64,000 nucleotides of DNA, taken from positions 1 to 64,000 of the forward strand of contig NZ_FOGR01000007.1 in assembly GCF_900111275.1 (NCBI RefSeq), given 5' to 3'. The notes under the pieces were generated by a model. The model was not told the origin of the DNA and ran no database searches. It was given only the letters and a program-made list of their open reading frames with translations. The translations under genes were made by a program, and so were the position numbers. Positions 1-64,000 of this stretch are shown in pieces. Each line of letters opens with the position of its first letter. The stretch's first letter is position 1. This DNA is from Rhizobium sp. NFR03 (lineage in GTDB: Bacteria; Pseudomonadota; Alphaproteobacteria; Rhizobiales; Rhizobiaceae).

Positions 1-76
1 CATGCAGGATAAACCCTCCATGCCAATCGTCTTCGCTGCGCACCAAAATCCAGCTTCTCGTTGTTTGCCCTTAGCC

Positions 77-193
77 GACCTGGTGGTTCTGGCGGGGTGG
101 CCGCACCCGTTCCCATTCCGAACACGGCCGTGAAACGCCCCAGCGCCTATGGTACTTCGTCTTAAGACGCGGGAGAGTCGGTCGCTGCCAGGT
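77..193 (+). rRNA. rrf: 5S ribosomal RNA
   Basis: The sequence has the conserved 5S landmarks in order: a 5' arm with GACCTGGTGG pairing with the 3' arm CCAGGTCT, the central CCGAACACGG(C)CGTGAAACG loop region and the GGGAGAGT motif near the 3' end. Length is about 117 nt, as expected. It is followed 55 nt later by initiator tRNA, the arrangement seen at the end of rhizobial rrn operons, so bases 1-76 are the 23S-5S spacer. Exact ends are uncertain by a few bases. Confidence 0.95.
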
Positions 194-248
194 CTGCTAA
201 AGGCAAACATATACCATCTTCTCAAACAATCTCAGTCCCTTTCCCTTC

Positions 249-325
<77 letters not shown>

Positions 326-354
326 AATCAAATCCGTCATACTGCACATAAAAC

Positions 355-386
355 AAACCCCCGTAGGCGCCCGCCCCGGGGGTTTT
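355..386 (+). terminator. Rho-independent terminator of the rrn operon
   Basis: The arms AAACCCCCG and CGGGGGTTT flank a GC-rich loop and are followed by a short T run (TTTTGT). The hairpin lies 30 nt after the tRNA 3' end, the expected place for the end of the rrn transcript. Confidence 0.75.
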
Positions 387-559
387 GTCGTGCCGGCATG
401 ACGCCCAGGCGGAAACAGACCGGAAGAGTGACAGAACGGCGGGAAGAGACGCGCGGCGAAGGACCCGCAGTCCCGGTGGATATCTGAGGCCGAAATCACC
501 GAAAGGCTGCCGCGAGAGATTGACCGGTCTGATGTACAGTCCTCACTGTATACAAGACG

Positions 560-1234
560 ACGCCTCGCGGGCGGTCGAGGAGTGCCGTCGTCATCTTCGC
601 ATCGCCGAAGACCGAGGGCTACTCGCCAAATGCCAGGTTCGTGGTGACGATGATCGGGGTTCTCTCGTAGAGCCTGCTGATCAGGTGCGAGAGGAGTTGA
701 CCGCCGGCCTTTTCTAAGGGGAGATAGCCGAGTTCATCGAGGATAATGAAGTCGAGGCGTGTGCGGTAGTCTACCATCCAACCTTGTTTGCGGTGGCGCG
801 TTTCTGTTTCGAGCCGATTGACCACATCGACAACAGTTAAGAAGCGGCCGCGTGCTGTTGCCGATGAGCGTCCGGGCGATCGCGATTGCCAGATGGCTCT
901 TGCCAGTTCCCGTGCTGCCGGCGAGTGCAGCTTTGCGTTGAACGGCGACGAAAGTGTCGTTAGGCAGTTCCCACACCAGGGACTCATTGACGGGTGTGTT
1001 GGTGAAGTCGAAGTCGTCGATGTCCCTTGCCAACGGCAGCTTGGCGATGCTGAACTGGTGGCGAATGGACCTGGCCTGCTTTTCGGCGATCTCCGACTGC
1101 TGGAGGTCACCAACGATACGCGGCGGTTCGTGCTGCCGTTTGATGCCGTTTCCCATAACTTCGTCGCAGGCGCTGCACATTCCATAGAGCTTCAGCGTGC
1201 TCATCAGTTCGAGAACTTTTGTGCGTTCCATCAA
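560..1234 (-). pseudogene. istB: istB pseudogene (IS21 helper ATPase)
   Basis: IstB is the AAA+ ATPase that assists the IstA transposase. Translation from 1234 gives a typical N-terminus (MMERTKVLELMSTLKLYGM) and a Walker A segment GSTGTGKSH, then shifts frame near 860. The continuation in another frame carries the Walker B-like LDFIILDELGYLPL and TTNLAFGE. There the expected Trp codon is a TAG stop; the same frame then reads PSVFGDAKMTTALLDR, the usual IstB C-terminal part. So there is at least one frameshift and one nonsense mutation. It cannot make a full product. Confidence 0.88.
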
Positions 1235-1255
1235 CTTGCGTCACCTCAAGTTGTC

Positions 1256-2274
1256 CTAACGGGCGCAGTCGGCGACCGGCTCATGGGCAAGCCGAAGCGC
1301 ATCCGGGATTTGCAGTGTTCGTGTGGCAGCCGGATCGCGACTTCGCGCCAGAATGTTGATGATCAGAGAGTCCGTGCAGACGCCGTAATCGAGACCTCCC
1401 TCACAGGCAGACTCAACGGCCGCGAGACCATCAGCGGGCAGGCATCCGAATATGGTGACCATCTGCCGATCACCATATTCGACGTTCTTCAATCGCTTTC
1501 GGACCTTCTCCATCGCGGCTGGCAAAACCCATTCCCGGAAGGGAGCGCCTTACGAAGGGCTTCGGGTTTGCGAGCCAGAACAGGGACATAGTGCCAAGGA
1601 TCATAGACAGTATCGCCACGGCCGAAGCTGCGCCAATGGTCGGCGACCGTCATTCCATCCTGTTTGATGACGATCCGATCAGCATAGGCATGAACCTCGA
1701 CGGCGCGACCGGCGGCCGTCGATAGAACCAAGTATTTGTTGTTAGCGAAGCGGACTGTGCAGGTCTTGGACATCGAGGCTAGGAGGCTGTGGAAGGCATC
1801 GAATGTGCCGACGTAGCGCACGAGGCTACCACGCTGGGCCTCGAACATCTGCCAGATCGTCTGCGCTGTCTGTTCTGGGTGACGATGGGCCTGGGATAGG
1901 CGACGCATTTGCCGGGCAGTCAGGCATTCAGCTCATGCAGGCTTTTGACTCGTAGACGAAGTGTGAGGAACCGCCCACGCACGAGTCCGACCTGGTTCTC
2001 GACTTGCCCTTCCTCCCAACCGGATGCTGTCGTGCAGGCTACGGGATGCACGAGATAGTGGCTGCACATCTGTGAGGCAAATCGCGATTGTCGAGGCGTT
2101 CCTTACCGATGAGGACAGCCTCGACCGCCGTCTTCTCCCGGCGAATGCTCGCATTCGTCCGGTGTTGTCGTAGATTCCGCGTGTGCATGTGCCACGGAAG
2201 AAGTCAAAGGCCTTGTCATGCGCGTCGAAGACCATCTCTTGGCTCTCACGCCTATAGGCCCGTGCGAACATCAT
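1256..2274 (-). pseudogene. istA: istA pseudogene, C-terminal portion (IS21 transposase)
   Basis: Several minus-strand fragments line up as one decayed IstA. Bases 2274-2130 encode ...QEMVFDAHDKAFDFFRGTC. Bases 1908-1530 encode the SKTC.VRFANNKYLVLS and DPWHYVPVLARKPEALR region. Bases 1525-1256 encode MEKVRKRL...LQIPDALRLAHEPVADCAR, the usual C-terminus, ended by a TAG where most IstA proteins read on four more residues. At least two frameshifts separate the pieces, and the N-terminal half is missing. It sits directly upstream of istB, as in IS21 elements. Confidence 0.85.
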
Positions 2275-2350
2275 CCGACTGTGGCGGAGGCGGTCATGGA
2301 CGGTCGCCCACTCACAAGATCAGCGGCGTGCGCGAGGTCTTGGGAACGCT

Positions 2351-2546
2351 GGAGCGCGGCTCCTGTTCATCCCGCCATATTCGCCGGACTTCAACCCCAT
2401 CGCGATACCTCCCTTCAAGCTCAAGGCCCCGCTCAGGAAGGCGGGCGCCAGAACCGTCGAAGATCGCTGGTCCGCCGTCGCCGATTGCCTCTCCGGTTTA
2501 CCCCGGAGGAATGCCAACACTCCTTCGGGGCGCAGGGCTGTGACCC
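2351..2546 (+). pseudogene. IS630-family transposase C-terminal fragment
   Basis: From 2351 the plus strand reads GARLLFIPPYSPDFNPI, the C-terminal DDE-region signature of IS630/Tc1-type transposases (PPYSPxxNPIE, here with the catalytic Glu replaced by Ala). It continues FKLKAPLRKAGARTVE. A frameshift near 2495 moves the final TPEECQHSFGAQGCDPN into another frame. Only about 65 codons survive. The fragment abuts the 3' end of the chemoreceptor gene. Confidence 0.8.
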
Positions 2547-2565
2547 GAATTACGTTGACTTTGCC

Positions 2566-4845
2566 CTAGAACTCCTCCCAGTTGTCAGCGGAAGGTTGAA
2601 CTGCTGCAGCTGCCGTAGATCTGCCGGAGAAAGCGTTGCTGATCTTGCGGACCATTGCACGCGGTTGTGACGTCGAGGAAGACGAGGGCGCGGGCCTTGC
2701 AATGGTTGCCGGCTGCGTAGGCATGGCGATCTTGCTGCTTGAGGAAAACTGGAACCGTCCGACAAGCTCTTTGAGCCTTGCGGCTTCCATCGCCAGGGTC
2801 GCACCGGCAGCGTTGGCCTCCTCGACCATGGCTGCGTTCTGCTGCGTGACCTGATCCATCTGGTTGACGGCGGTGTTCACCTCTCCAAGACCGATGGATT
2901 GTTCGCGCGAAGAGGTCGCGATGGAATCCATGTGCTGGTTGATCGTAACGATATAGGCCTCGATCGTCCGCAGTGCTTCTCCGGTCTGCTGGACAAGGTG
3001 TACGCCGCTCTGGACTTCGCCGGACGAGTTGCGGATGAGGTCCTTGATCTCTTTTGCCGCCTTTGCGGAACGCTGCGCAAGCTCCCGCACCTCCTGCGCC
3101 ACGACTGCGAACCCGCGGCCCGCCTCACCGGCGCGAGCCGCTTCCACGCCCGCATTCAGGGCCAGAAGATTGGTCTGGAATGCGATTTCATCGATAACGC
3201 CGATGATGTTGGAAATCTGGCTGGAGGACTGCTCGATCTTGCTCATCGCATCGACAGCGTCGCCGACCACCGAACCGGAGCGCCGCGCGCTTTCATTGGC
3301 CTGGACGGCAACGGCGCGTGCTTCCTCGGCCCGCTTCGAGGAGTTCGAGACATTGGCGGTGATCTCATCCAATGCCGCGGCAGTTTCCTCCAGTGATGCT
3401 GCCTGTTGTTCGGTGCGCCGCGAGAGGTCGTCGGCGCTCTGGCTGATTTCGCGTGATCCGCTATCGATGGAAGCTGTCGCCTCCGCCACCGAGGAGAGCG
3501 TGGTACGGAGTTGCTCGACGGCCTGGTTGAAGTCGGTGCGCAGGCTTTCGAAGTCGTGGTGGAAGGTTTCCGAAATCTGATAGCTCAGGTCTCCTTCAGC
3601 CAGATGCTTGAGGCCGTTGGCAAGGCCGCTGGTGGCTTGGGCCATGGCATTTGCACGGGCATGTTCCGTCTCGGCGGAGCGGAGCCGGTCTTCCTCCGAC
3701 TGATTGCGCTGGCGCTCCGCCTGTTCTTCGAGATCCCGCGTCTTGATCGCGTTGTCCTTGAATACCTGCACGGCGCGCGCCATGGCGCCCACCTCGTCGG
3801 GCCGGTCCCCGCCTTCGATATCGGCCTGCAGATCGCCCTTGGCCAGACGCGTCATGGTCGTGGTAATCCCGCCGATGACGGATGCGAGCGAGCGGGCGAA
3901 TATCAGGAAGCCAAGAAGAGATAGAACCGAAACGACGACCGTGCCGATGATCGTTATCCACAAGGCTTTAGTGGCCTCATTGACCACTGTGGTGACGTCC
4001 GAAGCGATCTGGATGACACCGATCGTTGCGCCCGAAAAATTGGTCAGGGGCCGGGCCTCGACAAGGTAGTGCTTGTCGGCAAGCGAGATATTGGCCTGCT
4101 TTGTCTCTCCTGCCAGTACCGCCTTCAAGCTCTCCTCCGGCAACATGTCGCCTTCGATGGTAGACGCCTGCTTGACCAGCTTGCCATCGGCTTCGACGTA
4201 GATCGCGATCTCTCCGCCGATACGGTCTGCGACGGACTTGAAATAGTCGTTCGTCAGGCTGGTACCTGCGTCGACGACGCCCACGACGACACCGTCCTTC
4301 TTGATGGGCGCCGATGCGAACATGCTGACGGCCGTCCGCCCGGGTTCGATACCCGCAACAAGATTGCCGGACTGGAGCGCCTGCACGATGGTCTTGCGGC
4401 GTCCCTTCATGTCGTCGCCGAACTTGTCCGGCGTGTGAATTCGAGCAACGGCTTCGCCGTTTGCATTGGTGACGGTGAGGAACGTTATGCCGCTGTCCTT
4501 GACGATGCCCGGCATCGCGCCGGCATAGCGCGAGATGATCGCGTCACGCGCATTGGACGCGATCAGCGCCGGTATTTCAGGCTCGCCGGCGATGGCAAGA
4601 GCGATTGCCGATGCCGTTTTCCGCTGGGCCGCCATGTCCGTCTCAACGAGTGCAAGGTCAGCGCTTGCCTCGCGCGCCAGCGTATCCGCAGTTGAGGCCG
4701 ATTGCCGATACGATGCGCTACCGCCAATCGCAACAGCGGAAAAGAGTACGGCCGCAAAACCGTAAGCGGTGATTTTAATCCAGAGCGGACGTTGAGCGAC
4801 AGAGTGGGCCACGAGATCCTCGGCGATTTGAACTATGTAATCCAA
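2566..4845 (-). CDS. mcp: methyl-accepting chemotaxis protein with Cache-type sensor and C-terminal pentapeptide
   Basis: This is a 759-aa transmembrane chemoreceptor that passes ligand signals to CheW/CheA. TM1 is at about residues 24-43. A periplasmic sensor of about 245 residues with Cache-like sequence follows (ITFLTVTNANGEAVARIH, VVGVVDAGTSLT). TM2 is at about 294-317, one HAMP at 318-370 and a second HAMP-like unit at 405-455. The kinase-control hairpin tip ([32 protein letters not shown]) spans 552-582. A flexible Ser/Pro-rich linker of about 55 residues ends in NWEEF, very close to the NWETF tether that binds CheR and CheB in enteric Tar/Tsr. This implies adaptation by methylation. 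The ligand is unknown. The gene is monocistronic and its 3' end touches insertion-sequence debris. Confidence 0.95.
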   Translation of the reverse strand: MDYIVQIAEDLVAHSVAQRPLWIKITAYGFAAVLFSAVAIGGSASYRQSASTADTLAREASADLALVETDMAAQRKTASAIALAIAGEPEIPALIASNARDAIISRYAGAMPGIVKDSGITFLTVTNANGEAVARIHTPDKFGDDMKGRRKTIVQALQSGNLVAGIEPGRTAVSMFASAPIKKDGVVVGVVDAGTSLTNDYFKSVADRIGGEIAIYVEADGKLVKQASTIEGDMLPEESLKAVLAGETKQANISLADKHYLVEARPLTNFSGATIGVIQIASDVTTVVNEATKALWITIIGTVVVSVLSLLGFLIFARSLASVIGGITTTMTRLAKGDLQADIEGGDRPDEVGAMARAVQVFKDNAIKTRDLEEQAERQRNQSEEDRLRSAETEHARANAMAQATSGLANGLKHLAEGDLSYQISETFHHDFESLRTDFNQAVEQLRTTLSSVAEATASIDSGSREISQSADDLSRRTEQQAASLEETAAALDEITANVSNSSKRAEEARAVAVQANESARRSGSVVGDAVDAMSKIEQSSSQISNIIGVIDEIAFQTNLLALNAGVEAARAGEAGRGFAVVAQEVRELAQRSAKAAKEIKDLIRNSSGEVQSGVHLVQQTGEALRTIEAYIVTINQHMDSIATSSREQSIGLGEVNTAVNQMDQVTQQNAAMVEEANAAGATLAMEAARLKELVGRFQFSSSSKIAMPTQPATIARPAPSSSSTSQPRAMVRKISNAFSGRSTAAAAVQPSADNWEEF

Positions 4846-5133
4846 GGTGAACGAAAATATTAAAAGTTGAGTAAATCTTCAGCTCATACAAATAAAAGAT
4901 CCGTTTTCTTCGTTTATAAGAGATATAAGCTTTCTCCGAAGCACACATGGTGCGGCTGAGACGCGATGTGCCGAGTTCGGAAGCTCAGATATCGATCGCA
5001 GCAAGACCGGGCTTGTTTCTTTTCGCGTTGCATTGATCAATGTCGCTCAACGTGTGGTAAACTTCAGTCGCCGGAGATCGTCGATGATCAAGTGGGGCCG
5101 GAGCTGATACTGCCGTCTCTTGCTTGCCGATCG
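4846..5133. other. intergenic region, mcp promoter side
   Basis: This is 288 bases with no credible gene. The part next to the chemoreceptor start (4850-4935) is AT-rich and is probably its promoter. The part nearer 5133 is the 3' flank of the EAL gene. I saw no strong hairpin or repeat. Confidence 0.5.
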
Positions 5134-6924
5134 TCAAGCCGCTGCTTTGTCTCGCCATTGACCTGCTTTCATCCAGGTCTCCAGCTCCAGAGCCGGCAGG
5201 GGCTTTGCAAAAAGGTAACCTTGGGCCTCGTCACACGACATCTGCGTCAGGATCTCGCGCACCGGGTTCGTTTCGACACCCTCGGCCACCACGCGGTACC
5301 CGAGGTCATGCGAGAGCGTAATCATCGACTGGACCAGGCTCTGTCCGCGCTCGTCACCGTCCAGATTGCGAATGAAGGATTGGTCGATCTTGACGACCTC
5401 CGTCGGGAGCTTCTGCAGGTAGGATAGGCTGCTGTATCCGGTCCCGAAATCATCGATAGACAGTTTGATGCCGATATCGCGCAGGGCTTCGAGCGTTCGA
5501 AGCGCTGCTTTTGCATCCTTCATGATCGCGCTCTCGGTGACTTCGAGTTCGAGATGTAGGGGCGGAATGCCGTGCCGCATCAGTGCGGCCATCACATGCT
5601 CCACGAAGACGTGATCCTCGAGATTTGCCGCAGAGACATTCACCGACACCGGCATGGTAAAGCCGGCGTCGATCCATGAGCGCGACTGACCGAGCGCGGC
5701 GTTGAGAACCCAAAGGGTCAAGTCTCGAACATGTGCGGAGCGCTCGATGATCGGGATAAATTCGCTTGGCGAAACGTTCCCGAGTTCCGGATGCTGCCAT
5801 CGCAGAAGCACCTCTACGGCAACGCATTTCCTGCTTTGAAGATCTATGCGCGGCTGGAAAACGAGCGCGAGCTGATTGTCGGACCGAAGAGCCTCCGAAA
5901 CGTCCTGAAGAATCTTGAAATGCCGTCGATGTTTTTCATCGCGCTCCAGCGAGAACAGGCTGGCCTGATTGTTGCTGTGACGGGCATCCTGAGCGGCGCT
6001 GTTTAAAGCCTGCAGGAGCTCCGCGGGCTCGATGCCTGTGGGAGTGAATGGAACAATGCCGGCGACCGGCGTGAGCAGAAAGCGCAGATCTGTCGCGGCC
6101 TGCAAATGCGACAGAAGATCGCCAAGTTCCACAAGTGCGTCTGCTTCTTGCGAACCTTTTGCCGCAAGGAAGGCGAATTGTGTACTGGAAACGTTGTAGA
6201 TCGTCCTCTGCTGCCCAAGCTCCAATCGCAACAGACGGGCCGCAGCCTTTACGCAGGCGTCAAGATGGCCCGGTCCCATCACCCGCGTAAGGTTGTCGAT
6301 TTGTGCCGTCTCGGCAAGGTCGATCAAGACCGCAAGGCGGAGATTGGCATCCTGTTCATCCCGGGCGAGATCCGTCATGTCGTCGTAGAACTGGATCCGG
6401 TTCGGGAGGCCACTGACGGGCTCGATCCGTCCATAGGCATGCTGAAGCTCGATCTGCGCCATGACCATCTCGGCGAGATCGGTCAACGCACGGATCTCGC
6501 GTTCTGTGACGTGTCGCGGCTCGGTGCCAAGAACACAAAGAGCGCCGAGTCCGAACCCTTCCTTTGTTACCAAGGGCGCGCCAGCGTAAAATCGAACGCC
6601 ACTTCGCCCGAGATGACTGTCGCGGTAACAAGCATCTTCTGCCATATCCTCGACAACAAGGACTTCAGTCCGCTCGGCAACCTGAGCGCAAGGCGCGCGA
6701 TCTCTCGGGATCGACTGGTGCTGAACACCGACACGCGACTTGAACCATTGACGATCAACGTCCGTCAGCGACACGGCCGCGATTGGCAGATCAAAGATCT
6801 GGCTCGCCATTCTTGTGATCCGGTCGAAGCTTTCACTGGGGGGTGTGTCGAGAAGGTTCAGTTCCTGCAACGCGCCTAAACGCCGGCATTCGTAATCTAA
6901 CATATGCTTGTGGCCTACACTCAA
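5134..6924 (-). CDS. GAF - degenerate GGDEF - EAL protein (probable c-di-GMP phosphodiesterase)
   Basis: This 596-aa protein has no membrane segments. Residues about 20-160 form a GAF sensor (LNLLDTPPSESFDRITRMA..., FYAGAPLV, LGALCVLG). Residues about 170-320 have the GGDEF fold length, but the active-site motif is replaced by SSTQF, so diguanylate cyclase activity is not expected. Residues about 335-585 are an EAL domain. The name motif is EVLLRW instead of EALLRW, but the metal and catalytic residues are present: NVSAANLED, ELEVTES, the DDFGTGYSSL loop, VVKIDQSFI and VAEGVET. It probably hydrolyses cyclic di-GMP under control of the GAF and pseudo-GGDEF domains. No partner gene is adjacent. 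Confidence 0.92.
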   Translation of the reverse strand: MSVGHKHMLDYECRRLGALQELNLLDTPPSESFDRITRMASQIFDLPIAAVSLTDVDRQWFKSRVGVQHQSIPRDRAPCAQVAERTEVLVVEDMAEDACYRDSHLGRSGVRFYAGAPLVTKEGFGLGALCVLGTEPRHVTEREIRALTDLAEMVMAQIELQHAYGRIEPVSGLPNRIQFYDDMTDLARDEQDANLRLAVLIDLAETAQIDNLTRVMGPGHLDACVKAAARLLRLELGQQRTIYNVSSTQFAFLAAKGSQEADALVELGDLLSHLQAATDLRFLLTPVAGIVPFTPTGIEPAELLQALNSAAQDARHSNNQASLFSLERDEKHRRHFKILQDVSEALRSDNQLALVFQPRIDLQSRKCVAVEVLLRWQHPELGNVSPSEFIPIIERSAHVRDLTLWVLNAALGQSRSWIDAGFTMPVSVNVSAANLEDHVFVEHVMAALMRHGIPPLHLELEVTESAIMKDAKAALRTLEALRDIGIKLSIDDFGTGYSSLSYLQKLPTEVVKIDQSFIRNLDGDERGQSLVQSMITLSHDLGYRVVAEGVETNPVREILTQMSCDEAQGYLFAKPLPALELETWMKAGQWRDKAAA

Positions 6925-7383
6925 TCTTTTGACCAGATTATGCCCTGAACCTTAATTTTCCGAGATATCGGCGGAAATATACATGTTCGATACCGTACGA
7001 ATCCAGCAAGATTGGCGTATCCTACAAATCGGTAGTGTAACGATGGATTCATCACGACAGATCATCTCGGTGTGATCTCACGACGTATCATCAGAATCGT
7101 CATCACGCGGAATTTGTGCTGAAGGCGGATAGGCTGTGAAAGCATGCATGTCCATCTTGCCGTCAGCCATCGGCTGGTCCGTAAGCCTCTAGCGTCTCGG
7201 CACTGGAGCGGTCGTATCTGGTGAAATGCGATGCATCGGCAAAGCCATTCAGGCCTCTATCAACCGGATATCTATTTGAAGATGTTGCTCCAGGATCGAG
7301 ACATCGAGGTCGGTAAATCCCGGCGCTTCGATCCATGAGATAGGGTACGGAGTGCCCGCGTCAGGTGAGGTCAAAACTAAAGG
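6925..7383. other. long intergenic region upstream of cspA
   Basis: About 460 bases without a convincing gene. Short open stretches exist on both strands, but none has a ribosome binding site or a recognisable product. The part next to 6924 is AT-rich and should hold the promoter of the EAL gene. Confidence 0.5.
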
Positions 7384-7412
7384 TTGACATCCCGGTCGCG
7401 CTCTTCTATTTT
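7384..7412 (+). promoter_or_regulatory. sigma-70-type promoter and long leader of cspA
   Basis: A perfect TTGACA (7384-7389) is separated by 17 bases from TATTTT (7407-7412). Transcription would start near 7419, leaving an untranslated leader of about 140 nt before the cspA start codon. Long leaders that fold differently at low temperature are characteristic of cspA-type cold-shock genes. An AAAAGGG ribosome site precedes the ATG. Confidence 0.7.
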
Positions 7413-7561
7413 TGGTATATCGATATTTTGCTTGCTGAGCTTTGGTTACTGCGCGACTGGCACCGCGCTCCGAACGAACCTTCCTTTCAAAAACATCGTT
7501 TTCACTATCCGCGTCACTTTGGTGGCGTGGTCGATCTACATTGCTTTGAAAAGGGTTCATC

Positions 7562-7771
7562 ATGACCACAGGCACCGTTAAATGGTTTAATTCCACAAAG
7601 GGCTTCGGCTTCATCCAGCCTGACGATGGCGGCGAAGACGCTTTCGTCCATATCTCGGCGGTCGAACGCGCAGGCATGCGCGAAATCGTCGAAGGCCAGA
7701 AGCTTGGCTACGAACTCGAGCGCGACAAAAAGTCGGGCAAGATGTCGGCCTGCAATCTTCAGGCTGCTTGA
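7562..7771 (+). CDS. cspA: CspA-family cold-shock protein
   Basis: This 69-aa single cold-shock domain binds single-stranded RNA and DNA and acts as an RNA chaperone. Both nucleic-acid-binding motifs are present: RNP1 as KGFGFI (residues 13-18) and RNP2 as DAFVHI. The start VKWFNSTKGFGFIQPDDGGEDAFVHI is diagnostic. Length is normal for the family. It is transcribed alone from a strong promoter with a long leader and ends at a clear terminator (7834-7859), so the small gene downstream is largely separate. Which cold-shock paralogue this is cannot be told from one sequence. Confidence 0.97.
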   Translation: MTTGTVKWFNSTKGFGFIQPDDGGEDAFVHISAVERAGMREIVEGQKLGYELERDKKSGKMSACNLQAA

Positions 7772-7833
7772 TCTAAAACGGTCGCGTCTATGACCACGGA
7801 TGTACTGGCATTGACGAGACCGATGAAATTCAG

Positions 7834-7859
7834 GGCCAGGCGAACAGCCTGGCCTTTTT
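7834..7859 (+). terminator. Rho-independent terminator of cspA
   Basis: A perfect 8-bp stem, GGCCAGGC / GCCTGGCC, has a 5-nt loop (GAACA) and is followed at once by TTTTT. It lies 63 nt after the cspA stop. Confidence 0.92.
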
Positions 7860-7897
7860 CATTTGTCCAAGTAAGGACGCAACAGACAGGACGCTTC

Positions 7898-8122
7898 ATG
7901 ACAGAGACACATTCGAAATCGCGGAAAGATGCCGAGATTGCCTTTGGCCAGACACAAACACAGTTTTTTGCACGCGGTCACGCCGTAGAGGAGCTCGACT
8001 CGATCCTTCAGGCAAGAGAAGCGAAAACCTTGCGACTGCGCGAAGCGCGTCTTGCCAAGGAAGCACAGGATATGGCCGCCGCTGCGGCTAGCATGGAAGC
8101 GAAGCGCTCACGCAAACCCTGA
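7898..8122 (+). CDS. small conserved-looking protein downstream of cspA, unknown function
   Basis: The 74-aa product begins MTETHSKSRKDAEIAFGQTQ. It is highly charged, rich in Ala, Arg and Glu, and predicted helical (EELDSILQAREAKTLRLREARLAKEAQDMAAAAASM); it has no signal peptide, membrane segment or known motif. The start at 7898 is preferred because the frame opens upstream inside the cspA terminator and because ACAGGACG before it is a usable ribosome site. Small basic proteins next to cold-shock genes occur in rhizobia, but I cannot assign a function. Some transcription could come from cspA read-through. Confidence 0.65.
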   Translation: MTETHSKSRKDAEIAFGQTQTQFFARGHAVEELDSILQAREAKTLRLREARLAKEAQDMAAAAASMEAKRSRKP

Positions 8123-8220
8123 ATGCGTTTCAGCGTCATAAGCCGATCGTGAGATGCATCATCGCCCTTGACGTGGCTGCGCTGGTTCGCATGCGTTGAA
8201 GACGTGACGTGACGACGAAG

Positions 8221-8240
8221 GCCTCAAGTCCCCTTGAGGC
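8221..8240. other. perfect 8-bp hairpin between convergent genes
   Basis: GCCTCAAG and CTTGAGGC flank a TCCC loop. It sits in the 228-base gap between the small gene ending at 8122 and the gene ending at 8351 on the other strand. No T run follows on either strand. It may act as a weak bidirectional terminator; nothing else is visible in this gap. Confidence 0.4.
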
Positions 8241-8350
8241 GATCAGATGACCATGTCTCGCACGCTGCTCCGCGGGAAGAGTCGATAATGTCGACTGAGC
8301 GAGGAAAGGCCGGATCAGGACCGCCAGATCGACGGGTGATTGATCACGCC

Positions 8351-9490
8351 TCAGGGATAGGCTGTCGATCCATCGGGCTTGCGGGTGATCTTGCGCTCCC
8401 AGTGCACATAGTCGTCCTTCGCAAGGCACGCCTCGTCGATCTCGATACCCCAGCCGGGACGATCAGGGCGCAGGTCCATGTGTCCATCAACGGGCATGTA
8501 AGGATCGAGCGCCCAGGGCGCGTGAACATGCGGCTTGAATTCCAGAATCTTGAAGTTGGGTTGTGCCGCGCAGAAGTGGATGTTGACGGCGGTGGCCAGC
8601 GGACCCATGGGATTGTGCGGCGCGACCGTCACGTAGTGCGCCTCGGCCAGTGTCGCGATACGGCGCATTTCGGTGACGCCACCCACAACGCAGATGTCCG
8701 GCTGAATGATATCGGCACCCCGCGCATTGAGCAGTGCCAGAAACTCGAAGCGGGAGTAGAGGGATTCCCCTGTCGCGAGCGGGACGTTGATCTTGGACTT
8801 GAGCTCGCTCCACGCGGGAATGTGCTCCGGCCGGATCGGCTCTTCGTAGAATAGCGGATCATGGGAGGCGATGGCGGCGGCAAGCTGGATGGCCTGGTAA
8901 GGCTCGAAGATCTTCGCATGCGCATCGAAAGCAAACTCGAAATCCGAGGGCGTTATTTCGCGGATACGCCCGAAATAATCGCCTGTCTCCCGCACCAGTT
9001 CGCCCCAGCGTCCCTTGTGCAGGTCTCGGCGGTATGGGCTGATCTTGAAAGCGGTGTATCCGTAATCTTCATGCAGTTGCAATGTCTGATCGCGCGCGTG
9101 CTCGGGATCCGGCGCCGTGTAGACGCCGCAATAGACTTTCACGCGGTCCCGGACATTTCCCCCAAGGAGCATATAGACCGGCAGGCCGGCAGCCTTTCCG
9201 GCAATATCCCAAAGCGCGTGGTCGATCGCGGAGATGGCGGCGAGACCGAGCGCACCGGGCGGAAAACGGCATTGCTGGTTCAGCTTCAGGACCAGGAACT
9301 CCACCCGGCGCGGGTCTTCCCCCTCGATCTGGTGAAACAGGTAGTCGAGAAGCGGCGGCAGAGCGAGATCGGGCCCGTGATTGTAGCACTCGCCCCAGCC
9401 GGAAATGCCTTCGCTGGTCTCGATCTTCACGAGCAGCCGGGGACGCTCGTCCACCCGCTGCATGTAGGTTTTCAGGCTGGTAATATGCAC
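8351..9490 (-). CDS. enolase-superfamily dehydratase, D-galactonate dehydratase-like
   Basis: The 379-aa mandelate racemase/muconate lactonizing enzyme-type barrel should remove water from an acid sugar after proton abstraction next to the carboxylate. The metal ligands are readable: D189 in FDAHAK, E217 in YEEP and E243 in TGES. H191 and H292 (APHNPMGP) occupy the positions of the catalytic histidines of the galactonate-dehydratase (GalD) subgroup. There is no KxK motif of the MLE/racemase type. It is the last gene of a GntR - DapA-family - dehydratase operon (gap 14 nt). The product of such a dehydratase would be a 2-keto-3-deoxy acid, a fitting substrate for the neighbouring aldolase-family enzyme. 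The exact sugar acid is not known. Confidence 0.88.
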   Translation of the reverse strand: MHITSLKTYMQRVDERPRLLVKIETSEGISGWGECYNHGPDLALPPLLDYLFHQIEGEDPRRVEFLVLKLNQQCRFPPGALGLAAISAIDHALWDIAGKAAGLPVYMLLGGNVRDRVKVYCGVYTAPDPEHARDQTLQLHEDYGYTAFKISPYRRDLHKGRWGELVRETGDYFGRIREITPSDFEFAFDAHAKIFEPYQAIQLAAAIASHDPLFYEEPIRPEHIPAWSELKSKINVPLATGESLYSRFEFLALLNARGADIIQPDICVVGGVTEMRRIATLAEAHYVTVAPHNPMGPLATAVNIHFCAAQPNFKILEFKPHVHAPWALDPYMPVDGHMDLRPDRPGWGIEIDEACLAKDDYVHWERKITRKPDGSTAYP

Positions 9491-9504
9491 GTTTCGGTCT
9501 CCGG

Positions 9505-10425
9505 TCAGGCGGCGCGGGCTTCGGTTTCGACACGATCGACGATCGAGCGAAGCAGGGAGCGCTCGTCGTTCGTCAGGGCGGTCACGCCGGGGACGCGGAC
9601 CGGGCCCACATCGGTTCCCAGCATGCCCAGAGCTTCTTTCACGACCGTGACATTGGCGCCGTTGTTATACTTGGTGCGCAACGCTTCGAAGCCGGCGATA
9701 CCGTCGATGAGTGTTCGGGCTCTCGCGTAGTCCCCGGCCTCTAGGGCGCGATGGATCGCGTGGCTGCGCTCCGGAAAGACATTGACGAGACCCGAAGTAA
9801 AGCCGCGTGCGCCAAGTGCGTAGAAGGCAGGCGCCCAGCCTTCGGCAAGGCCGCAGACCCAGATGGCCGGCGCATCGCGCGTGGAGCGTATGACATCGGC
9901 AAGCAGCATGAGATTGGTGGACGCGAACTTGATGCCGGCAATATTGCCGTGAAGGGCGAGCGCCCTGAAGTCGTCGACGGAAAAACCGTCGCTGCGAACA
10001 TAGGCGATTAGCGGGACGGTCGCGGCATCGGCGAGATCCAGAAAATAGCGGGCCTGATAACTCGGTCCGGCGAAGGGATCCATCGGATGGTGCCCCATGA
10101 TGGCATCCGCTCCTTCCGCGATGGCGTCCCGGGCGAGTGACTTCGCTTCCGCAAGGGATCGACCGACGGCCGCACTGACGAGCGTCTGCTTGTTCGCCGC
10201 CCGGATGGTGACGCGATGCACCTCGCGAACTTCGTCCATCGTCAGGGTGAAGAATTCGCCTGTGTTGCCCGCCGCCATGAGGTTCTGGACGCGAGCCGCC
10301 GCGAGGCGCTCGATCAGCGTTGTCAGTTTCTCGATGTCGATGCTGCCATCGGGACGATAGGGGGTTACCGGAACGCCGGAAATGCCGGTCAGGGCCGTCC
10401 GAACGGCCTGAAGCGTGTCAGTCAC
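9505..10425 (-). CDS. DapA-family lyase (aldolase/dehydratase of a keto-deoxy sugar acid)
   Basis: The 306-aa class I lyase belongs to the dihydrodipicolinate synthase/N-acetylneuraminate lyase superfamily. The Schiff-base lysine is in GIKFAS and the catalytic tyrosine in LIAYVRSDG. The carboxylate-binding motif is AAGNTGEFF, closest to the GGTGEFF of 5-keto-4-deoxyglucarate dehydratases rather than the GTTGES of true DapA. The start is GTG at 10425, because AAGGAGAG lies just upstream and this places it 1 nt after the GntR stop; the longer open frame would overlap GntR deeply. It probably cleaves or dehydrates the 2-keto-3-deoxy acid made by the adjacent dehydratase. It is not expected to make lysine. 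Confidence 0.88.
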   Translation of the reverse strand: MTDTLQAVRTALTGISGVPVTPYRPDGSIDIEKLTTLIERLAAARVQNLMAAGNTGEFFTLTMDEVREVHRVTIRAANKQTLVSAAVGRSLAEAKSLARDAIAEGADAIMGHHPMDPFAGPSYQARYFLDLADAATVPLIAYVRSDGFSVDDFRALALHGNIAGIKFASTNLMLLADVIRSTRDAPAIWVCGLAEGWAPAFYALGARGFTSGLVNVFPERSHAIHRALEAGDYARARTLIDGIAGFEALRTKYNNGANVTVVKEALGMLGTDVGPVRVPGVTALTNDERSLLRSIVDRVETEARAA

Positions 10426-10426
10426 A

Positions 10427-11131
10427 TCAACTCTCCTTGTTTCCGAATACGATGGCGAGATAGGTCTCGCCGGACCTGACCACGTGGTCGCGCATCTGCC
10501 GCTCCGCGAGATCCGCATCGCCAGCCGTTATCGCAGCCGCGATGGCCGCATGTTCCCCGAATGCCTTTTCGCGTTCGGCAGGATCCGAGTGAATGATGCG
10601 GCGCGTGCCGGCATCGTAGAATTGCTGGCGCTCGATCAGTTTGCCGAGATAGGCGCAGCGCGATGCAACGTGGATCTGGTCATGAAAGGTCTCGTTGAGG
10701 AGGATCAGGCTGTCGGCGTCGCCGCTGCTTGTCGCCTCACGCATGCGCTTCACCGTTGCCGAAAGAGCCGTGCCTTCTTCGGGCTCCCGGCGCTTGGCGG
10801 CGAGATGCGCGATCATCGATTCCAGTGCAGCCCTTGCCAGGATCATTTCCTCCGCCCAGGTCGCATTGAAGCGGACGATGACGCCGCGGCGCGGTTGCGT
10901 CTCGACGAGGCCGTCCGACTCCAGCTGGCGCAAAGCCTCCTTGATCGGCGTCGTGCTCACCCCGAGCTGTTCCGCCAGCTGCCGCTCGTTCAACTTCTGT
11001 CCGAAGGCGAAGCGGCCGCCGATGATCGCCGTGCGAAGGCTACGGTGAACGTGATCCCGCAAGGTGGCAAAGACGCGGGGGTCCAGTTTGGACATGCTGT
11101 CGCCAAGATCCTCGGTCGCGTTTTGAGCCAT
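10427..11131 (-). CDS. GntR-family (FadR/FCD) transcriptional regulator
   Basis: The 234-aa regulator has an N-terminal winged helix (LNERQLAEQLGVSTTPIKEALRQLESDGLVETQPRRGVIVR) and a C-terminal all-helical FCD ligand domain with metal-type histidines (FHDQIHVAS, HAAIAAAI, MRDHV). An upstream ATG at 11185 lies inside the palindrome at 11168-11191, so I use the ATG at 11131; 11095 is another option. It heads the operon for the dehydratase and aldolase and faces the ABC importer operon, so it most likely represses both directions until the substrate or an intermediate binds. Confidence 0.88.
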   Translation of the reverse strand: MAQNATEDLGDSMSKLDPRVFATLRDHVHRSLRTAIIGGRFAFGQKLNERQLAEQLGVSTTPIKEALRQLESDGLVETQPRRGVIVRFNATWAEEMILARAALESMIAHLAAKRREPEEGTALSATVKRMREATSSGDADSLILLNETFHDQIHVASRCAYLGKLIERQQFYDAGTRRIIHSDPAEREKAFGEHAAIAAAITAGDADLAERQMRDHVVRSGETYLAIVFGNKES

Positions 11132-11167
11132 GGTTTCAAGAACCCCGTTGACGTCGATTGTGTTTTG

Positions 11168-11191
11168 TGAAATCTGATATATCAAATTTCA
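11168..11191. promoter_or_regulatory. GntR operator: 24-bp near-perfect palindrome
   Basis: The half-sites TGAAATCTGATA and TATCAAATTTCA are reverse complements at 11 of 12 positions. The element lies between the GntR start and the importer start (11251), where a single bound dimer could block both promoters. The AT-rich core (GATATATC) is the size and kind of site used by FadR-subfamily GntR proteins. Confidence 0.75.
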
Positions 11192-11250
11192 GATCGTTGT
11201 CGATATCAAAGTTTGCAAACATGAGGTTGAGGAGCCTCGGAGGAGACGGA

Positions 11251-12846
11251 ATGAACAAAGCCCACCTATTCGCAATGGCTGCCGCAGCTGCGGTGTCCGT
11301 TCTAACCGCACCGGTCGCAAGCGCGGCCACGCCTGCCGATCAGCTGGTGCTTGCCTCGAATATGTCCTCGATGCGCGGGCTGGACCCGCACGAGCTGAAC
11401 CAGCTTGAGTCCGCCGAAGTCGTTGCCAATCTCTATGAGCGGCTCGTCGTTCTGGCGGCCGACAGGATCGCCGAGCCGCAGCCGGGCCTTGCAGAAAGCT
11501 GGACCGTCTCGCCGGATGGGAAGACCTTCACGTTCAAGATCCGCTCCGGGGTGACGTTCCACTCGGGCAATGCCCTGACGGCGAAGGACGTCGAATGGTC
11601 GCTGCGCCGGCTCGTGAAGCTCGGGCTTGCACCGTCCACCGATCTTCGCCAGTGGGGCTTCTCCACCGAAAACGTCGATACGCTGATCCGTGCGACGGAC
11701 GACGCCACACTGGTCGTCGAGACGCCTGAGGTCTGGAATGCCAACCTCATTCTCTTCTCCCTTGCCAGCTTTTCCACCTCCATTCTCGACAGCGCCTTCC
11801 TTGCAGACAAAGAGAAGGACGGCGATATGGGGCGGGCCTACCTGCAGACGGCAGATGCCGGCTCGGGGCCATACGCATTGCGTTCCTGGCGATCGAATGA
11901 GCTTTTGATCGCGGACGCCTTCAAGGATTACTGGCAGGGCGCACCGGCCATGCGCCGGGTCCTGATCCGGCATATGCCGGAGTCGTCAGCCCAGCGTCTT
12001 CAGATCGAGGCCGGGGATATCGATGTCGCGACGCGACTGTCCTCCACCGACCTGAACGCGCTCGACGCGGGTGACAAGGTGACCATCCAGAAGACGCCGG
12101 GCTTCGGCTTCTACTATCTGGCGCTGAACCAGAAGGACGAGATCCTGTCCAAGCCCAAGGTGCGCGAGGCCTTCCGCTACCTGATCGACTATGACGGCCT
12201 CGCCGGGACGGTCATGAAGTATTACGGCGTCAAGCAGCAGACGATTATCCCGGCCGGCCTGCCGGGCGCATCGACCGAAAACCCCTACAAGCTGGATGTC
12301 GAGAAGGCGAAGGCCCTGCTGGCCGAAGCCGGTTATCCCGATGGCTTCTCGAAGGTCTACTATGCGACGCCGGTAACGCCTGAATACGAGGTTGCCCAGT
12401 CTCTGGCTGCCAATGCCGCGAAAGCAGGCATCAAGCTCGATCTTCAGGGTGGCGACCATATCGGCAAGTTCCGGGCACGGGATTTCCAGCTCTTCTCGGC
12501 CCGCTCCGGCGAACGCCTGCCCGACCCACATGCCGTGCTGAATTCCTACGCGACCAATGCCGACAATGCAGATGCCGCCAAGCTTACCGGACTGCTCGCA
12601 TGGCGTTCCGCCTGGGATGTGCCCAAGGAGATCCAGGACATGGTGACCGCCGCGGCCCATGAAACCGATCCGGCGAAGCGGGTGGATCTCTACGCGAAGA
12701 TCAATGCCGCATATCTCGCAGGCTCTCCCGCTCTGATCACCTCCTTCCAGCGAACCGACGCAAAGGCGGTCAGCAATGTGGTCAAGGGCTATGTCGGCCA
12801 CGCCACATGGCTCACCCGCTGGGACACGGTCACGAAGGCCGAATGA
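11251..12846 (+). CDS. ABC transporter substrate-binding protein, family 5 (peptide/sugar-acid type)
   Basis: The 531-aa periplasmic receptor feeds the two permeases that follow. A signal peptide is clear (MNKAHLFAMAAAAAVSV, Ala-x-Ala near residue 28). The SBP_bac_5 family hallmarks include NLYERLVVL, PGLAESWTVSPDGKTFTFKIRSGVTFHSG, DVEWSLRR and YYLALNQ. The start at 11251 has a GGAGGAGA ribosome site; the frame is open further upstream but through the operator. It is the first gene of a five-gene operon with stop/start overlaps. Family 5 binds di/oligopeptides, nickel or sugars; given the divergent sugar-acid enzymes, a sugar acid or glycoside is more likely than a peptide here. Confidence 0.93.
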   Translation: MNKAHLFAMAAAAAVSVLTAPVASAATPADQLVLASNMSSMRGLDPHELNQLESAEVVANLYERLVVLAADRIAEPQPGLAESWTVSPDGKTFTFKIRSGVTFHSGNALTAKDVEWSLRRLVKLGLAPSTDLRQWGFSTENVDTLIRATDDATLVVETPEVWNANLILFSLASFSTSILDSAFLADKEKDGDMGRAYLQTADAGSGPYALRSWRSNELLIADAFKDYWQGAPAMRRVLIRHMPESSAQRLQIEAGDIDVATRLSSTDLNALDAGDKVTIQKTPGFGFYYLALNQKDEILSKPKVREAFRYLIDYDGLAGTVMKYYGVKQQTIIPAGLPGASTENPYKLDVEKAKALLAEAGYPDGFSKVYYATPVTPEYEVAQSLAANAAKAGIKLDLQGGDHIGKFRARDFQLFSARSGERLPDPHAVLNSYATNADNADAAKLTGLLAWRSAWDVPKEIQDMVTAAAHETDPAKRVDLYAKINAAYLAGSPALITSFQRTDAKAVSNVVKGYVGHATWLTRWDTVTKAE

Positions 12847-13955
12847 CGGGCAGGGCGGCAATCGCCGATCAGGAAGGATGGAACGTCGTGAGCATCACCC
12901 AGACCACTGAAAGCAGACTGCCGGACAAATCGGCGCTGCTCACCGGAACCGGCAAGTTGGCCGCGTCCTTCGGCGTCATTGCGACCACGTTGCTTGGCCT
13001 CTTGATGATTACCTTCGTCATCGGCCGCATGGTGCCGGCAGACCCCGTCATCGCGGTCATCGGAGATCAGGCCGACCAGATCACCTATGATCGCGTTTAT
13101 AAGGAAATGGGTCTCGATCAGCCGCTCTATGTCCAGTTCGGCACATATCTGCGCGATGTCGCGCGGCTGGATTTCGGTCAGTCGCATATTACCAAGAACC
13201 CTGTCGCAAGCGATCTTGCGCGGGTGTTTCCGGCAACGCTGGAGCTCGCCACCCTCGCCACGCTGATCGGCGCCGGCTTCGGTGTGCCGCTCGGCGTCAT
13301 CGCTGCCGTTCGCAAGGGAACCTGGGTCGATCATGTCGCGCGCGTCGTGGGGTTGCTGGGCTACTCCACGCCGATCTTCTGGCTCGGCACCATCGTCATC
13401 CTCGTGTTCTACGCGACACTCGGCTGGATACCCGGCGGCGGGCGGATCGACATCTACAATGAGGGACTGGTGGATGGCCCGACCAACTCGCTGATCGTGG
13501 ACTCACTGCTGGCCGGGGAGTGGGAGGTTTTCTGGAGTGCCCTTCACCACGTCGCCGCGCCGGCAATCATTCTCGGCTATGCCGCCATGGCCTATCTCAG
13601 CCGGATGAGCCGCAGCTTCATGCTGGAGCAGCTTCGTCAGGAATACATTCTGACAGCTCGGGCCAAGGGCCTTGGACAGCGCCCCATCGTCTGGCGGCAC
13701 GCCTTCCGGAACATTCGCGTGCAGCTTCTGACGGTCGTTGCACTTGCCTATTGCGGCCTGCTGGACGGTACAGTGCTGATCGAGACCGTGTTCTCATGGC
13801 CGGGCCTTGGCCAATACCTCACCTCGGCGCTGTTCTTCGCCGATATGAATGCCGTTCTCGGCAGCGTTCTCCTGATCGGCCTCATATCGATTGCGGTCAA
13901 TCTCCTTTCCGACATCGTCTACCGCTTCATCGACCCGAGGACCCGGTCATCATGA
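12843..13955 (+). CDS. ABC transporter permease (DppB/OppB type)
   Basis: This integral membrane permease has about six helices. The coupling motif for the ATPase is near EYILTARAKGLGQRPIVWRHAFRNI (the EAA loop). The C-terminal region ETVFSWPGLGQYLTSALFFADMNAVLGSVLLIG is typical of DppB. A start at 12843 overlaps the upstream stop by ATGA and gives 370 aa; a GTG at 12888 preceded by GGAAGG is an alternative that trims a hydrophilic N-terminus. It should form the channel with the permease encoded next. Confidence 0.93.
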   Translation: MTGRAAIADQEGWNVVSITQTTESRLPDKSALLTGTGKLAASFGVIATTLLGLLMITFVIGRMVPADPVIAVIGDQADQITYDRVYKEMGLDQPLYVQFGTYLRDVARLDFGQSHITKNPVASDLARVFPATLELATLATLIGAGFGVPLGVIAAVRKGTWVDHVARVVGLLGYSTPIFWLGTIVILVFYATLGWIPGGGRIDIYNEGLVDGPTNSLIVDSLLAGEWEVFWSALHHVAAPAIILGYAAMAYLSRMSRSFMLEQLRQEYILTARAKGLGQRPIVWRHAFRNIRVQLLTVVALAYCGLLDGTVLIETVFSWPGLGQYLTSALFFADMNAVLGSVLLIGLISIAVNLLSDIVYRFIDPRTRSS

Positions 13956-14869
13956 CAATCCGTTCCGGTACGTTCCAAAACCTCCACGACTGGCTGATCC
14001 GCGAGGATTTCACCTCCAACCGGCAGGCGCGTCTGCACAAGGCCTATGTCGGCTGGTTGAGCCTCGTGGCCAATCCGCTGGCGCTGCTTGGCTTCGTGGT
14101 CATCGTGCTCCTCGTGGGCATTGCAACGCTCGCGCCGCTTCTTACCATTCACGATCCGCTCGCCCAGGATCTCGGCATGGCGCTCAAGGCTCCCTCCGCT
14201 CTCTACTGGTTTGGAACCGACGAGTTTGGCCGGGATGTCTATGCTCGCCTCGTCTATGGCGCCCGCACCACGCTCTACATCAGCATTCTCGTGACGGTCA
14301 TCGTCGCTCCGATCGGCTTCGTCATCGGCGCGACGGCGGGCTATCTCGGCGGGTGGGTCGATACGGTGCTGATGCGGATCACCGACATCTTCCTCTCTTT
14401 TCCCTCTCTGGTTCTGGCGCTCGCCTTTTCCGCAGCACTCGGACCGGGCATCGAGAATGCCGTGATCGCCATCGCGCTGACCATCTGGCCGCCGATCGCG
14501 CGCCTCGCCCGTGCGGAAACGCTAACCTTTCGCAAGGCGGATTTCGTTGTCGCTGCCGAACTTCAGGGCGCCGGCATGGCGCGCATTCTCTTTCGCCACA
14601 TCGTGCCGCTCTGCGCGCCGTCGATTATCGTTCGACTGACGCTCAACATGTCGAGCATCATTCTCACAGCCGCAGGTCTCGGCTTTCTCGGCCTTGGCGC
14701 GCAGCCGCCAATGCCGGAATGGGGCGCGATGGCCGCTTCCGGTCGCCAGTACCTGCTCGACGCATGGTGGCTGACGACCATCCCCGGCATCGCGATCCTC
14801 GTCGTCAGCCTCGCCTTCAACCTCCTGGGAGACGGTCTCCGTGACATTCTGGACCCGCGCAATGCCTGA
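13952..14869 (+). CDS. ABC transporter permease (DppC/OppC type)
   Basis: The 305-aa second permease of the importer begins at the ATG of an ATGA overlap with the previous gene. An N-terminal OppC-type helix (LALLGFVVIVLLVGIATLAPLL) and the motif FGTDEFGRDVYARLVYGARTTLYIS are diagnostic. The EAA loop reads VVAAELQGAGMARILFRHIVP. The C-terminus has GLGAQPPMPEWGAMAASGRQYL and DGLRDILDPR, as in DppC. Tight overlap with both neighbours implies translational coupling. Confidence 0.94.
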   Translation: MTIRSGTFQNLHDWLIREDFTSNRQARLHKAYVGWLSLVANPLALLGFVVIVLLVGIATLAPLLTIHDPLAQDLGMALKAPSALYWFGTDEFGRDVYARLVYGARTTLYISILVTVIVAPIGFVIGATAGYLGGWVDTVLMRITDIFLSFPSLVLALAFSAALGPGIENAVIAIALTIWPPIARLARAETLTFRKADFVVAAELQGAGMARILFRHIVPLCAPSIIVRLTLNMSSIILTAAGLGFLGLGAQPPMPEWGAMAASGRQYLLDAWWLTTIPGIAILVVSLAFNLLGDGLRDILDPRNA

Positions 14870-15722
14870 TCCAACGCCGCTGCCCGTGGACCCGATCCTG
14901 ACGGTACGAAATATGTCGGTGGGTTTCCCGTCCCTTTCGGGCATCATTCCTGCCGTCCGCGACGTCTCTTTCTCCGTCGGGCGTGAAAAGGTCGGCATCA
15001 TCGGAGAAAGCGGCTCCGGCAAGAGCACGACGGGCCGCGCTATCATGCGGCTCCAGCCACCGGGCGCGGTGGTGCAAGCCGATGCCTTGCGTTTCGAGGA
15101 GATCGACCTCCTGAAGGTGAGCGAGAAGGAAATGCTGTCCATCCGCGGGCGGCGCATGGCGATGATCCTTCAGGATCCCAAATACTCGCTCAATCCGGTC
15201 ATGACGGTGGGTGAGCAGATCAGCGAAACCGTGATGTTGCATGAAAAGGTTTCCCGCAGGGTCGCGCGTGAGCGGACGCTCGGCATGCTCGAACGCGTCC
15301 AGATCCGCGACCCTCGCCGGGTCTTTGATCTCTATCCACATGAAGTCTCGGGCGGCATGGGCCAGCGCATCATGATTTCGATGATGCTGATCGCGTCTCC
15401 TTCGCTCATCATCGCCGATGAGCCGACCTCCGCGCTGGATGTGACCGTTCGCCAGCAGGTCCTTAGCATTCTCGACGAGCTGGTGACAGAGCGCGATATC
15501 GGTCTCATCTTCATCTCGCACGATCTCAATCTGGTACGCAGTTTCTGCGATCGCGTCATCATCATGTATGCTGGACGTATCGTGGAAACCATTGCGGCGG
15601 CGGATCTGGATCAGGCGAAGCATCCCTACACGCAGGGTCTTCTCAATGCCCTGCCGAGTCTCGACCATCCGCGCGACAGGCTCGATATTCTCGCGCGCGA
15701 TCCTGCCTGGCTGGAGGGCTGA
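14862..15722 (+). CDS. ABC transporter ATP-binding protein (DppD/OppD type)
   Basis: The 286-aa ATPase has Walker A GESGSGKST, a Q-loop (LQDPKYSLNP), signature SGGMGQR (usual form SGGMxQR), Walker B LIIADEPTSALDV and switch ISHDLNLV. The C-terminal HPYTQGLLNALPSL is the oligopeptide-transporter ATPase extension. The start at 14862 overlaps the permease end by 8 nt; a start 21 nt upstream is also open. It pairs with the next ATPase to drive the importer. Confidence 0.94.
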   Translation: MPDPTPLPVDPILTVRNMSVGFPSLSGIIPAVRDVSFSVGREKVGIIGESGSGKSTTGRAIMRLQPPGAVVQADALRFEEIDLLKVSEKEMLSIRGRRMAMILQDPKYSLNPVMTVGEQISETVMLHEKVSRRVARERTLGMLERVQIRDPRRVFDLYPHEVSGGMGQRIMISMMLIASPSLIIADEPTSALDVTVRQQVLSILDELVTERDIGLIFISHDLNLVRSFCDRVIIMYAGRIVETIAAADLDQAKHPYTQGLLNALPSLDHPRDRLDILARDPAWLEG

Positions 15723-15724
15723 CG

Positions 15725-16522
15725 ATGTCCATGATCACTGTCGAACATCTCGCCGTCTCCTACGGCCATCCGAACCGGCCGACCCGCGTGGTGGATGACG
15801 TGTCCTTCGAGGTTGGCGCGAACGAAACATTTGGACTGATCGGTGAAAGCGGCTGCGGAAAATCGACCATTCTGGGTGCGCTTGCAGGCCGCAACAGGCA
15901 ATGGACAGGCCGTATCACGATAGATGGCGAAGTGATCGGCGCCAAGCGGACGCAGGAACAGCTGGCACGTCAGCAGATGGTTTTCCAGGATCCCTTCGGT
16001 TCGCTCCATCCCCGCCACACGATCGGCCGCATCCTGCTGGAGCCGTTGGAAATCCACGGGATCGATGACCGCCAGACCAGAGTCGAGGCCGTGCTCCGGG
16101 ATGTCGGCCTTCCCGTCAACTTCCGTTACCGTTTCCCGCACCAGCTCTCCGGCGGCCAGCGCCAGCGTGTCGCGATCGCCCGCGCCCTCATCCTGAAGCC
16201 TCGTATTCTTCTCCTCGATGAACCAACCTCTGCGCTCGACGTGTCGATCCAGGCTGAGATCCTCAATCTGCTCAAGGATCTGAGGCAACGCGAGAACCTG
16301 ACCTTCATCCTTGTCAGTCACGACATGGCGGTTATCGCCCATCTTTGCGATCGCGTTGCCGTCATGCAGAACGGCGTCTTCGTGGAAACGGTGACGAAGC
16401 AGCAGATCCTCGAAGGAATGGTGACACACCCCTATACCAAGGTGCTGATGGACGGGAGCCGAGGCTACACGCCAAAGAAGCTACCGACCAAAACCCGAGG
16501 TGACGTTCGGATTTCAGTTTAA
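15725..16522 (+). CDS. ABC transporter ATP-binding protein (DppF/OppF type)
   Basis: The 265-aa second ATPase has Walker A GESGCGKST, Q-loop FQDPFGSLHPR, signature SGGQRQR, Walker B ILLLDEPTSALDV and switch VSHDMAV. The HPYTKVLM segment near the C-terminus marks the DppF/OppF class. It lies 2 nt after the preceding gene and ends the importer operon. No further gene follows for 312 bases. Confidence 0.94.
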   Translation: MSMITVEHLAVSYGHPNRPTRVVDDVSFEVGANETFGLIGESGCGKSTILGALAGRNRQWTGRITIDGEVIGAKRTQEQLARQQMVFQDPFGSLHPRHTIGRILLEPLEIHGIDDRQTRVEAVLRDVGLPVNFRYRFPHQLSGGQRQRVAIARALILKPRILLLDEPTSALDVSIQAEILNLLKDLRQRENLTFILVSHDMAVIAHLCDRVAVMQNGVFVETVTKQQILEGMVTHPYTKVLMDGSRGYTPKKLPTKTRGDVRISV

Positions 16523-16834
16523 GATAGAACTCGCACGTCCCGCCGATCATCGATGGCGGTAAACGGGCCACCTCATCCTCTTGTTTTCTCCGCATTGTCC
16601 GACGCCGAAGCGATCCCGCTTCGGCTGGACATGCTCCAGGGCTGATGGCACGGGTCGATCCGGCTCGTCCCGTAAGGGGCCGACAGCGCGCGCGGGAAAG
16701 GGGTCGCCAGCTGTTGCCATGATGCATCATGGTTTTTTCTTCCACAGTCCGGTCTCGAAACAGGAAGTTATCCCGTGCTCTGAAGGACCGTCTCCGCTTA
16801 CACTCTTCCTGCAACCGGTCCAGCAGGGGGACAT
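16523..16834. other. intergenic region with two hairpins between importer operons
   Basis: There is no gene in these 312 bases. A perfect 9-bp hairpin, GCCGAAGCG / CGCTTCGGC with an ATCC loop, lies at 16604-16625. A 16-bp perfect palindrome follows at 16717-16732, with six T residues after it. Together they should end the upstream operon. The promoter of the downstream betaine-type importer must lie between 16740 and 16820. Confidence 0.55.
16717..16738 (+). terminator. palindrome plus T6, probable terminator
   Basis: CCATGATG and CATCATGG are contiguous reverse complements, followed directly by TTTTTT. The folded stem would be about 6 bp with a tetraloop. The palindrome is also short enough to be a protein-binding site, so its role is not certain. 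Confidence 0.5.
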
Positions 16835-17710
16835 ATGTATTTGAGAACTATAGCAGGCATCGTTGCCACGACACTCTTTGCGCTGGCAGCCCCGGCGCAT
16901 GCGCAAGCCGTGAAGATCGGCAGCAAGAATTTCACCGAACAGTTCGTCGTCGCGGAAATCTATGCGCAGGCTCTTGAAAAAGCAGGCGTCGAAGTCGAAC
17001 GCCGTCTTAACCTCGGCGCGACCCTTGTCGCCCATACCGCTCTGACGAATGGCGAGATCGACCTCTATCCGGAATATACGGGCACAGCGCTCGCGGCTGT
17101 CGTCAAGGGAGACCTGTCGGGCAGCGCCGAGAAGATCTACGGCGAGGTCAAGGACTACTACGAGAAGAACCTGAAGCTCACGCTCCTTGAGCCGACCCGG
17201 ATCAACAACGGCTATGCGATCATCCTGCTCCCGGAGACGGCCGAGACATACAAGTTGAAGACCCTGACAGATCTCGGTCCGGTCTCCAAGGATCTGACCT
17301 TCGGCGCGGAGGCCGGCTTTGGCGACCGTAAGGACGGTCTGCCGGGTCTGAAGCAGACCTACGGTATCGCGTTCAAGGAGTTCAAGATCTTCGCGAAGCT
17401 CGGCATCCGCTACAGCGCGCTGGCCAGCAAGGATCTCGACGTTTCCTATGGTTTTGCGACGGACTGGCAGATTTCGGAAAACAAGCTCGTCGTTCTTGAA
17501 GACGACAAGAAGCTTTTCCCTCCCTACTATCTGGTGCCGGTCGTTCGTCAGGACACGCTTGCCAAAAACCCCAAGATCTCCGAGGTGCTGAACAAGATCA
17601 GTCCGCTTCTCAACAACGAGACCATGCGCGAGCTGAATGCCAAGGTCGATCGCGACAAGGAAGAGCCGGCGGATGTCGCTGCGGACTTTCTGAAGGCCCA
17701 AGGCATCTGA
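16835..17710 (+). CDS. betaine/choline-type ABC substrate-binding protein (OpuAC/OsmF family)
   Basis: The 291-aa periplasmic binding protein has a signal peptide (cleavage after AHA-Q near residue 24) and starts the mature chain with VKIGSKNFTEQFVVAEI, the diagnostic opening of OpuC/OsmF/YehZ-type receptors for quaternary amines. Other family segments are NGEIDLYPEYTGTAL, DVSYGFATDWQ, LFPPYYLVPVVR and LNAKVDRDKEEPADVAADFL. Such proteins bind trimethylammonium groups in an aromatic box. It is the first gene of a transporter-enzyme operon, so the ligand is probably a nutrient rather than only an osmoprotectant. Confidence 0.93.
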   Translation: MYLRTIAGIVATTLFALAAPAHAQAVKIGSKNFTEQFVVAEIYAQALEKAGVEVERRLNLGATLVAHTALTNGEIDLYPEYTGTALAAVVKGDLSGSAEKIYGEVKDYYEKNLKLTLLEPTRINNGYAIILLPETAETYKLKTLTDLGPVSKDLTFGAEAGFGDRKDGLPGLKQTYGIAFKEFKIFAKLGIRYSALASKDLDVSYGFATDWQISENKLVVLEDDKKLFPPYYLVPVVRQDTLAKNPKISEVLNKISPLLNNETMRELNAKVDRDKEEPADVAADFLKAQGI

Positions 17711-17825
17711 AAGCTCTTGATATAATTGTGCAGCGCGCAATTTGACATGACGATGCGGCCCGTCTTTGCTCTGCCGCATCGTCTGCGTCCATGCTCCTGA
17801 TCGCCTCAAGGAAAGCTCTGAATCG

Positions 17826-18443
17826 TTGAAGTGGGCTCCCAGACATATTCCCGAGATCGCGCTCGCCGTCTGGCAGCATCTTGTTCTGTCGATTTCCGCT
17901 GTTCTGATCGGCCTGGTCGTCGCACTCGTCATCGGCATATTCTGTGCGCGCCGCCAGAGGGTCTACGCCGTTGCCTTGACCATCGCCAACGTGATCTTCG
18001 TCATTCCGAGCCTGGCGCTCTTCGCGCTGCTCATTCCGCTTGTCGGCCTCGGCATGAAGCCCGCCTTGATCGGGCTCTCGTCATACTGTCTGCTGATCCT
18101 GTTGCGCAACATCGTGACCGGTCTGCGGGGCGTTCCGGCAGACGTGCTCGATGCTGCTGACGGCATGGGATATGGCCGCTGGCAACGATTGTTTCGCATT
18201 GAATTGCCACTCGCCGCACCGCTGATCCTGTCTGGTGCCCGCATCGCTCTCGTGACGACAATCGGGATTGCGACGGTCGCGGCCTTTATCGATGGCGGCG
18301 GGCTCGGCACGATCATCCTCATCGGTATCGACCAGGAATATCCGGAGAAAATCATGGTCGGCGGTATTCTGACAGCACTTCTTGCGATCTCCTTCGACCT
18401 GATCCTGACCCGCGCCGAACGGCTCCTGGTCCGGTGGCAATGA
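17826..18443 (+). CDS. betaine-type ABC permease (OpuC/OsmW family)
   Basis: The 205-aa membrane permease has about five helices and the EAA-like loop DAADGMGYGRWQRLFRIELPLAAPLI. It also has the typical segments VIFVIPSLALFALLIPLVGLG and AAFIDGGGLGTIILIG. No in-frame ATG fits. TTG at 17826, preceded by AAGGAAAG, gives the expected N-terminus (KWAPRHIPEIALAVWQHL). It forms the channel with the next permease. Confidence 0.9.
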   Translation: MKWAPRHIPEIALAVWQHLVLSISAVLIGLVVALVIGIFCARRQRVYAVALTIANVIFVIPSLALFALLIPLVGLGMKPALIGLSSYCLLILLRNIVTGLRGVPADVLDAADGMGYGRWQRLFRIELPLAAPLILSGARIALVTTIGIATVAAFIDGGGLGTIILIGIDQEYPEKIMVGGILTALLAISFDLILTRAERLLVRWQ

Positions 18444-18453
18444 AGGGATCGCA

Positions 18454-19095
18454 ATGCTGAACGATGCGGTTTCCTGGATCGCCAACAATCCCGACGTCTT
18501 CACGCGCGCGCTCGGCCAGCATCTGGTTATGTCCGGCGTGTCGCTCGCAATCGCGCTTGTTATCGCGCTGCCTCTGTCGGTTGCCATCGTCCATCACGGC
18601 CGCTTCGCATTCGGCGTCATCAATACAGTGAACGGTTTGCGCACGGTTCCCAGTCTGGCGATCCTCGCGATCATGATGCCGCTGCTCGGTATCGGACTGA
18701 TGCCGTCTATTGTGGCGCTGACAGTTCTTGCCCTGCCGCCGATCCTGCTCAACGCCTATATCGGTCTTCGGGATGTGGACCCGGACGCCGTCGAGGCGGC
18801 AATCGGCATGGGTATGAGCCGCAGTCAGGTGCTGCGCAAGATTCGCATTCCGCTCGCCGCACCGGCGATGTTTGCCGGTGCGCGTACCGCCGCCGTTCAG
18901 GTCCTGGCCGGCGCGACGCTTGCCCCGTTTATCGGTGGGGGCGGACTGGGCGATTTTATTGCAGGTGGCATCAGTATGATGGACATGTCGCGACTTCTCG
19001 TCGGCGCCGTGCCGATCGCCATTCTCGCTCTCGGAACCGAGTTCATTCTCGGCTTTACAGAGAAGAAACTCTTCGCAGAAAGAACAGCCGCATGA
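18454..19095 (+). CDS. betaine-type ABC permease, second subunit
   Basis: The 213-aa permease is homologous to the previous gene product: LRTVPSLAILAIMMPLLGIGLMP and the loop EAAIGMGMSRSQVLRKIRIPLAAPAM are the family marks. The glycine-rich FIGGGGLGDFIAGG is also typical. It starts 10 nt after the first permease and overlaps the ATPase gene by 4 nt. Two different permeases per system is the usual OpuC/OsmVWXY organisation. Confidence 0.92.
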   Translation: MLNDAVSWIANNPDVFTRALGQHLVMSGVSLAIALVIALPLSVAIVHHGRFAFGVINTVNGLRTVPSLAILAIMMPLLGIGLMPSIVALTVLALPPILLNAYIGLRDVDPDAVEAAIGMGMSRSQVLRKIRIPLAAPAMFAGARTAAVQVLAGATLAPFIGGGGLGDFIAGGISMMDMSRLLVGAVPIAILALGTEFILGFTEKKLFAERTAA

Positions 19096-20024
19096 TCCGC
19101 ATGGAGAACGTCACCAAGCATTATGCAGAAGCGGCGATGCCATCGGTCGAAAACCTGACCCTCGAGGTTCCCGAAGGATCGATTGTCGCATTGATCGGAC
19201 CTTCCGGCTGCGGCAAGACCACAACGATGCGAATGATCAATCGTCTGATCGAACCCACAGAGGGGCGTATCTTCGTCAACGGGGAGGACGTGACCCATGT
19301 CGACCCGGTGCAATTGCGCCGACACATCGGCTACGTCATCCAATCCGTCGGCCTCTTTCCCCATATGACGATCGCGGAAAATATCGCGGCCGTGCCGAAC
19401 CTGCTCGGGTGGGACAAAGCCCGTATCGACCGGCGTACGGCAGAGCTGCTCGATCTCGTCGGTCTCGATCCCAAGGACATGCTGAATCGTTACCCACGGC
19501 AGCTTTCGGGAGGCCAGCGCCAGCGTATCGGCGTCGCCCGTGCTCTGGCAGCGGACCCTGCAGTCCTTCTCATGGACGAGCCGTTCGGCGCCATCGACCC
19601 CATCGCCCGCGCGCGACTTCAGGATGAGTTTCGGCAGATCCTCAGCCGCGTCCGCAAGACAGTGGTCCTCGTGACACATGATCTCGATGAGGCAATCCGT
19701 CTCGGAGACCGTATCGCCATCATGCGCGATGGCCGGATCGTTCAATACGATACGCCTGATGCGATCCTGTCCCGCCCCGCAGACGATTTCGTCGCCAACT
19801 TTGTGGGTATAGATCGAGCGATCAAACGTCTCAGCCTGTTTTCGGTAGCGGATGCCGCACTTGCCGGGCTGCACGCCGGTGCAGCGTCCAGGGTCGCCGC
19901 ATCGGTGAACCTGCGCGATGCACTGTCGCTGATGGTTGCGGGCAATACAGACGTCCTTGCCGTGGCCGGCGAAGACGGCACCGTGACAGGCCATCTGACG
20001 CGCGAAGCGATCTTCTCGATCTGA
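19092..20024 (+). CDS. betaine-type ABC ATPase (OpuCA/OsmV family) with partial CBS region
   Basis: The 310-aa ATPase has Walker A GPSGCGKT, the QSVGLFPHMTIAENIA Q-loop region typical of OpuCA, signature SGGQRQR, Walker B VLLMDEPFGAIDP and switch VTHDLDEA. About 70 residues after the nucleotide-binding domain (VAASVNLRDALSLMVAGNTDVLAVAGEDGTVTGHLTREAI) resemble one CBS module; osmosensing OpuA-type ATPases usually have a tandem pair. A reduced CBS region fits a nutrient importer that is not gated by ionic strength. This last point is inference. Confidence 0.93.
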   Translation: MIRMENVTKHYAEAAMPSVENLTLEVPEGSIVALIGPSGCGKTTTMRMINRLIEPTEGRIFVNGEDVTHVDPVQLRRHIGYVIQSVGLFPHMTIAENIAAVPNLLGWDKARIDRRTAELLDLVGLDPKDMLNRYPRQLSGGQRQRIGVARALAADPAVLLMDEPFGAIDPIARARLQDEFRQILSRVRKTVVLVTHDLDEAIRLGDRIAIMRDGRIVQYDTPDAILSRPADDFVANFVGIDRAIKRLSLFSVADAALAGLHAGAASRVAASVNLRDALSLMVAGNTDVLAVAGEDGTVTGHLTREAIFSI

Positions 20025-20037
20025 CCGGAGAAAGCCG

Positions 20038-20781
20038 ATGTCCTTTTCCTACCGCTCTTGCGAGGTTCCGGCCGTGTTGATCGAGCCCACCCATCGTCGG
20101 ATCCGCCTTAAAGCGGGCGAAAGCATCATCGCCGACACGACCGGCGCGATCGCGATCTACGAGAATGGAGGGCATCCCGTCTACTACCTGCCAAAGAGCG
20201 ATTTCCTCGCCGGTGTGCTGTCGCCTTCCGGTAAGAGCGAGGCAAAGGCCCTGCTGGGGGAGAAGCAGGTTTTCGATCTGATGGGTGTCGGTGCCGCCAA
20301 AGCCTGGTCCTTCGACGGCAGTCCCATCGGGCACAGCGAGCTTGCAGACTTCGTGTCCGTCGAATGGCCGGCTGTGCGCTGGTTCGAAGAGGATGAGGAA
20401 ATCTTCCGGCATCCACGCAATGTCTACAAGCGGATCGACACGATCAGGAGCTCGCGCCTTGTCGAGGTTTTTCTGGATGGTCAATTGGTGGCGCGCACCA
20501 ATCGGGCTGTCTTCCTGTTCGAAACGGGGCTTATTCCCCGCTACTATTTCCCCGCCGAAGACGTCATCGGGGGACGCCTGATCGACAGCGATCTGACGAC
20601 CTATTGCCCCTACAAGGGCACGGCCTCCTACTTCCATTTCGAACTTGCTGGCGTGAGGCATGATGACATCGTCTGGTCCTATCCCGATCCTCTTGACGAG
20701 AGCCTGAAAGTCAGAGGGCTGATCTCGGTCTATAATGAAAAGATGGATGAGATTCGCGTCAGCACAGAGGCCCGGTCCTGA
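20038..20781 (+). CDS. DUF427-family protein (two tandem DUF427 units)
   Basis: The 247-aa soluble protein contains two copies of the DUF427 beta-fold. The second carries the family marks VEVFLDGQLVARTNRAVFLFETGLIPRYYFP, TYCPYKGTASYF and DIVWSYPDPL. The first is similar but weaker (IADTTGAIAIYENGGHPVYYLPKSDF). The family has no settled biochemical role. It lies 13 nt after the ATPase and shares its stop with the start of the next gene, so it is part of the same pathway. It may bind or process the imported compound. Confidence 0.85.
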   Translation: MSFSYRSCEVPAVLIEPTHRRIRLKAGESIIADTTGAIAIYENGGHPVYYLPKSDFLAGVLSPSGKSEAKALLGEKQVFDLMGVGAAKAWSFDGSPIGHSELADFVSVEWPAVRWFEEDEEIFRHPRNVYKRIDTIRSSRLVEVFLDGQLVARTNRAVFLFETGLIPRYYFPAEDVIGGRLIDSDLTTYCPYKGTASYFHFELAGVRHDDIVWSYPDPLDESLKVRGLISVYNEKMDEIRVSTEARS

Positions 20782-21854
20782 TGCTGCTCGGCTATGCGCT
20801 TTCTCCCTTCGGTCATAGATCGGATGCCTGGCGCCAAGCGCCGGACGATCGGCTTCTCGGCTTCGATGCGTTGCTGGAGCAGGTGTCTGCGGCCGATGCG
20901 GAGGGTCTGGCTTTCGTTCTGCTTGCGGACCGGCTCGGGCTTCGTCCGACCGACGACGTGTCCCCGACGGCGGTACCCTTTGAGCCGACATTGCTTGCCT
21001 CGGCGCTCGCGACCCGCGTCGGTCGGATCGGCATGATCGCGGCGGCAGCGACTACCCAGCACGAACCTTACAATCTAGCTCGCCGTTTTGCCTCGCTGGA
21101 CCTCATCAGCAAAGGGCGCGGGGGATGGCTGGTCCTGGCGGACGGCGGTCATCATGATCGCGATGTTGAATTTGTGGATGTCGTCACCGCGCTCTGGGAT
21201 AGTTTCGAGGATGACGCCTTCGTCTACGACAAGACAGCGGGTCGTTTCTTTGATCCGTTGAAAATGCATGTCGCACACCACAAGGGCGCGCATTTCACGG
21301 TCCGCGGCCCTCTGAACGTCAACCGCTCGCCGCAGGGCAGGCCGGTTTTGGCGCATCTGCTTGATGACGCCGATAGTGCGTTGGCCATCCGCACAGGGGA
21401 GCTGCTTTTGTTGCAGGCAAGATCGGCTGACGATCTGGTTGCGGCGGCAAAGCGCATCGGCAAGGCGATCAACGCAGCCGGCCGCAAGAGAGACGATATC
21501 CGTCTTGTCGCCAGCATCAGTCCGGTCATCTGCTCCGCTGGTCAGGGAGCGGAGAAGACATCGGCATTTTCCGACATCGACCAGACGGTCGAGCCGCCTT
21601 TCGCAGCCCGTCTGGCCGGTACGCCGTCGGCGATCGTCGAGCAGTTGAAGGACCTTGAGGCGACGGCCGACCTCGACGGCTTCACTGTCTTTCCGCCGAC
21701 GCTTGAAATGGGGCAGCGCTTCCTTTCGGAGGTCGTTCCGGAACTCAGGCGACAAGGCCTGATGGACGCCGGTTCTGGCACGACGCTTCGGGAGAGGCTT
21801 GGTCTTCCCCGGCAAGAGCATCCGTCTCTGGTCGGCAAGGAGGCGTCACGATGA
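20781..21854 (+). CDS. luciferase-like FMN-dependent monooxygenase (NtaA/SnaA/DszA family)
   Basis: The 357-aa bacterial-luciferase-type barrel uses reduced flavin supplied by a separate reductase. NtaA-family features are GHRSDAWRQ, TTQHEPYNLARRFASLDLISKGRGGWLV, DPLKMHVAHHKGAHFTVRGPLNVNRSPQGRPV and the closing FPPTLEMGQRFLSEVVPELRRQGL. Members cleave C-N or C-S bonds, for example of nitrilotriacetate or dibenzothiophene sulfone. It is shorter than typical members (about 440 aa): the insertion regions are trimmed. It is coupled by overlap to a second family member. The substrate is unknown. Confidence 0.88.
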   Translation: MLLGYALSPFGHRSDAWRQAPDDRLLGFDALLEQVSAADAEGLAFVLLADRLGLRPTDDVSPTAVPFEPTLLASALATRVGRIGMIAAAATTQHEPYNLARRFASLDLISKGRGGWLVLADGGHHDRDVEFVDVVTALWDSFEDDAFVYDKTAGRFFDPLKMHVAHHKGAHFTVRGPLNVNRSPQGRPVLAHLLDDADSALAIRTGELLLLQARSADDLVAAAKRIGKAINAAGRKRDDIRLVASISPVICSAGQGAEKTSAFSDIDQTVEPPFAARLAGTPSAIVEQLKDLEATADLDGFTVFPPTLEMGQRFLSEVVPELRRQGLMDAGSGTTLRERLGLPRQEHPSLVGKEASR

Positions 21855-23176
21855 GCAGACGTTCTATGAAGCTCGGCGCCTTTCTCATGGCAGGCGGTCA
21901 TCACATCGCGGCGTGGCGACATCCCGATGCGCATGCGCGGGCCGGTAGCGACATCGATCATTTCATAGCGCTGGCGCAGATCGCCGAACGCGGCACGTTC
22001 GACATGATCTTCATCGAGGATGCGGCCGCTATCCGCGAGCGCAATCCTGATCTCGCCAGCCAGGCCGCTCGCTCTACGGCCTTCGAACCGCTGAGCCTTC
22101 TCGCGGCAATCGCCGTCAACACGTCTCATATCGGGCTCGTCGCCACCGCCTCGACCAGTTACACCGAACCTTATGGTCTTGCCCGCAGCTTTGCGGCGCT
22201 CGACCAGCTCAGTGGTGGTCGTGCGGGTTGGAACCTCGTGACCTCCGCAAGCGAACTGGAGGCGGAGAATTTTGCAGCGAGCGGGTTGCGTCCACACTCG
22301 CAGCGTTACGAACGTGCCGAGGAATTTGCCGACGCGGCGCTCGCATTGTGGGACAGCGTGCAGCAGACAGCCTATCTGCCACCCGGCGAAGGGGTGTTCG
22401 CAGATCGGTCCAAGCTTCATCCTGTCCACAAGCATGGACGGCATTTTGCCGTAGACGGGATTCTCGAAAGTCGGCGCTCGCCTCAAGGGCGGCCGGTGAT
22501 GGTTCAGGCCGGCGCTTCGGAGGCAGGCAAGGATCTGGCGGCACGCACCGCAGACGTCGTGTTCGCAGCCTCGCAAACCAAGGCGGAAGCTCAGGCCTAT
22601 TACGTGGATGTGAAATCGAGGCTCGCCACATACGGGCGAGACCCTGACGATCTCAAGGTCATGCCGGGCATTTCTCCGATTGTCGCTGCCACCGAAGAGG
22701 AGGCAAAGGCGAAATACCGCACGCTCCAGGACCTCATCCCCGATGCCGTCGGCGTGGCGCTCCTTGCAAGTTATCTCAGCATCCAGGATCTTGCCGCCTA
22801 TCCGCTCGACGGCCCCTTGCCGGACATGCCCCCAACCAACCTGATCCAGAGCCGGCAGCAGTTGATCGTCGATCTCGGCAAGCGAGAGGGGCTTTCGATC
22901 AGGGAGCTGGCGAGACACTTTGCCGGTGCACGGGGCCATTGGCAGGTGGTCGGCACGCCCGGTCAGATCGCCGACGCCATGGAGGAGCGGTTCCTTGACG
23001 GCGCTGCCGACGGGTTCAACGTCATGGCACCCCTTTTTCCCTCGGGCCTTGAGGACTTCGTCACGCTGGTCGTGCCGGAACTGCGCCGCCGTGGGCTCTT
23101 CCGTACGGAATACGAGGGTAAGACGCTGCGGACAAATCTCGGCGCTGCCATGCCGACCAATGATGAAGCGAGATGA
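21851..23176 (+). CDS. FMN-dependent monooxygenase, NtaA/SnaA/DszA family
   Basis: The 441-aa full-length family member has GAFLMAGGHHIAAWRHPDA at the N-terminus, TSYTEPYGLARSFAALDQLSGGRAGWNLVTS in the flavin region and VHKHGRHFAVDGILESRRSPQGRPVMVQAGASEAG in the middle. The C-terminus, GFNVMAPLFPSGLEDFVTLVVPELRRRGLFRTEYEGKTLR, is diagnostic. It overlaps both neighbours by 4 nt. No flavin reductase gene is present in the operon, so FMNH2 would have to come from elsewhere. Two monooxygenases suggest two oxidation steps or a heterodimer. Confidence 0.92.
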   Translation: MSRRSMKLGAFLMAGGHHIAAWRHPDAHARAGSDIDHFIALAQIAERGTFDMIFIEDAAAIRERNPDLASQAARSTAFEPLSLLAAIAVNTSHIGLVATASTSYTEPYGLARSFAALDQLSGGRAGWNLVTSASELEAENFAASGLRPHSQRYERAEEFADAALALWDSVQQTAYLPPGEGVFADRSKLHPVHKHGRHFAVDGILESRRSPQGRPVMVQAGASEAGKDLAARTADVVFAASQTKAEAQAYYVDVKSRLATYGRDPDDLKVMPGISPIVAATEEEAKAKYRTLQDLIPDAVGVALLASYLSIQDLAAYPLDGPLPDMPPTNLIQSRQQLIVDLGKREGLSIRELARHFAGARGHWQVVGTPGQIADAMEERFLDGAADGFNVMAPLFPSGLEDFVTLVVPELRRRGLFRTEYEGKTLRTNLGAAMPTNDEAR

Positions 23177-24180
23177 CAATGGATCCGATCTATATCGACT
23201 ACCTGAACGCCTTCGATATCGAGGCGCTGGACCTCACCAATGACGAGATCCTTGGTGCCATCGAGACATCGCTCGGCGCGCAGGGCAATGGCGAGACGGT
23301 GATCGAGCCGCGCGTACATCTTGAGCCGGATGCGAGCTTCCACGGTCACTTCAATGTGCTGCGCGGCTATGTGGCACCACTCGGGTTGGCAGGCGTCAAG
23401 GTCGTCGGCGACTATGTCGACAATTACAAGCTCGGTTACCCCTCGGAATTCGGGGTGCTCAACCTCTTCGACCCGCGTACCGGCGTACCGAAGGCCATCC
23501 TCGACGCCACTGTCATCACCGACATGCGCACCGGTGCGGTGACGGCGATGGGCGCCAAGCATCTTGCCCGCAAGGGCTCGAAAGTCCTTGGCCATATCGG
23601 CGCCCGCGGCACGGCCTACTGGAACGTGCGGCTGCTCGACCATCTCTTCGATTTCGACGAGATCCGCGTTCACTCGCGCCGGCCGGAAAGCCGGGACGCT
23701 TTCGGTGCCAAACTCGAAAACGATCTTGGCAAGAAAATTACGGTGACCGACAACTGGCGAGACTGCGTCGATGGTGCGGACATCGTCGTCGAGGCATCGC
23801 GGCTCAACGCGCCGGAGCCGATGCTGAAGACGGAATGGATCAAGAAGGGCGCTTTCGTCGTGCCTTACGGGACGATGAGTGCCGTCGAGCTCTCGCTGAC
23901 CGACATCATAGATAAGCTGGTGGTGGATGATTGGGGGCAATGCAAGGGCGGCAAGCTTGGCTCGCTGCGTGCCCATGTCGAGGCCGGCAAGCTTTCAGAG
24001 GACACGCTGCATGCGGAGCTCGGCCAGATCGTCGCCGGCTTGAAGCCGGGTCGCGAGAGCGATGAGGAGACCATTCTTCTGTGGCATCGCGGGCTGTCGC
24101 TCAGCGACATCGCGCTCGGTTCGGCGCTGCTGGAGAAGGCGAAGGCCAGGAATATCGGACAGCGGCTCCGTTTCGCATGA
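23173..24180 (+). CDS. ornithine cyclodeaminase/mu-crystallin-family protein
   Basis: The 335-aa NAD(P)-dependent Rossmann-fold enzyme belongs to the family that includes ornithine cyclodeaminase, alanine dehydrogenase of archaea and ketimine reductases. Visible features are the substrate-side lysine segment GVKVVGDYVDN, the strand ILDATVITDMRTGAVTAMGAKHLAR, the nucleotide loop GHIGARGTAYWNVRLL and HSRRPESRDAF. It overlaps its neighbours by 4 nt. Within this operon a ketimine/imine reductase or amine dehydrogenase role is more plausible than proline formation; the substrate is not evident. Confidence 0.88.
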   Translation: MTMDPIYIDYLNAFDIEALDLTNDEILGAIETSLGAQGNGETVIEPRVHLEPDASFHGHFNVLRGYVAPLGLAGVKVVGDYVDNYKLGYPSEFGVLNLFDPRTGVPKAILDATVITDMRTGAVTAMGAKHLARKGSKVLGHIGARGTAYWNVRLLDHLFDFDEIRVHSRRPESRDAFGAKLENDLGKKITVTDNWRDCVDGADIVVEASRLNAPEPMLKTEWIKKGAFVVPYGTMSAVELSLTDIIDKLVVDDWGQCKGGKLGSLRAHVEAGKLSEDTLHAELGQIVAGLKPGRESDEETILLWHRGLSLSDIALGSALLEKAKARNIGQRLRFA

Positions 24181-25682
24181 CGACGATCTGCCTGACAGGG
24201 TCGGAGGTCACGATCGCGGATATCGTTGCGATTGCAAGGCAACGCGCTGAAGTGAGCGCCGACGAGCGGGTGATTGCCAGGCTGGTGGAGGCGCGGCTCG
24301 TTCTTGAAAACGTGGCTGCTTCCGGCCAGCCGATCTACGGAATGAACACCGGCCTCGGCGCCAATCTGAAGACCGCCGTTACGGAGGATTTCGCCGCCTT
24401 TCAGGTTCAGTTGATCCGGGGCAGGGGAATGGCCGTCGGCGAACCGATGCCACGCGACGCCACCCGCGCCGTCGTTGCCGCACGGCTCGCAATGCTCGCT
24501 GTCGGGGGGTCTGGCATCTCGCCTGCTGTCTTCCAGGCACTGCTTGGTCTTCTCAACGCCGGCGTGCATCCCGTCATGCGCTCTGTGGGTTCCATCGGCG
24601 CTGGCGACCTCGTGCTTCTCTCGGCAATGGCGCGGGTCCTGATCGGCGAGGGGGAGGCGGAATATCAGGGCGAGATCCTCCCTTCTCTTGTGGCGCTCGC
24701 TCGCGCCGGTCTTGCCCCGACGGTCCTCCAGCCCAAGGATGGCATTGCCCTTCTCAACGCCTCTGCGGTTTCGGTGGGCGAGGGTGCTTTGGTTCTCCAC
24801 GACCTCAGGCGGCTTCTTGGCTGGCAAAGGCAGGCAGTGGCGCTCTGCTTCGAAGCACTGGCGGGCAATCCGGCCATCCTGGCTCCCGCGATCCAGGCGG
24901 CGCGGCCGGCAGCCGGACAGGTCGAAGAGGCAAGCTTGATCCGTGCGGCGTTGCAGGGCTCGTCGCTGTATGAGGGCGGTGTGTCCATACAGGACCCGCT
25001 GAGCCTGCGATGCGTGGCGCCGATCCACGGCGCACTTGCCGACGCGCTGGCGCACGCCGAGCGCGCGGTCGAACTCGAACTCAATTCCGCTGCCGACAAC
25101 CCGCTGGTGCTCGTTGCGGAAAGACGCGTGCTCTCGACAGGTAATTTTCATACGCCGGCGCTCTCGCTGGCATTCGAGAGCCTCGGACTGGCGCTTGCCC
25201 AGGCCGCGGCGGCCTCGGCCGCCCGGTTCATACAATTGACCGGCTCCCGTCGTCATGGCCTGCCTCGCTATCTGTCTCCAGCGGGTGGAGCGTCCGCAGG
25301 TCTGGTCCCGATGCAGAAGACGGTGACGGCCCTGCTGGCTGCCATTCGCCACAAGGCCAATCCTGTTATGCTAGATTTTCTTGCCGTTTCCGAGGGCGTC
25401 GAGGACCATGCGACCCAATCGCTTCTTACCGTCCGCAAGCTCGGCGAGATGCTGTCCTCGTGGCGCCTGCTGATCGCCTGCGAGATGGTGGCGGCAGCAC
25501 AGGCCGTCGAGATGCGGCAGGAGCATCGTTGCGGGGCCGGCACGCAAATGATCCATGACATGATCCGAGCCAAGGTTCCTGCCCTACAGGAGGACCGCTC
25601 GCTCGGCGAAGATGTTGCGGTTCTGGCAAGTCATCTGGAGCTGTGTGAGGACAGCTGGGACAGGCGCTCAGAATTGCGCTGA
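24177..25682 (+). CDS. histidine ammonia-lyase homologue lacking the MIO-forming triad
   Basis: The 501-aa protein has the HAL/PAL fold throughout: YGMNTGLGANL with the conserved Tyr at about 54, ALLNASAVS with the Asn, QDPLSLRC, and VEDHAT near residue 410. In MIO enzymes an Ala-Ser-Gly triad (GSVGASGDL) cyclises to the electrophilic cofactor. Here the segment is GSIGAGDL (about 138-145): one residue shorter, with no Ser between Ala and Gly. The catalytic Tyr of the QDPYSLRC motif is Leu (about 275). A normal MIO lyase reaction is therefore unlikely. Ergothionase, which eliminates trimethylamine from ergothioneine, is a known HAL relative without MIO, and this gene ends a betaine-importer operon. 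The proposed role is elimination of an amine from a betaine. Confidence 0.9.
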   Translation: MTTICLTGSEVTIADIVAIARQRAEVSADERVIARLVEARLVLENVAASGQPIYGMNTGLGANLKTAVTEDFAAFQVQLIRGRGMAVGEPMPRDATRAVVAARLAMLAVGGSGISPAVFQALLGLLNAGVHPVMRSVGSIGAGDLVLLSAMARVLIGEGEAEYQGEILPSLVALARAGLAPTVLQPKDGIALLNASAVSVGEGALVLHDLRRLLGWQRQAVALCFEALAGNPAILAPAIQAARPAAGQVEEASLIRAALQGSSLYEGGVSIQDPLSLRCVAPIHGALADALAHAERAVELELNSAADNPLVLVAERRVLSTGNFHTPALSLAFESLGLALAQAAAASAARFIQLTGSRRHGLPRYLSPAGGASAGLVPMQKTVTALLAAIRHKANPVMLDFLAVSEGVEDHATQSLLTVRKLGEMLSSWRLLIACEMVAAAQAVEMRQEHRCGAGTQMIHDMIRAKVPALQEDRSLGEDVAVLASHLELCEDSWDRRSELR

Positions 25683-25969
25683 CATCGGGCAGGTCGGTGC
25701 CGCTCCGAACGATAAAGGCCGGCTCCTGAAAGGGACCAGCCGAGCCGGTGATGCCGGCATCAGCTTTATTGCGATTGATCCTTGTATTCCGTTTTGCGCT
25801 TACCCAAATAGGTTTTGCGGACCGGGCCCCTCTGATCAAGGCGAATGCCTTTTTGATGTCGGACCGCATCGAGCGTGCTCGGTGCGATCTTATGGCCAAT
25901 CGTAAGCTCCCCAAACATGTTCGATGTCGTGAACCAGACGCACTTCGCGTCGTTTTGGAGAGTTTTCTT
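25683..25969. other. intergenic region between the lyase and carbonic anhydrase genes
   Basis: No gene is supported. A perfect 14-bp palindrome (TGATGCC/GGCATCA) at 25749-25762 may belong to the end of the upstream operon. The stretch 25860-25960 should carry the promoter of the carbonic anhydrase gene. Confidence 0.45.
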
Positions 25970-26710
25970 ATGTGTAACGTTTCTCGTCGCCTTTTCCTGA
26001 CAGCCACGGCCGCTTCTGCCGCCATTGCGCTGCCGGCCTCGCTTCATGCCGAGGAGGCTGGCGCGTCTGCCGTGCCCCTGGCACCCGCGCCCGTCAAGGA
26101 TGGAAAGTCTACGCTGACGCCGGATGAGGCACTGGATCTGCTGAAACAGGGGAACGAGGCCTTTCTGCGAAACGAACTGGTTTACCCCAACAGGACGGAG
26201 ACGCGCCGGCTGGAACTCGCCAAGGGCCAGGCCCCGTTCTGCGCCTATGTTTCATGTTCCGACAGCCGTGTTCCTCCTGAACTGCTGTTCGGACGAGGCT
26301 TGGGTGAGCTCTTCATCATCCGCAACGCCGGCAATACCGTGGATACCGTCGCCATGGGATCGATCGAATACGCCGTTGCCGAACTCGGGGTTCCTCTGAT
26401 CGTCGTCATGGGACATGAGAGCTGCGGTGCCGTGAAGGCAGCAATGGCTGTCGTGGAGAGCAATGCCCGCTTTCCCGGGCAGATCGACAACATGATCGAG
26501 CCAATCATCCCGGCCGTTCTTGAAGCACGTGGGCAAACGGGCGACCCGACCGAGAACGCCGTGCGTCAAAACGTTCGCCGTGTCGTACGTACCTTGCGGG
26601 AAGAAAGCGACCCGCTCCTGCTCAAGCCTCTGGCGGAGGGCCGTATCAAGGTCGTCGGCGCCTATTACCGCCTCGACACCGGCGTTGTGGAATTCTTCGA
26701 CCAGCAGTGA
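25970..26710 (+). CDS. exported beta-class carbonic anhydrase
   Basis: The 246-aa enzyme interconverts CO2 and bicarbonate. Zinc ligands and the Asp-Arg pair are present: SCSDSRVPPE (Cys, Asp, Arg) and GHESCGAV (His, Cys). Family segments are LLFGRGLGELFIIRNAGN and MGSIEYAVAELGVPLIVVMGH. The N-terminus CNVSRRLFLTATAASAAIALPASLHAEE has twin arginines, a hydrophobic core and an Ala-x-Ala site, so export by Tat as a folded zinc protein is likely. The ATG at 25970 is chosen because it places this signal at the N-terminus. Periplasmic beta enzymes are less common than cytoplasmic ones. It is monocistronic. Confidence 0.92.
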   Translation: MCNVSRRLFLTATAASAAIALPASLHAEEAGASAVPLAPAPVKDGKSTLTPDEALDLLKQGNEAFLRNELVYPNRTETRRLELAKGQAPFCAYVSCSDSRVPPELLFGRGLGELFIIRNAGNTVDTVAMGSIEYAVAELGVPLIVVMGHESCGAVKAAMAVVESNARFPGQIDNMIEPIIPAVLEARGQTGDPTENAVRQNVRRVVRTLREESDPLLLKPLAEGRIKVVGAYYRLDTGVVEFFDQQ

Positions 26711-26748
26711 GGTCGACGCGAACGTTTCGCTCCAGGACACCGATATCG

Positions 26749-26787
26749 CGGCTGAATGCGGACCGACAAACGGTCCGCATTCAGCCG
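26749..26787. terminator. 17-bp perfect hairpin after the carbonic anhydrase gene
   Basis: CGGCTGAATGCGGACCG (26749-26765) and its exact reverse complement (26771-26787) flank the loop ACAAA. It begins 38 nt after the stop and lies between two convergent genes. The stem is unusually long, and no T run follows on either strand. It probably stops transcription from both sides or protects 3' ends. Confidence 0.6.
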
Positions 26788-26927
26788 GTACCGTTTCACT
26801 CCCTGACGTTGAAGCCTTCTGCAAACCCGGTCGGATTCACGGAGGCAACGAGGGATCATAGACTCACGATTGTTTTGCTCGATGTGTTCATCATAGGGGG
26901 TCCAATTCGGCCCAATGATCGAGATGC

Positions 26928-27620
26928 TCAGCCGTGTTCAGCGAGCCTGTAGCCGACGCCTGTTTCGGTGAGGATGTAGCGGGGCTGATCGGGGCTTTCT
27001 TCGATCTTTTGGCGCAGCTGCCGGACGTATACCCTGAGATACTGGACGTCCGTGATCTCGCCCCAGACCTTTTCGAGAATGAACCTGTGGGTCAGGACAC
27101 GGCCGGAATGCTGCACCAGCAGCCGCAGGATATCGTATTCCTTCGGCGTCATCTTCACCTCGACACCCCGAACTCTGACGATCCGTTTTACGAGATCGAC
27201 CGATAGTTCGCCCGCCGTAAAGACAGGCTCCTCGCCTTGGGTTTGCAGGCGATGGCGCAGCGCCACACGGATGCGTGCGACGAGTTCGTTCATTCCGAAG
27301 GGCTTGGTGACATAGTCGTCGGCACCAAGTTCGAGCGCCCGAACGATGCCTGCCTCGTCCGTGCGGCTCGACAGGATGATGATGGGAAAGGCAACCTTTT
27401 CCGAACGCCATTTGGCGAGAAGTTCGTGCCCGCCCATGTCGGGAAGGCCGAGGTCCAGCAAGGCGAGATCCGGGACTTCGGCTCGCGCCATCTCGATCGC
27501 GGAATGGGCGTTGGGCGCGCCTTTGATGGTAAAGCCTTGTGACGACAGGCCCACATCGAGCAGTTTGCGGATCGGGGGCTCATCGTCCACGACGAGGATC
27601 TTGACGGTGGCATGGGTCAT
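26928..27620 (-). CDS. kdpE: KdpE response regulator
   Basis: The 230-aa OmpR-class regulator activates the kdp operon after phosphorylation by KdpD. The receiver domain has the acidic pair (VVDDEPPIRKLL), the phosphoacceptor Asp in DLALLDLGLPDMGG and the conserved Lys in DDYVTKPFG. The C-terminal winged helix ends with YLRVYVRQLRQKIE and ILTETGVGYRL. The ATG at 27620 overlaps the kdpD stop by 4 nt; upstream frame extension runs inside kdpD and is rejected. It is the last gene of the kdp operon. Confidence 0.96.
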   Translation of the reverse strand: MTHATVKILVVDDEPPIRKLLDVGLSSQGFTIKGAPNAHSAIEMARAEVPDLALLDLGLPDMGGHELLAKWRSEKVAFPIIILSSRTDEAGIVRALELGADDYVTKPFGMNELVARIRVALRHRLQTQGEEPVFTAGELSVDLVKRIVRVRGVEVKMTPKEYDILRLLVQHSGRVLTHRFILEKVWGEITDVQYLRVYVRQLRQKIEESPDQPRYILTETGVGYRLAEHG

Positions 27621-30316
27621 GCTGTCGTTCCCTTCGATGGCGACGCCTTCGGGAGTTTGATCTGGAAGACGGCGCCTGCTGCGCCCGGCCTGTTTCCAGC
27701 GGAGATACTCCCTCCCATCGCCTCGAGGAACCCTCTGCAAATCGACAGGCCAAGACCGGTTCCGGCTTTGACATGGTCGATCTTGTGCACCCGGTAGAAG
27801 CTGTCGAAGATGCGCTCCAGATCGCCCGGTGGCACGCCCGGACCCTCGTCCGTGACGCGCAGTCGAACCACGCCGTCGTCGTCCCGGGCGTCGATCCTGA
27901 TCGTCGTGTCGTGCGGGGCGTATTTCGCAGCGTTGTCGATCAGGTTGAAGAGCGCCTGTTCGAGCAGTACCGGATCGACCTTCACCATGGGAAGATCGTC
28001 GGGGATTGCCGTCTCCACGCGATGGTCCGCCGTGATCTTCGCAGCGCGTGCCAGAGCCGAGCCGACGATGTCGCCGACGAAGTGCGGCCCGGCGTTCGGT
28101 ATCATGGCGCCGGACCCGATGCGGGTCATGTCGAGCAGGTTCGCGATAAAACGATTGAGGCGCTCCGACTCCTCGATGACCGTGGTCAGGAGCTCGTCCT
28201 TGGCCTCATCCGAAAGACCGGCGCCGAAGTCCTTGATCGTGCCCGCCGATCCGAGGATTGCGGCGAGAGGTGTCTTCAGATCATGAGAAATGGAGGTGAG
28301 CAGCGCGGTTCTCAGACGGTCCGTTTCGGCTGCGAGCTTTGCCTTGTCCACATCGGCCACGAGCTGGATGCGTTCGATGGCAAGCGCGGCCTGGTCGGCA
28401 AGCGCGTCGAACAGGCGCTGCTGATCGGAGTTGAGGAGTGGGCCCTGTCTGTCGTTGTCGAGCCCGACCACGCCGATGGCTCCGCGTCCCGTGCGCAAAG
28501 GGAGATAGAGCCTCTTGGCGCCGGGCAGCGTATCGGCCGCGCGGCCTGCCGGGCGATCGTGCTCCCAGGCCCATCGTGCGGCTGCGATGTCCGCATCGAT
28601 CAACGTGTCGTCAGGCGGATACCCGGCCCTGACCGAGATCGTCCCGTCCTCCGGTAGCAGGATGACGACCCGGACCTTCAGCATCGAGGCGATCTGGTAG
28701 GCCGTTGCCCAGAGAACATCGTCGAGCGTGCCTGTGCCTGCGAGTTTTCGCGAGAACAGGTAGAGGTCCTCCGTCGTGCGCGCCCGCTGTCGCGCCGCCG
28801 TCGCCTGTCTTTGAACGGCAGCGGCCAGATTGCTCGCCACCAGCGCGGTGCCGAGGAAGAAGAGCAGAGCGATGACGCTTTCGGGATCGCGGATCGTCAG
28901 CGTGTAGCGCGGTTCGAGAAAGAAGAAGTTGAAGGCGGTAGCACCCAGAAAAGACGCAAAGAGGCCGGGGCCGAGCCCACCCCTGACGGCGGAGGCAAGA
29001 ACCCCCATCAGGAAGACAAGTGCGAGATTCTGCACGTTGAGCGTCTGGTCGAGAAGGATACCGGTCACCACGGCCATCGACACGAAGGCCAGACTGAACA
29101 GATAGTCCTTCGGCTTTATCCGGTTTGCAGCCTTCGCCGTGCGCACGCCTCTCGGCGCAACCTCTTCTCCGCCGTCCGACATGACGTGCACGCTGATCGT
29201 GCCCGAGTTGCGGATCAGGTCGTGGGTGATCGACCCCTCGAACCATTCCCGCCAGCGCGGCCTGCTGGATTTGCCGACGATGAGGTGGTTGAAGTTGTTC
29301 GCGCCGGCATAGGAGATCAGATCGCGTGAGACGTCCGAAGCGGGAAGCGTGACAGTTTCCGCCCCCAGTTGTTCGGCAAGCCGCATGCAGGCCGCCAGAC
29401 GGTCCTTGTCCGCGTCTGCAAGATAGGCCACGCGGGATGTTTCCATATGGATGACCGTCCAGGGAGCCCGTAGCCTGTCTGCCTGCCGCCGCGCATAGCG
29501 AACCAGCGTTGCACCATTGCGTCCATGGTCGAGGCAGACGAGGATGCGTTCGCCGGCGGCCCAGGGGCCAGATATTGCATGGGCCTGCATATGGTTGAGA
29601 AGCTGGTCGTCCACCCGTTGCGCCGTGCGTCTGAGGGCAAGCTCACGCAGTGCCGTCAGATTGCCGGGCGAAAAGTAGTTCTCGATGGCGCGCCGCGCGG
29701 TTTTGGGCACGTAAACCTTGCCGTCCTGCATCCGCTTGATGAGGTCCTGCGGCGTGATGTCGATGATCTCGATGTCGTCAGCGCGATCGATGATGGAGTC
29801 GGGAACCGTCTCCCGCACGCGGATGCGCGTGATCTGTGCGACGATGTCGTTGAGGCTTTCGACGTGCTGTATGTTGAGCGTGGTATAGACGTCGATGCCG
29901 TTCGCCAGCAGTTCCAGAACGTCGAGGTATCGCTTCGGATGGCGGCTTCCCGGAGCGTTGGTGTGTGCCAGTTCGTCAACGAGCGCGAGCGCCGGACGCC
30001 GCTTGAGAATGGCATCGATATCCATCTCGTCCAGCATCTGTCCCTTGTAGTCGATGGACGCCCGGGCCACGGTTTCCAGCCCAAGGATCAGTGCCTTCGT
30101 CTCCTCGCGCCCGTGCGTTTCCACGACGCCGATGACGACATCCGTGCCGTCGGCTTGTCGGGCGCGGGCGGACATCAGCATCTCGTAGGTTTTGCCGACG
30201 CCGGGTGCCGCCCCGAGAAATATCTTCAGCTTGCCGCCGTTTTCCCGGTCGGCCTGAGCGAGAAGCGCGTCGGGAGACGGCCGCCTTTCCAGTCCTCCGT
30301 GTCTGTCGTGGGCCAT
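27617..30316 (-). CDS. kdpD: KdpD sensor histidine kinase
   Basis: The 899-aa membrane kinase senses potassium limitation. Order of parts: KdpD N-terminal domain with Walker A GAAPGVGKTYEML (about residues 30-230), a universal-stress-like domain (about 240-370), four close membrane helices (about 400-490: LAFVSMAVVTGILLDQTL, LALVFLMGVLASAV, FASFLGATAFNFFF, VIALLFFLGTALVAS), a GAF-like region, then HisKA with ISHDLKTPLAAILG and a catalytic domain with NLIDNAAKYAP and GTGLGLSICRGFLEAMGG. The start at 30316 has GGAG upstream; a longer open frame lacks homology. It lies 58 nt after kdpC. Confidence 0.96.
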   Translation of the reverse strand: MAHDRHGGLERRPSPDALLAQADRENGGKLKIFLGAAPGVGKTYEMLMSARARQADGTDVVIGVVETHGREETKALILGLETVARASIDYKGQMLDEMDIDAILKRRPALALVDELAHTNAPGSRHPKRYLDVLELLANGIDVYTTLNIQHVESLNDIVAQITRIRVRETVPDSIIDRADDIEIIDITPQDLIKRMQDGKVYVPKTARRAIENYFSPGNLTALRELALRRTAQRVDDQLLNHMQAHAISGPWAAGERILVCLDHGRNGATLVRYARRQADRLRAPWTVIHMETSRVAYLADADKDRLAACMRLAEQLGAETVTLPASDVSRDLISYAGANNFNHLIVGKSSRPRWREWFEGSITHDLIRNSGTISVHVMSDGGEEVAPRGVRTAKAANRIKPKDYLFSLAFVSMAVVTGILLDQTLNVQNLALVFLMGVLASAVRGGLGPGLFASFLGATAFNFFFLEPRYTLTIRDPESVIALLFFLGTALVASNLAAAVQRQATAARQRARTTEDLYLFSRKLAGTGTLDDVLWATAYQIASMLKVRVVILLPEDGTISVRAGYPPDDTLIDADIAAARWAWEHDRPAGRAADTLPGAKRLYLPLRTGRGAIGVVGLDNDRQGPLLNSDQQRLFDALADQAALAIERIQLVADVDKAKLAAETDRLRTALLTSISHDLKTPLAAILGSAGTIKDFGAGLSDEAKDELLTTVIEESERLNRFIANLLDMTRIGSGAMIPNAGPHFVGDIVGSALARAAKITADHRVETAIPDDLPMVKVDPVLLEQALFNLIDNAAKYAPHDTTIRIDARDDDGVVRLRVTDEGPGVPPGDLERIFDSFYRVHKIDHVKAGTGLGLSICRGFLEAMGGSISAGNRPGAAGAVFQIKLPKASPSKGTTA

Positions 30317-30374
30317 CGTCCGCTCCGTGGTTCCCGGCAGTCCCCGATCAGGGACTGCCGGCTGCCTTTCAGTC

Positions 30375-30935
30375 TCAGGGCGCTGCGTCCTTGTCCAGCG
30401 CAAGGTTCATCTCCAGCACATTCACCAGCCTGTCTGGCGTCAGGACGCCGCCCGGTGAGAACGCGCTGTGCCCGATAAGCTGGTTCACCCTGTCGATCGG
30501 GACGTTGCGCGCCCGTGCGATACGCTCGGCCTGGTAAAGAGCGGCGCGCTCTGTGATATGAGGGTCGAGACCCGCACCCGAGGCGGCAGCGAGGTCTGCG
30601 GGGAGAGGGTTCTCAGGTGTTGCTCCGTAGACAGCGACGGTCTCCGCAGCACGGTCCGTCAGGTCCGTGCTTGTCGGCGATTTGTTCGACCCACCGGCGC
30701 CAGCTGCATTGTAACTCACGGCCGACGGGCGCGGCCAGAAATACTGCGGTCGGGTGAAGGCCTGCGCAACCTGCCGGCTGCCGATGATTGTGCCGTCGGG
30801 CGCCGTGATCAGCGAACCGTCGGCGAGGTCAGGAGCGGCGGCCTGGCCGATGGCCCAGACGACGCCCGTATAGCCGCCGACGCAGATCACCATCGTCGCG
30901 ACGGTGATGCGGAGACTGGAGAGAAGGGTTTCCAT
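30375..30935 (-). CDS. kdpC: KdpC, potassium-transporting ATPase small subunit
   Basis: The 186-aa single-pass subunit stabilises the KdpFABC complex and promotes ATP binding. An N-terminal membrane helix (LRITVATMVICVGGYTGVVWAIGQA) precedes a periplasmic domain with the family motifs GSRQVAQAFTRPQYFWPRPSAV, SGAGLDPHITERAALYQAERIARAR and TPDRLVNVLEMNLALD. ATG 30935 gives the usual N-terminus; an ATG 15 nt upstream is possible. It follows kdpA by 11 nt. Confidence 0.96.
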   Translation of the reverse strand: METLLSSLRITVATMVICVGGYTGVVWAIGQAAAPDLADGSLITAPDGTIIGSRQVAQAFTRPQYFWPRPSAVSYNAAGAGGSNKSPTSTDLTDRAAETVAVYGATPENPLPADLAAASGAGLDPHITERAALYQAERIARARNVPIDRVNQLIGHSAFSPGGVLTPDRLVNVLEMNLALDKDAAP

Positions 30936-30946
30936 GATGACGGTTC

Positions 30947-32623
30947 TCACTTCATGAACATGACGTGTTCGGCGATGGGGCCAAGTGTGGCGGCGGGGAA
31001 GAACGTCAGCGCACCCACGATGACGACGGTGACGGTCAGCATGCCGGCGAAGGTGCCGTTTTCGACCGACAGCGTTCCGCTGGACTCGGTTGCACGGCGC
31101 TTGGTGGCGAGCGAACCGACGATGGCGAGCGGCAGGATGATCGGGATGAAGCGGGCAAGCAGCATCACGGTGCCGGTGGCGATGTTCCAGGCGGCCGTGT
31201 TGTCGCCGAGCCCTTCGAAACCGGAGCCGTTATTGGCGGCGGCAGAGGAGAACTCGTAGAGGATTTCGCTGAAGCCGTGCGGGCCGATATTGTTGAGTGT
31301 GGCCGCGCCCCATGGCGTTACCGCAAAGATTGCCGTGCCCACGAGAATGAAGAACCCGTGGCTGAGAAGGCCCATCATGGCAAATTTTACTTCCTTCGCC
31401 TCGATGCGCCAGCCGAGAAATTCCGGCGTGCGACCGATCATCATGCCTGCGATGAAGACAGCGACGACGATGTAGAGAAACATGTTGATCATGCCGACGC
31501 CGACGCCGCCGAAATCCTCGTTCAGCCACATGCCGATCATCGGCATCAGGCCCGTCAGCGGGTTGAGGCTGTCATGCATCGCGTTGACGGAGCCGTTGCT
31601 TGTCGAGGTGGTGACGACCGCCCAGACCGGTCCTGCCGCTGCACCGAACCGCAGTTCCTTCCCTTCGAGGTTGCCGACGTCCTGCGTTATGGGCAGGGAT
31701 GCGAAGGCGTGGGTCGGCTCCGTTTCAAAGCCGATCGCTCCGGTAATGCGGGCGCCCATGAGGACGAGCATCACCGTGAAGAGAACGGCGGCATGTTTCA
31801 TCCGACCGATGATGCGGCCGAACATCCAGACGCAGCCCATGGGAATGATGATGATCGAGATGGTCTGCAGAACATTCGACCAGAAGGTCGGGTTCTCAAG
31901 CGGATGCGTGCTGTTCGGCCCGAAGAAGCCGCCGCCATTGGTGCCGAGCTGCTTGATCGCGACGAAAGCGGCGACAGGCCCGCGTGCGATCGTCTGCTGC
32001 ACGCCCTCCAGCGTGGTCGCGACCGCCGAGCCCTGGAATGTCATGGGCACGCCCGTGAAGAGGAGGAGGATGGCAACGATGAGGGCAAGCGGCAGGAGAA
32101 CGAGGAACGTCGCACGCTGCACATCGAGGAAGAAGTTGCCGAGCTTGCGGCCAGCCAACCCGCGGGCCAGTGCCGCGAGCGCTGCAAGGCCGACGGCCGT
32201 CGACACGAATTGAAGCCACATCAGCGCAGCCAGCTGGGAAAGGTAGCTCATCGCAACCTCGCCCGAATAGTGCTGAAGGTTGGTATTGGCGACGAAGGAA
32301 CTTGTCGTGTTGAAGATCAGCGTGCCCTCGAGCGCTCCCTTGCCGTCGGGATTGAGCGGCAGGTATTGCTGAAGCGCGAGAAGCGCGAAACATGCCACGA
32401 ACATGACGACGTTGAAGCCGAGCAGGGAGAAAACATAGCGCTTCCAGTCCTGCGCCTGTCCGGTCGCCGGACCACCGATCGCCTGGAAAGCCGAGGTAAA
32501 TCCACTGGGCGTTCCTTGGCCCGCGCCTGGGTCCATCGCCCAGTTCATGTAGCGGCCGAGCGGCCAGGAGAGGAGGGCGGTGCCTCCGATGATCATGATG
32601 ACGAAGAGGATTGCTTGTATCAT
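30947..32623 (-). CDS. kdpA: KdpA, potassium channel-like subunit
   Basis: The 558-aa membrane protein has about ten helices and four pore-loop repeats of the potassium-transporter superfamily. It forms the selectivity filter and moves K+ using energy from KdpB. Recognisable parts are TLIFNTTSSFVANTNLQHYSGE, LGTNGGGFFGPNSTHPLENPT, EGKELRFGAAAGPVWA and SSAAANNGSGFEGLGDNT, all filter-region signatures of KdpA. Length is normal. In most bacteria kdpA precedes kdpB; here it comes after kdpB and a 26-codon ORF. Confidence 0.97.
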   Translation of the reverse strand: MIQAILFVIMIIGGTALLSWPLGRYMNWAMDPGAGQGTPSGFTSAFQAIGGPATGQAQDWKRYVFSLLGFNVVMFVACFALLALQQYLPLNPDGKGALEGTLIFNTTSSFVANTNLQHYSGEVAMSYLSQLAALMWLQFVSTAVGLAALAALARGLAGRKLGNFFLDVQRATFLVLLPLALIVAILLLFTGVPMTFQGSAVATTLEGVQQTIARGPVAAFVAIKQLGTNGGGFFGPNSTHPLENPTFWSNVLQTISIIIIPMGCVWMFGRIIGRMKHAAVLFTVMLVLMGARITGAIGFETEPTHAFASLPITQDVGNLEGKELRFGAAAGPVWAVVTTSTSNGSVNAMHDSLNPLTGLMPMIGMWLNEDFGGVGVGMINMFLYIVVAVFIAGMMIGRTPEFLGWRIEAKEVKFAMMGLLSHGFFILVGTAIFAVTPWGAATLNNIGPHGFSEILYEFSSAAANNGSGFEGLGDNTAAWNIATGTVMLLARFIPIILPLAIVGSLATKRRATESSGTLSVENGTFAGMLTVTVVIVGALTFFPAATLGPIAEHVMFMK

Positions 32624-32639
32624 TGTGATGACTCCAGCT

Positions 32640-32720
32640 TCAGGCTTTTTCGAGCGCCGAGGCCAAGGCGAAGAGCAGTCCGAAGACGATCATGCCGAGG
32701 ATGAACATTGCGATGGTCAT
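32640..32720 (-). CDS. 26-aa membrane mini-protein between kdpB and kdpA
   Basis: The predicted peptide MTIAMFILGMIVFGLLFALASALEKA is shown here only as a description of about 20 hydrophobic residues ending in Glu-Lys-Ala. It is a single hydrophobic helix with a charged C-terminus, much like KdpF in size. It starts 11 nt after the kdpB stop and ends 16 nt before kdpA, so it fills the gap exactly. It could be a second KdpF-like lipid-mimic subunit. It is too short for homology to be certain. Confidence 0.55.
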   Translation of the reverse strand: MTIAMFILGMIVFGLLFALASALEKA

Positions 32721-32731
32721 GGTCTTTCCGA

Positions 32732-34801
32732 TCAGGCGAGGTTGAGGGCCGACACGATCATGTCGATGAGCTTGATGCCGACGAAGGGGACGACGAGACC
32801 GCCAAGACCGTAGATCAGCAGGTTCCGTCTGAGCAGCGGCCCGGCACCTATCGCTTTGTAGGCGACGCCTTTAAGCGCGAGCGGAATCAGCGCGATGATA
32901 ATCAGGGCATTGAAGATGATCGCCGACAGAATGGCGCTTTGCGGCGTTGCGAGGCCCATGACGTTCAGGGCATCCAGCTGCGGATAAAGCGCGACGAACA
33001 TCGCGGGAATGATAGCGAAATACTTGGCCACATCGTTTGCGATCGAGAAGGTGGTCAGCGATCCTCGCGTCATGAGCAGTTGTTTGCCGATTTCCACGAT
33101 CTCGATCAGCTTGGTCGGGTCGCTGTCGAGATCCACCATGTTGCCCGCTTCGCGTGCAGCGACCGTGCCGGTGTTCATGGCGACGCCGACATCGGCCTGC
33201 GCCAGCGCCGGCGCATCATTGGTTCCGTCCCCGCACATGGCGACCAGCTTGCCCTTTGCCTGCTCGTCGCGGATCAGCTGCAGCTTGTTCTCCGGGGTCG
33301 CCTGCGCGAGAAAGTCATCGACTCCGGCTTCCGCGGCGATGGCTGCGGCCGTCATCGGGTTGTCGCCGGTGATCATGACGGTGCGGATGCCCATGCGGCG
33401 GAGTTCCGCGAACCGCTCGCGGATGCCGCCCTTCACGATGTCCTTCAGGTGGATGATGCCGAGCAGTTTCCCGTCCCGCGCAACGGCAAGCGGCGTACCG
33501 CCTGCCTTCGAGATGGAATCCGCGATCGCCTGACCTTCCCGCGCAACGGCGCCCACCGATGCGCTGCCACCGGACACGGCGTGGAGTTGCAGATATGTGA
33601 GCACGGAATCCACCGCACCCTTGCGGATTGACGTCCCTTCCAGGTCCACCCCGGACATCCGGCTTTGCGCGGTGAAGGGGACGAACGTCGCGTTGAGGTC
33701 CTTCATGTCCCTTGCGCGGATGCCGTATTTTTCCTTGGCCAGCACGACGACGGATCGGCCCTCCGGCGTCTCGTCGGCAAGCGATGCAAGTTGCGACGCG
33801 TCGGCGAGATCCTGTTGCGTCACGCCGCTGACCGGGTGGAATTCGGTAGCCTGACGGTTGCCGAGCGTGATCGTTCCCGTTTTGTCGAGCAGCAGCGTAT
33901 CGATGTCGCCCGCAGCCTCCACGGCACGGCCGGACATCGCCAGCACGTTGAAGCGAACCAGACGGTCCATACCCGCAATGCCGATGGCGGAGAGAAGCGC
34001 GCCGATGGTGGTGGGAATGAGCGTAACGAACAGTGCCACGAGCACGACGATCGGAATGGATCCGCCGGCATAGCTTGCAAAGGCCGGAATCGTCGCCGTC
34101 GCCATCACGAAGATGAGCGTCATCGCAGCAAGAAGAATGTTGAGGGCGATCTCGTTGGGTGTCTTCTGGCGTTCGGCGCCTTCGACCAGCGCAATCATGC
34201 GGTCTATGAAGGTGGAACCGGCGGCTGCGGTAATGCGCACCTTGATCCAGTCGGACAGAACCTGCGTGCCGCCCGTGACGGCGGAACGGTCGCCGCCTGA
34301 TTCCCGGATGACGGGCGCGGATTCGCCGGTAATCGCAGCTTCGTTGACGGAGGCGATGCCCTCGACGATCTCGCCATCGGAAGGGATGATGTCGCCGGCC
34401 TCCACGAGCACAACGTCGTTGACCTTCAGCGACGCGCCGGGGACATCTTTCCATGTGCGGCTGTCGGCAGATGCCAACAGCTTTGCCTGGGTTTCGGAAC
34501 GGGTGCGACGCAGAGATTCGGCTTGGGCCTTTCCGCGTCCCTCGGCCACGGCTTCGGCAAAATTGGCAAACAGCACCGTGAACCAGAGCCAGAGAATGAT
34601 CTGGAACGAGAAACCAAGTCCGTCGGCTCCCGTCGCGAGGTCCTTGAAAAAGAGAACGGTCGTCAGCAGGGAAACAATGGCGACCACGAACATGACCGGA
34701 TTCTTGGCTAGGGTTCGCGGGTCGAGTTTTCGAAACGCGCCGCCGATGGCAGGCACGAGGATGCGCGCATCGAGAATGCTCGCGGATGTGGGTTTGCTCA
34801 T
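32732..34801 (-). CDS. kdpB: KdpB, P-type ATPase subunit
   Basis: The 689-aa P-type ATPase energises K+ uptake. The phosphorylated aspartate is in [14 protein letters not shown]. Other marks are the TGES loop ([17 protein letters not shown]), the nucleotide-binding region [35 protein letters not shown], and the hinge [25 protein letters not shown]. The KdpB-specific serine-phosphorylation TGES segment is intact. Length matches the family. It is placed before kdpA, unlike the usual kdpFABC order. Confidence 0.97.
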
Positions 34802-34837
34802 GAGAGACCCCGAAGATGGTTGGTAGGGAAGGTCGGA

Positions 34838-34987
34838 TCAGTTCGAGACGAAGACGTTCGCTTTCGCCAGCGCGATGACGACGCTCAGGATGAGAACCAT
34901 GCCGATAACGACGTTTGATGCGCGGCAGGCCTTGCGGAGGTCATGTGGAAAGAGAGCCTGCCGGAAATTGCGGAGCGCGGCTTTCAT
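34838..34987 (-). CDS. 49-aa membrane mini-protein between kdpF and kdpB
   Basis: A short frame starts 6 nt after the kdpF stop and ends 36 nt before kdpB. The product has a basic, amphipathic N-terminus (MKAALRNFRQALFPHDLRKA) and one membrane helix (VVIGMVLILSVVIALAKANV). It has no known domain that I recognise. Position and spacing argue that it is translated with the operon; an assembly or regulatory role in the Kdp complex is inference. Confidence 0.55.
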   Translation of the reverse strand: MKAALRNFRQALFPHDLRKACRASNVVIGMVLILSVVIALAKANVFVSN

Positions 34988-34993
34988 AACGCT

Positions 34994-35083
34994 CTAGAAG
35001 CGCTCGGGCCGCCAGAGCGCATAGGCGAGGTAGACCGTGATGAAGACGGTCACGCCACCGCTGAGGATATAGTCGAATGTCAT
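34994..35083 (-). CDS. kdpF: KdpF, small stabilising subunit of the K+ ATPase
   Basis: The 29-aa single-helix peptide begins MTFDYILSGGVTVF and ends YLAYALWRPERF. This is the standard KdpF pattern: MxFDY, helix, YxLYALxRPERF. KdpF sits at the KdpA-KdpB interface and stabilises the complex. It is the first gene of the operon. The ribosome site (GATAGG) is weak. Confidence 0.93.
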   Translation of the reverse strand: MTFDYILSGGVTVFITVYLAYALWRPERF

Positions 35084-35107
35084 GTCGCACCTATCGTTCT
35101 ATCAAAA

Positions 35108-35129
35108 CCCGGCGCGTTGAGGCGCCGGG
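35108..35129 (-). promoter_or_regulatory. hairpin in the kdp leader, attenuator-like
   Basis: On the minus strand CCCGGCGC and GCGCCGGG form a perfect 8-bp stem, followed by TTTTG and then, 24 nt after the stem, the kdpF start. It resembles a weak terminator inside the leader. It could attenuate kdp transcription, or end a short transcript coming from the katG side. No T run follows on the plus strand. Confidence 0.45.
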
Positions 35130-37635
<2,506 letters not shown>

Positions 37636-37642
37636 ATGCCGA

Positions 37643-37673
37643 GACCCGCCTGAGCCGAGACCTCAGGCGGGTC
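37643..37673 (+). terminator. terminator of katG
   Basis: A perfect 12-bp stem, GACCCGCCTGAG / CTCAGGCGGGTC, has a 7-nt loop and is followed by GTTTCCT. It starts 7 nt after the katG stop. Confidence 0.8.
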
Positions 37674-37705
37674 GTTTCCTCTGGAGTTTCCTCTGGAGTT
37701 TCCTC
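37674..37705. repeat. short 12-bp tandem repeat
   Basis: The unit GTTTCCTCTGGA occurs twice and is followed by a partial third copy (GTTTCCTC). It lies directly after the katG terminator hairpin. It probably arose by slippage; no function is evident. Confidence 0.7.
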
Positions 37706-37749
37706 ATCGAAGGCTGATGGATTTCCGATGCTGCGACAGAGCAGACCCG

Positions 37750-38508
37750 TTATTCCGGACGCCACTCGCCAATGCTTATGCCACCCTCTGTGGTCAGTTC
37801 GGTGCAAACAAAGTGGGAAAGCTCGTCGCTTCTGATGACGGCTGCGCTTAGTCGACCCGTTCGATACGCTCCTGTGTCCAGGGCTATGCGATTGGAATGG
37901 ATTTCAGGTCGCAGCGACGCTGTGATCGTGTGGCCATGCAGGACGATGTGGCGAAACAGGTCCAGATGGTCGAGAAAGCCGGCCCGGATCCAGCGCAGGT
38001 CGTATGCGTCCTGATCTATCAGCTCCACGCCGGGGCGTATTCCCGCATGAACGAAGCAAAAGCGCCCGATCTCCTTGAAGGTCAGGGCATTTTCCAGCAG
38101 ATCGACATGATGGGGAAACCTGTGCCGGATGTCGGCGGCAATATTATCGAGATCCGGCACCGGTCGGTCCGAATACGCGCTCAATGTCGCGACACCTCCC
38201 CAGTCCAGCCAGTTGACGGCGTCCTCGCTGGTGAGTGTGCCGCGCAGAAGTTCGCGCAGGTAATAATCATGGTTGCCCAGAATCAGCCGGGAGCCCGGAT
38301 AGAGTTCGAGAGTTGCGCAGACCTGATCGATGACCTTGGGACTGTCAGGGCCGCGATCGATAAGGTCACCGAGGAAGATCACGACCGGCTTCGAAGCATG
38401 GGCTGCCGCGCCTTCTGCGATATAGGCAAGCATCACTTCAAGAAGATCCGCGCGGCCGTGAATGTCGGCGATCGCGTAGATGTCGGGCGGTCGGCTATCT
38501 GTCGTCAT
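37750..38508 (-). CDS. metallophosphoesterase (PPP-type Ser/Thr phosphatase or Ap4A hydrolase family)
   Basis: The 252-aa calcineurin-like phosphatase has all five metal motifs: DIHGRADLL, GDLIDRGPDS, GNHDYYL, VHAGIRPG and HGHT. This pattern matches small bacterial PPP-family phosphatases. The ATG at 38508 has a GGAAAGAG ribosome site, and the open frame upstream is not family-like. It stands alone between katG and an inositol-monophosphatase-family gene. Its substrate (protein phosphate or a dinucleotide) cannot be told. Confidence 0.9.
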   Translation of the reverse strand: MTTDSRPPDIYAIADIHGRADLLEVMLAYIAEGAAAHASKPVVIFLGDLIDRGPDSPKVIDQVCATLELYPGSRLILGNHDYYLRELLRGTLTSEDAVNWLDWGGVATLSAYSDRPVPDLDNIAADIRHRFPHHVDLLENALTFKEIGRFCFVHAGIRPGVELIDQDAYDLRWIRAGFLDHLDLFRHIVLHGHTITASLRPEIHSNRIALDTGAYRTGRLSAAVIRSDELSHFVCTELTTEGGISIGEWRPE

Positions 38509-38709
38509 CACTCTCTTTCCTGCCGGAAAAACATGGTTGCGGGACATCATCCGGCCGAAGGCGAGCAGCTGGAACGGGAGCAGGGACGAGACCGAAGCGA
38601 AGCCATCCGGGGTGGCGATACCGTATACGCCATCTCTCCCCTGACGCACCATCGAAAGCGAGCGGCTCAACGACATGCCATTCAAGCGTATCGCGAGACA
38701 AAGGAGTCT

Positions 38710-39498
38710 CTATACCCCGGCAATGCGGCGCAGATCCTCCACGGCGCCGGGAGCTGCGGCGAGGACCGGGGAGCCGCGGGTCAGTTGCTCGCCATCGACC
38801 GGAAAAGGGTGGTGCCAGCCGCCGGCTTCCGAGACGAGGCAATATCCCGCAAGGCAATCCCAGGCGTGCATGTAAGGTTCATAATAGCCGACCAGCCGGC
38901 CTGCCGCGACATAGGCGAGCATCAGCGCTCCGGAGCCGTTGCGGATGAAATTGCCACCGGCTTCCATCAGGGTCTCCACCATTTTCCCGACAAAGGCCGG
39001 TGTGACGTGGTTGTTGGCGCCGATGCCGGTCACGGCGTTGCGGATGGTCCGCGACGGATCAAGCTGCAATACCCGGCCGTTGAGCACGGCGCCTTTGCCT
39101 GTGGCCGCGGCATAGAGTTCGTCGAAGCAGGGCGCAAAGATCACGCCGATCACCGGCTTGCTGTCGAAGAGGACGGCGATGGAGACGCACCAGTTGGGCA
39201 TGCCGTTGACGAAGGGGCTGGTGCCGTCGATGGGATCGACCACCCAGGTGTAGCCGGAAGTCCCCGCGGCAAGGCCATACTCCTCCCCGAGGAAACCGTC
39301 TTCAGGGTATATGTCGGCCACTCCAGCGCGAATGAGATTTTCCACCTCGCGGTCGGCAATCGAGACGACGTCCTGCGCATCGCGCTTGGTTTCGATGACC
39401 AGCGTTTCCCGCCGGTTGAAATAATCAAGGGCGACAGCACCGGCGTTGCGGGCAATCGTCTGCGCCAGAGTAAAGCGGGCGTCGAGATCATGCGTCAT
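38710..39498 (-). CDS. inositol monophosphatase-family phosphatase
   Basis: The 262-aa Mg-dependent phosphatase has GEEYG in place of the usual GEE metal motif, the core signature DPIDGTSPFVNGMP (DPxDGT) and the C-terminal WDCLAGYCLVSEAGG (WDxAAxxxxxxEAGG). Related rhizobial proteins act as histidinol-phosphatase or sugar-phosphate phosphatases. The ATG at 39498 is chosen for the AAGGAC site before it. It lies 25 nt after the truncated ABC ATPase gene on the same strand, as in loci for uptake of phosphorylated sugars, which hints at a sugar-phosphate substrate. Confidence 0.9.
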   Translation of the reverse strand: MTHDLDARFTLAQTIARNAGAVALDYFNRRETLVIETKRDAQDVVSIADREVENLIRAGVADIYPEDGFLGEEYGLAAGTSGYTWVVDPIDGTSPFVNGMPNWCVSIAVLFDSKPVIGVIFAPCFDELYAAATGKGAVLNGRVLQLDPSRTIRNAVTGIGANNHVTPAFVGKMVETLMEAGGNFIRNGSGALMLAYVAAGRLVGYYEPYMHAWDCLAGYCLVSEAGGWHHPFPVDGEQLTRGSPVLAAAPGAVEDLRRIAGV

Positions 39499-39523
39499 GA
39501 GAAGTCCTTGTCGTGCGAACGGT

Positions 39524-40021
39524 TCAGTCGTTGATAATGGCAATGCCGCGCCCTTTGAAGCCCACAGCGACATCTGTTGCAGGCGGCAGCGCCCGTTTCA
39601 CGGCGGGATTGACCACAAACAGCCGGCCGGTGCCGGTTTCCACCTCATATTCCACATGATCGCCGAGATAGGCAGCATGGGTGATGCGCCCGGGGAGGGC
39701 GGCACTCGACGCCGGCTCCAGCGTGATCGAGTTCGGCCGCACGGCAAGCTTGGCAGGTCCCGGCCGGGCATTGCGGCTGGGCACGCGATGTTCGAGCGCG
39801 CCGATGCGGATGGTCGCATCCGCCCCCTCGACGCGGATGACATCGCAGGCGACCACGTTCGCCTCACCCATGAAGTCGGCGATGAAGGCGGACGCCGGCG
39901 CTTCGTAGAGATCACGAGGCGAGCCCTCCTGCGCGATCACGCCGTCCTTCATGATGATGATGCGGTCGGAGACGGCCAGCGCCTCGTCCTGATCGTGCGT
40001 GACGTAGACGGCGGTGAAGCC
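39524..40021 (-). pseudogene. 3' fragment of an ABC transporter ATPase gene (iron/sugar-phosphate/polyamine type)
   Basis: Translation gives only the part after Walker B: FTAVYVTHDQDEALAVSDRI, DGVIAQEGSPRDLYEAPASAFIADFMG and a C-terminal TOBE domain. This is the CUT1/FbpC-PotA-type ATPase C-terminus (about 165 residues). Walker A, Q-loop and signature are missing because the sequence changes abruptly at about 40021 into a sensor-kinase gene on the opposite strand. It is truncated by a deletion and not functional. Confidence 0.85.
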
Positions 40022-40642
40022 TCGCGCGGGATCGTCGATCTCTCGGCCGGCATGAATGCGCTGGCCGGCGGGCAGAGGCACATCGCGGTCCCGCGCTATC
40101 GCGGCAACGAGACGGAGCTGATCCGGCTGGTGCAGGCCTTCAGCGCCTTCCGCGAAAGCGTCGACCGCGTCAGCCAGATGCGCCGAAAGGCAGATACGGC
40201 AGCGAAGACGATCCGCGCGATCTTTCGCAGCATGAATGAGGGAATTGCTCTGTTCGATGTAGCCGGCAAGCCGCAGGCGATGAACCGGCGGGTAATCGAG
40301 CTCGTTGGCCGCGGCGGTCCGTCCCGAAAGCTTCCCTTGCAGGCCTTCCATGGCGGCGAGATCACCATTTCGGCGACCCATGATGGCACATCCGTCGTCG
40401 TCTCCGTTTCCGACGAGGGTATTGGCATGACGCCGGAAGCCATCGACAAGGCTTTCGAACCCTACTTCACGACGCGTATGAAGAACGGGAGCGCCGGTCT
40501 AGGCCTTGCGACTGTCTATGGCTTCGTTCGTCAGTCCGGCGGAGATGCGAGCATCCAGTCGCGACTGGGGGAAGGTACACGCGTTACGCTCACATTTGCC
40601 GACCAGAGGTTCGATACGTTTTCAGGCGCTGCGACGGGGTGA
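40022..40642 (+). pseudogene. remnant of a sensor histidine kinase gene, double deletion
   Basis: The plus strand reads a HAMP-side segment (GIVDLSAGMNALAGGQRHIAV...GNETELIRLVQAFSAFRESV), then a PAS-like start (TIRAIFRSMNEGIALFDVAGKPQAMNRRVIELVG). At about 40345 it jumps to the ATPase C-terminal half: GGEITISATHDGTSVVVSVSDEGIGM, EPYFTTRMKNGSAGLGLATVYGFVRQSGG and GTRVTLTF. The dimerisation/phosphoacceptor His region and the N-box are absent, and so are the start and sensor domain. It was left by the same kind of deletion as the adjacent ABC fragment. Confidence 0.85.
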
Positions 40643-40663
40643 GGATCGCTGTTATGCGGAGCG

Positions 40664-41368
40664 CTATGGGGAGAGAGGCTGACCCAGCATATCTGCGAAC
40701 CCGCGACGACCGGTGGCACTGATCGTCAGCGTCCTGGTATTCGGCCTTCGTACCACCCATCCCAGTTCGATCGTTCGCGTCAGCATCGCCGCGCCCAGCT
40801 TTCCTGCGATGTGCGGCCGGCGTTCGCTCCAGTCGAGGCACATGCGGCAGAGTGGACGTTTCGACGGGCTGATCCCGGCAAGGTCGATACCGAAATCGCA
40901 GAAGAAGCGATGTCCCTCGGCTGAGAGGACGCCTACGCCCTCCGATCTATGCACGAGCCCTCGCTGCTCGAAGTTTGCGGCAATCTCCACGGCAATGCGG
41001 CCAGCCATGTGGTCGTAGCATGTCCTTGCCCATCGCATCGCTTCGGCGCGGGGCCCGTGGCGCTTCGCTGGCGAGGCCGGCGACGTTTGCGACAGCCCCA
41101 TCAGACCTTCCAGCACGTGCGCGACGGAGGGGGAGGCGAGCCGGAAATAGCGATGGCGTCCCTGCCGCTCGGCCGCGACGAGCCGTCCGTCGAGAAGCTT
41201 TGCAAGATGCCCGCTCGCCGTCTGCGGCGTGATGCCTGCGTGGGACGCCAGCTCGCCTGCCGTCAGCGCTTCGCCGCCGATCAGGGCCGCGAGCATATTG
41301 GCGCGCGCGGGGTCGCCCATGAGATGGGCCGCCTGGGCGATCATGTTGCCGGTGGGAAGGTCGATCAT
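40664..41368 (-). CDS. ArsR-family transcriptional regulator
   Basis: The 234-aa protein has an N-terminal winged helix: MGDPARANMLAALIGGEALTAGELASHAGITPQTASGHLAKLLDGRLVAAERQGRHRYFRLAS. The extra C-terminal region of about 130 residues contains a cluster CRMCLDWSERRPHIAG that could bind a metal or a thiol-reactive ligand. It is divergent from an EamA exporter (122 nt gap), so it probably represses that gene. An ATG at 41344 is a second start option. Confidence 0.9.
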   Translation of the reverse strand: MIDLPTGNMIAQAAHLMGDPARANMLAALIGGEALTAGELASHAGITPQTASGHLAKLLDGRLVAAERQGRHRYFRLASPSVAHVLEGLMGLSQTSPASPAKRHGPRAEAMRWARTCYDHMAGRIAVEIAANFEQRGLVHRSEGVGVLSAEGHRFFCDFGIDLAGISPSKRPLCRMCLDWSERRPHIAGKLGAAMLTRTIELGWVVRRPNTRTLTISATGRRGFADMLGQPLSP

Positions 41369-41490
41369 GGCCCGAGACTATCGTTTTGTTCGCTGCGTGT
41401 CAGGCCGGGATATTTCGGCGATGGCCGAAGCGTCGGCGTCTGGAAACCTGTAAGGGTCTGGCCTATCGATATCAACGACGTGGACCTGAT

Positions 41491-42393
41491 ATGCCCGAAC
41501 AACAGCCCCGACTTGCCATTAGCCTTCTGATGCTCCTGGCCCTCGCCACTCTCTGGGGAGCCTCCTACAGCTTCATCAAGATCGGCGTCGCTACGATCCC
41601 GCCCGTTACGCTCATCGCCGCAAGAACGATCATTGCGGGCAGTCTGCTTCTCGTCGTTCTTCGTATGCGCGGACTGAAGCTGCCGACGGATCGCCGCAAT
41701 AGGCACCGCTTCATCGTACAGGCCGTGCTGAACTCCGTTCTCCCCTTTACGCTGATTGCCTGGGGAGAGCAGCATATCGACGCGGGGCTGGCGGTCATTC
41801 TGAACGCGCTGACACCCGTCTTTGCCTTTCTGATCAACGCCCTCATCACGCGTCATGAAGCTGTTACAGTCCCGAAGCTGTTCGGCGTGGTCTTCGGCCT
41901 TCTCGGGATCTGCCTTGTGGTCGGTCCGTCCGTTCTTGCGGGGCTCGGCACCGGCGTCGTTGCGCAGTTCGCCATCATCCTTGCGGCCGTCGCTTACGGA
42001 GGCGCCGTCACCTTCGGCCGGACCTTCCGGGATCTCGATCCGATGATGCCGGCGGCAGGCTCGCTGATCTGGGGCGGCGTGATCCTGCTGCCCGTCAGTC
42101 TCCTCGTCGATCACCCCTGGACGCTTGCGCCTGCGATGTCATCGATCTGGGCTCTTCTCGCTTTGTCCATCTTCTCCACGTCGCTCGCCTTCGTTCTCTA
42201 TTTCACGCTTTTGCAGAGGCTGGGCTCTGTCGGCACCACGGCGCAAGCTTATCTTCGCGTCCCGATCGGAGTCGGTATCGGGGTTCTGTTCCTCGGTGAA
42301 ACGCCCAACCCGAATGCTTTGCTGGGCCTCGTCTTCGTGGTCGCGAGCGTCATCGCGATGACGATGCCGGCTCGCCGGGCGCGGGGAAGATGA
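41491..42393 (+). CDS. EamA/DMT-superfamily exporter
   Basis: The 300-aa protein has about ten membrane helices in two EamA halves. The first begins LATLWGASYSFIKIGVATIPPVTLIAARTIIAG and the second has AAVAYGGAVTFGRTF and TTAQAYLRVPIGVGIGVLFLGETP. Such carriers export amino acids or metabolites. It faces the ArsR regulator, suggesting induction by its own substrate. The start at 41491 is preferred over upstream codons because it gives the normal short N-terminus. Confidence 0.9.
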   Translation: MPEQQPRLAISLLMLLALATLWGASYSFIKIGVATIPPVTLIAARTIIAGSLLLVVLRMRGLKLPTDRRNRHRFIVQAVLNSVLPFTLIAWGEQHIDAGLAVILNALTPVFAFLINALITRHEAVTVPKLFGVVFGLLGICLVVGPSVLAGLGTGVVAQFAIILAAVAYGGAVTFGRTFRDLDPMMPAAGSLIWGGVILLPVSLLVDHPWTLAPAMSSIWALLALSIFSTSLAFVLYFTLLQRLGSVGTTAQAYLRVPIGVGIGVLFLGETPNPNALLGLVFVVASVIAMTMPARRARGR

Positions 42394-42431
42394 GAGCGGT
42401 CCCGTTCGCGAACGGCGCGGGCTTGCGCCGC

Positions 42432-43553
42432 CTACTCCCAATAACCGTCATCGGCGAGTGCTGAGACACGGTTCAGCACCTTGCCGCCGTCGGCCAAGGG
42501 GGAGACGTTGGTATAGTCTTCGCAAAGGGTCATGACCCACGCGTGTTGTTCGCCGGTGAGGGGATTGCTGACCACTCGACGGTAGACAGCTGCTCCATCA
42601 TCCGTTCCGCTGATCTGCATTGCCGGCGTGAATGCGACCGGTGAATGAAGAGGTGGACTACACCTCCCGGCTGCGACGAGCTGCTTGGCAAGATCCGCCG
42701 CGGACTTGCCAGAACGAGGGTGGACCCAGTCCTCCCGGGCCCACTTTTCCCAGCGCGACAGCCCGAATTCTCTCGTCCAGAACGTCTGCTCCATCTGCAT
42801 TGCATCACCGGGGCTCTGCCCGTCCGGGGCTCCGCGGGAGTAATGACTTGAAATCACCGAGACCAGCGCGCGCCCGGATGTGTAACTGACCTTTTCGACG
42901 GCCCATGTGGTCAGGGCGCGGGAATAGCGCAGCGCGCAAGCACCCATGTTCGCGGAAGCTGCTCCTTTCTGGAGTTTCGTCTGGAACATGCCATAGCCCG
43001 TTGCGCCGAGGGCGGGAACATCAGCCGGGCCGATCACCCAACCGCGAAAGAAGCGCCGGGAGCTCTGCCTGTTCGCGGCGCAAAGGTCGCTTTCGAAGGA
43101 AGACAGGGAAACCGGGCTGTAGCTGCCCATGATGAACCCGTACTGGTCGTCATGCCACTGGATCGAGGCGCCGTTGCGCTCAAGCTCGTCATCCTCCTCG
43201 GGCGGCGCCGCGCTGCAGGGCACCTGGCGAAGGGTGGAGCTGACGATGCGCGTTTCATGAAAGCGGGAGACGGGGACGTTGATTTTCGACACCGGCCCCG
43301 CTGCGCATCCCGAGGTGGGGGCCGGGAAGTTCTGCAAGGTGTAGGGCGGGGTTTCCCCGGGCGCGATATCCCGGTGCCGCCGGCAATCCTTGTCTCCGGG
43401 TACGCCGGCGACGGCGTTTCCATCAGGTCCCGTGCACACATCCATCGTCATGAAATCCGCAATGGGACCAAAGCCTTGCGGCTGCGCCGTGGCCATGGAC
43501 GCCGCCATCGACGTCATGAGTGCCACGACCGAGCGCAACAGGAACGTCTTCAT
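42432..43553 (-). CDS. secreted cysteine-containing protein of unknown function
   Basis: The 373-aa product has a clear signal peptide (MKTFLLRSVVALMTSMAASMATAQ). The mature chain contains about nine cysteines, which suggests disulfides in the periplasm or outside. Segments such as DDQYGFIMGSYSP, CALRYSRALTTWAVEKVSYTSG and WVMTLCEDYTNVSPLADG do not match a family I recognise. GGAG lies 8 nt before the chosen ATG. It is convergent with the EamA gene and has no obvious partner. Confidence 0.75.
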   Translation of the reverse strand: MKTFLLRSVVALMTSMAASMATAQPQGFGPIADFMTMDVCTGPDGNAVAGVPGDKDCRRHRDIAPGETPPYTLQNFPAPTSGCAAGPVSKINVPVSRFHETRIVSSTLRQVPCSAAPPEEDDELERNGASIQWHDDQYGFIMGSYSPVSLSSFESDLCAANRQSSRRFFRGWVIGPADVPALGATGYGMFQTKLQKGAASANMGACALRYSRALTTWAVEKVSYTSGRALVSVISSHYSRGAPDGQSPGDAMQMEQTFWTREFGLSRWEKWAREDWVHPRSGKSAADLAKQLVAAGRCSPPLHSPVAFTPAMQISGTDDGAAVYRRVVSNPLTGEQHAWVMTLCEDYTNVSPLADGGKVLNRVSALADDGYWE

Positions 43554-43797
43554 TGTCATTCTCCAGCCCTTATCCATTCGCCTTCGCCGGCAATGCTCGA
43601 CGAATAGATCGACATGGCGGACGGATTATGTCCAAGGTCGTGATACCGGCTCTTCATCGGCAGCACATCTGCTTCTTGTATCGCTGGGTAGCTGAATGCC
43701 GGATCGTCGTCCCCATCCCCGGGATTGCGCTCGCCATAAGCCTTACCGCGCGCCGCTTACGCCCTATGTGCGACCTATCATAATTGGAAAAGGCATC

Positions 43798-44217
43798 ATG
43801 AAAAGACTCGCGATTATCCTGATTTCCCTCGTCACGGCGCTCACCAGTTTTGTGCCGGCACAGGCTTTCCCCGTGCGGCCCGTAACATCATCGGCAAGCT
43901 CGACCGGTGCAGGCTCGACGGATGCGCAGCAGGTTCAGTATCGGGAAGAGCGGCGCATCATCCGCCGGCACAACCAGCGCAACGGTCATCGCTATAGCGG
44001 CCGCTATGATCGCCGCGACCGGTACAGCGATCACCGGCGCTACGACCGTCGTCACCGCAACAACGGCGCAATCATCGGCGGTCTTGCCGCTGGTGCCATC
44101 ATCGGCGGCGCGATCGCTTCGCAAAACCGCAGCAGCTGTGCTGCCCGCTATCGTTCGTATCGCGCGTCGGACAACACCTATCAGCCCAACTCGGGCCCGC
44201 GTCGCGTTTGCCGCTAG
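43798..44217 (+). CDS. BA14K-family small secreted protein
   Basis: The 139-aa protein has a signal peptide (MKRLAIILISLVTALTSFVPAQAF), a low-complexity Arg/His/Tyr-rich stretch (about residues 50-95), a Gly-rich membrane-like segment (AIIGGLAAGAIIGGAIAS) and the BA14K C-terminal motif CAARYRSYRASDNTYQPNSG..RRVC. BA14K proteins are typical of Rhizobiales and were described as immunoreactive, lectin-like envelope proteins in Brucella. AAAAGG precedes the ATG at 43798. Confidence 0.9.
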   Translation: MKRLAIILISLVTALTSFVPAQAFPVRPVTSSASSTGAGSTDAQQVQYREERRIIRRHNQRNGHRYSGRYDRRDRYSDHRRYDRRHRNNGAIIGGLAAGAIIGGAIASQNRSSCAARYRSYRASDNTYQPNSGPRRVCR

Positions 44218-44230
44218 GAGCGTGAGCAGC

Positions 44231-44262
44231 ATAGGGCGCAGACCGAGGGGTCTGCGCCCTAT
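44231..44262. terminator. bidirectional terminator between BA14K and yceI genes
   Basis: A perfect 14-bp stem, ATAGGGCGCAGACC / GGTCTGCGCCCTAT, has a GAGG loop and lies between convergent genes with 13 and 7 nt on each side. Confidence 0.85.
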
Positions 44263-44269
44263 GTCTATG

Positions 44270-44854
44270 TTATTGAGCGGCGCCTGCCTCGACGGAGATG
44301 CGAACGGCTACGTCGTCGGAGACGGCAGGCGCGAACATTCCGAGGTTGAAGTCTGTGCGCTTCACTGTGGCGGTCGCGTTGAAGCCGATCCACGGCTTGT
44401 TTTCCATAGGATGCTGGCCCTGCTGATTGAGAACGGTATCCAGCACGACAGGCTTGGTAATGCCGTTCAGCGTCAGGTCGCCGGTGATCAGCGCGGTCTT
44501 CTCACCCGTGACCTTGATCGAGGTCGACTTGAAGCTCACATTCGGCGACTTGCCTTCGCCGCCGAAGAAGTCGGCAGACTGGAAGTGCTTGTTGCGGCCG
44601 GCGTCGCCCGTCTGGAGCGAGGAGATCGGGAACTCGACGGTGACCGTCGATGTCTCGGGCTTGGCTTCATCGAAGTTGATCGTGCCGGTGATGCCGCTGA
44701 ACATTCCGCTCGTCGTCGAAAAGCCCAGATGCTGGTAGGAGAAGACGACCTGGCTGTGGCCGGCATCGAAGGTGTAGGCCTTCGGTTCTGCATGAGCAGC
44801 ACCGGCGAGAAGCAGGGCCGACGCGAAGACAGCATATTTGGTTCTGGTGATCAT
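44270..44854 (-). CDS. YceI-family periplasmic lipid-binding protein
   Basis: The 194-aa lipocalin-like beta-barrel binds isoprenoid chains. A signal peptide (MITRTKYAVFASALLLAGAAHAEP) precedes the YceI domain: YTFDAGHSQVVFSYQHLGFSTTSGMFSG, FFGGEGKSPNVSFKSTSIK, GDLTLNGITKPVVLD and FNATATVKRTDFNLGMFAPAVSDDV. The ATG at 44854 has AAGGAC upstream. It follows, 56 nt downstream, a cytochrome b561-YceI fusion gene on the same strand, so the two are probably one operon. Confidence 0.95.
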   Translation of the reverse strand: MITRTKYAVFASALLLAGAAHAEPKAYTFDAGHSQVVFSYQHLGFSTTSGMFSGITGTINFDEAKPETSTVTVEFPISSLQTGDAGRNKHFQSADFFGGEGKSPNVSFKSTSIKVTGEKTALITGDLTLNGITKPVVLDTVLNQQGQHPMENKPWIGFNATATVKRTDFNLGMFAPAVSDDVAVRISVEAGAAQ

Positions 44855-44910
44855 GATCTTGTCCTTCGTTCGTGCCATCCGCGGAATGCAGACGGAAATG
44901 GAATGGTGAA

Positions 44911-46080
44911 TCAGTGCTTTGCCTGGAGAGAAATATCGACCTCGACTGCGAAGCCGACCGTCTTTTCGTCTGCATAGCTTTCAGCGATTTTGAAGTCGCG
45001 GCGGTCGAGCATCGTCTGACCGGACATATCCGCGACGCCATTCTTGATGGTCATCTTGAACGGCAGCCGGACGGGTATCTCGATGCCCTTGAGGTTCAAG
45101 GTCCCGATGGCGAGGTAGTCCGTGCCTTGTCGCTGGATCTGCGCAGTGAACAGGGCCTGTGGATGCTGTGCCGCATCCAGAAAGCCGGGACCCTTCACCT
45201 GGTCGCTGACGCTTCCGAGGGTAACACTTGCGGGGTTGATGACGGCCTTGACGTTTCCGGTGCCTGTCGCCTCGTCGAAAGCGATAGAGGCCGTCCAGTC
45301 GGAGAACGAGCCGGAAACCGGCGTTCCCATTTGCTTCACCTTGAAGCCGAGCGTACCCCCGGTCACCTTCCACTCCGATGGCGCGGCCTGCAGTTTCGAT
45401 GCCGGTGACGATGGTGAACGTGCACCGATCTGCGATGCGAAGACCACGCCCGAGAAAGCCACGACCGCCAGTCCGAATGCTGCTGCGGAACTCCATCCGG
45501 TGCGCGCCAGACCTGTGGTCTGGCCGGCATTTCTCCCGCGCGCCATTCGCTGGAAAACGCCGTCGCGATCGATCAGGGCGTGCTTCAAAGCTCCCGCTAC
45601 ATGCAGAGCGATGGCGAGACAGAGCGTCCAGGCCAGAAGCTGATGCGTTGCCGCCATTCGCTGTGCCAGTTCGTTGGACTTCGGCACCAGCGGCAGATCC
45701 TGCCCGAACGGCCAGAGGATCGGTGCATATCCCGATGTTGCGGCATGCTCGATCCAGCCGGTCAGCGGAACCAGCAGCATCGAACCGTAGAGCATCCAGT
45801 GAACGACGTTGGCCACGAAAACCTCGAGGCGCCGCTCGGGGTGCACAGGGGCAGGATGCGACTGAAAGAGCGTCCAGCAGATACGGGCGAGAGCCAGCGT
45901 GAAAGCGAGAACGCCAAGGGTTTTGTGGATCGAGAAATAGAGAACCTTCGCATCGACCGCCTCCATGGAGGATCGGTGCGCGATGAAGCCCATTGCGATG
46001 TTCAGACTGATGACGACGGCTGTCGCCCAATGGAAAAAGCGGGACACGCTTCCGTAAGCCGTAGAACTGTTATGCTTCAC
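44911..46080 (-). CDS. cytochrome b561-YceI fusion protein
   Basis: The 389-aa fusion has residues about 1-180 as a four-helix bacterial cytochrome b561 (RFFHWATAVVISLNIAMGF, SIHKTLGVLAFTLALARICW, VANVVHWMLYGSMLLVPLTGW, ATHQLLAWTLCLAIALHVAGALKH) with the haem-ligand histidines. A fifth helix (about 197-215) leads to a YceI barrel (about 230-389: WKVTGGTLGFKVKQMGTPVSGSFSDWTASI, GTLNLKGIEIPVRLPF, RRDFKI). This joins a membrane quinol-linked haem protein to a quinone/isoprenoid-binding barrel in one chain. Electron exchange between membrane quinone and a lipid bound in the periplasm is a reasonable inference. Confidence 0.93.
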   Translation of the reverse strand: MKHNSSTAYGSVSRFFHWATAVVISLNIAMGFIAHRSSMEAVDAKVLYFSIHKTLGVLAFTLALARICWTLFQSHPAPVHPERRLEVFVANVVHWMLYGSMLLVPLTGWIEHAATSGYAPILWPFGQDLPLVPKSNELAQRMAATHQLLAWTLCLAIALHVAGALKHALIDRDGVFQRMARGRNAGQTTGLARTGWSSAAAFGLAVVAFSGVVFASQIGARSPSSPASKLQAAPSEWKVTGGTLGFKVKQMGTPVSGSFSDWTASIAFDEATGTGNVKAVINPASVTLGSVSDQVKGPGFLDAAQHPQALFTAQIQRQGTDYLAIGTLNLKGIEIPVRLPFKMTIKNGVADMSGQTMLDRRDFKIAESYADEKTVGFAVEVDISLQAKH

Positions 46081-46282
46081 GCGGGGTGTCTCCGATGTCG
46101 TGCCCTGTCAGAGCACATCACCTCTTATAAGAGAACCCGAAAGAGTGCAGACATACTGTTCACTCTTTGCGAACAGTCACGATAGATTGATCAGCTTTTA
46201 GATCTGGAGATTCAGTCCGATGTCGGTCATCACACGCGACGTGCGTGCATAGACTTTGCGGCTTGCAGAGTTCGTGCTCTCG

Positions 46283-47395
46283 CTACGCGCCGCCGATCAG
46301 CCGCTTGAGCACTGTCGGAGGCTCGGCTTGCCGGGCCGCATCCTTGATCCGGTTTTGCTCCTTGAAGACAGCCAGAGCGAGGCACAGAACCTCCGTCGAG
46401 CTATAGGGCCGCTCGTTGCAATAGCGGTGAAAGCCTTCAATTTTCGACGCGAAGTCGAGCCATATTGACCGGTAGAACGGCAGGACAGGGATATCTGCAC
46501 CTGTCAGCTTTCGCACGTCCCTGATCGTCATCGGGCGCCACGGCTTGTGCCGTGTCAGATAGTGGATGATGATGATGTCGGTGGTGAAATCCTGCACCGT
46601 TCGCAACTGACGGATCCGGTGATTATAGCGAGAATCGAGGGGCAAGAAGCCCTGGCCGAGGTTGGCGGCGATGATGGCCAGCGCCACCTGTTCGAGTGTC
46701 GGCAGTTCCGGGCACTGCTCGACCAGGAGCGCATAGAGAGCCGCATATCTCTCGAAGAAGCGATAGTCCGCCGCCAGCCGATTATCGAACACGGCTACGC
46801 CGGCATTGATGGCGCGCTCGAAGGTGCAGCGGAATCCGGTCCGGCTTTCGATGGTGCGGCTCGCCGCTGCGGGAACGAAGGTAGAGCCCTTGCTGTAGAG
46901 GGCAGAAAACAGGATCTGCCCGGTCGTGAACATCTCGAAATCGGTGAAGGGATTGATGCAAAGGACATCGTAATCCATCTTGACCGAGTAGTCATATCCA
47001 AGTGTAGCGAAGTATTCCGGAAGCGCCCAGTTCAGCATGATTTCCGGCGGCCATTTGCCTTCCTTCATCGGGACCAGACGCTTGACACTCTCATAGGTTG
47101 GGACGGCGTTGGCATCCACGAATTCGATATCGTAACGCGCCATCAGCCGAATCATGTCGGCGGTCAGTCCACTCTTGTCGAAGCAGATGAACTTGCGGAA
47201 ACGACGGGGGTTGTGCTCCTCCACGCTGGCAAGAGCCACCAGAGCGGGGAAAAAGATATTGGCATCGCCTGCGATGAAGACGGCGACGCTATGGGCGAAG
47301 CGTCGTATCGCCTGCCCGTCGATCCAGCCTCCACCCTCTGCCGCCACGTCATCCTCCTCCTGCCCCTGACACTTCGCCGGAAGCCTGAAAGGCAT
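46283..47395 (-). CDS. GT-A-fold glycosyltransferase (GT8-like), polymer locus
   Basis: The 370-aa protein has no signal peptide. After about 35 residues it shows VAVFIAGDANIFFPALVALASV, an acceptor-side opening typical of family 8-like transferases, and a DxD-type motif in VKMDYDVLCINPF (metal and nucleotide sugar). Later segments (ERAINAGVAVFDNRL, IIIIHYLTRHKPW) resemble the GT8 pattern NAGVxxxN and HxxGxxKPW with His and Lys retained. Start position is uncertain, since no strong ribosome site precedes 47395. It is divergent from the cytidylyltransferase operon and shares its promoter region, so it likely adds a sugar to the same polymer. Confidence 0.78.
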   Translation of the reverse strand: MPFRLPAKCQGQEEDDVAAEGGGWIDGQAIRRFAHSVAVFIAGDANIFFPALVALASVEEHNPRRFRKFICFDKSGLTADMIRLMARYDIEFVDANAVPTYESVKRLVPMKEGKWPPEIMLNWALPEYFATLGYDYSVKMDYDVLCINPFTDFEMFTTGQILFSALYSKGSTFVPAAASRTIESRTGFRCTFERAINAGVAVFDNRLAADYRFFERYAALYALLVEQCPELPTLEQVALAIIAANLGQGFLPLDSRYNHRIRQLRTVQDFTTDIIIIHYLTRHKPWRPMTIRDVRKLTGADIPVLPFYRSIWLDFASKIEGFHRYCNERPYSSTEVLCLALAVFKEQNRIKDAARQAEPPTVLKRLIGGA

Positions 47396-47485
47396 GAAGG
47401 CGCTGCTGCACCAACTCCGGTTACTCCGGAAAGTTGCAGCTTAGCCCGGCCATATCAAACAGAAAACAGGCATCCCTATAGAATG

Positions 47486-47563
47486 GTACGGTGGCGTACA
47501 GGCCGGATAATCTAAGTGATATAAAATATAGGCTAAATAGAAATGATTAGTACGTCATCGTAC
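47486..47563. promoter_or_regulatory. paired inverted repeats GTACG-N4-CGTAC in the divergent promoter
   Basis: Two copies of the same dyad occur: GTACG GTGG CGTAC at 47486-47499 and GTACG TCAT CGTAC at 47550-47563. Each is perfect in its 5-bp arms and both are followed by A. The centres are 64 bp apart, close to six helical turns. One copy lies about 90 bp from the glycosyltransferase start and the other about 100 bp from the cytidylyltransferase start. They look like operators for one dimeric regulator that could bridge by looping. Confidence 0.6.
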
Positions 47564-47614
47564 ATTGTTTAATTCTGAATGTGTGATCCAATATGACAGA
47601 TATGTGACAGATTA

Positions 47615-47641
47615 GACATGAAGATGCTTCATCTTCATGTC
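47615..47641. promoter_or_regulatory. perfect 12-bp hairpin just upstream of the polymer operon
   Basis: GACATGAAGATG and CATCTTCATGTC flank a CTT loop. It ends 21 nt before the likely start codon at 47663. Any transcript starting upstream would fold here. No T run follows, so it is not a simple terminator; it may control translation or be a palindromic binding site. Confidence 0.55.
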
Positions 47642-47662
47642 GCCTTGAGGGCATGGACAGGT

Positions 47663-48364
47663 ATGGCGCGCGGCAGCACATTCAGTTTTCTTCTCCTGTC
47701 GGGCGGTGTCGGTCGCCGAACGGAGTTGAGCTACCCGAAACAGTTTCACCTCATCAACGGCCATCCGATGCTCGCCTATGCGATCATCGCTGCCATTCAG
47801 GTGGACGAGATCGACGAGATCATCGTCAACTGTCCGCCCGGCTTCGAAGAGCAGACCGAGAACATCCTTGAGGCCTACGCAGCCAGCAAGGATCATATGA
47901 TCGTGCCGACCGGAGCGACGAGACAGGAATCGACCCGTATTCTGGTGGAGAATGCGCGAAACGATCACGTTATCCTGCACGAGGCCGCCCGCCCGGTGAT
48001 CAGCCCCGACAAGATCGTCAGCCTGATCCGCACCGAGCGGCCAAACGTCAGCTATTGCCAGCCGATTCACTTCTCGATGTGCAGCGTCGATCCGCAATCC
48101 CACAAGCTTCTGGCGCGGGTGGATCGCGACACGACCATGAACATCCAGCTGCCGCAGAAATTCGCGCGCACCCACCTCGCCAAGGCGCACGAAGAGGCGC
48201 GCCGTCGCCGGCTCATCTACACGGAGGACGCGATGCTCTGCGCCGAAGTCGGCGGCTTCGACGTGTTCTTCGAGCCCGGCTGGAACACCAACATCAAGAT
48301 CACCACAGGCGACGATTTCAGGTTCGCGGAATCAGTTCTTCAAGGATATCGAATCGATGAGTGA
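47663..48364 (+). CDS. IspD/TarI-like cytidylyltransferase (probable CDP-polyol synthesis)
   Basis: The 233-aa enzyme transfers CMP from CTP to a polyol phosphate. The N-terminal nucleotide loop is LLLSGGVGRRTELSYPKQF (consensus LAAGxGxRxxxxxPKQ). Other parts are TRQESTRILVENA (RQxSV motif), VILHEAARPVISPDKI and TEDAMLCAEVGG (consensus TDDA/TDEA). The ATG at 47663 gives the usual length; earlier ATGs lie inside a hairpin. The IspD family includes ribitol-5-phosphate transferases. Pairing with an SDR reductase resembles the two halves of Haemophilus Bcs1 (CDP-ribitol synthase), so CDP-ribitol or a related CDP-polyol is the likely product rather than an isoprenoid precursor. Confidence 0.87.
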   Translation: MARGSTFSFLLLSGGVGRRTELSYPKQFHLINGHPMLAYAIIAAIQVDEIDEIIVNCPPGFEEQTENILEAYAASKDHMIVPTGATRQESTRILVENARNDHVILHEAARPVISPDKIVSLIRTERPNVSYCQPIHFSMCSVDPQSHKLLARVDRDTTMNIQLPQKFARTHLAKAHEEARRRRLIYTEDAMLCAEVGGFDVFFEPGWNTNIKITTGDDFRFAESVLQGYRIDE

Positions 48365-49058
48365 AACCATTCTAGTCACGGGCGGGTCCAAGGGCATCGG
48401 CGCCGCCATCGTGGAGCAACTGGCGCGGGAGCGAGACGTCGGCACCTTCGTGACGATCGCGCGCCGCAGCAATGAGTACGGCCGCTTCATCGAGCGCAAC
48501 ACGTCGCTCTATCCCGACAAAAACTTCATCCCGCTCTACGCCGATATCGGCAACCGCGACCAGCTCGAATTCGCGATGGACGAACTCGCCAGGCGCAATA
48601 TCCGGGTGGATACGGTCGTCAACAATGCCGGCTATACCAATCCGAAAAGCGTGAATGAAATCAATATCGACGACTTCCTTTACACGCTGAAGACCAATCT
48701 GGTCGCGCCGTTCTCGATCGTTCAGACGCTGATCAAACGCGGCCAGCCGCCTCGCCTCGTCATCAATATCGCCTCGACGGCCGGCATCAACGGCCGGCCT
48801 GGCTGGCTCACCTATTCCGCCAGCAAGGCAGGCCTCATCAACATGACGGAGGTGCTGCGCGAGGAGTTGAAGGTGTACGGCACCCGCGTCGTCTGCGTTT
48901 CCCCCGGTCGCTGCGCCACCGATCTGAGAAAGACGCTGGCGCCGGATGAAGACCCCGCCACGATCATGCAGCCTTCCGACGTCGCGCGTGTCATCTCCGT
49001 GCTCGTTTCGGAGGTCGGCCATCTCATCGACAGTCAGAACCTGGTGGTCCGGACGTGA
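48357..49058 (+). CDS. short-chain dehydrogenase/reductase paired with the cytidylyltransferase
   Basis: The 233-aa classical SDR has the cofactor loop VTGGSKGIGAAIVEQL, the structural NNAG (VVNNAGYTN), catalytic Ser in NIASTAGIN and catalytic YxxxK in YSASKAG. It overlaps the cytidylyltransferase gene by 8 nt, as expected for products that act in sequence. In Haemophilus Bcs1 the same two domains are fused and reduce ribulose-5-phosphate to ribitol-5-phosphate before CMP transfer. I infer the same kind of reaction here. The sugar is not proven. Confidence 0.87.
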   Translation: MSETILVTGGSKGIGAAIVEQLARERDVGTFVTIARRSNEYGRFIERNTSLYPDKNFIPLYADIGNRDQLEFAMDELARRNIRVDTVVNNAGYTNPKSVNEINIDDFLYTLKTNLVAPFSIVQTLIKRGQPPRLVINIASTAGINGRPGWLTYSASKAGLINMTEVLREELKVYGTRVVCVSPGRCATDLRKTLAPDEDPATIMQPSDVARVISVLVSEVGHLIDSQNLVVRT

Positions 49059-50269
49059 CGAGCGGGCAGGCGGCAACGGATGTGAAAGCGAAGGCGTCCT
49101 GCGTCTACATCGACAGTCCCATGCCCAATGCCATCGATCAGGTCCTCCCGTTCTACCGCAGCGGCTTCTTTGACCGGGCCTCGGTGCCGATCCTGCTGCG
49201 CCGTCGCATGTTCATGGAAAAGCGCCATGCGCCGGTCGAGGCACCGGGATCTCTACCGCCGATCACGCGGGTGTCGCAATTCAGTCCCTCGCAACAGCTG
49301 GGCAGCGGTCAAGGAGGCGGGCAGGGCGTCGTCTTCTACCCTTTCGCAGCCCAGGCAAACGCGCAGGTGGTTTCCGACCGTTCCGTCCAGCACGTTCTGA
49401 CCCTGCATGGCGAGAGCAACAAGACATCCTCCTTCCGCCCTTCCGCGCGGCTATATGACTATGTTCTCGTAGCGGGGACGCTCGCCTGCCGCCGCTACCT
49501 GAAACTCAAGATCTTCACCGAGCGCGAAGTGGCACAGGGACGCCTCGTTCAGATGGGTGACACGCTCGTGCAGGACATGCCCTATCTCGCGGCAGCCCCG
49601 CTCTCGCGCGAAGCCTGGGTGCTCTACGCACCGACCTGGGAAACGAGCCTGCCGAGTGAAAACTACTCGAGTGCACAGGATGGTTATGGCTACGGCGTGG
49701 CGAAGCGCTGTGCCGAGGCCTGCGGAACCCGCCGCATCCTCATCAAGCCCCATCCCAACTACGGCATGCGCGACCTCGCCTATATCCGGCAGCTCGTGCG
49801 CAACATCCAGTCGCTGCGATCGCTCGGATTCGAGGTCAAGGTGGTCAACGAGGCGATCAACTACCGGATACACCTCATCCTCACCATGATCTTCGGGCGT
49901 GACATCTACGCCGCGACGGAACTGCGCTATCCCGTATCCCTGGCGGTTGTCGACATCTCCGGCATGGAAGCCATCTGTCTGAAGCAGGGCATTCCGCATA
50001 TCGTCATCCGCAAACCTTCCAACACGCACATGCCGGACGACGAGGATCTGACCGCGGTCTATCGCTTCAAGATGCTGACTTTCGGCGAGGGAACCGGCGA
50101 AGTCCAAAGGCTGATCGAGACCTATGCCGCAGCCCATGCGCAAGTCGATATCGACCACCGGCAACTGGTGTTCTCTTACGCGGATACGGCACTGCCGTCA
50201 CAATCTGCCGCGCAACGCTTCGCTTGGCTGAATCGATACCTCCAGGACAACACCTATTGGAGACCATAG
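49055..50269 (+). CDS. CDP-glycerol/ribitol glycerophosphotransferase-like protein (TagF/Bcs3-related)
   Basis: The 404-aa protein begins at a GTG that overlaps the previous stop by 4 nt. Motifs of the CDP-glycerol glycerophosphotransferase family are visible: VQHVLTLHGESNKTSSFRPSARLYDYVLVAG, WVLYAPTWETSLPSEN, RRILIKPHPNYGMRDL and VVDISGMEAICLKQGIPHIVIRKP. These correspond to the HGxxxK, YAPTW, KPHP and DxSS-type motifs of TagF/TarF and of capsule polymerases in Gram-negatives. It probably transfers a polyol phosphate in making the surface polymer. Confidence 0.82.
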   Translation: MTSGQAATDVKAKASCVYIDSPMPNAIDQVLPFYRSGFFDRASVPILLRRRMFMEKRHAPVEAPGSLPPITRVSQFSPSQQLGSGQGGGQGVVFYPFAAQANAQVVSDRSVQHVLTLHGESNKTSSFRPSARLYDYVLVAGTLACRRYLKLKIFTEREVAQGRLVQMGDTLVQDMPYLAAAPLSREAWVLYAPTWETSLPSENYSSAQDGYGYGVAKRCAEACGTRRILIKPHPNYGMRDLAYIRQLVRNIQSLRSLGFEVKVVNEAINYRIHLILTMIFGRDIYAATELRYPVSLAVVDISGMEAICLKQGIPHIVIRKPSNTHMPDDEDLTAVYRFKMLTFGEGTGEVQRLIETYAAAHAQVDIDHRQLVFSYADTALPSQSAAQRFAWLNRYLQDNTYWRP

Positions 50270-50275
50270 GCCGTC

Positions 50276-51736
50276 ATGAAGAAGAAGCTTACCGATATCA
50301 TTATCCGCAGCGTGCTGCTCGCCCTGTTCGTGGCTGTCTGCGTGTTTGTCTTCCGCCTCGATCTCGTCGTGACGGCGATTGCGGCGGTCGTGTTCTACAT
50401 CGTCGTTCTGGATCTCGGCGGGTTCGTTTTCACACGGCGGATCTGGCCGCAGATCGTGCTGCGAAGCCTGCCCAAGGTCGCACCGAAGAAGGGCCGCAAG
50501 ATCGCCTTGAAGGTTACCCCGGTCATGCTGGAAGCCGACATGATGCGCGCGGTCTTTGCCGGCTGCGAGTTCATCCTCTATTACGACGCTCCGGCAAAGA
50601 CGACCTATCAGGTCACGATGTGGCTGCCCTTTCTCAAGATGCTCGACCGTCCTTTCGTGGTCGTCGCGAGGCAGGCGGACTCGGCCAAGGAGCTTCGCGA
50701 TCTCGGGATCAACGCTATCTACCTGAAGTCGATCACCGACGTCGATCAGGCCCTGTCCGGGCAGAGGCTCAAGGCTGTCTTTTACGTCAATAACGGCATG
50801 CGCAACATGCACATGGTCCGGTATAACGACAAGCTGCACATACAGATGCTGCACGGCGAGAGTGACAAGCCCACGAGCTTCAATCCGGTCTGCAAGATGT
50901 ACGATATCCTCTACGTCTCCGGGCAACTCGCCATCGACCGCTACCACAACAATGGCGTCTTCATCGACGATCGGCAATTCCGCATCGTCAGCCGGCCGCA
51001 GGTGGGTGCCCTGTCAGCCGCCTATCGCCCAGGCGACGCGATCGATACAGTCCTTTATGCTCCCACGTGGTCCGGCGTTTACGCCGACCAGAACCTGTCT
51101 TCCATGCCGAGAGCCATCGAGATTGTGGATCGCCTGATGGAAGCCGGCTTCCGGGTCATCTTCCGTCCCCATCCGCTCTCCTACAAGAGCACGGAGGACA
51201 GCGCGATCATCGACGCCATCGCCGACAGGATGGTCGCCGCGAATGCCGCATCCGACAGGCCTGGCGCGGCTTCCGGTCATCTCATTTCCAATCATGAACG
51301 TTTTCAGGGCCTTCTGCCCGCGGCAAACGACTGTATTGACGCCGCACAATTCATGATCTCCGACGTCACCAGCCTTGTTGGGGATTGGCTCTATACCAAA
51401 AAGCCCTTCGCCGTCATCGATCCGACAGACGATCAGGCGGTTTTCGAGCGCGACAATGCTCTCGTCCGTCCGGCCTACTATCTTGATTCCGCTCTCACGC
51501 AGTTGCCCGCCGTCATCGATGCGGTTCGCAATGGAGACCGGCTGTTTGCGCGCCGGGTGGAATGGCGCGCCTATGCGCTTGGGGTGGAAGACGAACAGTC
51601 GCCGGTCGACATGTTCGTCAGCACGACGCTCGACCTTCTCGATAACTTCGACAAGCAGGCCTTCCAACGGCAATTGCTGGAGGAGAACCAGCATCGCCTC
51701 TCCGGCCGGCCCGCTTTGGCGGGGGCTGCCCAATGA
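50276..51736 (+). CDS. membrane-anchored CDP-glycerol/ribitol phosphotransferase-like polymerase
   Basis: The 486-aa protein has two N-terminal membrane helices (IIIRSVLLALFVAVCVFVFRL and VVTAIAAVVFYIVVLDLGGFVF), then a TagF-like catalytic region: LHIQMLHGESDKPTSFNPVCKMYDILYVSGQLAIDRY, DTVLYAPTWSGVYADQNL, GFRVIFRPHPLSYKS and AAQFMISDVTSLVGDWLYTKKPFAVIDP. This is a clear teichoic-acid-type polymerase signature set, closer to consensus than the preceding gene. It lies 6 nt downstream of it. The two may prime and extend a polyol-phosphate chain. Confidence 0.87.
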   Translation: MKKKLTDIIIRSVLLALFVAVCVFVFRLDLVVTAIAAVVFYIVVLDLGGFVFTRRIWPQIVLRSLPKVAPKKGRKIALKVTPVMLEADMMRAVFAGCEFILYYDAPAKTTYQVTMWLPFLKMLDRPFVVVARQADSAKELRDLGINAIYLKSITDVDQALSGQRLKAVFYVNNGMRNMHMVRYNDKLHIQMLHGESDKPTSFNPVCKMYDILYVSGQLAIDRYHNNGVFIDDRQFRIVSRPQVGALSAAYRPGDAIDTVLYAPTWSGVYADQNLSSMPRAIEIVDRLMEAGFRVIFRPHPLSYKSTEDSAIIDAIADRMVAANAASDRPGAASGHLISNHERFQGLLPAANDCIDAAQFMISDVTSLVGDWLYTKKPFAVIDPTDDQAVFERDNALVRPAYYLDSALTQLPAVIDAVRNGDRLFARRVEWRAYALGVEDEQSPVDMFVSTTLDLLDNFDKQAFQRQLLEENQHRLSGRPALAGAAQ

Positions 51737-51893
51737 TATCGGCGCGTCATCCGGCAGGCTCGCACAGGCGTCTATCCGGCGCCGGACGTCGGCATGTGCA
51801 TTCAGGAGGGGTTGCGGAACAGGCCTCCAGGATCCGGCATGTCCGTCGTTACCTGACGCAGGCCGGATCCCGCATTCCCGAAGGCCGCACGCC

Positions 51894-52664
51894 ATGAAGA
51901 TGATTGTCGTCCACTGGCGCGTGACGGCTGCCCTCGTGATTCGTGAAATGTCGGTGCGGTTCGGCCGAAAGCCGGGCGGATATGTGTGGGCCGTGCTCGA
52001 TCCTGCAGCCCATATTCTGCTGCTGACGCTGATCTTCCAGACGCTGACGCGCACGCCGGCGCTTGGAACCAGCTTCGCCCTGTTCTTCGCGACCGGCTAT
52101 CTCGGCTTCCACTTCTATCAGGCGACCGCCAATTATGTGAACAGTGCGATCAAATCCAACCGCTCCCTGTTGACCTATCCGAACGTTGCGCCCATCGACA
52201 CGATCGTTGCCCGGGCGATTTTGCAGATTATCACGACGGCCTTCGTCGCCACCATCGTCCTGACCGCTCTTCAGCTTCGCCTGCGCGTGCCGCAGACCGT
52301 GACGTTCCCGCCGCTGATCGAGGCTGCAACCCTTGCCGCCCTGCTCGGCGTGAGTGTCGGGCTGTTCAACAACGTCATGTTCCAGAAATACCCGCTCTAT
52401 GAGCAGATCTACAATATCGTCCACCGGCCGCTGTTCATGATCTCCGGCATCTTCTTCCTGCCGGATGCCATTCCCAACCCCTATCGCGACATCGTGCTCC
52501 TCAACCCGCTCGTCCATGTGACGATGCTGTTCCGGACCGGATTCTATCCGTCCTACCGCGCAACAGGGCTCGATATGGGGTACCTCACCCTCTTCGTCGT
52601 CTCAGCCCTCATCGTCGGCATGACCGTCTTCACGGTCTCCTCTTCCGTGTTGAGGAGCGAATGA
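51894..52664 (+). CDS. kpsM: capsule polysaccharide ABC exporter permease (KpsM-like)
   Basis: The 256-aa ABC-2-type permease has six helices, including AVLDPAAHILLLTLIFQTLTR, FALFFATGYLGFHFYQAT, FIIDTIVARAILQIIT-type and LVHVTMLFRTGFYPSY. The N-terminal cytosolic VIREMSVRFGRKPGGYVWAVLDP is the usual KpsM/Wzm opening. The start is at the ATG 51894; 157 nt upstream after the polymerase carry no gene. It moves the finished polymer across the inner membrane with the ATPase encoded next. Confidence 0.92.
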   Translation: MKMIVVHWRVTAALVIREMSVRFGRKPGGYVWAVLDPAAHILLLTLIFQTLTRTPALGTSFALFFATGYLGFHFYQATANYVNSAIKSNRSLLTYPNVAPIDTIVARAILQIITTAFVATIVLTALQLRLRVPQTVTFPPLIEAATLAALLGVSVGLFNNVMFQKYPLYEQIYNIVHRPLFMISGIFFLPDAIPNPYRDIVLLNPLVHVTMLFRTGFYPSYRATGLDMGYLTLFVVSALIVGMTVFTVSSSVLRSE

Positions 52665-53320
52665 TCCAGCTTCGAAACGCCACGAAGTCCGTCAACGTCA
52701 ACGGCGGCCGGGTCCCCATTCTCGCCGGAGTGGACTTGACCCTTCCAACCGGGCGGAGCGTCGGACTGCTCGGACGCAACGGCGCTGGAAAATCCACGCT
52801 TCTGCGCATCATCGCCGGCACGAACCGCCTCGATAGCGGGCGCATCGTCCGCAGCGGCACGATCTCCTGGCCGCTCGGCTTCAAAGGCGGTTTCCAGAGC
52901 TCGATGAGCGGCGCGCAGAACGTCCGTTTCGTTGCCCGCATCTACGGCGCGACGACGGCTGAACTGGTCGATTATGTCGAGGATTTCGCCGAGCTCGGTG
53001 CTTTCTATCATGAGCCGGTCAGCACCTATTCTTCCGGCATGCGTGCGCGGCTGGCCTTTGGCCTCAGCATGGGCATCAATTTCGATTGCTACCTGATCGA
53101 CGAGGTCACCGCCGTCGGCGACAGAAATTTCAAGAAGAAGTGCAACGCAGCCTTCGCGGCCAAGCTCGGCCGGGCCGACATCATCATGGTCTCCCACAGC
53201 ATCGGAACGCTCCGCGAATACTGCCACAGCGGCGTCGTCATGGAGCAGGGGATACTCACCTATTTCGATGACATCGAGGAGGCCATCCGCGTGCACGAAG
53301 CAAACATGGATGCGAGGTAG
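52661..53320 (+). CDS. kpsT: capsule polysaccharide ABC exporter ATPase (KpsT-like)
   Basis: The 219-aa ATPase overlaps kpsM by 4 nt. It has Walker A GRNGAGKST, the KpsT-specific ISWPLGFKGGFQSSMSGAQNVRFVARIYG, signature YSSGMRARLAFGLSMG, Walker B-like YLIDEVTAVGD and switch VSHSIGTLR. There is no C-terminal carbohydrate-binding extension, so it belongs to the KpsT (capsule) and not the Wzt (O-antigen) class. Confidence 0.95.
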   Translation: MIQLRNATKSVNVNGGRVPILAGVDLTLPTGRSVGLLGRNGAGKSTLLRIIAGTNRLDSGRIVRSGTISWPLGFKGGFQSSMSGAQNVRFVARIYGATTAELVDYVEDFAELGAFYHEPVSTYSSGMRARLAFGLSMGINFDCYLIDEVTAVGDRNFKKKCNAAFAAKLGRADIIMVSHSIGTLREYCHSGVVMEQGILTYFDDIEEAIRVHEANMDAR

Positions 53321-53324
53321 GCTC

Positions 53325-54728
53325 ATGGGCAAGATCGAAGCTCTCGACCATAAGAAGGATACGTCCGCTTCAGACAATGCGGACGACCGGAAGGACAAGA
53401 ACAGAGAGAAAACCGAGCGCCGGGACAAGAAGGAAAACCTGCGTGTGTTCGAAGGCACGCCCCGCCCGGACGTTGCAAAAGCGCCCGATGCTCCCGCGCT
53501 GCCCGTCGAGATCAAGCCGGCCCCTGAGCCGGTCAAGACGCAGCCCCGGCCTGCGTCTGCCACGCAAACCGATCAGCAGCGTCCCGTCATTCGCACGCCA
53601 CGCTCATGGCTGCTCCGCCGTGCAGGCCTCATCGCCAGTTTCCTCTGCCTTGCCCTTCTTCCGGCCGTCGCCTCCGCCATCTACATGATCTTCATCGCGG
53701 CCGACGAGTATCACAGCCGCGCATCCTTCGCGGTCCGAAGCATCGACTCTGCGGGTTCTTCCGACATACTGGGCATGTTCACACAGGCCTCCAGCGGCAA
53801 CACCACCTCCGACAGCTACATTCTCATCGACTTCATTCGAAGCGAGCGCATGTTGCGGGCGATCGAGCAGAAGTTCGACGTCGAGAGCATCTACGCCGTC
53901 CGCGGCCTTGATTATGTCTATGGTCTGCGCCCGGGTCTGCCGCTCGAAGACCGGTTGCGTTACTGGCGCCGCATGATGGATGTGACCTATGACCACACCT
54001 CCGGCATCATGGATCTGACCGTCTACGCCTTTGAGCCGCGCCACTCGCAGGAAATCGCGCGTTTCGTGCTGGAGGAGAGCGAGGAGTTGATCAACACCTT
54101 GTCGCGCAATGCCCGCACGACCGTGCTGGAGGAAGCGCGCCAGGAAATCACGACGGCGGAGCAGCGCCTTGTGCAGGCGCGCACGGCCGTCCGCGAGTAT
54201 CGAAACGAAACGCAGGAGATCGATCCTGTAGAGGGCGCCCGCCTCACGGGTCAGCTTATTTCCGCGATGGAACTTCAACTCGCCCAGCTGAACACGAGCC
54301 TGAGCACCGCGCGGGCCGAGATGAGCGAGGACAGTCCCCGAATCCGTGTTCTGAAGAGCCAGATCGATAGCGTCCGCCAGCAGATCGACGTCGAGCGCCG
54401 CCGGATTGGCGGTGGTGGGGCGGTAACCGGCGGAAGCAGCGCCACCGACACGCTGCCGGTCGCCGGTCGCCTGCAACGGTTCGAGGCGCTGGAAACGGAG
54501 CGCGATTTCGCCGAGCGCGCCTATACCGCCGCTCTTTCGAGCCTCGAAAGCGCCCGGCAGGACGCCAACAACCGTCAACGCTACCTCGCCACCTTCCTCG
54601 ATCCGACGCTTTCGGAACGTGCCCAGTACCCGGCTCGTTTCCTCAACAGCGCTCTGATCCTCCTGGCGCTCGTCTTCGCCTGGACGGTGATCGTCATGGC
54701 CTGGTACAATATCCGGGACCGGAACTGA
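53325..54728 (+). CDS. kpsE: capsule export inner-membrane protein (KpsE-like polysaccharide co-polymerase) with long cytosolic extension
   Basis: The 467-aa protein links the exporter to the outer-membrane channel. TM1 is at about residues 100-122 (AGLIASFLCLALLPAVASAIYMIFIAA) and TM2 at about 442-462 (FLNSALILLALVFAWTVIVMAWY). A periplasmic coiled-coil-rich region lies between (VLEEARQEITTAEQRLVQARTAVREYR...RIRVLKSQIDSVRQQIDVERRR). The first 95 residues are a charged Lys/Asp/Glu-rich then Pro-rich tail (DDRKDKNREKTERRDKKEN), absent from classical KpsE of about 380 residues. It starts 4 nt after kpsT. No KpsD-like channel or KpsC/KpsS lipid-linker enzyme is in this window. Confidence 0.92.
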   Translation: MGKIEALDHKKDTSASDNADDRKDKNREKTERRDKKENLRVFEGTPRPDVAKAPDAPALPVEIKPAPEPVKTQPRPASATQTDQQRPVIRTPRSWLLRRAGLIASFLCLALLPAVASAIYMIFIAADEYHSRASFAVRSIDSAGSSDILGMFTQASSGNTTSDSYILIDFIRSERMLRAIEQKFDVESIYAVRGLDYVYGLRPGLPLEDRLRYWRRMMDVTYDHTSGIMDLTVYAFEPRHSQEIARFVLEESEELINTLSRNARTTVLEEARQEITTAEQRLVQARTAVREYRNETQEIDPVEGARLTGQLISAMELQLAQLNTSLSTARAEMSEDSPRIRVLKSQIDSVRQQIDVERRRIGGGGAVTGGSSATDTLPVAGRLQRFEALETERDFAERAYTAALSSLESARQDANNRQRYLATFLDPTLSERAQYPARFLNSALILLALVFAWTVIVMAWYNIRDRN

Positions 54729-54750
54729 GCCACGCGCTCCACAAGGTCGA

Positions 54751-55719
54751 TCACGCTTCTTGTGTAGCCCCGAGCATATTCGTCACCTGCGCCCGCGGCT
54801 GGCGTCTGGCGACATCCCGCACGTGGCTTGGCGGGCTGCCGGTGATGCGCTTGAAGGCGCGGCTGAAGGACGCTTCGGACTCGTAGCCGAGGCGTTCCGC
54901 GACGGCCGCAACACGCTGACCCTCGCCAAGCCACTGGTGCGCCTGATGCATGCGCATGCGGGCGACGTAGCGGGCAGGTGTCTCGCCGACCACCTCCGCG
55001 AAGCGCTGCGCAAAACCGGAGCGTGAGGCCCCCATATGCCGGGCGAGTTCATCGACGCTCCAGTCATGGGCGGGGTCGAGGTGGATCGCGGCCAGCACCC
55101 GGCCGATCTCGGGATTACGCAAGGCCGCCAGCCAGCCGGTCGAGTCGCCGCAGCCATGCTCCACCCAGGTGCGGATGAGCGTTGCCGTCAGCACGTCGGC
55201 AAGGCGCGACAGGATGCCACCTGCACCGACGCGGTTCATCTCCACCTCGCGCTGCATGGCATCGAGCAGCGGGCGGATGGATGGCTCGCTGGCCGCAAGA
55301 TCGCTGGCCCGCATCACATCCGGCATGAGTTGCAGCAGCGGGTGGAGCGTATCGACATTGAAGCGCATCAAGGCATAGAACAGGACATTGCGGCTGTCAG
55401 AGCCTCGGCATTCCAGCTCCACGATACCGTCGCAGAGAGGCTTGCGCGGCAAAGCGGCGACCGGCGTGGCCGGCACGCCGGGCGCGCTGGCCAGAATATG
55501 AGGGTCGCCGCGCGGGATCAGCAGAGCATCGCCGGGATGAAGCTCGCTCCAGTCGCCGGACGGATCCTGAAAGAAGGCGGAGCCTGCCGCGAGGAAATGG
55601 AACTGTGCTGCATCCTGCCTGGGGAAGGACGTGGCCCAAGGTGCGTTCGGCTGGCAACGGCTGTAGTCCACGCCATCGAGACGCAAGCCCTTCAACATCT
55701 CCGTCAGTGGATCGTTCAC
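54751..55719 (-). CDS. AraC-family regulator with cupin-type N-terminal domain
   Basis: The 322-aa regulator starts at GTG 55719, preceded by a perfect AGGAGG. The N-terminal half is a cupin-like ligand domain of the AraC cupin_6 type (FHFLAAGSAFFQDPSGDWSELHPGDALLIPRGDPH). The C-terminal double helix-turn-helix is DWSVDELARHMGASRSGFAQRFAEVVGETPARYVARMRMHQAHQWL and AVAERLGYESEASFSRAFKRITGSPPSHVR. It is divergent from an MFS efflux gene, a very common regulator-target pair. Confidence 0.94.
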   Translation of the reverse strand: MNDPLTEMLKGLRLDGVDYSRCQPNAPWATSFPRQDAAQFHFLAAGSAFFQDPSGDWSELHPGDALLIPRGDPHILASAPGVPATPVAALPRKPLCDGIVELECRGSDSRNVLFYALMRFNVDTLHPLLQLMPDVMRASDLAASEPSIRPLLDAMQREVEMNRVGAGGILSRLADVLTATLIRTWVEHGCGDSTGWLAALRNPEIGRVLAAIHLDPAHDWSVDELARHMGASRSGFAQRFAEVVGETPARYVARMRMHQAHQWLGEGQRVAAVAERLGYESEASFSRAFKRITGSPPSHVRDVARRQPRAQVTNMLGATQEA

Positions 55720-55749
55720 GGCGCGGCCTCCTGATTTGGACGAATGGTC

Positions 55750-55808
55750 ATGTGATATGGATTTTCTAGCATAGATTCTCCACGTCGTCACGCTTACCCA
55801 TATCGCAT
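55750..55808. promoter_or_regulatory. separated inverted repeat between araC-type and MFS genes
   Basis: ATGTGATATGG (55750-55760) and CCATATCGCAT (55798-55808) match as inverted arms at 10 of 11 positions, with 37 bases between them. The downstream arm lies 21 nt before the MFS start. They may be binding half-sites of the AraC-family regulator. Confidence 0.5.
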
Positions 55809-55828
55809 ATTTATCGGAGAGCTTGCTT

Positions 55829-57037
55829 ATGAACACTTTTATCGATGACGGCGTAGCCGAGGTGACGGAAACCGACGACGTCAAAACGGCTGCCTGGGCC
55901 GGTGTCGCGTCGCTCTCTCTTGGCGTTTTTGCGCTGGTGACGGCCGAGTTCCTTCCGGCAAGCCTTCTAACCCCCATGTCTCAGGACCTCGGCGTCAGCA
56001 TCGGTGCGGCCGGACAATCCGTGACGATGACGGCCATCGTCGGGGCAATCGCGGGTCCCGCCGTCGTGATCGGAACCAGCCGGTGGGACCGCCGCGGTAC
56101 GCTTCTGGTGCTCACCACGCTCCTCATCGTGTCGAGCCTCATGGCCGCCATGGCGAGCGGCTTGCCGATGCTGCTTCTGTCCCGCGCTCTGCTTGGCATC
56201 GGCCTCGGTGGCTTCTGGGCTATGTCGCTGGCGCTCGCCATGCGCCTTGTTCCCGGCCGTCTCATGCCGCGCGCGATGGCGATCATCATGACGGGCGTTT
56301 CGCTCGCCACCGTCTGCGCGGCGCCGCTTGGTGCGTGGATCGGAGAAGCCTATGGCTGGCGCACGGCCTTCGGCCTCTCCGCCGCGCTCGGCATCGTTGC
56401 CCTCGTCATGCAGGCCACCAGCCTTCCGGCTATGCCGTCGAAGGGTGCGGCCGGCCTGTCGACGCTGCTCGGCGTCCTGCGCCGGCCGGCCATTCGCGTC
56501 GGTCTGCTGACGGTGCTTCTCGTCGTCGCCGGTCACTTCGCCGGCTTCACCTTCATCCGCTATTACCTTGAGACCGTTCCCGGCTTCGGCGTGGAGGCAC
56601 TCTCTGCCATCCTGCTTGCCTATGGCATCGGCGGCTTTCTCGGCAACATCTTTGGCGGCTTCGTCTCGGAGCGGAACACCTCGCTCTCGATCGCGCTTGC
56701 CGCCGGCGGTGTTGCCGTGACCGCTCTCGTTCTGGCACTCGCCGGCGCATCTCCCGCTGTCGCAGCGGTTACCACAGCCCTCTGGGGCTTTGCCTTCGGC
56801 GCCTTGCCGGTCAGCGTGCAGAGCTATGTCACGCGCGCGGCTGGCGATGAGGCGGAAAGTGCGGGTGCCTTGATGCTCAGCACCTTCCAGATTGCGATTT
56901 CGAGCGGCGCGGTCCTCGGCGGATTGCTGGTCGATACCCATGGTGCCACCGCTGTCTTCGGGTTCACCAGCGTCTCCGCCGTCCTCGGCGTGCTCGTCAT
57001 CGTCTTTGCCGGACGGGCGCGCTTGCAGCCGGCCTGA
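55829..57037 (+). CDS. MFS transporter (drug/metabolite efflux type)
   Basis: The 402-aa major facilitator has twelve helices. Recognisable are the helix-1 motif GVFALVTAEFLPASLLTPMSQDLGVSIGAAGQSVT, the A-loop RWDRRGTLLVLT and the efflux motif C-like LLGIGLGGFWAMSLALAMRL and GVSLATVCAAPLGAWIGEAYGWRTAF. The pattern is that of DHA1-type exporters such as sugar-efflux and arabinose-efflux-like carriers. GGAGAG precedes ATG 55829. It is probably controlled by the divergent AraC-type regulator. Confidence 0.93.
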   Translation: MNTFIDDGVAEVTETDDVKTAAWAGVASLSLGVFALVTAEFLPASLLTPMSQDLGVSIGAAGQSVTMTAIVGAIAGPAVVIGTSRWDRRGTLLVLTTLLIVSSLMAAMASGLPMLLLSRALLGIGLGGFWAMSLALAMRLVPGRLMPRAMAIIMTGVSLATVCAAPLGAWIGEAYGWRTAFGLSAALGIVALVMQATSLPAMPSKGAAGLSTLLGVLRRPAIRVGLLTVLLVVAGHFAGFTFIRYYLETVPGFGVEALSAILLAYGIGGFLGNIFGGFVSERNTSLSIALAAGGVAVTALVLALAGASPAVAAVTTALWGFAFGALPVSVQSYVTRAAGDEAESAGALMLSTFQIAISSGAVLGGLLVDTHGATAVFGFTSVSAVLGVLVIVFAGRARLQPA

Positions 57038-57182
57038 TCTTATATCGAAGGAAAGCGACGGCGGCAGCGATGCCGCCGTTTGCACGTCGGCGGGATGTCG
57101 ATCGGCGATAGAAACCCCTTCGCTCCGGCCGATGGCAGTGGCATATATTTTGAACATGTCCAGCTATCGAAAGGCAGACGCC

Positions 57183-57884
57183 ATGACCCAGAAGATCGCC
57201 ATCATCACCGCGGGTGGAAGCGGCATGGGGGCGGATGCCGCCCGCCGGCTCGCCGCAGACGGCTTCAAGGTCGCGATCCTCTCGTCTTCCGGCAAAGGTG
57301 AGGCGCTGGCCGAAGAACTCGGCGGCTTGGGTGTCACCGGATCCAACCAGTCGAACGACGATCTCAAGACACTGGTCGATCGCACGATGGAGCGCTGGGG
57401 TCGCATCGACGTTCTCGTCAACAGCGCCGGACACGGGCCGAGAGCCCCCGTCGCCGATATCACCGATGAAGACTGGGTCCGGGGCATGGACGTCTATTTC
57501 ATGAATGTCGTCCGCCCGGTGCGTCTGGTTGCGCCGATCATGCGCGCGCAGAAATCCAGCGTCATCATCAATATTTCCAGCTTCAGCGCGGTCGAGCCCG
57601 ATCCGGTCTTCCCGACCTCTTCGGTGTTCCGGGCGGGCCTTGCCGCTTATACCAAGCTCTTCGCCGACCAGTTCGCAGCCGACAACGTGCGCATGAACAA
57701 CGTCCTCCCCGGCTTCATCGACAGCCTGCCGGAGAAGGACGCGTTTCGCGACCGCGTTCCCATGGGTCGTTACGGCAAGAGCGAGGAAATCGCGGCCACC
57801 GTCTCATTTCTCGCCTCCGACGGCGCAGGCTACATCACAGGCCAGAGCATCCGCGTGGATGGGGGCATCACGCGATCGCTTTGA
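57183..57884 (+). CDS. SDR-family oxidoreductase with altered catalytic motif
   Basis: The 233-aa protein is clearly SDR: ITAGGSGMGADAARRLAADGF (cofactor loop), NSAGHG, IINISSFSA with the catalytic Ser, and VLPGFIDS. The expected YxxxK is replaced by SSVFR (before AGLAAYTK): Tyr is Ser and Lys is Arg. Length and the C-terminal GYITGQSIRVDGGITRSL are otherwise typical. Such a change usually abolishes standard alcohol dehydrogenase chemistry, so it may bind cofactor for another purpose. AAAGG lies before the ATG at 57183. It may be cotranscribed with the MFS gene 146 nt upstream. Confidence 0.88.
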   Translation: MTQKIAIITAGGSGMGADAARRLAADGFKVAILSSSGKGEALAEELGGLGVTGSNQSNDDLKTLVDRTMERWGRIDVLVNSAGHGPRAPVADITDEDWVRGMDVYFMNVVRPVRLVAPIMRAQKSSVIINISSFSAVEPDPVFPTSSVFRAGLAAYTKLFADQFAADNVRMNNVLPGFIDSLPEKDAFRDRVPMGRYGKSEEIAATVSFLASDGAGYITGQSIRVDGGITRSL

Positions 57885-57902
57885 GAGGCTGCCACAGAAA
57901 TC

Positions 57903-57925
57903 CGGATGGCTCGATCAGCCATCCG
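57903..57925 (+). terminator. hairpin after the SDR gene
   Basis: CGGATGGCT and AGCCATCCG form a perfect 9-bp stem around CGATC, 19 nt after the stop. No T run follows. It is a probable transcription end before the chemoreceptor gene, whose promoter should lie at 57940-58030. Confidence 0.55.
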
Positions 57926-58044
57926 TAGACCATCCGGTTCAGACAACGCTTACATTTCACATTCGGAAGGTAAGGCTTCACTAAATCTTTATGTAAAACT
58001 GTTTTGGTGACACGCATCGTACATGATTGCCAAGAGAGCTTCCG

Positions 58045-59871
58045 ATGTCCCTCCGTATTCCCGCGCGTCTTATGATTATGGCTTCGGCAGCCTTGTTGTT
58101 GATCATCGGTCTTGGCCTGATCAGCTATCAACAGATGTCCACCGTCTACACCGCAGCCTCGGACACGCGACAGGTATGGATGCCTCGGGTGATGAAGCTC
58201 GACGGGATACAGTTCACGCTTTTGCGCTACCACACGACGACGATCCGCACGGCCATCGCGGTCGACCCTGTCGAAATCAAGGGTCTGAACGACGAGTTCG
58301 TTGAAATGGATGCGAGCATTCCGAAGTCGTACGACGATTTCCGCGCAACGCTGACATCCGATCTCGATCGTGCCAAATGGAAGACGTTCGAGGAGAAGTG
58401 GGCGGCCTACCTCGCAGCCCGTCAAAAGATAGCCGATGCGGTGAAGACCGGAGACCAGGCAGCGGCCGTCGCCGCGATTGCCCCAGCCCGTCAGCCGCTG
58501 GTGGATGCCTTCGGAGCGCTTGGCGAGGTCATCACGTTGAACGATGCTGGTGCTGCCGCCTCGGCGACCGCCGCAGATGCCGCCTTCTCGCGTTCTTCCA
58601 TGACGACAGCGAGTTTCATCGGGCTGAGCGTCATCATCCTCGGAGGCTTCGCCCTCTGGATTATCATGGGAGTGTCCCGTCCGATCGCGCGTCTCTCGAA
58701 AGTCATGCTCTCGATTGCAGGCGGCAAGCTGAACGAGGTCATATCGGATGCCGGCCGCAAGGATGAAATCGGGGAGATGGCCGGAGCCGTCGAGATCCTG
58801 CGTCAGTCGTCGATCGACAAGCTGGAGATGGAGAAAGGTGCCGAACAGGCGCGCGTCAATGCGCGCAATAACGAAGCCGAGGTTCAGCGCCGTGCCGAGG
58901 AAGAGGCGGAGCAACGCCTCAACCAGGCGACAGGCTCGCTTGCGGCAGCTCTCAGACGTCTCGCTGCGTATGATCTGACGTGCGAGGTTGAACAGGCCTT
59001 CGCGCAGCAGTTCGAACCGCTCCGCCACGATTTCAACAGTTCCGTCCGCCAGTTGCGCAGCGTTCTTGTCTCGGTGGGAAGCGTTGGTCTGGGTGTGGCG
59101 AACGGCAGCGGCGAGATCTCGCAGGCATCCGACGATCTGTCCCGGCGCACGGAACAGCAGGCTGCATCGCTTGAACAAACGGCCGCTGCGCTCGAAGAGA
59201 TCACGGCAAACGTTCAGGCGACATCAAAGCGCTCTTCCGAGGCTCGAACGCTTGTCCGCAGTGCTCGCCAGCACGCAGAGAATTCCGGTGCCGTCGTCAG
59301 CAACGCCGTCGCTGCCATGCAGCGCATCGAACACTCCTCGCAACAGATCACGCAGATTATCAGCGTGATAGACGAGATTGCCTTTCAGACAAACCTTCTC
59401 GCTCTCAATGCCGGCGTGGAGGCCGCGCGTGCGGGCGAAGCGGGACGCGGCTTTGCCGTTGTCGCACAAGAGGTGCGCGAGCTCGCGCAACGCTCGGCGA
59501 AGGCTGCCAAGGAGATCAAGTCGCTGATCAGCAACTCGGGCATTGCGGTGACCGAAGGCGTAAGGCTCGTGGGAGATACCGGCGAAGGCCTGAAGCAGAT
59601 CGCCCTCGTGGTTGAAGACATCAATATGCACATGGATGCCATTGCTGTATCCGCGCAAGAGCAGGCGTCGGGTCTCGCCGAGGTCAACACGGCTGTCAAC
59701 CACATGGATCAGGCGACGCAGCAAAATGCTGCAATGGTCGAGGAGATGAATGCTGCAAGCGTCGGGCTTGCCGATGAGAGCCAACAACTTGCGCAGTTGA
59801 TCGCACAGTTTCGCACCGGTTCGACATCTCATTCGCGAGAGTTCCCTACAGGGTTCCGTCAGGTCGCTTAG
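58045..59871 (+). CDS. mcp: methyl-accepting chemotaxis protein with four-helix-bundle sensor
   Basis: The 608-aa chemoreceptor has TM1 at about residues 10-30 ([23 protein letters not shown]), a helical periplasmic sensor of about 165 residues of the 4HB_MCP type ([33 protein letters not shown]...) and TM2 at about 190-212 ([21 protein letters not shown]). HAMP units follow ([22 protein letters not shown]; a second before [10 protein letters not shown]). The signalling tip [32 protein letters not shown] is identical to the one in the receptor at 2566-4845. It ends in [11 protein letters not shown] with no pentapeptide tether. ATG 58045 with AAGAGAG upstream is chosen over a TTG 18 nt earlier. 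Confidence 0.95.
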
Positions 59872-59984
59872 GCACTGCATAGAGCCATGCCGGCCATATC
59901 GACCGGCGAGATCCTTTGGAGTGTGCGGAGCCGCAGACAGCAGCACGTCATACGCATCCATCAGCAAGGGATCTCGCAAGGGGA

Positions 59985-60012
59985 GGGGTGCCGTCCGTAC
60001 GCACGGCACCCC
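59985..60012. terminator. hairpin between the convergent mcp and zinc-importer operons
   Basis: A perfect 10-bp stem, GGGGTGCCGT / ACGGCACCCC, with an 8-nt loop lies 8 nt past the stop of the minus-strand operon and 114 nt past the chemoreceptor stop. Confidence 0.75.
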
Positions 60013-60019
60013 GTCGTCG

Positions 60020-60916
60020 CTACTTGTTCAGGGCTTGCGCGATCTGGTCCACGTTGTAGCGGAACATCGTCTGGTAGGTATGAGCCGGGCCGTTCGCCTT
60101 TGAAAGCGCTTCGACGTAGAGTTCGCCGCCGGGCTTGGCACTGGTCGCCGATGCGATCTGCTTGACGAGCTTCGGATCGTTGGAATTTTCGAAAAAGTAG
60201 ACCTTCACGTTCTCGGTCTTGATCTGCTCGATCAGCCTGGCAACATCGGCCGCCGAGGCTTCGGTTTCCGTCGAGAGGCCGATGGGCGCAAGGAACGTTA
60301 CATTGTATTCGCGGCCGAAATAGCCGAACGCATCGTGGCTGGTCAGGATCTTGCGCTTGTCCACGGGAACCTTGTCGAGCTGCGCGTGGGCATAGGCGTC
60401 GAGATCGTGCAGCGTCCTGCGGTAGTGCTCGGCGTTGGCCTTGAAGGAGGCCGCATCTTCAGGGGCAGCTTTTTCCAATGCCTTTTCGATGTTATCGACC
60501 CAGACGAGCACGTTGACGGGGCTGTTCCAGACGTGGGGATCGGTGACGGTCTCGCCGTCTTCCACCATCGTTCGTGTCTTGATCCCGTCCGATGCGACAA
60601 CAGGCGTCCCCTTGAAGCCGGAGGCAGTGATCAGTCGGTCCATCCATCCTTCGAGACCTTCGCCGCTGACGAACACCATGTCGGCCGCATTCAGGTTGCG
60701 GGCGTCATCCGGGGACGGCTCGAACTCATGGGGGTCGCCATCGGGACCGACAAGCGAGGTGACCTTGACGTTATCGCCGCCGACTTCGTGGACGACATCG
60801 GCAAGAACCGTAAAGCTCGCGACGACATCGAGCGTTTTAGCCGAAGCGGTTCCCGCAAACCCCGAAACGGCGAGGAGCGCCGTGCTCACATATACGAAAT
60901 GCCGGGTGTGCTTCAT
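60020..60916 (-). CDS. zinc/manganese ABC importer substrate-binding protein
   Basis: The 298-aa cluster A-I metal receptor has a signal peptide (cleavage after ASA near residue 26), then TLDVVASFTVLADVVHEVGGDNVKVTSLVGPDGDPHEFEPSPDDARNL. The metal ligands are the His of DPHEFEP, the His of DPHVWNSP, the His or Asp of ILTSHDAFGYFG and the acidic residue near FFENSNDPKL. There is no His-rich loop of the type found in E. coli ZnuA. Gene order ATPase-permease-receptor matches the Paracoccus azt system, and the Zur-like site upstream favours zinc over manganese. The ATG is at 60916; read-through upstream is an artefact. Confidence 0.92.
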   Translation of the reverse strand: MKHTRHFVYVSTALLAVSGFAGTASAKTLDVVASFTVLADVVHEVGGDNVKVTSLVGPDGDPHEFEPSPDDARNLNAADMVFVSGEGLEGWMDRLITASGFKGTPVVASDGIKTRTMVEDGETVTDPHVWNSPVNVLVWVDNIEKALEKAAPEDAASFKANAEHYRRTLHDLDAYAHAQLDKVPVDKRKILTSHDAFGYFGREYNVTFLAPIGLSTETEASAADVARLIEQIKTENVKVYFFENSNDPKLVKQIASATSAKPGGELYVEALSKANGPAHTYQTMFRYNVDQIAQALNK

Positions 60917-60939
60917 CGTGTAACTCCTTTTGTGCATCT

Positions 60940-61803
60940 TCAGATGCGGGCTGGAAATACGCGTCTGAGTGCTCCGGAAGGGCAAAACAGGAGCGAGACG
61001 CCGTATATCAGGGCAGCAACCAGGATGATGGTCGGTCCGGATGCGAGGCCCAGATGGTAGGAAAGCAGCAGGCCCAGAAAGCCCGAGACGGCGGCGGTGA
61101 TGGCGGCGATGGCCATCATGACGGGAAGCGTCCGCGCCCAGAGCTGCGCGACCGCCGCAGGCAGCATCATCAGTCCGACCGCCATTAAGGTGCCGAGCGC
61201 CTGAAAACCTGCAACAAGATTGAGAACGACCAGAAAGAGAAACAGGAAGTGGTAAGCCGATCCATGCCCGCGCACGGAGCGGAGAAAGCCGGGGTCGAAG
61301 CATTCCGCGACCAAAGGACGATAGACGATGGCGAGGATCGTGATGGTGAAGGTCGTGATCCCGCCGACGAAGAAGAGGGCGTTTGCGTCGATGGCGAGAA
61401 TCGTGCCGAAAAGGACGTGCAGCAGATCGATGTTCGATCCATGTAGCGAGACAATCAGCACGCCGGCGGCTAGCGATGCGAGATAGAAGCTGGCGAAACT
61501 GGCGTCTTCCTTCAGCACCGTCGTTCGGCTGACGAGGCCCGACAGCATGGCGACGATCAGCCCGGCGACCACGCCGCCAATTCCCATGGCAGGAAGCGAC
61601 AGACCTCCGGCAATCAGGAAGCCGATGGCGGCGCCCGGAAGGACGGCATGGCTCATGGCATCCCCGACGAGGCTCATGCGCCGGAGCATGAGAAGCACGC
61701 CGACCGGGCCGGAGCCAAGGCCGAGCGAGATGCAGGCGACGAGCGCCCGGCGCATAAACCCGTACTCGATGAAGGGATGAAGGACGGCATCGTAAACGCT
61801 CAT
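60940..61803 (-). CDS. zinc/manganese ABC importer permease
   Basis: The 287-aa ABC-3-type permease has about eight helices. Family segments are MRRALVACISLGLGSGPVGVLLMLRRMSLVGDAMSHAVLPGAAIGFLIAGG near the N-terminus, HVLFGTILAIDANALFFVGGI and the coupling region near GTLMAVGLMMLPAAVAQLWAR. It overlaps the ATPase gene by 4 nt and precedes the receptor gene by 23 nt. Confidence 0.94.
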   Translation of the reverse strand: MSVYDAVLHPFIEYGFMRRALVACISLGLGSGPVGVLLMLRRMSLVGDAMSHAVLPGAAIGFLIAGGLSLPAMGIGGVVAGLIVAMLSGLVSRTTVLKEDASFASFYLASLAAGVLIVSLHGSNIDLLHVLFGTILAIDANALFFVGGITTFTITILAIVYRPLVAECFDPGFLRSVRGHGSAYHFLFLFLVVLNLVAGFQALGTLMAVGLMMLPAAVAQLWARTLPVMMAIAAITAAVSGFLGLLLSYHLGLASGPTIILVAALIYGVSLLFCPSGALRRVFPARI

Positions 61804-62537
61804 TGCGCCACCACCGATAGTCTTGCCGCCGCACCTTCGGACATTGCCCGTGCCCGTTGCAGGTTCGCAGGCGACATCACCGTTTCCGTGTCGCCCCAGC
61901 CGATGAGTTCGCGGGCCATGAGGAGGGTCCGGGGGAAGTATGATCGGACCTGGTCGATGTCGTGCAGGACCGCCACGATGGTCCGGTTCTCGGCCTTCCA
62001 GCGATCGATGATCGCGAGGAGATCGCGCGTGGTTGCGGCATCGATGGCTGCAAACGGCTCATCGAGAATGATGAATGTCGGGTCCTGCAGCAACAGACGC
62101 GCGAAGAGGACACGCTGGAACTGACCGGATGACAAAGCGCCGATATGCCGGTGGCCGAACCCATCGAGCCCGACGGCGTGAAGGGCGGCGAGACCCTTTT
62201 CGGCCGACCCGCGGGAAAGCCTGCGGAAACCGCCAGTTTCCTTCCAGGCGCCGAGCATCACCGTATCGGCGACGGTCAGAGGGAAATGCCGGTCGATCTC
62301 CGCTGTCTGCGGCAGGTAGCCGAAGTCCTGCCTGCGTAGCCCACCCCGGTCGATTTTACCCGATGCGACCGGCAGATCGTCCATCAGCGCCTTGAGAAGC
62401 GTCGATTTCCCCGCACCATTCGGTCCGGCGATGGCTGTGACGCTTCCCGGCGAAAAACAGCCCGTCATGCCACTGACCGCGACATGACGGTCATAGGTGA
62501 TCGAGACGTTGTTGAACGTCACCGCGGCCGCGTTCAT
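61800..62537 (-). CDS. zinc/manganese ABC importer ATPase
   Basis: The 245-aa ATPase has Walker A GPNGAGKST, the Q-loop region DFGYLPQTAEIDRHFPLTVADTVMLG typical of metal importers, signature LSSGQFQRVLFARLL, Walker B FIILDEPFAAID and switch VLHDIDQV. ATG 62537 is coupled (ATGA) to the stop of the 42-codon ORF upstream; the longer frame is rejected. Confidence 0.94.
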   Translation of the reverse strand: MNAAAVTFNNVSITYDRHVAVSGMTGCFSPGSVTAIAGPNGAGKSTLLKALMDDLPVASGKIDRGGLRRQDFGYLPQTAEIDRHFPLTVADTVMLGAWKETGGFRRLSRGSAEKGLAALHAVGLDGFGHRHIGALSSGQFQRVLFARLLLQDPTFIILDEPFAAIDAATTRDLLAIIDRWKAENRTIVAVLHDIDQVRSYFPRTLLMARELIGWGDTETVMSPANLQRARAMSEGAAARLSVVAQ

Positions 62538-62662
62538 GGAAGCGCGACCGCCCAGAGGATCGCGCCCCATAGGGCAAGATGCAGGACAGCCACCGCGGCA
62601 AGCCGCGTCAAAGACGACCGCGCCATCAAGGACGCCTGAAAGGGGTTCGTGTCTTTTGCCAT
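62534..62662 (-). CDS. 42-aa membrane mini-protein upstream of the zinc importer ATPase
   Basis: A short frame (MAKDTNPFQASLMARSSL at its N-terminus, then one hydrophobic helix with AVAVLHLALWGAILWAVAL) ends in an ATGA overlap with the ATPase start. Such overlap is a sign of real translation. It lies between the Zur-like site and the ATPase gene, so it is the first gene of the operon. An ATG 12 nt upstream would add four residues. A role in zinc uptake is inferred only from position. Confidence 0.6.
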   Translation of the reverse strand: MAKDTNPFQASLMARSSLTRLAAVAVLHLALWGAILWAVALP

Positions 62663-62693
62663 GAAAACGACCATACGTCGATGATGATCGTGT

Positions 62694-62712
62694 TCTGTTA
62701 TATTATATCATT
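62694..62712 (-). promoter_or_regulatory. Zur-like operator
   Basis: The core TGTTATATTATATCA (62696-62710) is an AT-rich imperfect palindrome pairing at 6 of 7 positions. It fits the alphaproteobacterial Zur pattern TGTTATA-N-TATAACA, followed on the plus strand by TTTTC. It is 35-50 nt upstream of the zinc-importer operon start. Zinc-bound Zur would repress here. Confidence 0.6.
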
Positions 62713-62823
62713 TTCATTGTCGAACAAATTGTTCGTCCGGCACCATATGCCGGTTTAACCGAGGTCGTTATCGATACGACTTTGTGTTGCCGAGCCCTCT
62801 CATCGGCCGTGGTCGTACAGGCC

Positions 62824-63729
62824 CTAACGGCTGCTGCGCGCGACGGCCCGATGCCGGTCTTCGCAGACAGCACGCACATCCCTGAGCAGCGAGTTGCGAT
62901 TGTCGGGACTCCAGATCATGTGGAGTTCGGCAAGGCAGTCCTCGCGCAAATCCAGCGGCCTGAAGATCACGTTGGTCGAGCAGGCATTCTGCGTTCCCGC
63001 CGGCACCATGGCCAGCCCGATGCCGGCGCTGACGAGGGACAGGATCGCCTGAGAATGCGTCATGCTCTGGACGATCCTGGGTTCGATGCGGTGTTCGGCG
63101 ATCAGGCGTGTCAACATGTCGTGCAGGTAGCGTGCCTGCGGGGAGAACATGATAAATGGCTCGCCGTTCAGCATGTCGGGGCGAACGCGCCTGTGAGCGC
63201 TCAGCGGATGGGTTTTCGGAAGGGCCAGCATCATCGCCTCCCGGGCGACGCAGAGGCTGTCGAGACGGTGCTGTGCGGCCAATGGACGTGAAAAGCCCAG
63301 ATCGATCTCGCCGTCGTTGATCGCCTTCATCTGCTCGGCTGTTTCCATCTGCACCAGCTCCAACTCAATCTGCGGCGCGGACGTGCGCGCTCTCGCGATG
63401 AAATCGGGGAGAAACGTGTAGGTCGCGGCTCCGACGAACGCGACGCGCACCGATCCGGCACTGCCCCGCGCGGCGCGCCTCGCCGCGGTCATGGCCGCTT
63501 CCCCCTGCGCCACGAGCTTCTGTGCCTCGTGCAGGAAGGCATGGCCCGCCGGCGTCAAGGCCACGCGCCGGCTGCTGCGCTCGAAAAGCGACACGTCGAG
63601 CTGCTCCTCCAGCAGCCGGATCTGGCGGCTGAGCGGTGGTTGCGTGATGTTCAGCCGGCGAGCAGCCCGGCTGAAGTTCAGCTCCGACGCCAGAACGATA
63701 AAGGATCTGACATGCGCCATGTCCAGCAT
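62824..63729 (-). CDS. LysR-family transcriptional regulator
   Basis: The 301-aa protein has an N-terminal LysR helix-turn-helix (ELNFSRAARRLNITQPPLSRQIRLLEEQLDVSLFERSSRRVALTPAG) and a periplasmic-binding-like effector domain (VRVAFVGAATYTFLPDFIARARTSAPQIELELVQMETAEQMKAINDGEIDLGFSRP). It resembles the CatR/BenM-type subgroup with RLNITQPPLSRQI. It is divergent from an L-talarate/galactarate dehydratase gene and probably activates it in response to a sugar acid. Confidence 0.94.
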   Translation of the reverse strand: MLDMAHVRSFIVLASELNFSRAARRLNITQPPLSRQIRLLEEQLDVSLFERSSRRVALTPAGHAFLHEAQKLVAQGEAAMTAARRAARGSAGSVRVAFVGAATYTFLPDFIARARTSAPQIELELVQMETAEQMKAINDGEIDLGFSRPLAAQHRLDSLCVAREAMMLALPKTHPLSAHRRVRPDMLNGEPFIMFSPQARYLHDMLTRLIAEHRIEPRIVQSMTHSQAILSLVSAGIGLAMVPAGTQNACSTNVIFRPLDLREDCLAELHMIWSPDNRNSLLRDVRAVCEDRHRAVARSSR

Positions 63730-63746
63730 TCATTCAATTCCTGAAT
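63728..63746. promoter_or_regulatory. possible LysR binding site overlapping the regulator start
   Basis: ATTCA and TGAAT are inverted arms separated by nine bases (T-N11-A type). The site overlaps the LysR start codon, which would suit autorepression. A single short dyad can occur by chance. Confidence 0.35.
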
Positions 63747-63831
63747 AGATGTTCGACAACATTCGATTTGGACTTAGATGGATGCGAGCGCTATTCGTCA
63801 AGGTATAGACACAACATCAGGTGCGCGAACG

Positions 63832-64000
63832 ATGGACACGATAGCCAAGACCGTTTCCCGACAACAGGACGCCAGCCCGGACAGCATCGCCTGGATCCGG
63901 CTGTCATCGATCTTCCTGCCGTTGAAAACCCCGATCAGTGACGCGAAGGTTCTCACGGGCCGGCAGAAGCCGCTGACCGAGGTGGCCTTTCTCTTCGCGG
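63832..64000 (+). CDS. L-talarate/galactarate dehydratase, N-terminal part (cut by window end)
   Basis: Fifty-six codons are visible from ATG 63832. The segment AWIRLSSIFLPLKTPISDAKVLTG followed by RQKPLTEVAFLFA matches the N-terminal capping domain of the enolase-superfamily talarate/galactarate dehydratases (pattern PxSDAKVLTGRQKPLTEV). These enzymes dehydrate or epimerise hexaric acids. The catalytic barrel is outside the window. Its divergent LysR gene is the likely activator. Confidence 0.8.
   Translation, partial: MDTIAKTVSRQQDASPDSIAWIRLSSIFLPLKTPISDAKVLTGRQKPLTEVAFLFA

Follow-up and report, generated by a model that had tools for sequence, protein, structure and literature searches.

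A nine-gene operon of Rhizobium sp. NFR03 with a MIO-less lyase and a paired OCD-family reductase: a candidate catabolic route for a C2-sulfur histidine betaine

The described systems that come closest to the locus analysed here act on ergothioneine, on histidine or on C-S bonds. Ergothionase is the ergothioneine trimethylamine-lyase (Treponema denticola, 6s7j/6s7q; Burkholderia sp. HME13), and EgtU is an ergothioneine ABC transporter for which two specificity determinants, Gly244 and Phe293 (EgtU numbering), have been described. Yan, Huang and Zhang (ACS Catal. 2022) report, going by their title, a bacterial ergothioneine sulfonate catabolic pathway (Agrobacterium radiobacter), and PMC13405746 cites this work for ergothionase in A. 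radiobacter. In S-alkyl-cysteine salvage, the CmoO/CmoJ flavoenzyme pair breaks C-S bonds, as stated in an excerpt of PMC10863075, and an excerpt of PMC12880088 states that YeiH is needed for sulfite resistance in Salmonella.

The window, a stretch of 64,000 nucleotides of Rhizobium sp. NFR03 DNA, carries nine ORFs, all open and on the + strand, in the order binding protein (SBP), permease A (PermA), permease B (PermB), ATPase, DUF427 protein, two FMN-dependent monooxygenases (LLM1 and LLM2), OCD-family protein and lyase. The junctions after PermB, ATPase, DUF427, LLM1, LLM2 and OCD measure -4, +13, -1, -4, -4 and -4 nt, so that six junctions in succession either overlap or leave at most 13 nt. 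PermA and PermB are 10 nt apart, and 55 nt separate SBP from PermA when measured to the longest-ORF start of the latter. Since an annotated PermA homologue is 618 nt long, the true start of PermA is likely to be the in-frame TTG at 17826. Coordinates and families thus agree with the initial annotation, in which the last seven genes were coupled by overlaps or gaps of at most 13 nt with the receptor and first permease just upstream, and profile searches matched its family calls for all nine products.

The final gene (24177..25682; PF00221, 442.7 bits) encodes a lyase of the histidine ammonia-lyase (HAL) fold, a predicted trimethylamine-lyase of the ergothionase clade. Its MIO loop reads GSIGA-GDL, as against GSVGASGDL in HutH of the same genome; one residue is missing, the Ala-Ser-Gly tripeptide of MIO-dependent histidine ammonia-lyase is absent, and the spacing is identical to that of the ergothionase loop, SSIGE-GDI. 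Ergothionase, at about 31% identity, is the best sequence match in the PDB (260.6 bits; next 234.5; P. putida HAL 206.8) and the nearest solved fold, but its TM score of 0.89 is barely separated from the 0.88-0.90 of HALs. Lys381 of the QKT motif, which we take to be a catalytic residue, was found in all 30 MIO-less lyases of the alignment (taken from a list of 48 ORFs), with Val at this position in 4/4 canonical HALs, and Leu275 occupies the place of the HAL Tyr, as Leu does in ergothionase. In a quick tree search with SH-aLRT support, where ergothionase forms a long branch, these 30 lyases and ergothionase (31 rows) split from 10 HAL-type rows with a support of 100, and of 99 once the MIO loop and Lys columns were removed. 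The proposal of a HAL-fold lyase unable to form MIO, likened to ergothionase, was borne out in this way: loop, Lys381 and tree support a lyase that cannot make MIO via the usual tripeptide and that groups with ergothionase, apart from HAL. It nevertheless sits in a subclade separate from ergothionase, and where ergothionase and a Polaromonas lyase have the loop GLNRGVGxNKD it has GMNTGLGANLK; this loop may be a mark of the family, and the difference argues against the enzyme being strictly ergothionase. The plasmid records with annotation that were looked at give the name histidine ammonia-lyase to members of the clade of the window lyase, a naming that would hide predicted trimethylamine-releasing enzymes in plant-associated bacteria.

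Directly upstream lies the gene for an OCD/mu-crystallin-family reductase (23173..24180; PF02423, 183.3 bits). Among close relatives it adjoins the lyase gene in 80/80 loci fetched, in the same orientation and at a distance of less than 60 nt, and within the sampled family 28/294 genomes carry this tight subfamily, 27 of the 28 with a MIO-less lyase inside 1.2 kb. Its range extends to Beta- and Actinobacteria. The invariant residues were drawn from 32 sequences down to 64% identity; S168 R169 R170 follow the second Rossmann strand, where AlaDH has Asp at the S168 position, and this motif suggests use of NADP(H). SbnB is among the nearest relatives with a structure, while the predicted structure of the protein itself is of low quality (pLDDT 44.0). 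At some loci the subfamily is accompanied by a canonical HAL but has no MIO-less lyase in its vicinity (L121, L123, L181), and at others it has neither (L125, L169, L170, L180), so that something other than the lyase could supply its substrate. Current annotation of the pair is histidine ammonia-lyase plus ornithine cyclodeaminase.

That the gene set would be conserved in other genomes was confirmed for loci L034-L057 (n=24), where the eight- or nine-gene order is retained in 22/24: all nine genes in 9 and all but DUF427 in 13, the remaining two being L042, which ends at a contig end, and L051, which keeps only the OCD-lyase pair. In a further 56 loci (L058-L113) the pair is present in 56/56 and an SBP or LLM2 homologue of more than 40% identity in 0/56. 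The conserved core is the lyase with its NADP-type OCD-family reductase, whereas importer and FMN enzymes are present at some loci and not at others; a pathway centred on the LLM genes was rejected, as these are absent at more than 40% identity from the same 56 loci. The accessory tandem DUF427 gene (20038..20781; PF04248 in two stretches) is present in 9 of the 24 loci, and the idea that it and a PhnD-like protein are mutually exclusive replacements was discarded, as both occur in L034 and L037. Clustering of unlabelled neighbouring ORFs turned up mainly shadow ORFs; an MFS transporter and a PanB-like gene were the only leads. Many hosts of the module are legume symbionts.

The two FMN-dependent monooxygenases differ in how well they fit their family. 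LLM2 (21851..23176), of the NtaA/DmoA family, scores 532.5 bits against TIGR03860, above the cut-off of 279.7; the shorter, fast-evolving LLM1 (20781..21854; PF00296) scores 230.8, below it. The nearest PDB entries to LLM1 are nitrilotriacetate monooxygenase, YtnJ/MoxC and DszA, and LLM2 is nearest to 7e36_B and YtnJ/MoxC, with DszA also among its relatives; YtnJ is presumably CmoJ.

The importer comprises SBP (16835..17710), an OpuAC-family, ProX/OsmF-like periplasmic protein (PF04069, 230.6 bits), PermA (17766..18443; PF00528 and homologue length), PermB (18454..19095; PF00528) and a ProV-type ATPase (19092..20024; PF00005; TIGR01186 333.5 bits, cut-off 326.6). These profiles, with OpuBC-derived nicotine/acetylcholine sensors, followed by ProX and EgtUC, as the nearest PDB entries to SBP, support membership of the quaternary-amine family, in agreement with the OpuC/OsmF type originally assigned. 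SBP retains cage-type motifs. By motif match it has Phe (in GSKNF) at the place of Gly244 and Tyr (in EYTGT) at that of Phe293, so that the EgtU determinants are absent, and a motif check found the same Tyr/Phe in 25/25 module binding proteins of more than 50% identity. These motifs match a ProX-like glycine-betaine pocket, which would count against an ergothioneine reading. No EgtD-family match was found in the source genome, by a search whose control was weak (of 14 genomes, positive only in E. coli and Methanosarcina); a genome without one would have to import the compound.

Two neighbourhood links bear on the substrate. The source genome has HutH with one urocanase (HutU) beside it, outside the operon, and in other genomes the OCD gene stands beside or among hut genes (L121, L181, L182, L174) or about 8 kb off (L168). 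The operon does lack a urocanate-hydratase-like gene, as had been noted. Given a urocanase adjoining the genome's own HutH and related modules in or near hut clusters elsewhere, this lack says little in favour of a new route, and the conclusion once drawn from it, that this is not simply the known ergothioneine route, was set aside. The second link is YeiH, found within the fetched stretch in 6/112 OCD loci of four lineages (L116/L117/L175; L118; L164; L120, about 9 kb off); in the first three of these lineages its neighbour is a LysR gene. The other 106 loci have no YeiH nearby, and none was found in the source genome, both of which count against the proposed route. The Polaromonas locus L118 brings together YeiH, LysR, OCD and PhnD-like genes with an ergothionase-type lyase that scores 342 bits against ergothionase (next 175.8). 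Within the broader suggestion of a histidine-type or other aromatic betaine, the evidence favours a C2-sulfur histidine betaine over aromatic betaines at large.

We therefore favour, with a probability of about 0.5, a catabolic operon for such a compound, either ergothioneine or, more likely, ergothioneine sulfonate. The importer would take in the trimethylammonium compound, and the lyase, with acid-base residues common to ergothionase, would eliminate trimethylamine to give 2-thio- or 2-sulfo-urocanate. The OCD protein, encoded by the overlapping gene, could then strip the C2 sulfur reductively as sulfite, and the urocanate left would enter the ordinary hut pathway encoded elsewhere in the genome. 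Because their relatives act on C-S bonds, the two FMN enzymes might oxidise a thiol or thione as far as the sulfonate, or break C-S bonds in other forms. The part given to the OCD protein is more tentative, and we regard it as rather doubtful in its full form: an undescribed NADPH-dependent reductive desulfonase, transferring hydride to C2 of a lyase-made 2-sulfo-imidazole with expulsion of sulfite, the pair being a portable module, shared across phyla, for the use of sulfonates that derive from ergothioneine. R. leguminosarum-type clusters add CoA-transferase, SDR and MaoC genes, superfluous to a urocanate route and counting against it.

Other substrates would account for some of these observations. 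Hercynine (histidine betaine), or some other histidine betaine without sulfur, would yield urocanate directly from the lyase, with OCD and FMN enzymes acting elsewhere, for example on the amine; the quaternary-amine importer, its ProX-like rather than EgtU-like motifs and the hut linkage are all in keeping with this, but a tightly coupled OCD gene would be left without a task and YeiH and the C-S-type monooxygenases without explanation, and we find it unlikely. An aromatic betaine of non-histidine type, for example tryptophan betaine, converted to an aryl-acrylate that some relatives would shorten via CoA esters, is likewise improbable. The CoA-transferase, SDR and MaoC genes lie upstream of a 43%-identical lyase in L116, L117, L127 and L175, and the many legume symbionts among the hosts would suit such a compound; however, the window-type loci that were compared with the reference set lack these genes, the OCD subfamily turns up repeatedly in hut clusters, and Lys381 is common to the lyase and ergothionase.

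It is very unlikely that the lyase eliminates some other good leaving group from an N-substituted histidine, the OCD protein cleaving a secondary amine in SbnB-type fashion. The structural kinship to SbnB and the occurrence of OCD with canonical HAL would fit, yet the ligands of the importer family are quaternary amines, a trimethylamine-lyase is what the lyase groups with, and the NADP-type motif points to reduction. Least probable of all is an osmoprotectant importer standing by chance beside unrelated enzymes: the ProX-like pocket motifs speak for it, the order kept in 22 of 24 loci and the run of six tight junctions against it. Should the C2-sulfur reading hold, ergothioneine-derived compounds in soil would gain a route that can be tested, and a conserved OCD subfamily of so far unassigned role would gain a function.

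Set against known systems, the window lyase has in common with ergothionase the fold, the missing tripeptide residue, the QKT Lys, Leu for Tyr and its side of the tree; it differs in being coupled to an OCD gene, in an operon with no thiourocanate-hydratase-like gene. Canonical Hut has a similar lyase fold, and its clusters in other genomes hold related modules, whereas the window operon dispenses with MIO and adds a quaternary-amine importer and extra OCD and FMN enzymes. The binding protein is of the EgtU family without the Gly244 and Phe293 determinants. As in CmoO/CmoJ salvage, two FMN enzymes could act in sequence on a C-S bond, and LLM2 is near YtnJ/MoxC, but here they are paired with a lyase, an OCD protein and an importer. 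The likeness to the pathway of Yan et al., at the level of its title, lies in the compound that we favour, and the window operon may be that pathway or a variant of it.

The nine forward-strand genes at 16835-25682 were all found as the initial annotation had described them, by sequence, family searches and gene junctions. Its claim that the HAL-fold lyase encoded by the last gene (24177-25682) cannot form MIO in the usual way also holds: the loop, GSIGAGD, lacks one residue of the MIO-forming tripeptide found in the genome's own HutH. The gene 3' of the operon (25748-26710) is carbonic anhydrase-like by eye. Ergothionase is the top match of the lyase by both sequence and fold, and histidine ammonia-lyases (HALs) score nearly as high when fold alone is compared. 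Two ergothionase residues, Lys381 and Leu275 (Tyr in HAL), are common to the window lyase and set it apart from four HALs; position 275 is hydrophobic rather than invariant, with Val in one and Ile in two of 30 MIO-less lyases. In a 41-row tree (a quick search, with ergothionase on a long branch), one branch separates the 30 MIO-less rows and ergothionase from the others, even when the columns of the MIO loop and of the Lys are left out; ergothionase pairs as sister with the Polaromonas lyase (L118) rather than with the window subclade. Judged from sequence, the window lyase falls with ergothionase within the lyase family. The genome encodes three PF00221 proteins: this lyase, canonical HutH, which adjoins the sole urocanase, and a third variant (G000:C14:261852-263246; L002, L187:5757-7274). 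The last, which may be another MIO-less kind, reads GSAGY---L at the MIO site, has Tyr instead of Lys at the QKT place and clusters with L182:15478 on the HAL side.

The partner of the lyase is the OCD/mu-crystallin-family gene (OCD, 23173-24180). In 80 loci of close relatives collected with the lyase as query, where only the OCD association is informative because the lyase served to find them, OCD always shares the strand of the lyase and is separated from it by under 60 nt (identity to the window proteins 57-83% for the lyase, 76-96% for OCD). Among 24 loci, by title mostly of Rhizobium, Neorhizobium and Phyllobacterium (L034-L057), nine carry all nine genes and 13 miss only DUF427, one (L042) is cut by a contig end and one (L051) carries the pair alone, as do all 56 loci, nearly all with Mesorhizobium in the title, in L058-L113. 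Close to the lyase, on the other strand, 49 of these 56 carry a PanB-like (PF02548) gene, within 4 kb in 48 (e.g. L058:11489-12322); Rhodobacteraceae M382 has a PanB-like gene of 36% identity in the vicinity of its lyase (L122:15894-16727). In the reverse direction, a sample of 294 genomes of the window's family contains 28 with the OCD subfamily (E<=1e-90). A verified MIO-less lyase is present in 26, and the remaining two (G114, G184) have a MIO-less lyase adjoining OCD; the distance is at most 1.2 kb in 27 (the exception being G133) and at most 100 nt in 25. Conversely, OCD is present in 26 of the 28 genomes of this sample that have a verified MIO-less lyase, with no match in G106 and G213 at this threshold. 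The operon is patchy, since OCD was not found at this threshold in four other sampled genomes of the window's genus. The subfamily occurs in 11 of 398 genomes of the phylum sample and in 84 plasmid records (81 at 60-80% identity).

Neighbourhoods were compared across 15 plasmid regions (L114-L128) and 20 genome stretches. Polaromonas L118 combines LysR, YeiH, an ergothionase-type lyase, TctC, OCD and a PhnD-like gene. The R. leguminosarum type (L116, L117, L175) has LysR, YeiH, CoA-transferase, SDR, MaoC, HutC-like, lyase, OpuAC, OCD, PhnD-like and ABC genes; the L116 PhnD-like copy has no obvious signal peptide by eye. The CoA-transferase, SDR and MaoC genes lie upstream of the MIO-less lyase (L116:8018-11216, R. 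johnstonii 3841 pRL12, and relatives) and suggest a CoA-dependent branch. At L182, lyase, OpuAC, OCD, PhnD-like and ABC genes stand next to HutG-, HutI- and HutU-like genes. L121 and L181 carry OCD and PhnD-like genes within a hut operon with canonical HAL and no MIO-less lyase; Rhodococcus L123 has OCD, PhnD-like, TctC and canonical HAL. No lyase was matched by the reference set at L125, L169, L170 and L180. Among the 112 OCD loci that span 9 kb or more, 6 contain YeiH. The window's genome also holds a 62% relative of the PhnD-like protein (L185:8074-8904; G000:C15:1054103-1054873), in an island with SfnB, O-acetylhomoserine sulfhydrylase and SsuA family genes.

S168, R169 and R170 are invariant across 32 OCD-subfamily sequences, whereas alanine dehydrogenase has Asp at this place. 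In Rossmann folds such a replacement suggests NADP(H), and therefore a reductive role for OCD. The repeated presence of OCD in hut clusters points to an imidazole substrate, and YeiH together with the C-S-type flavoenzymes suggests that a sulfur group leaves as sulfite. In Salmonella, sulfite resistance requires YeiH, which the adjacent LysR-type YeiE controls (PMC12880088). The lyase step is predicted from homology to ergothionase; its product, if these three lines are put together, would then lose the C2 sulfur reductively through OCD, leaving urocanate. Two observations sit awkwardly with such C2-sulfur removal: the CoA genes of the R. leguminosarum type and the clusters that contain canonical HAL.

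The binding protein belongs to the same quaternary-amine family as the ergothioneine transporter protein EgtU but lacks two of its determinants. The positions taken by Phe and Tyr in ProX are reported to be Gly244 and Phe293 in EgtU (PMC9732360); the window protein, in which these positions were located by motif rather than structural alignment, has GSKNF and EYTGT, as do all 25 module homologues above 50% identity. This lowers the likelihood of ergothioneine itself, with ergothioneine sulfonate, hercynine and other betaines as candidates. As far as seen, what is new relative to known systems is the coupling to OCD, together with the FMN enzymes, the lyase itself falling on the ergothionase side.
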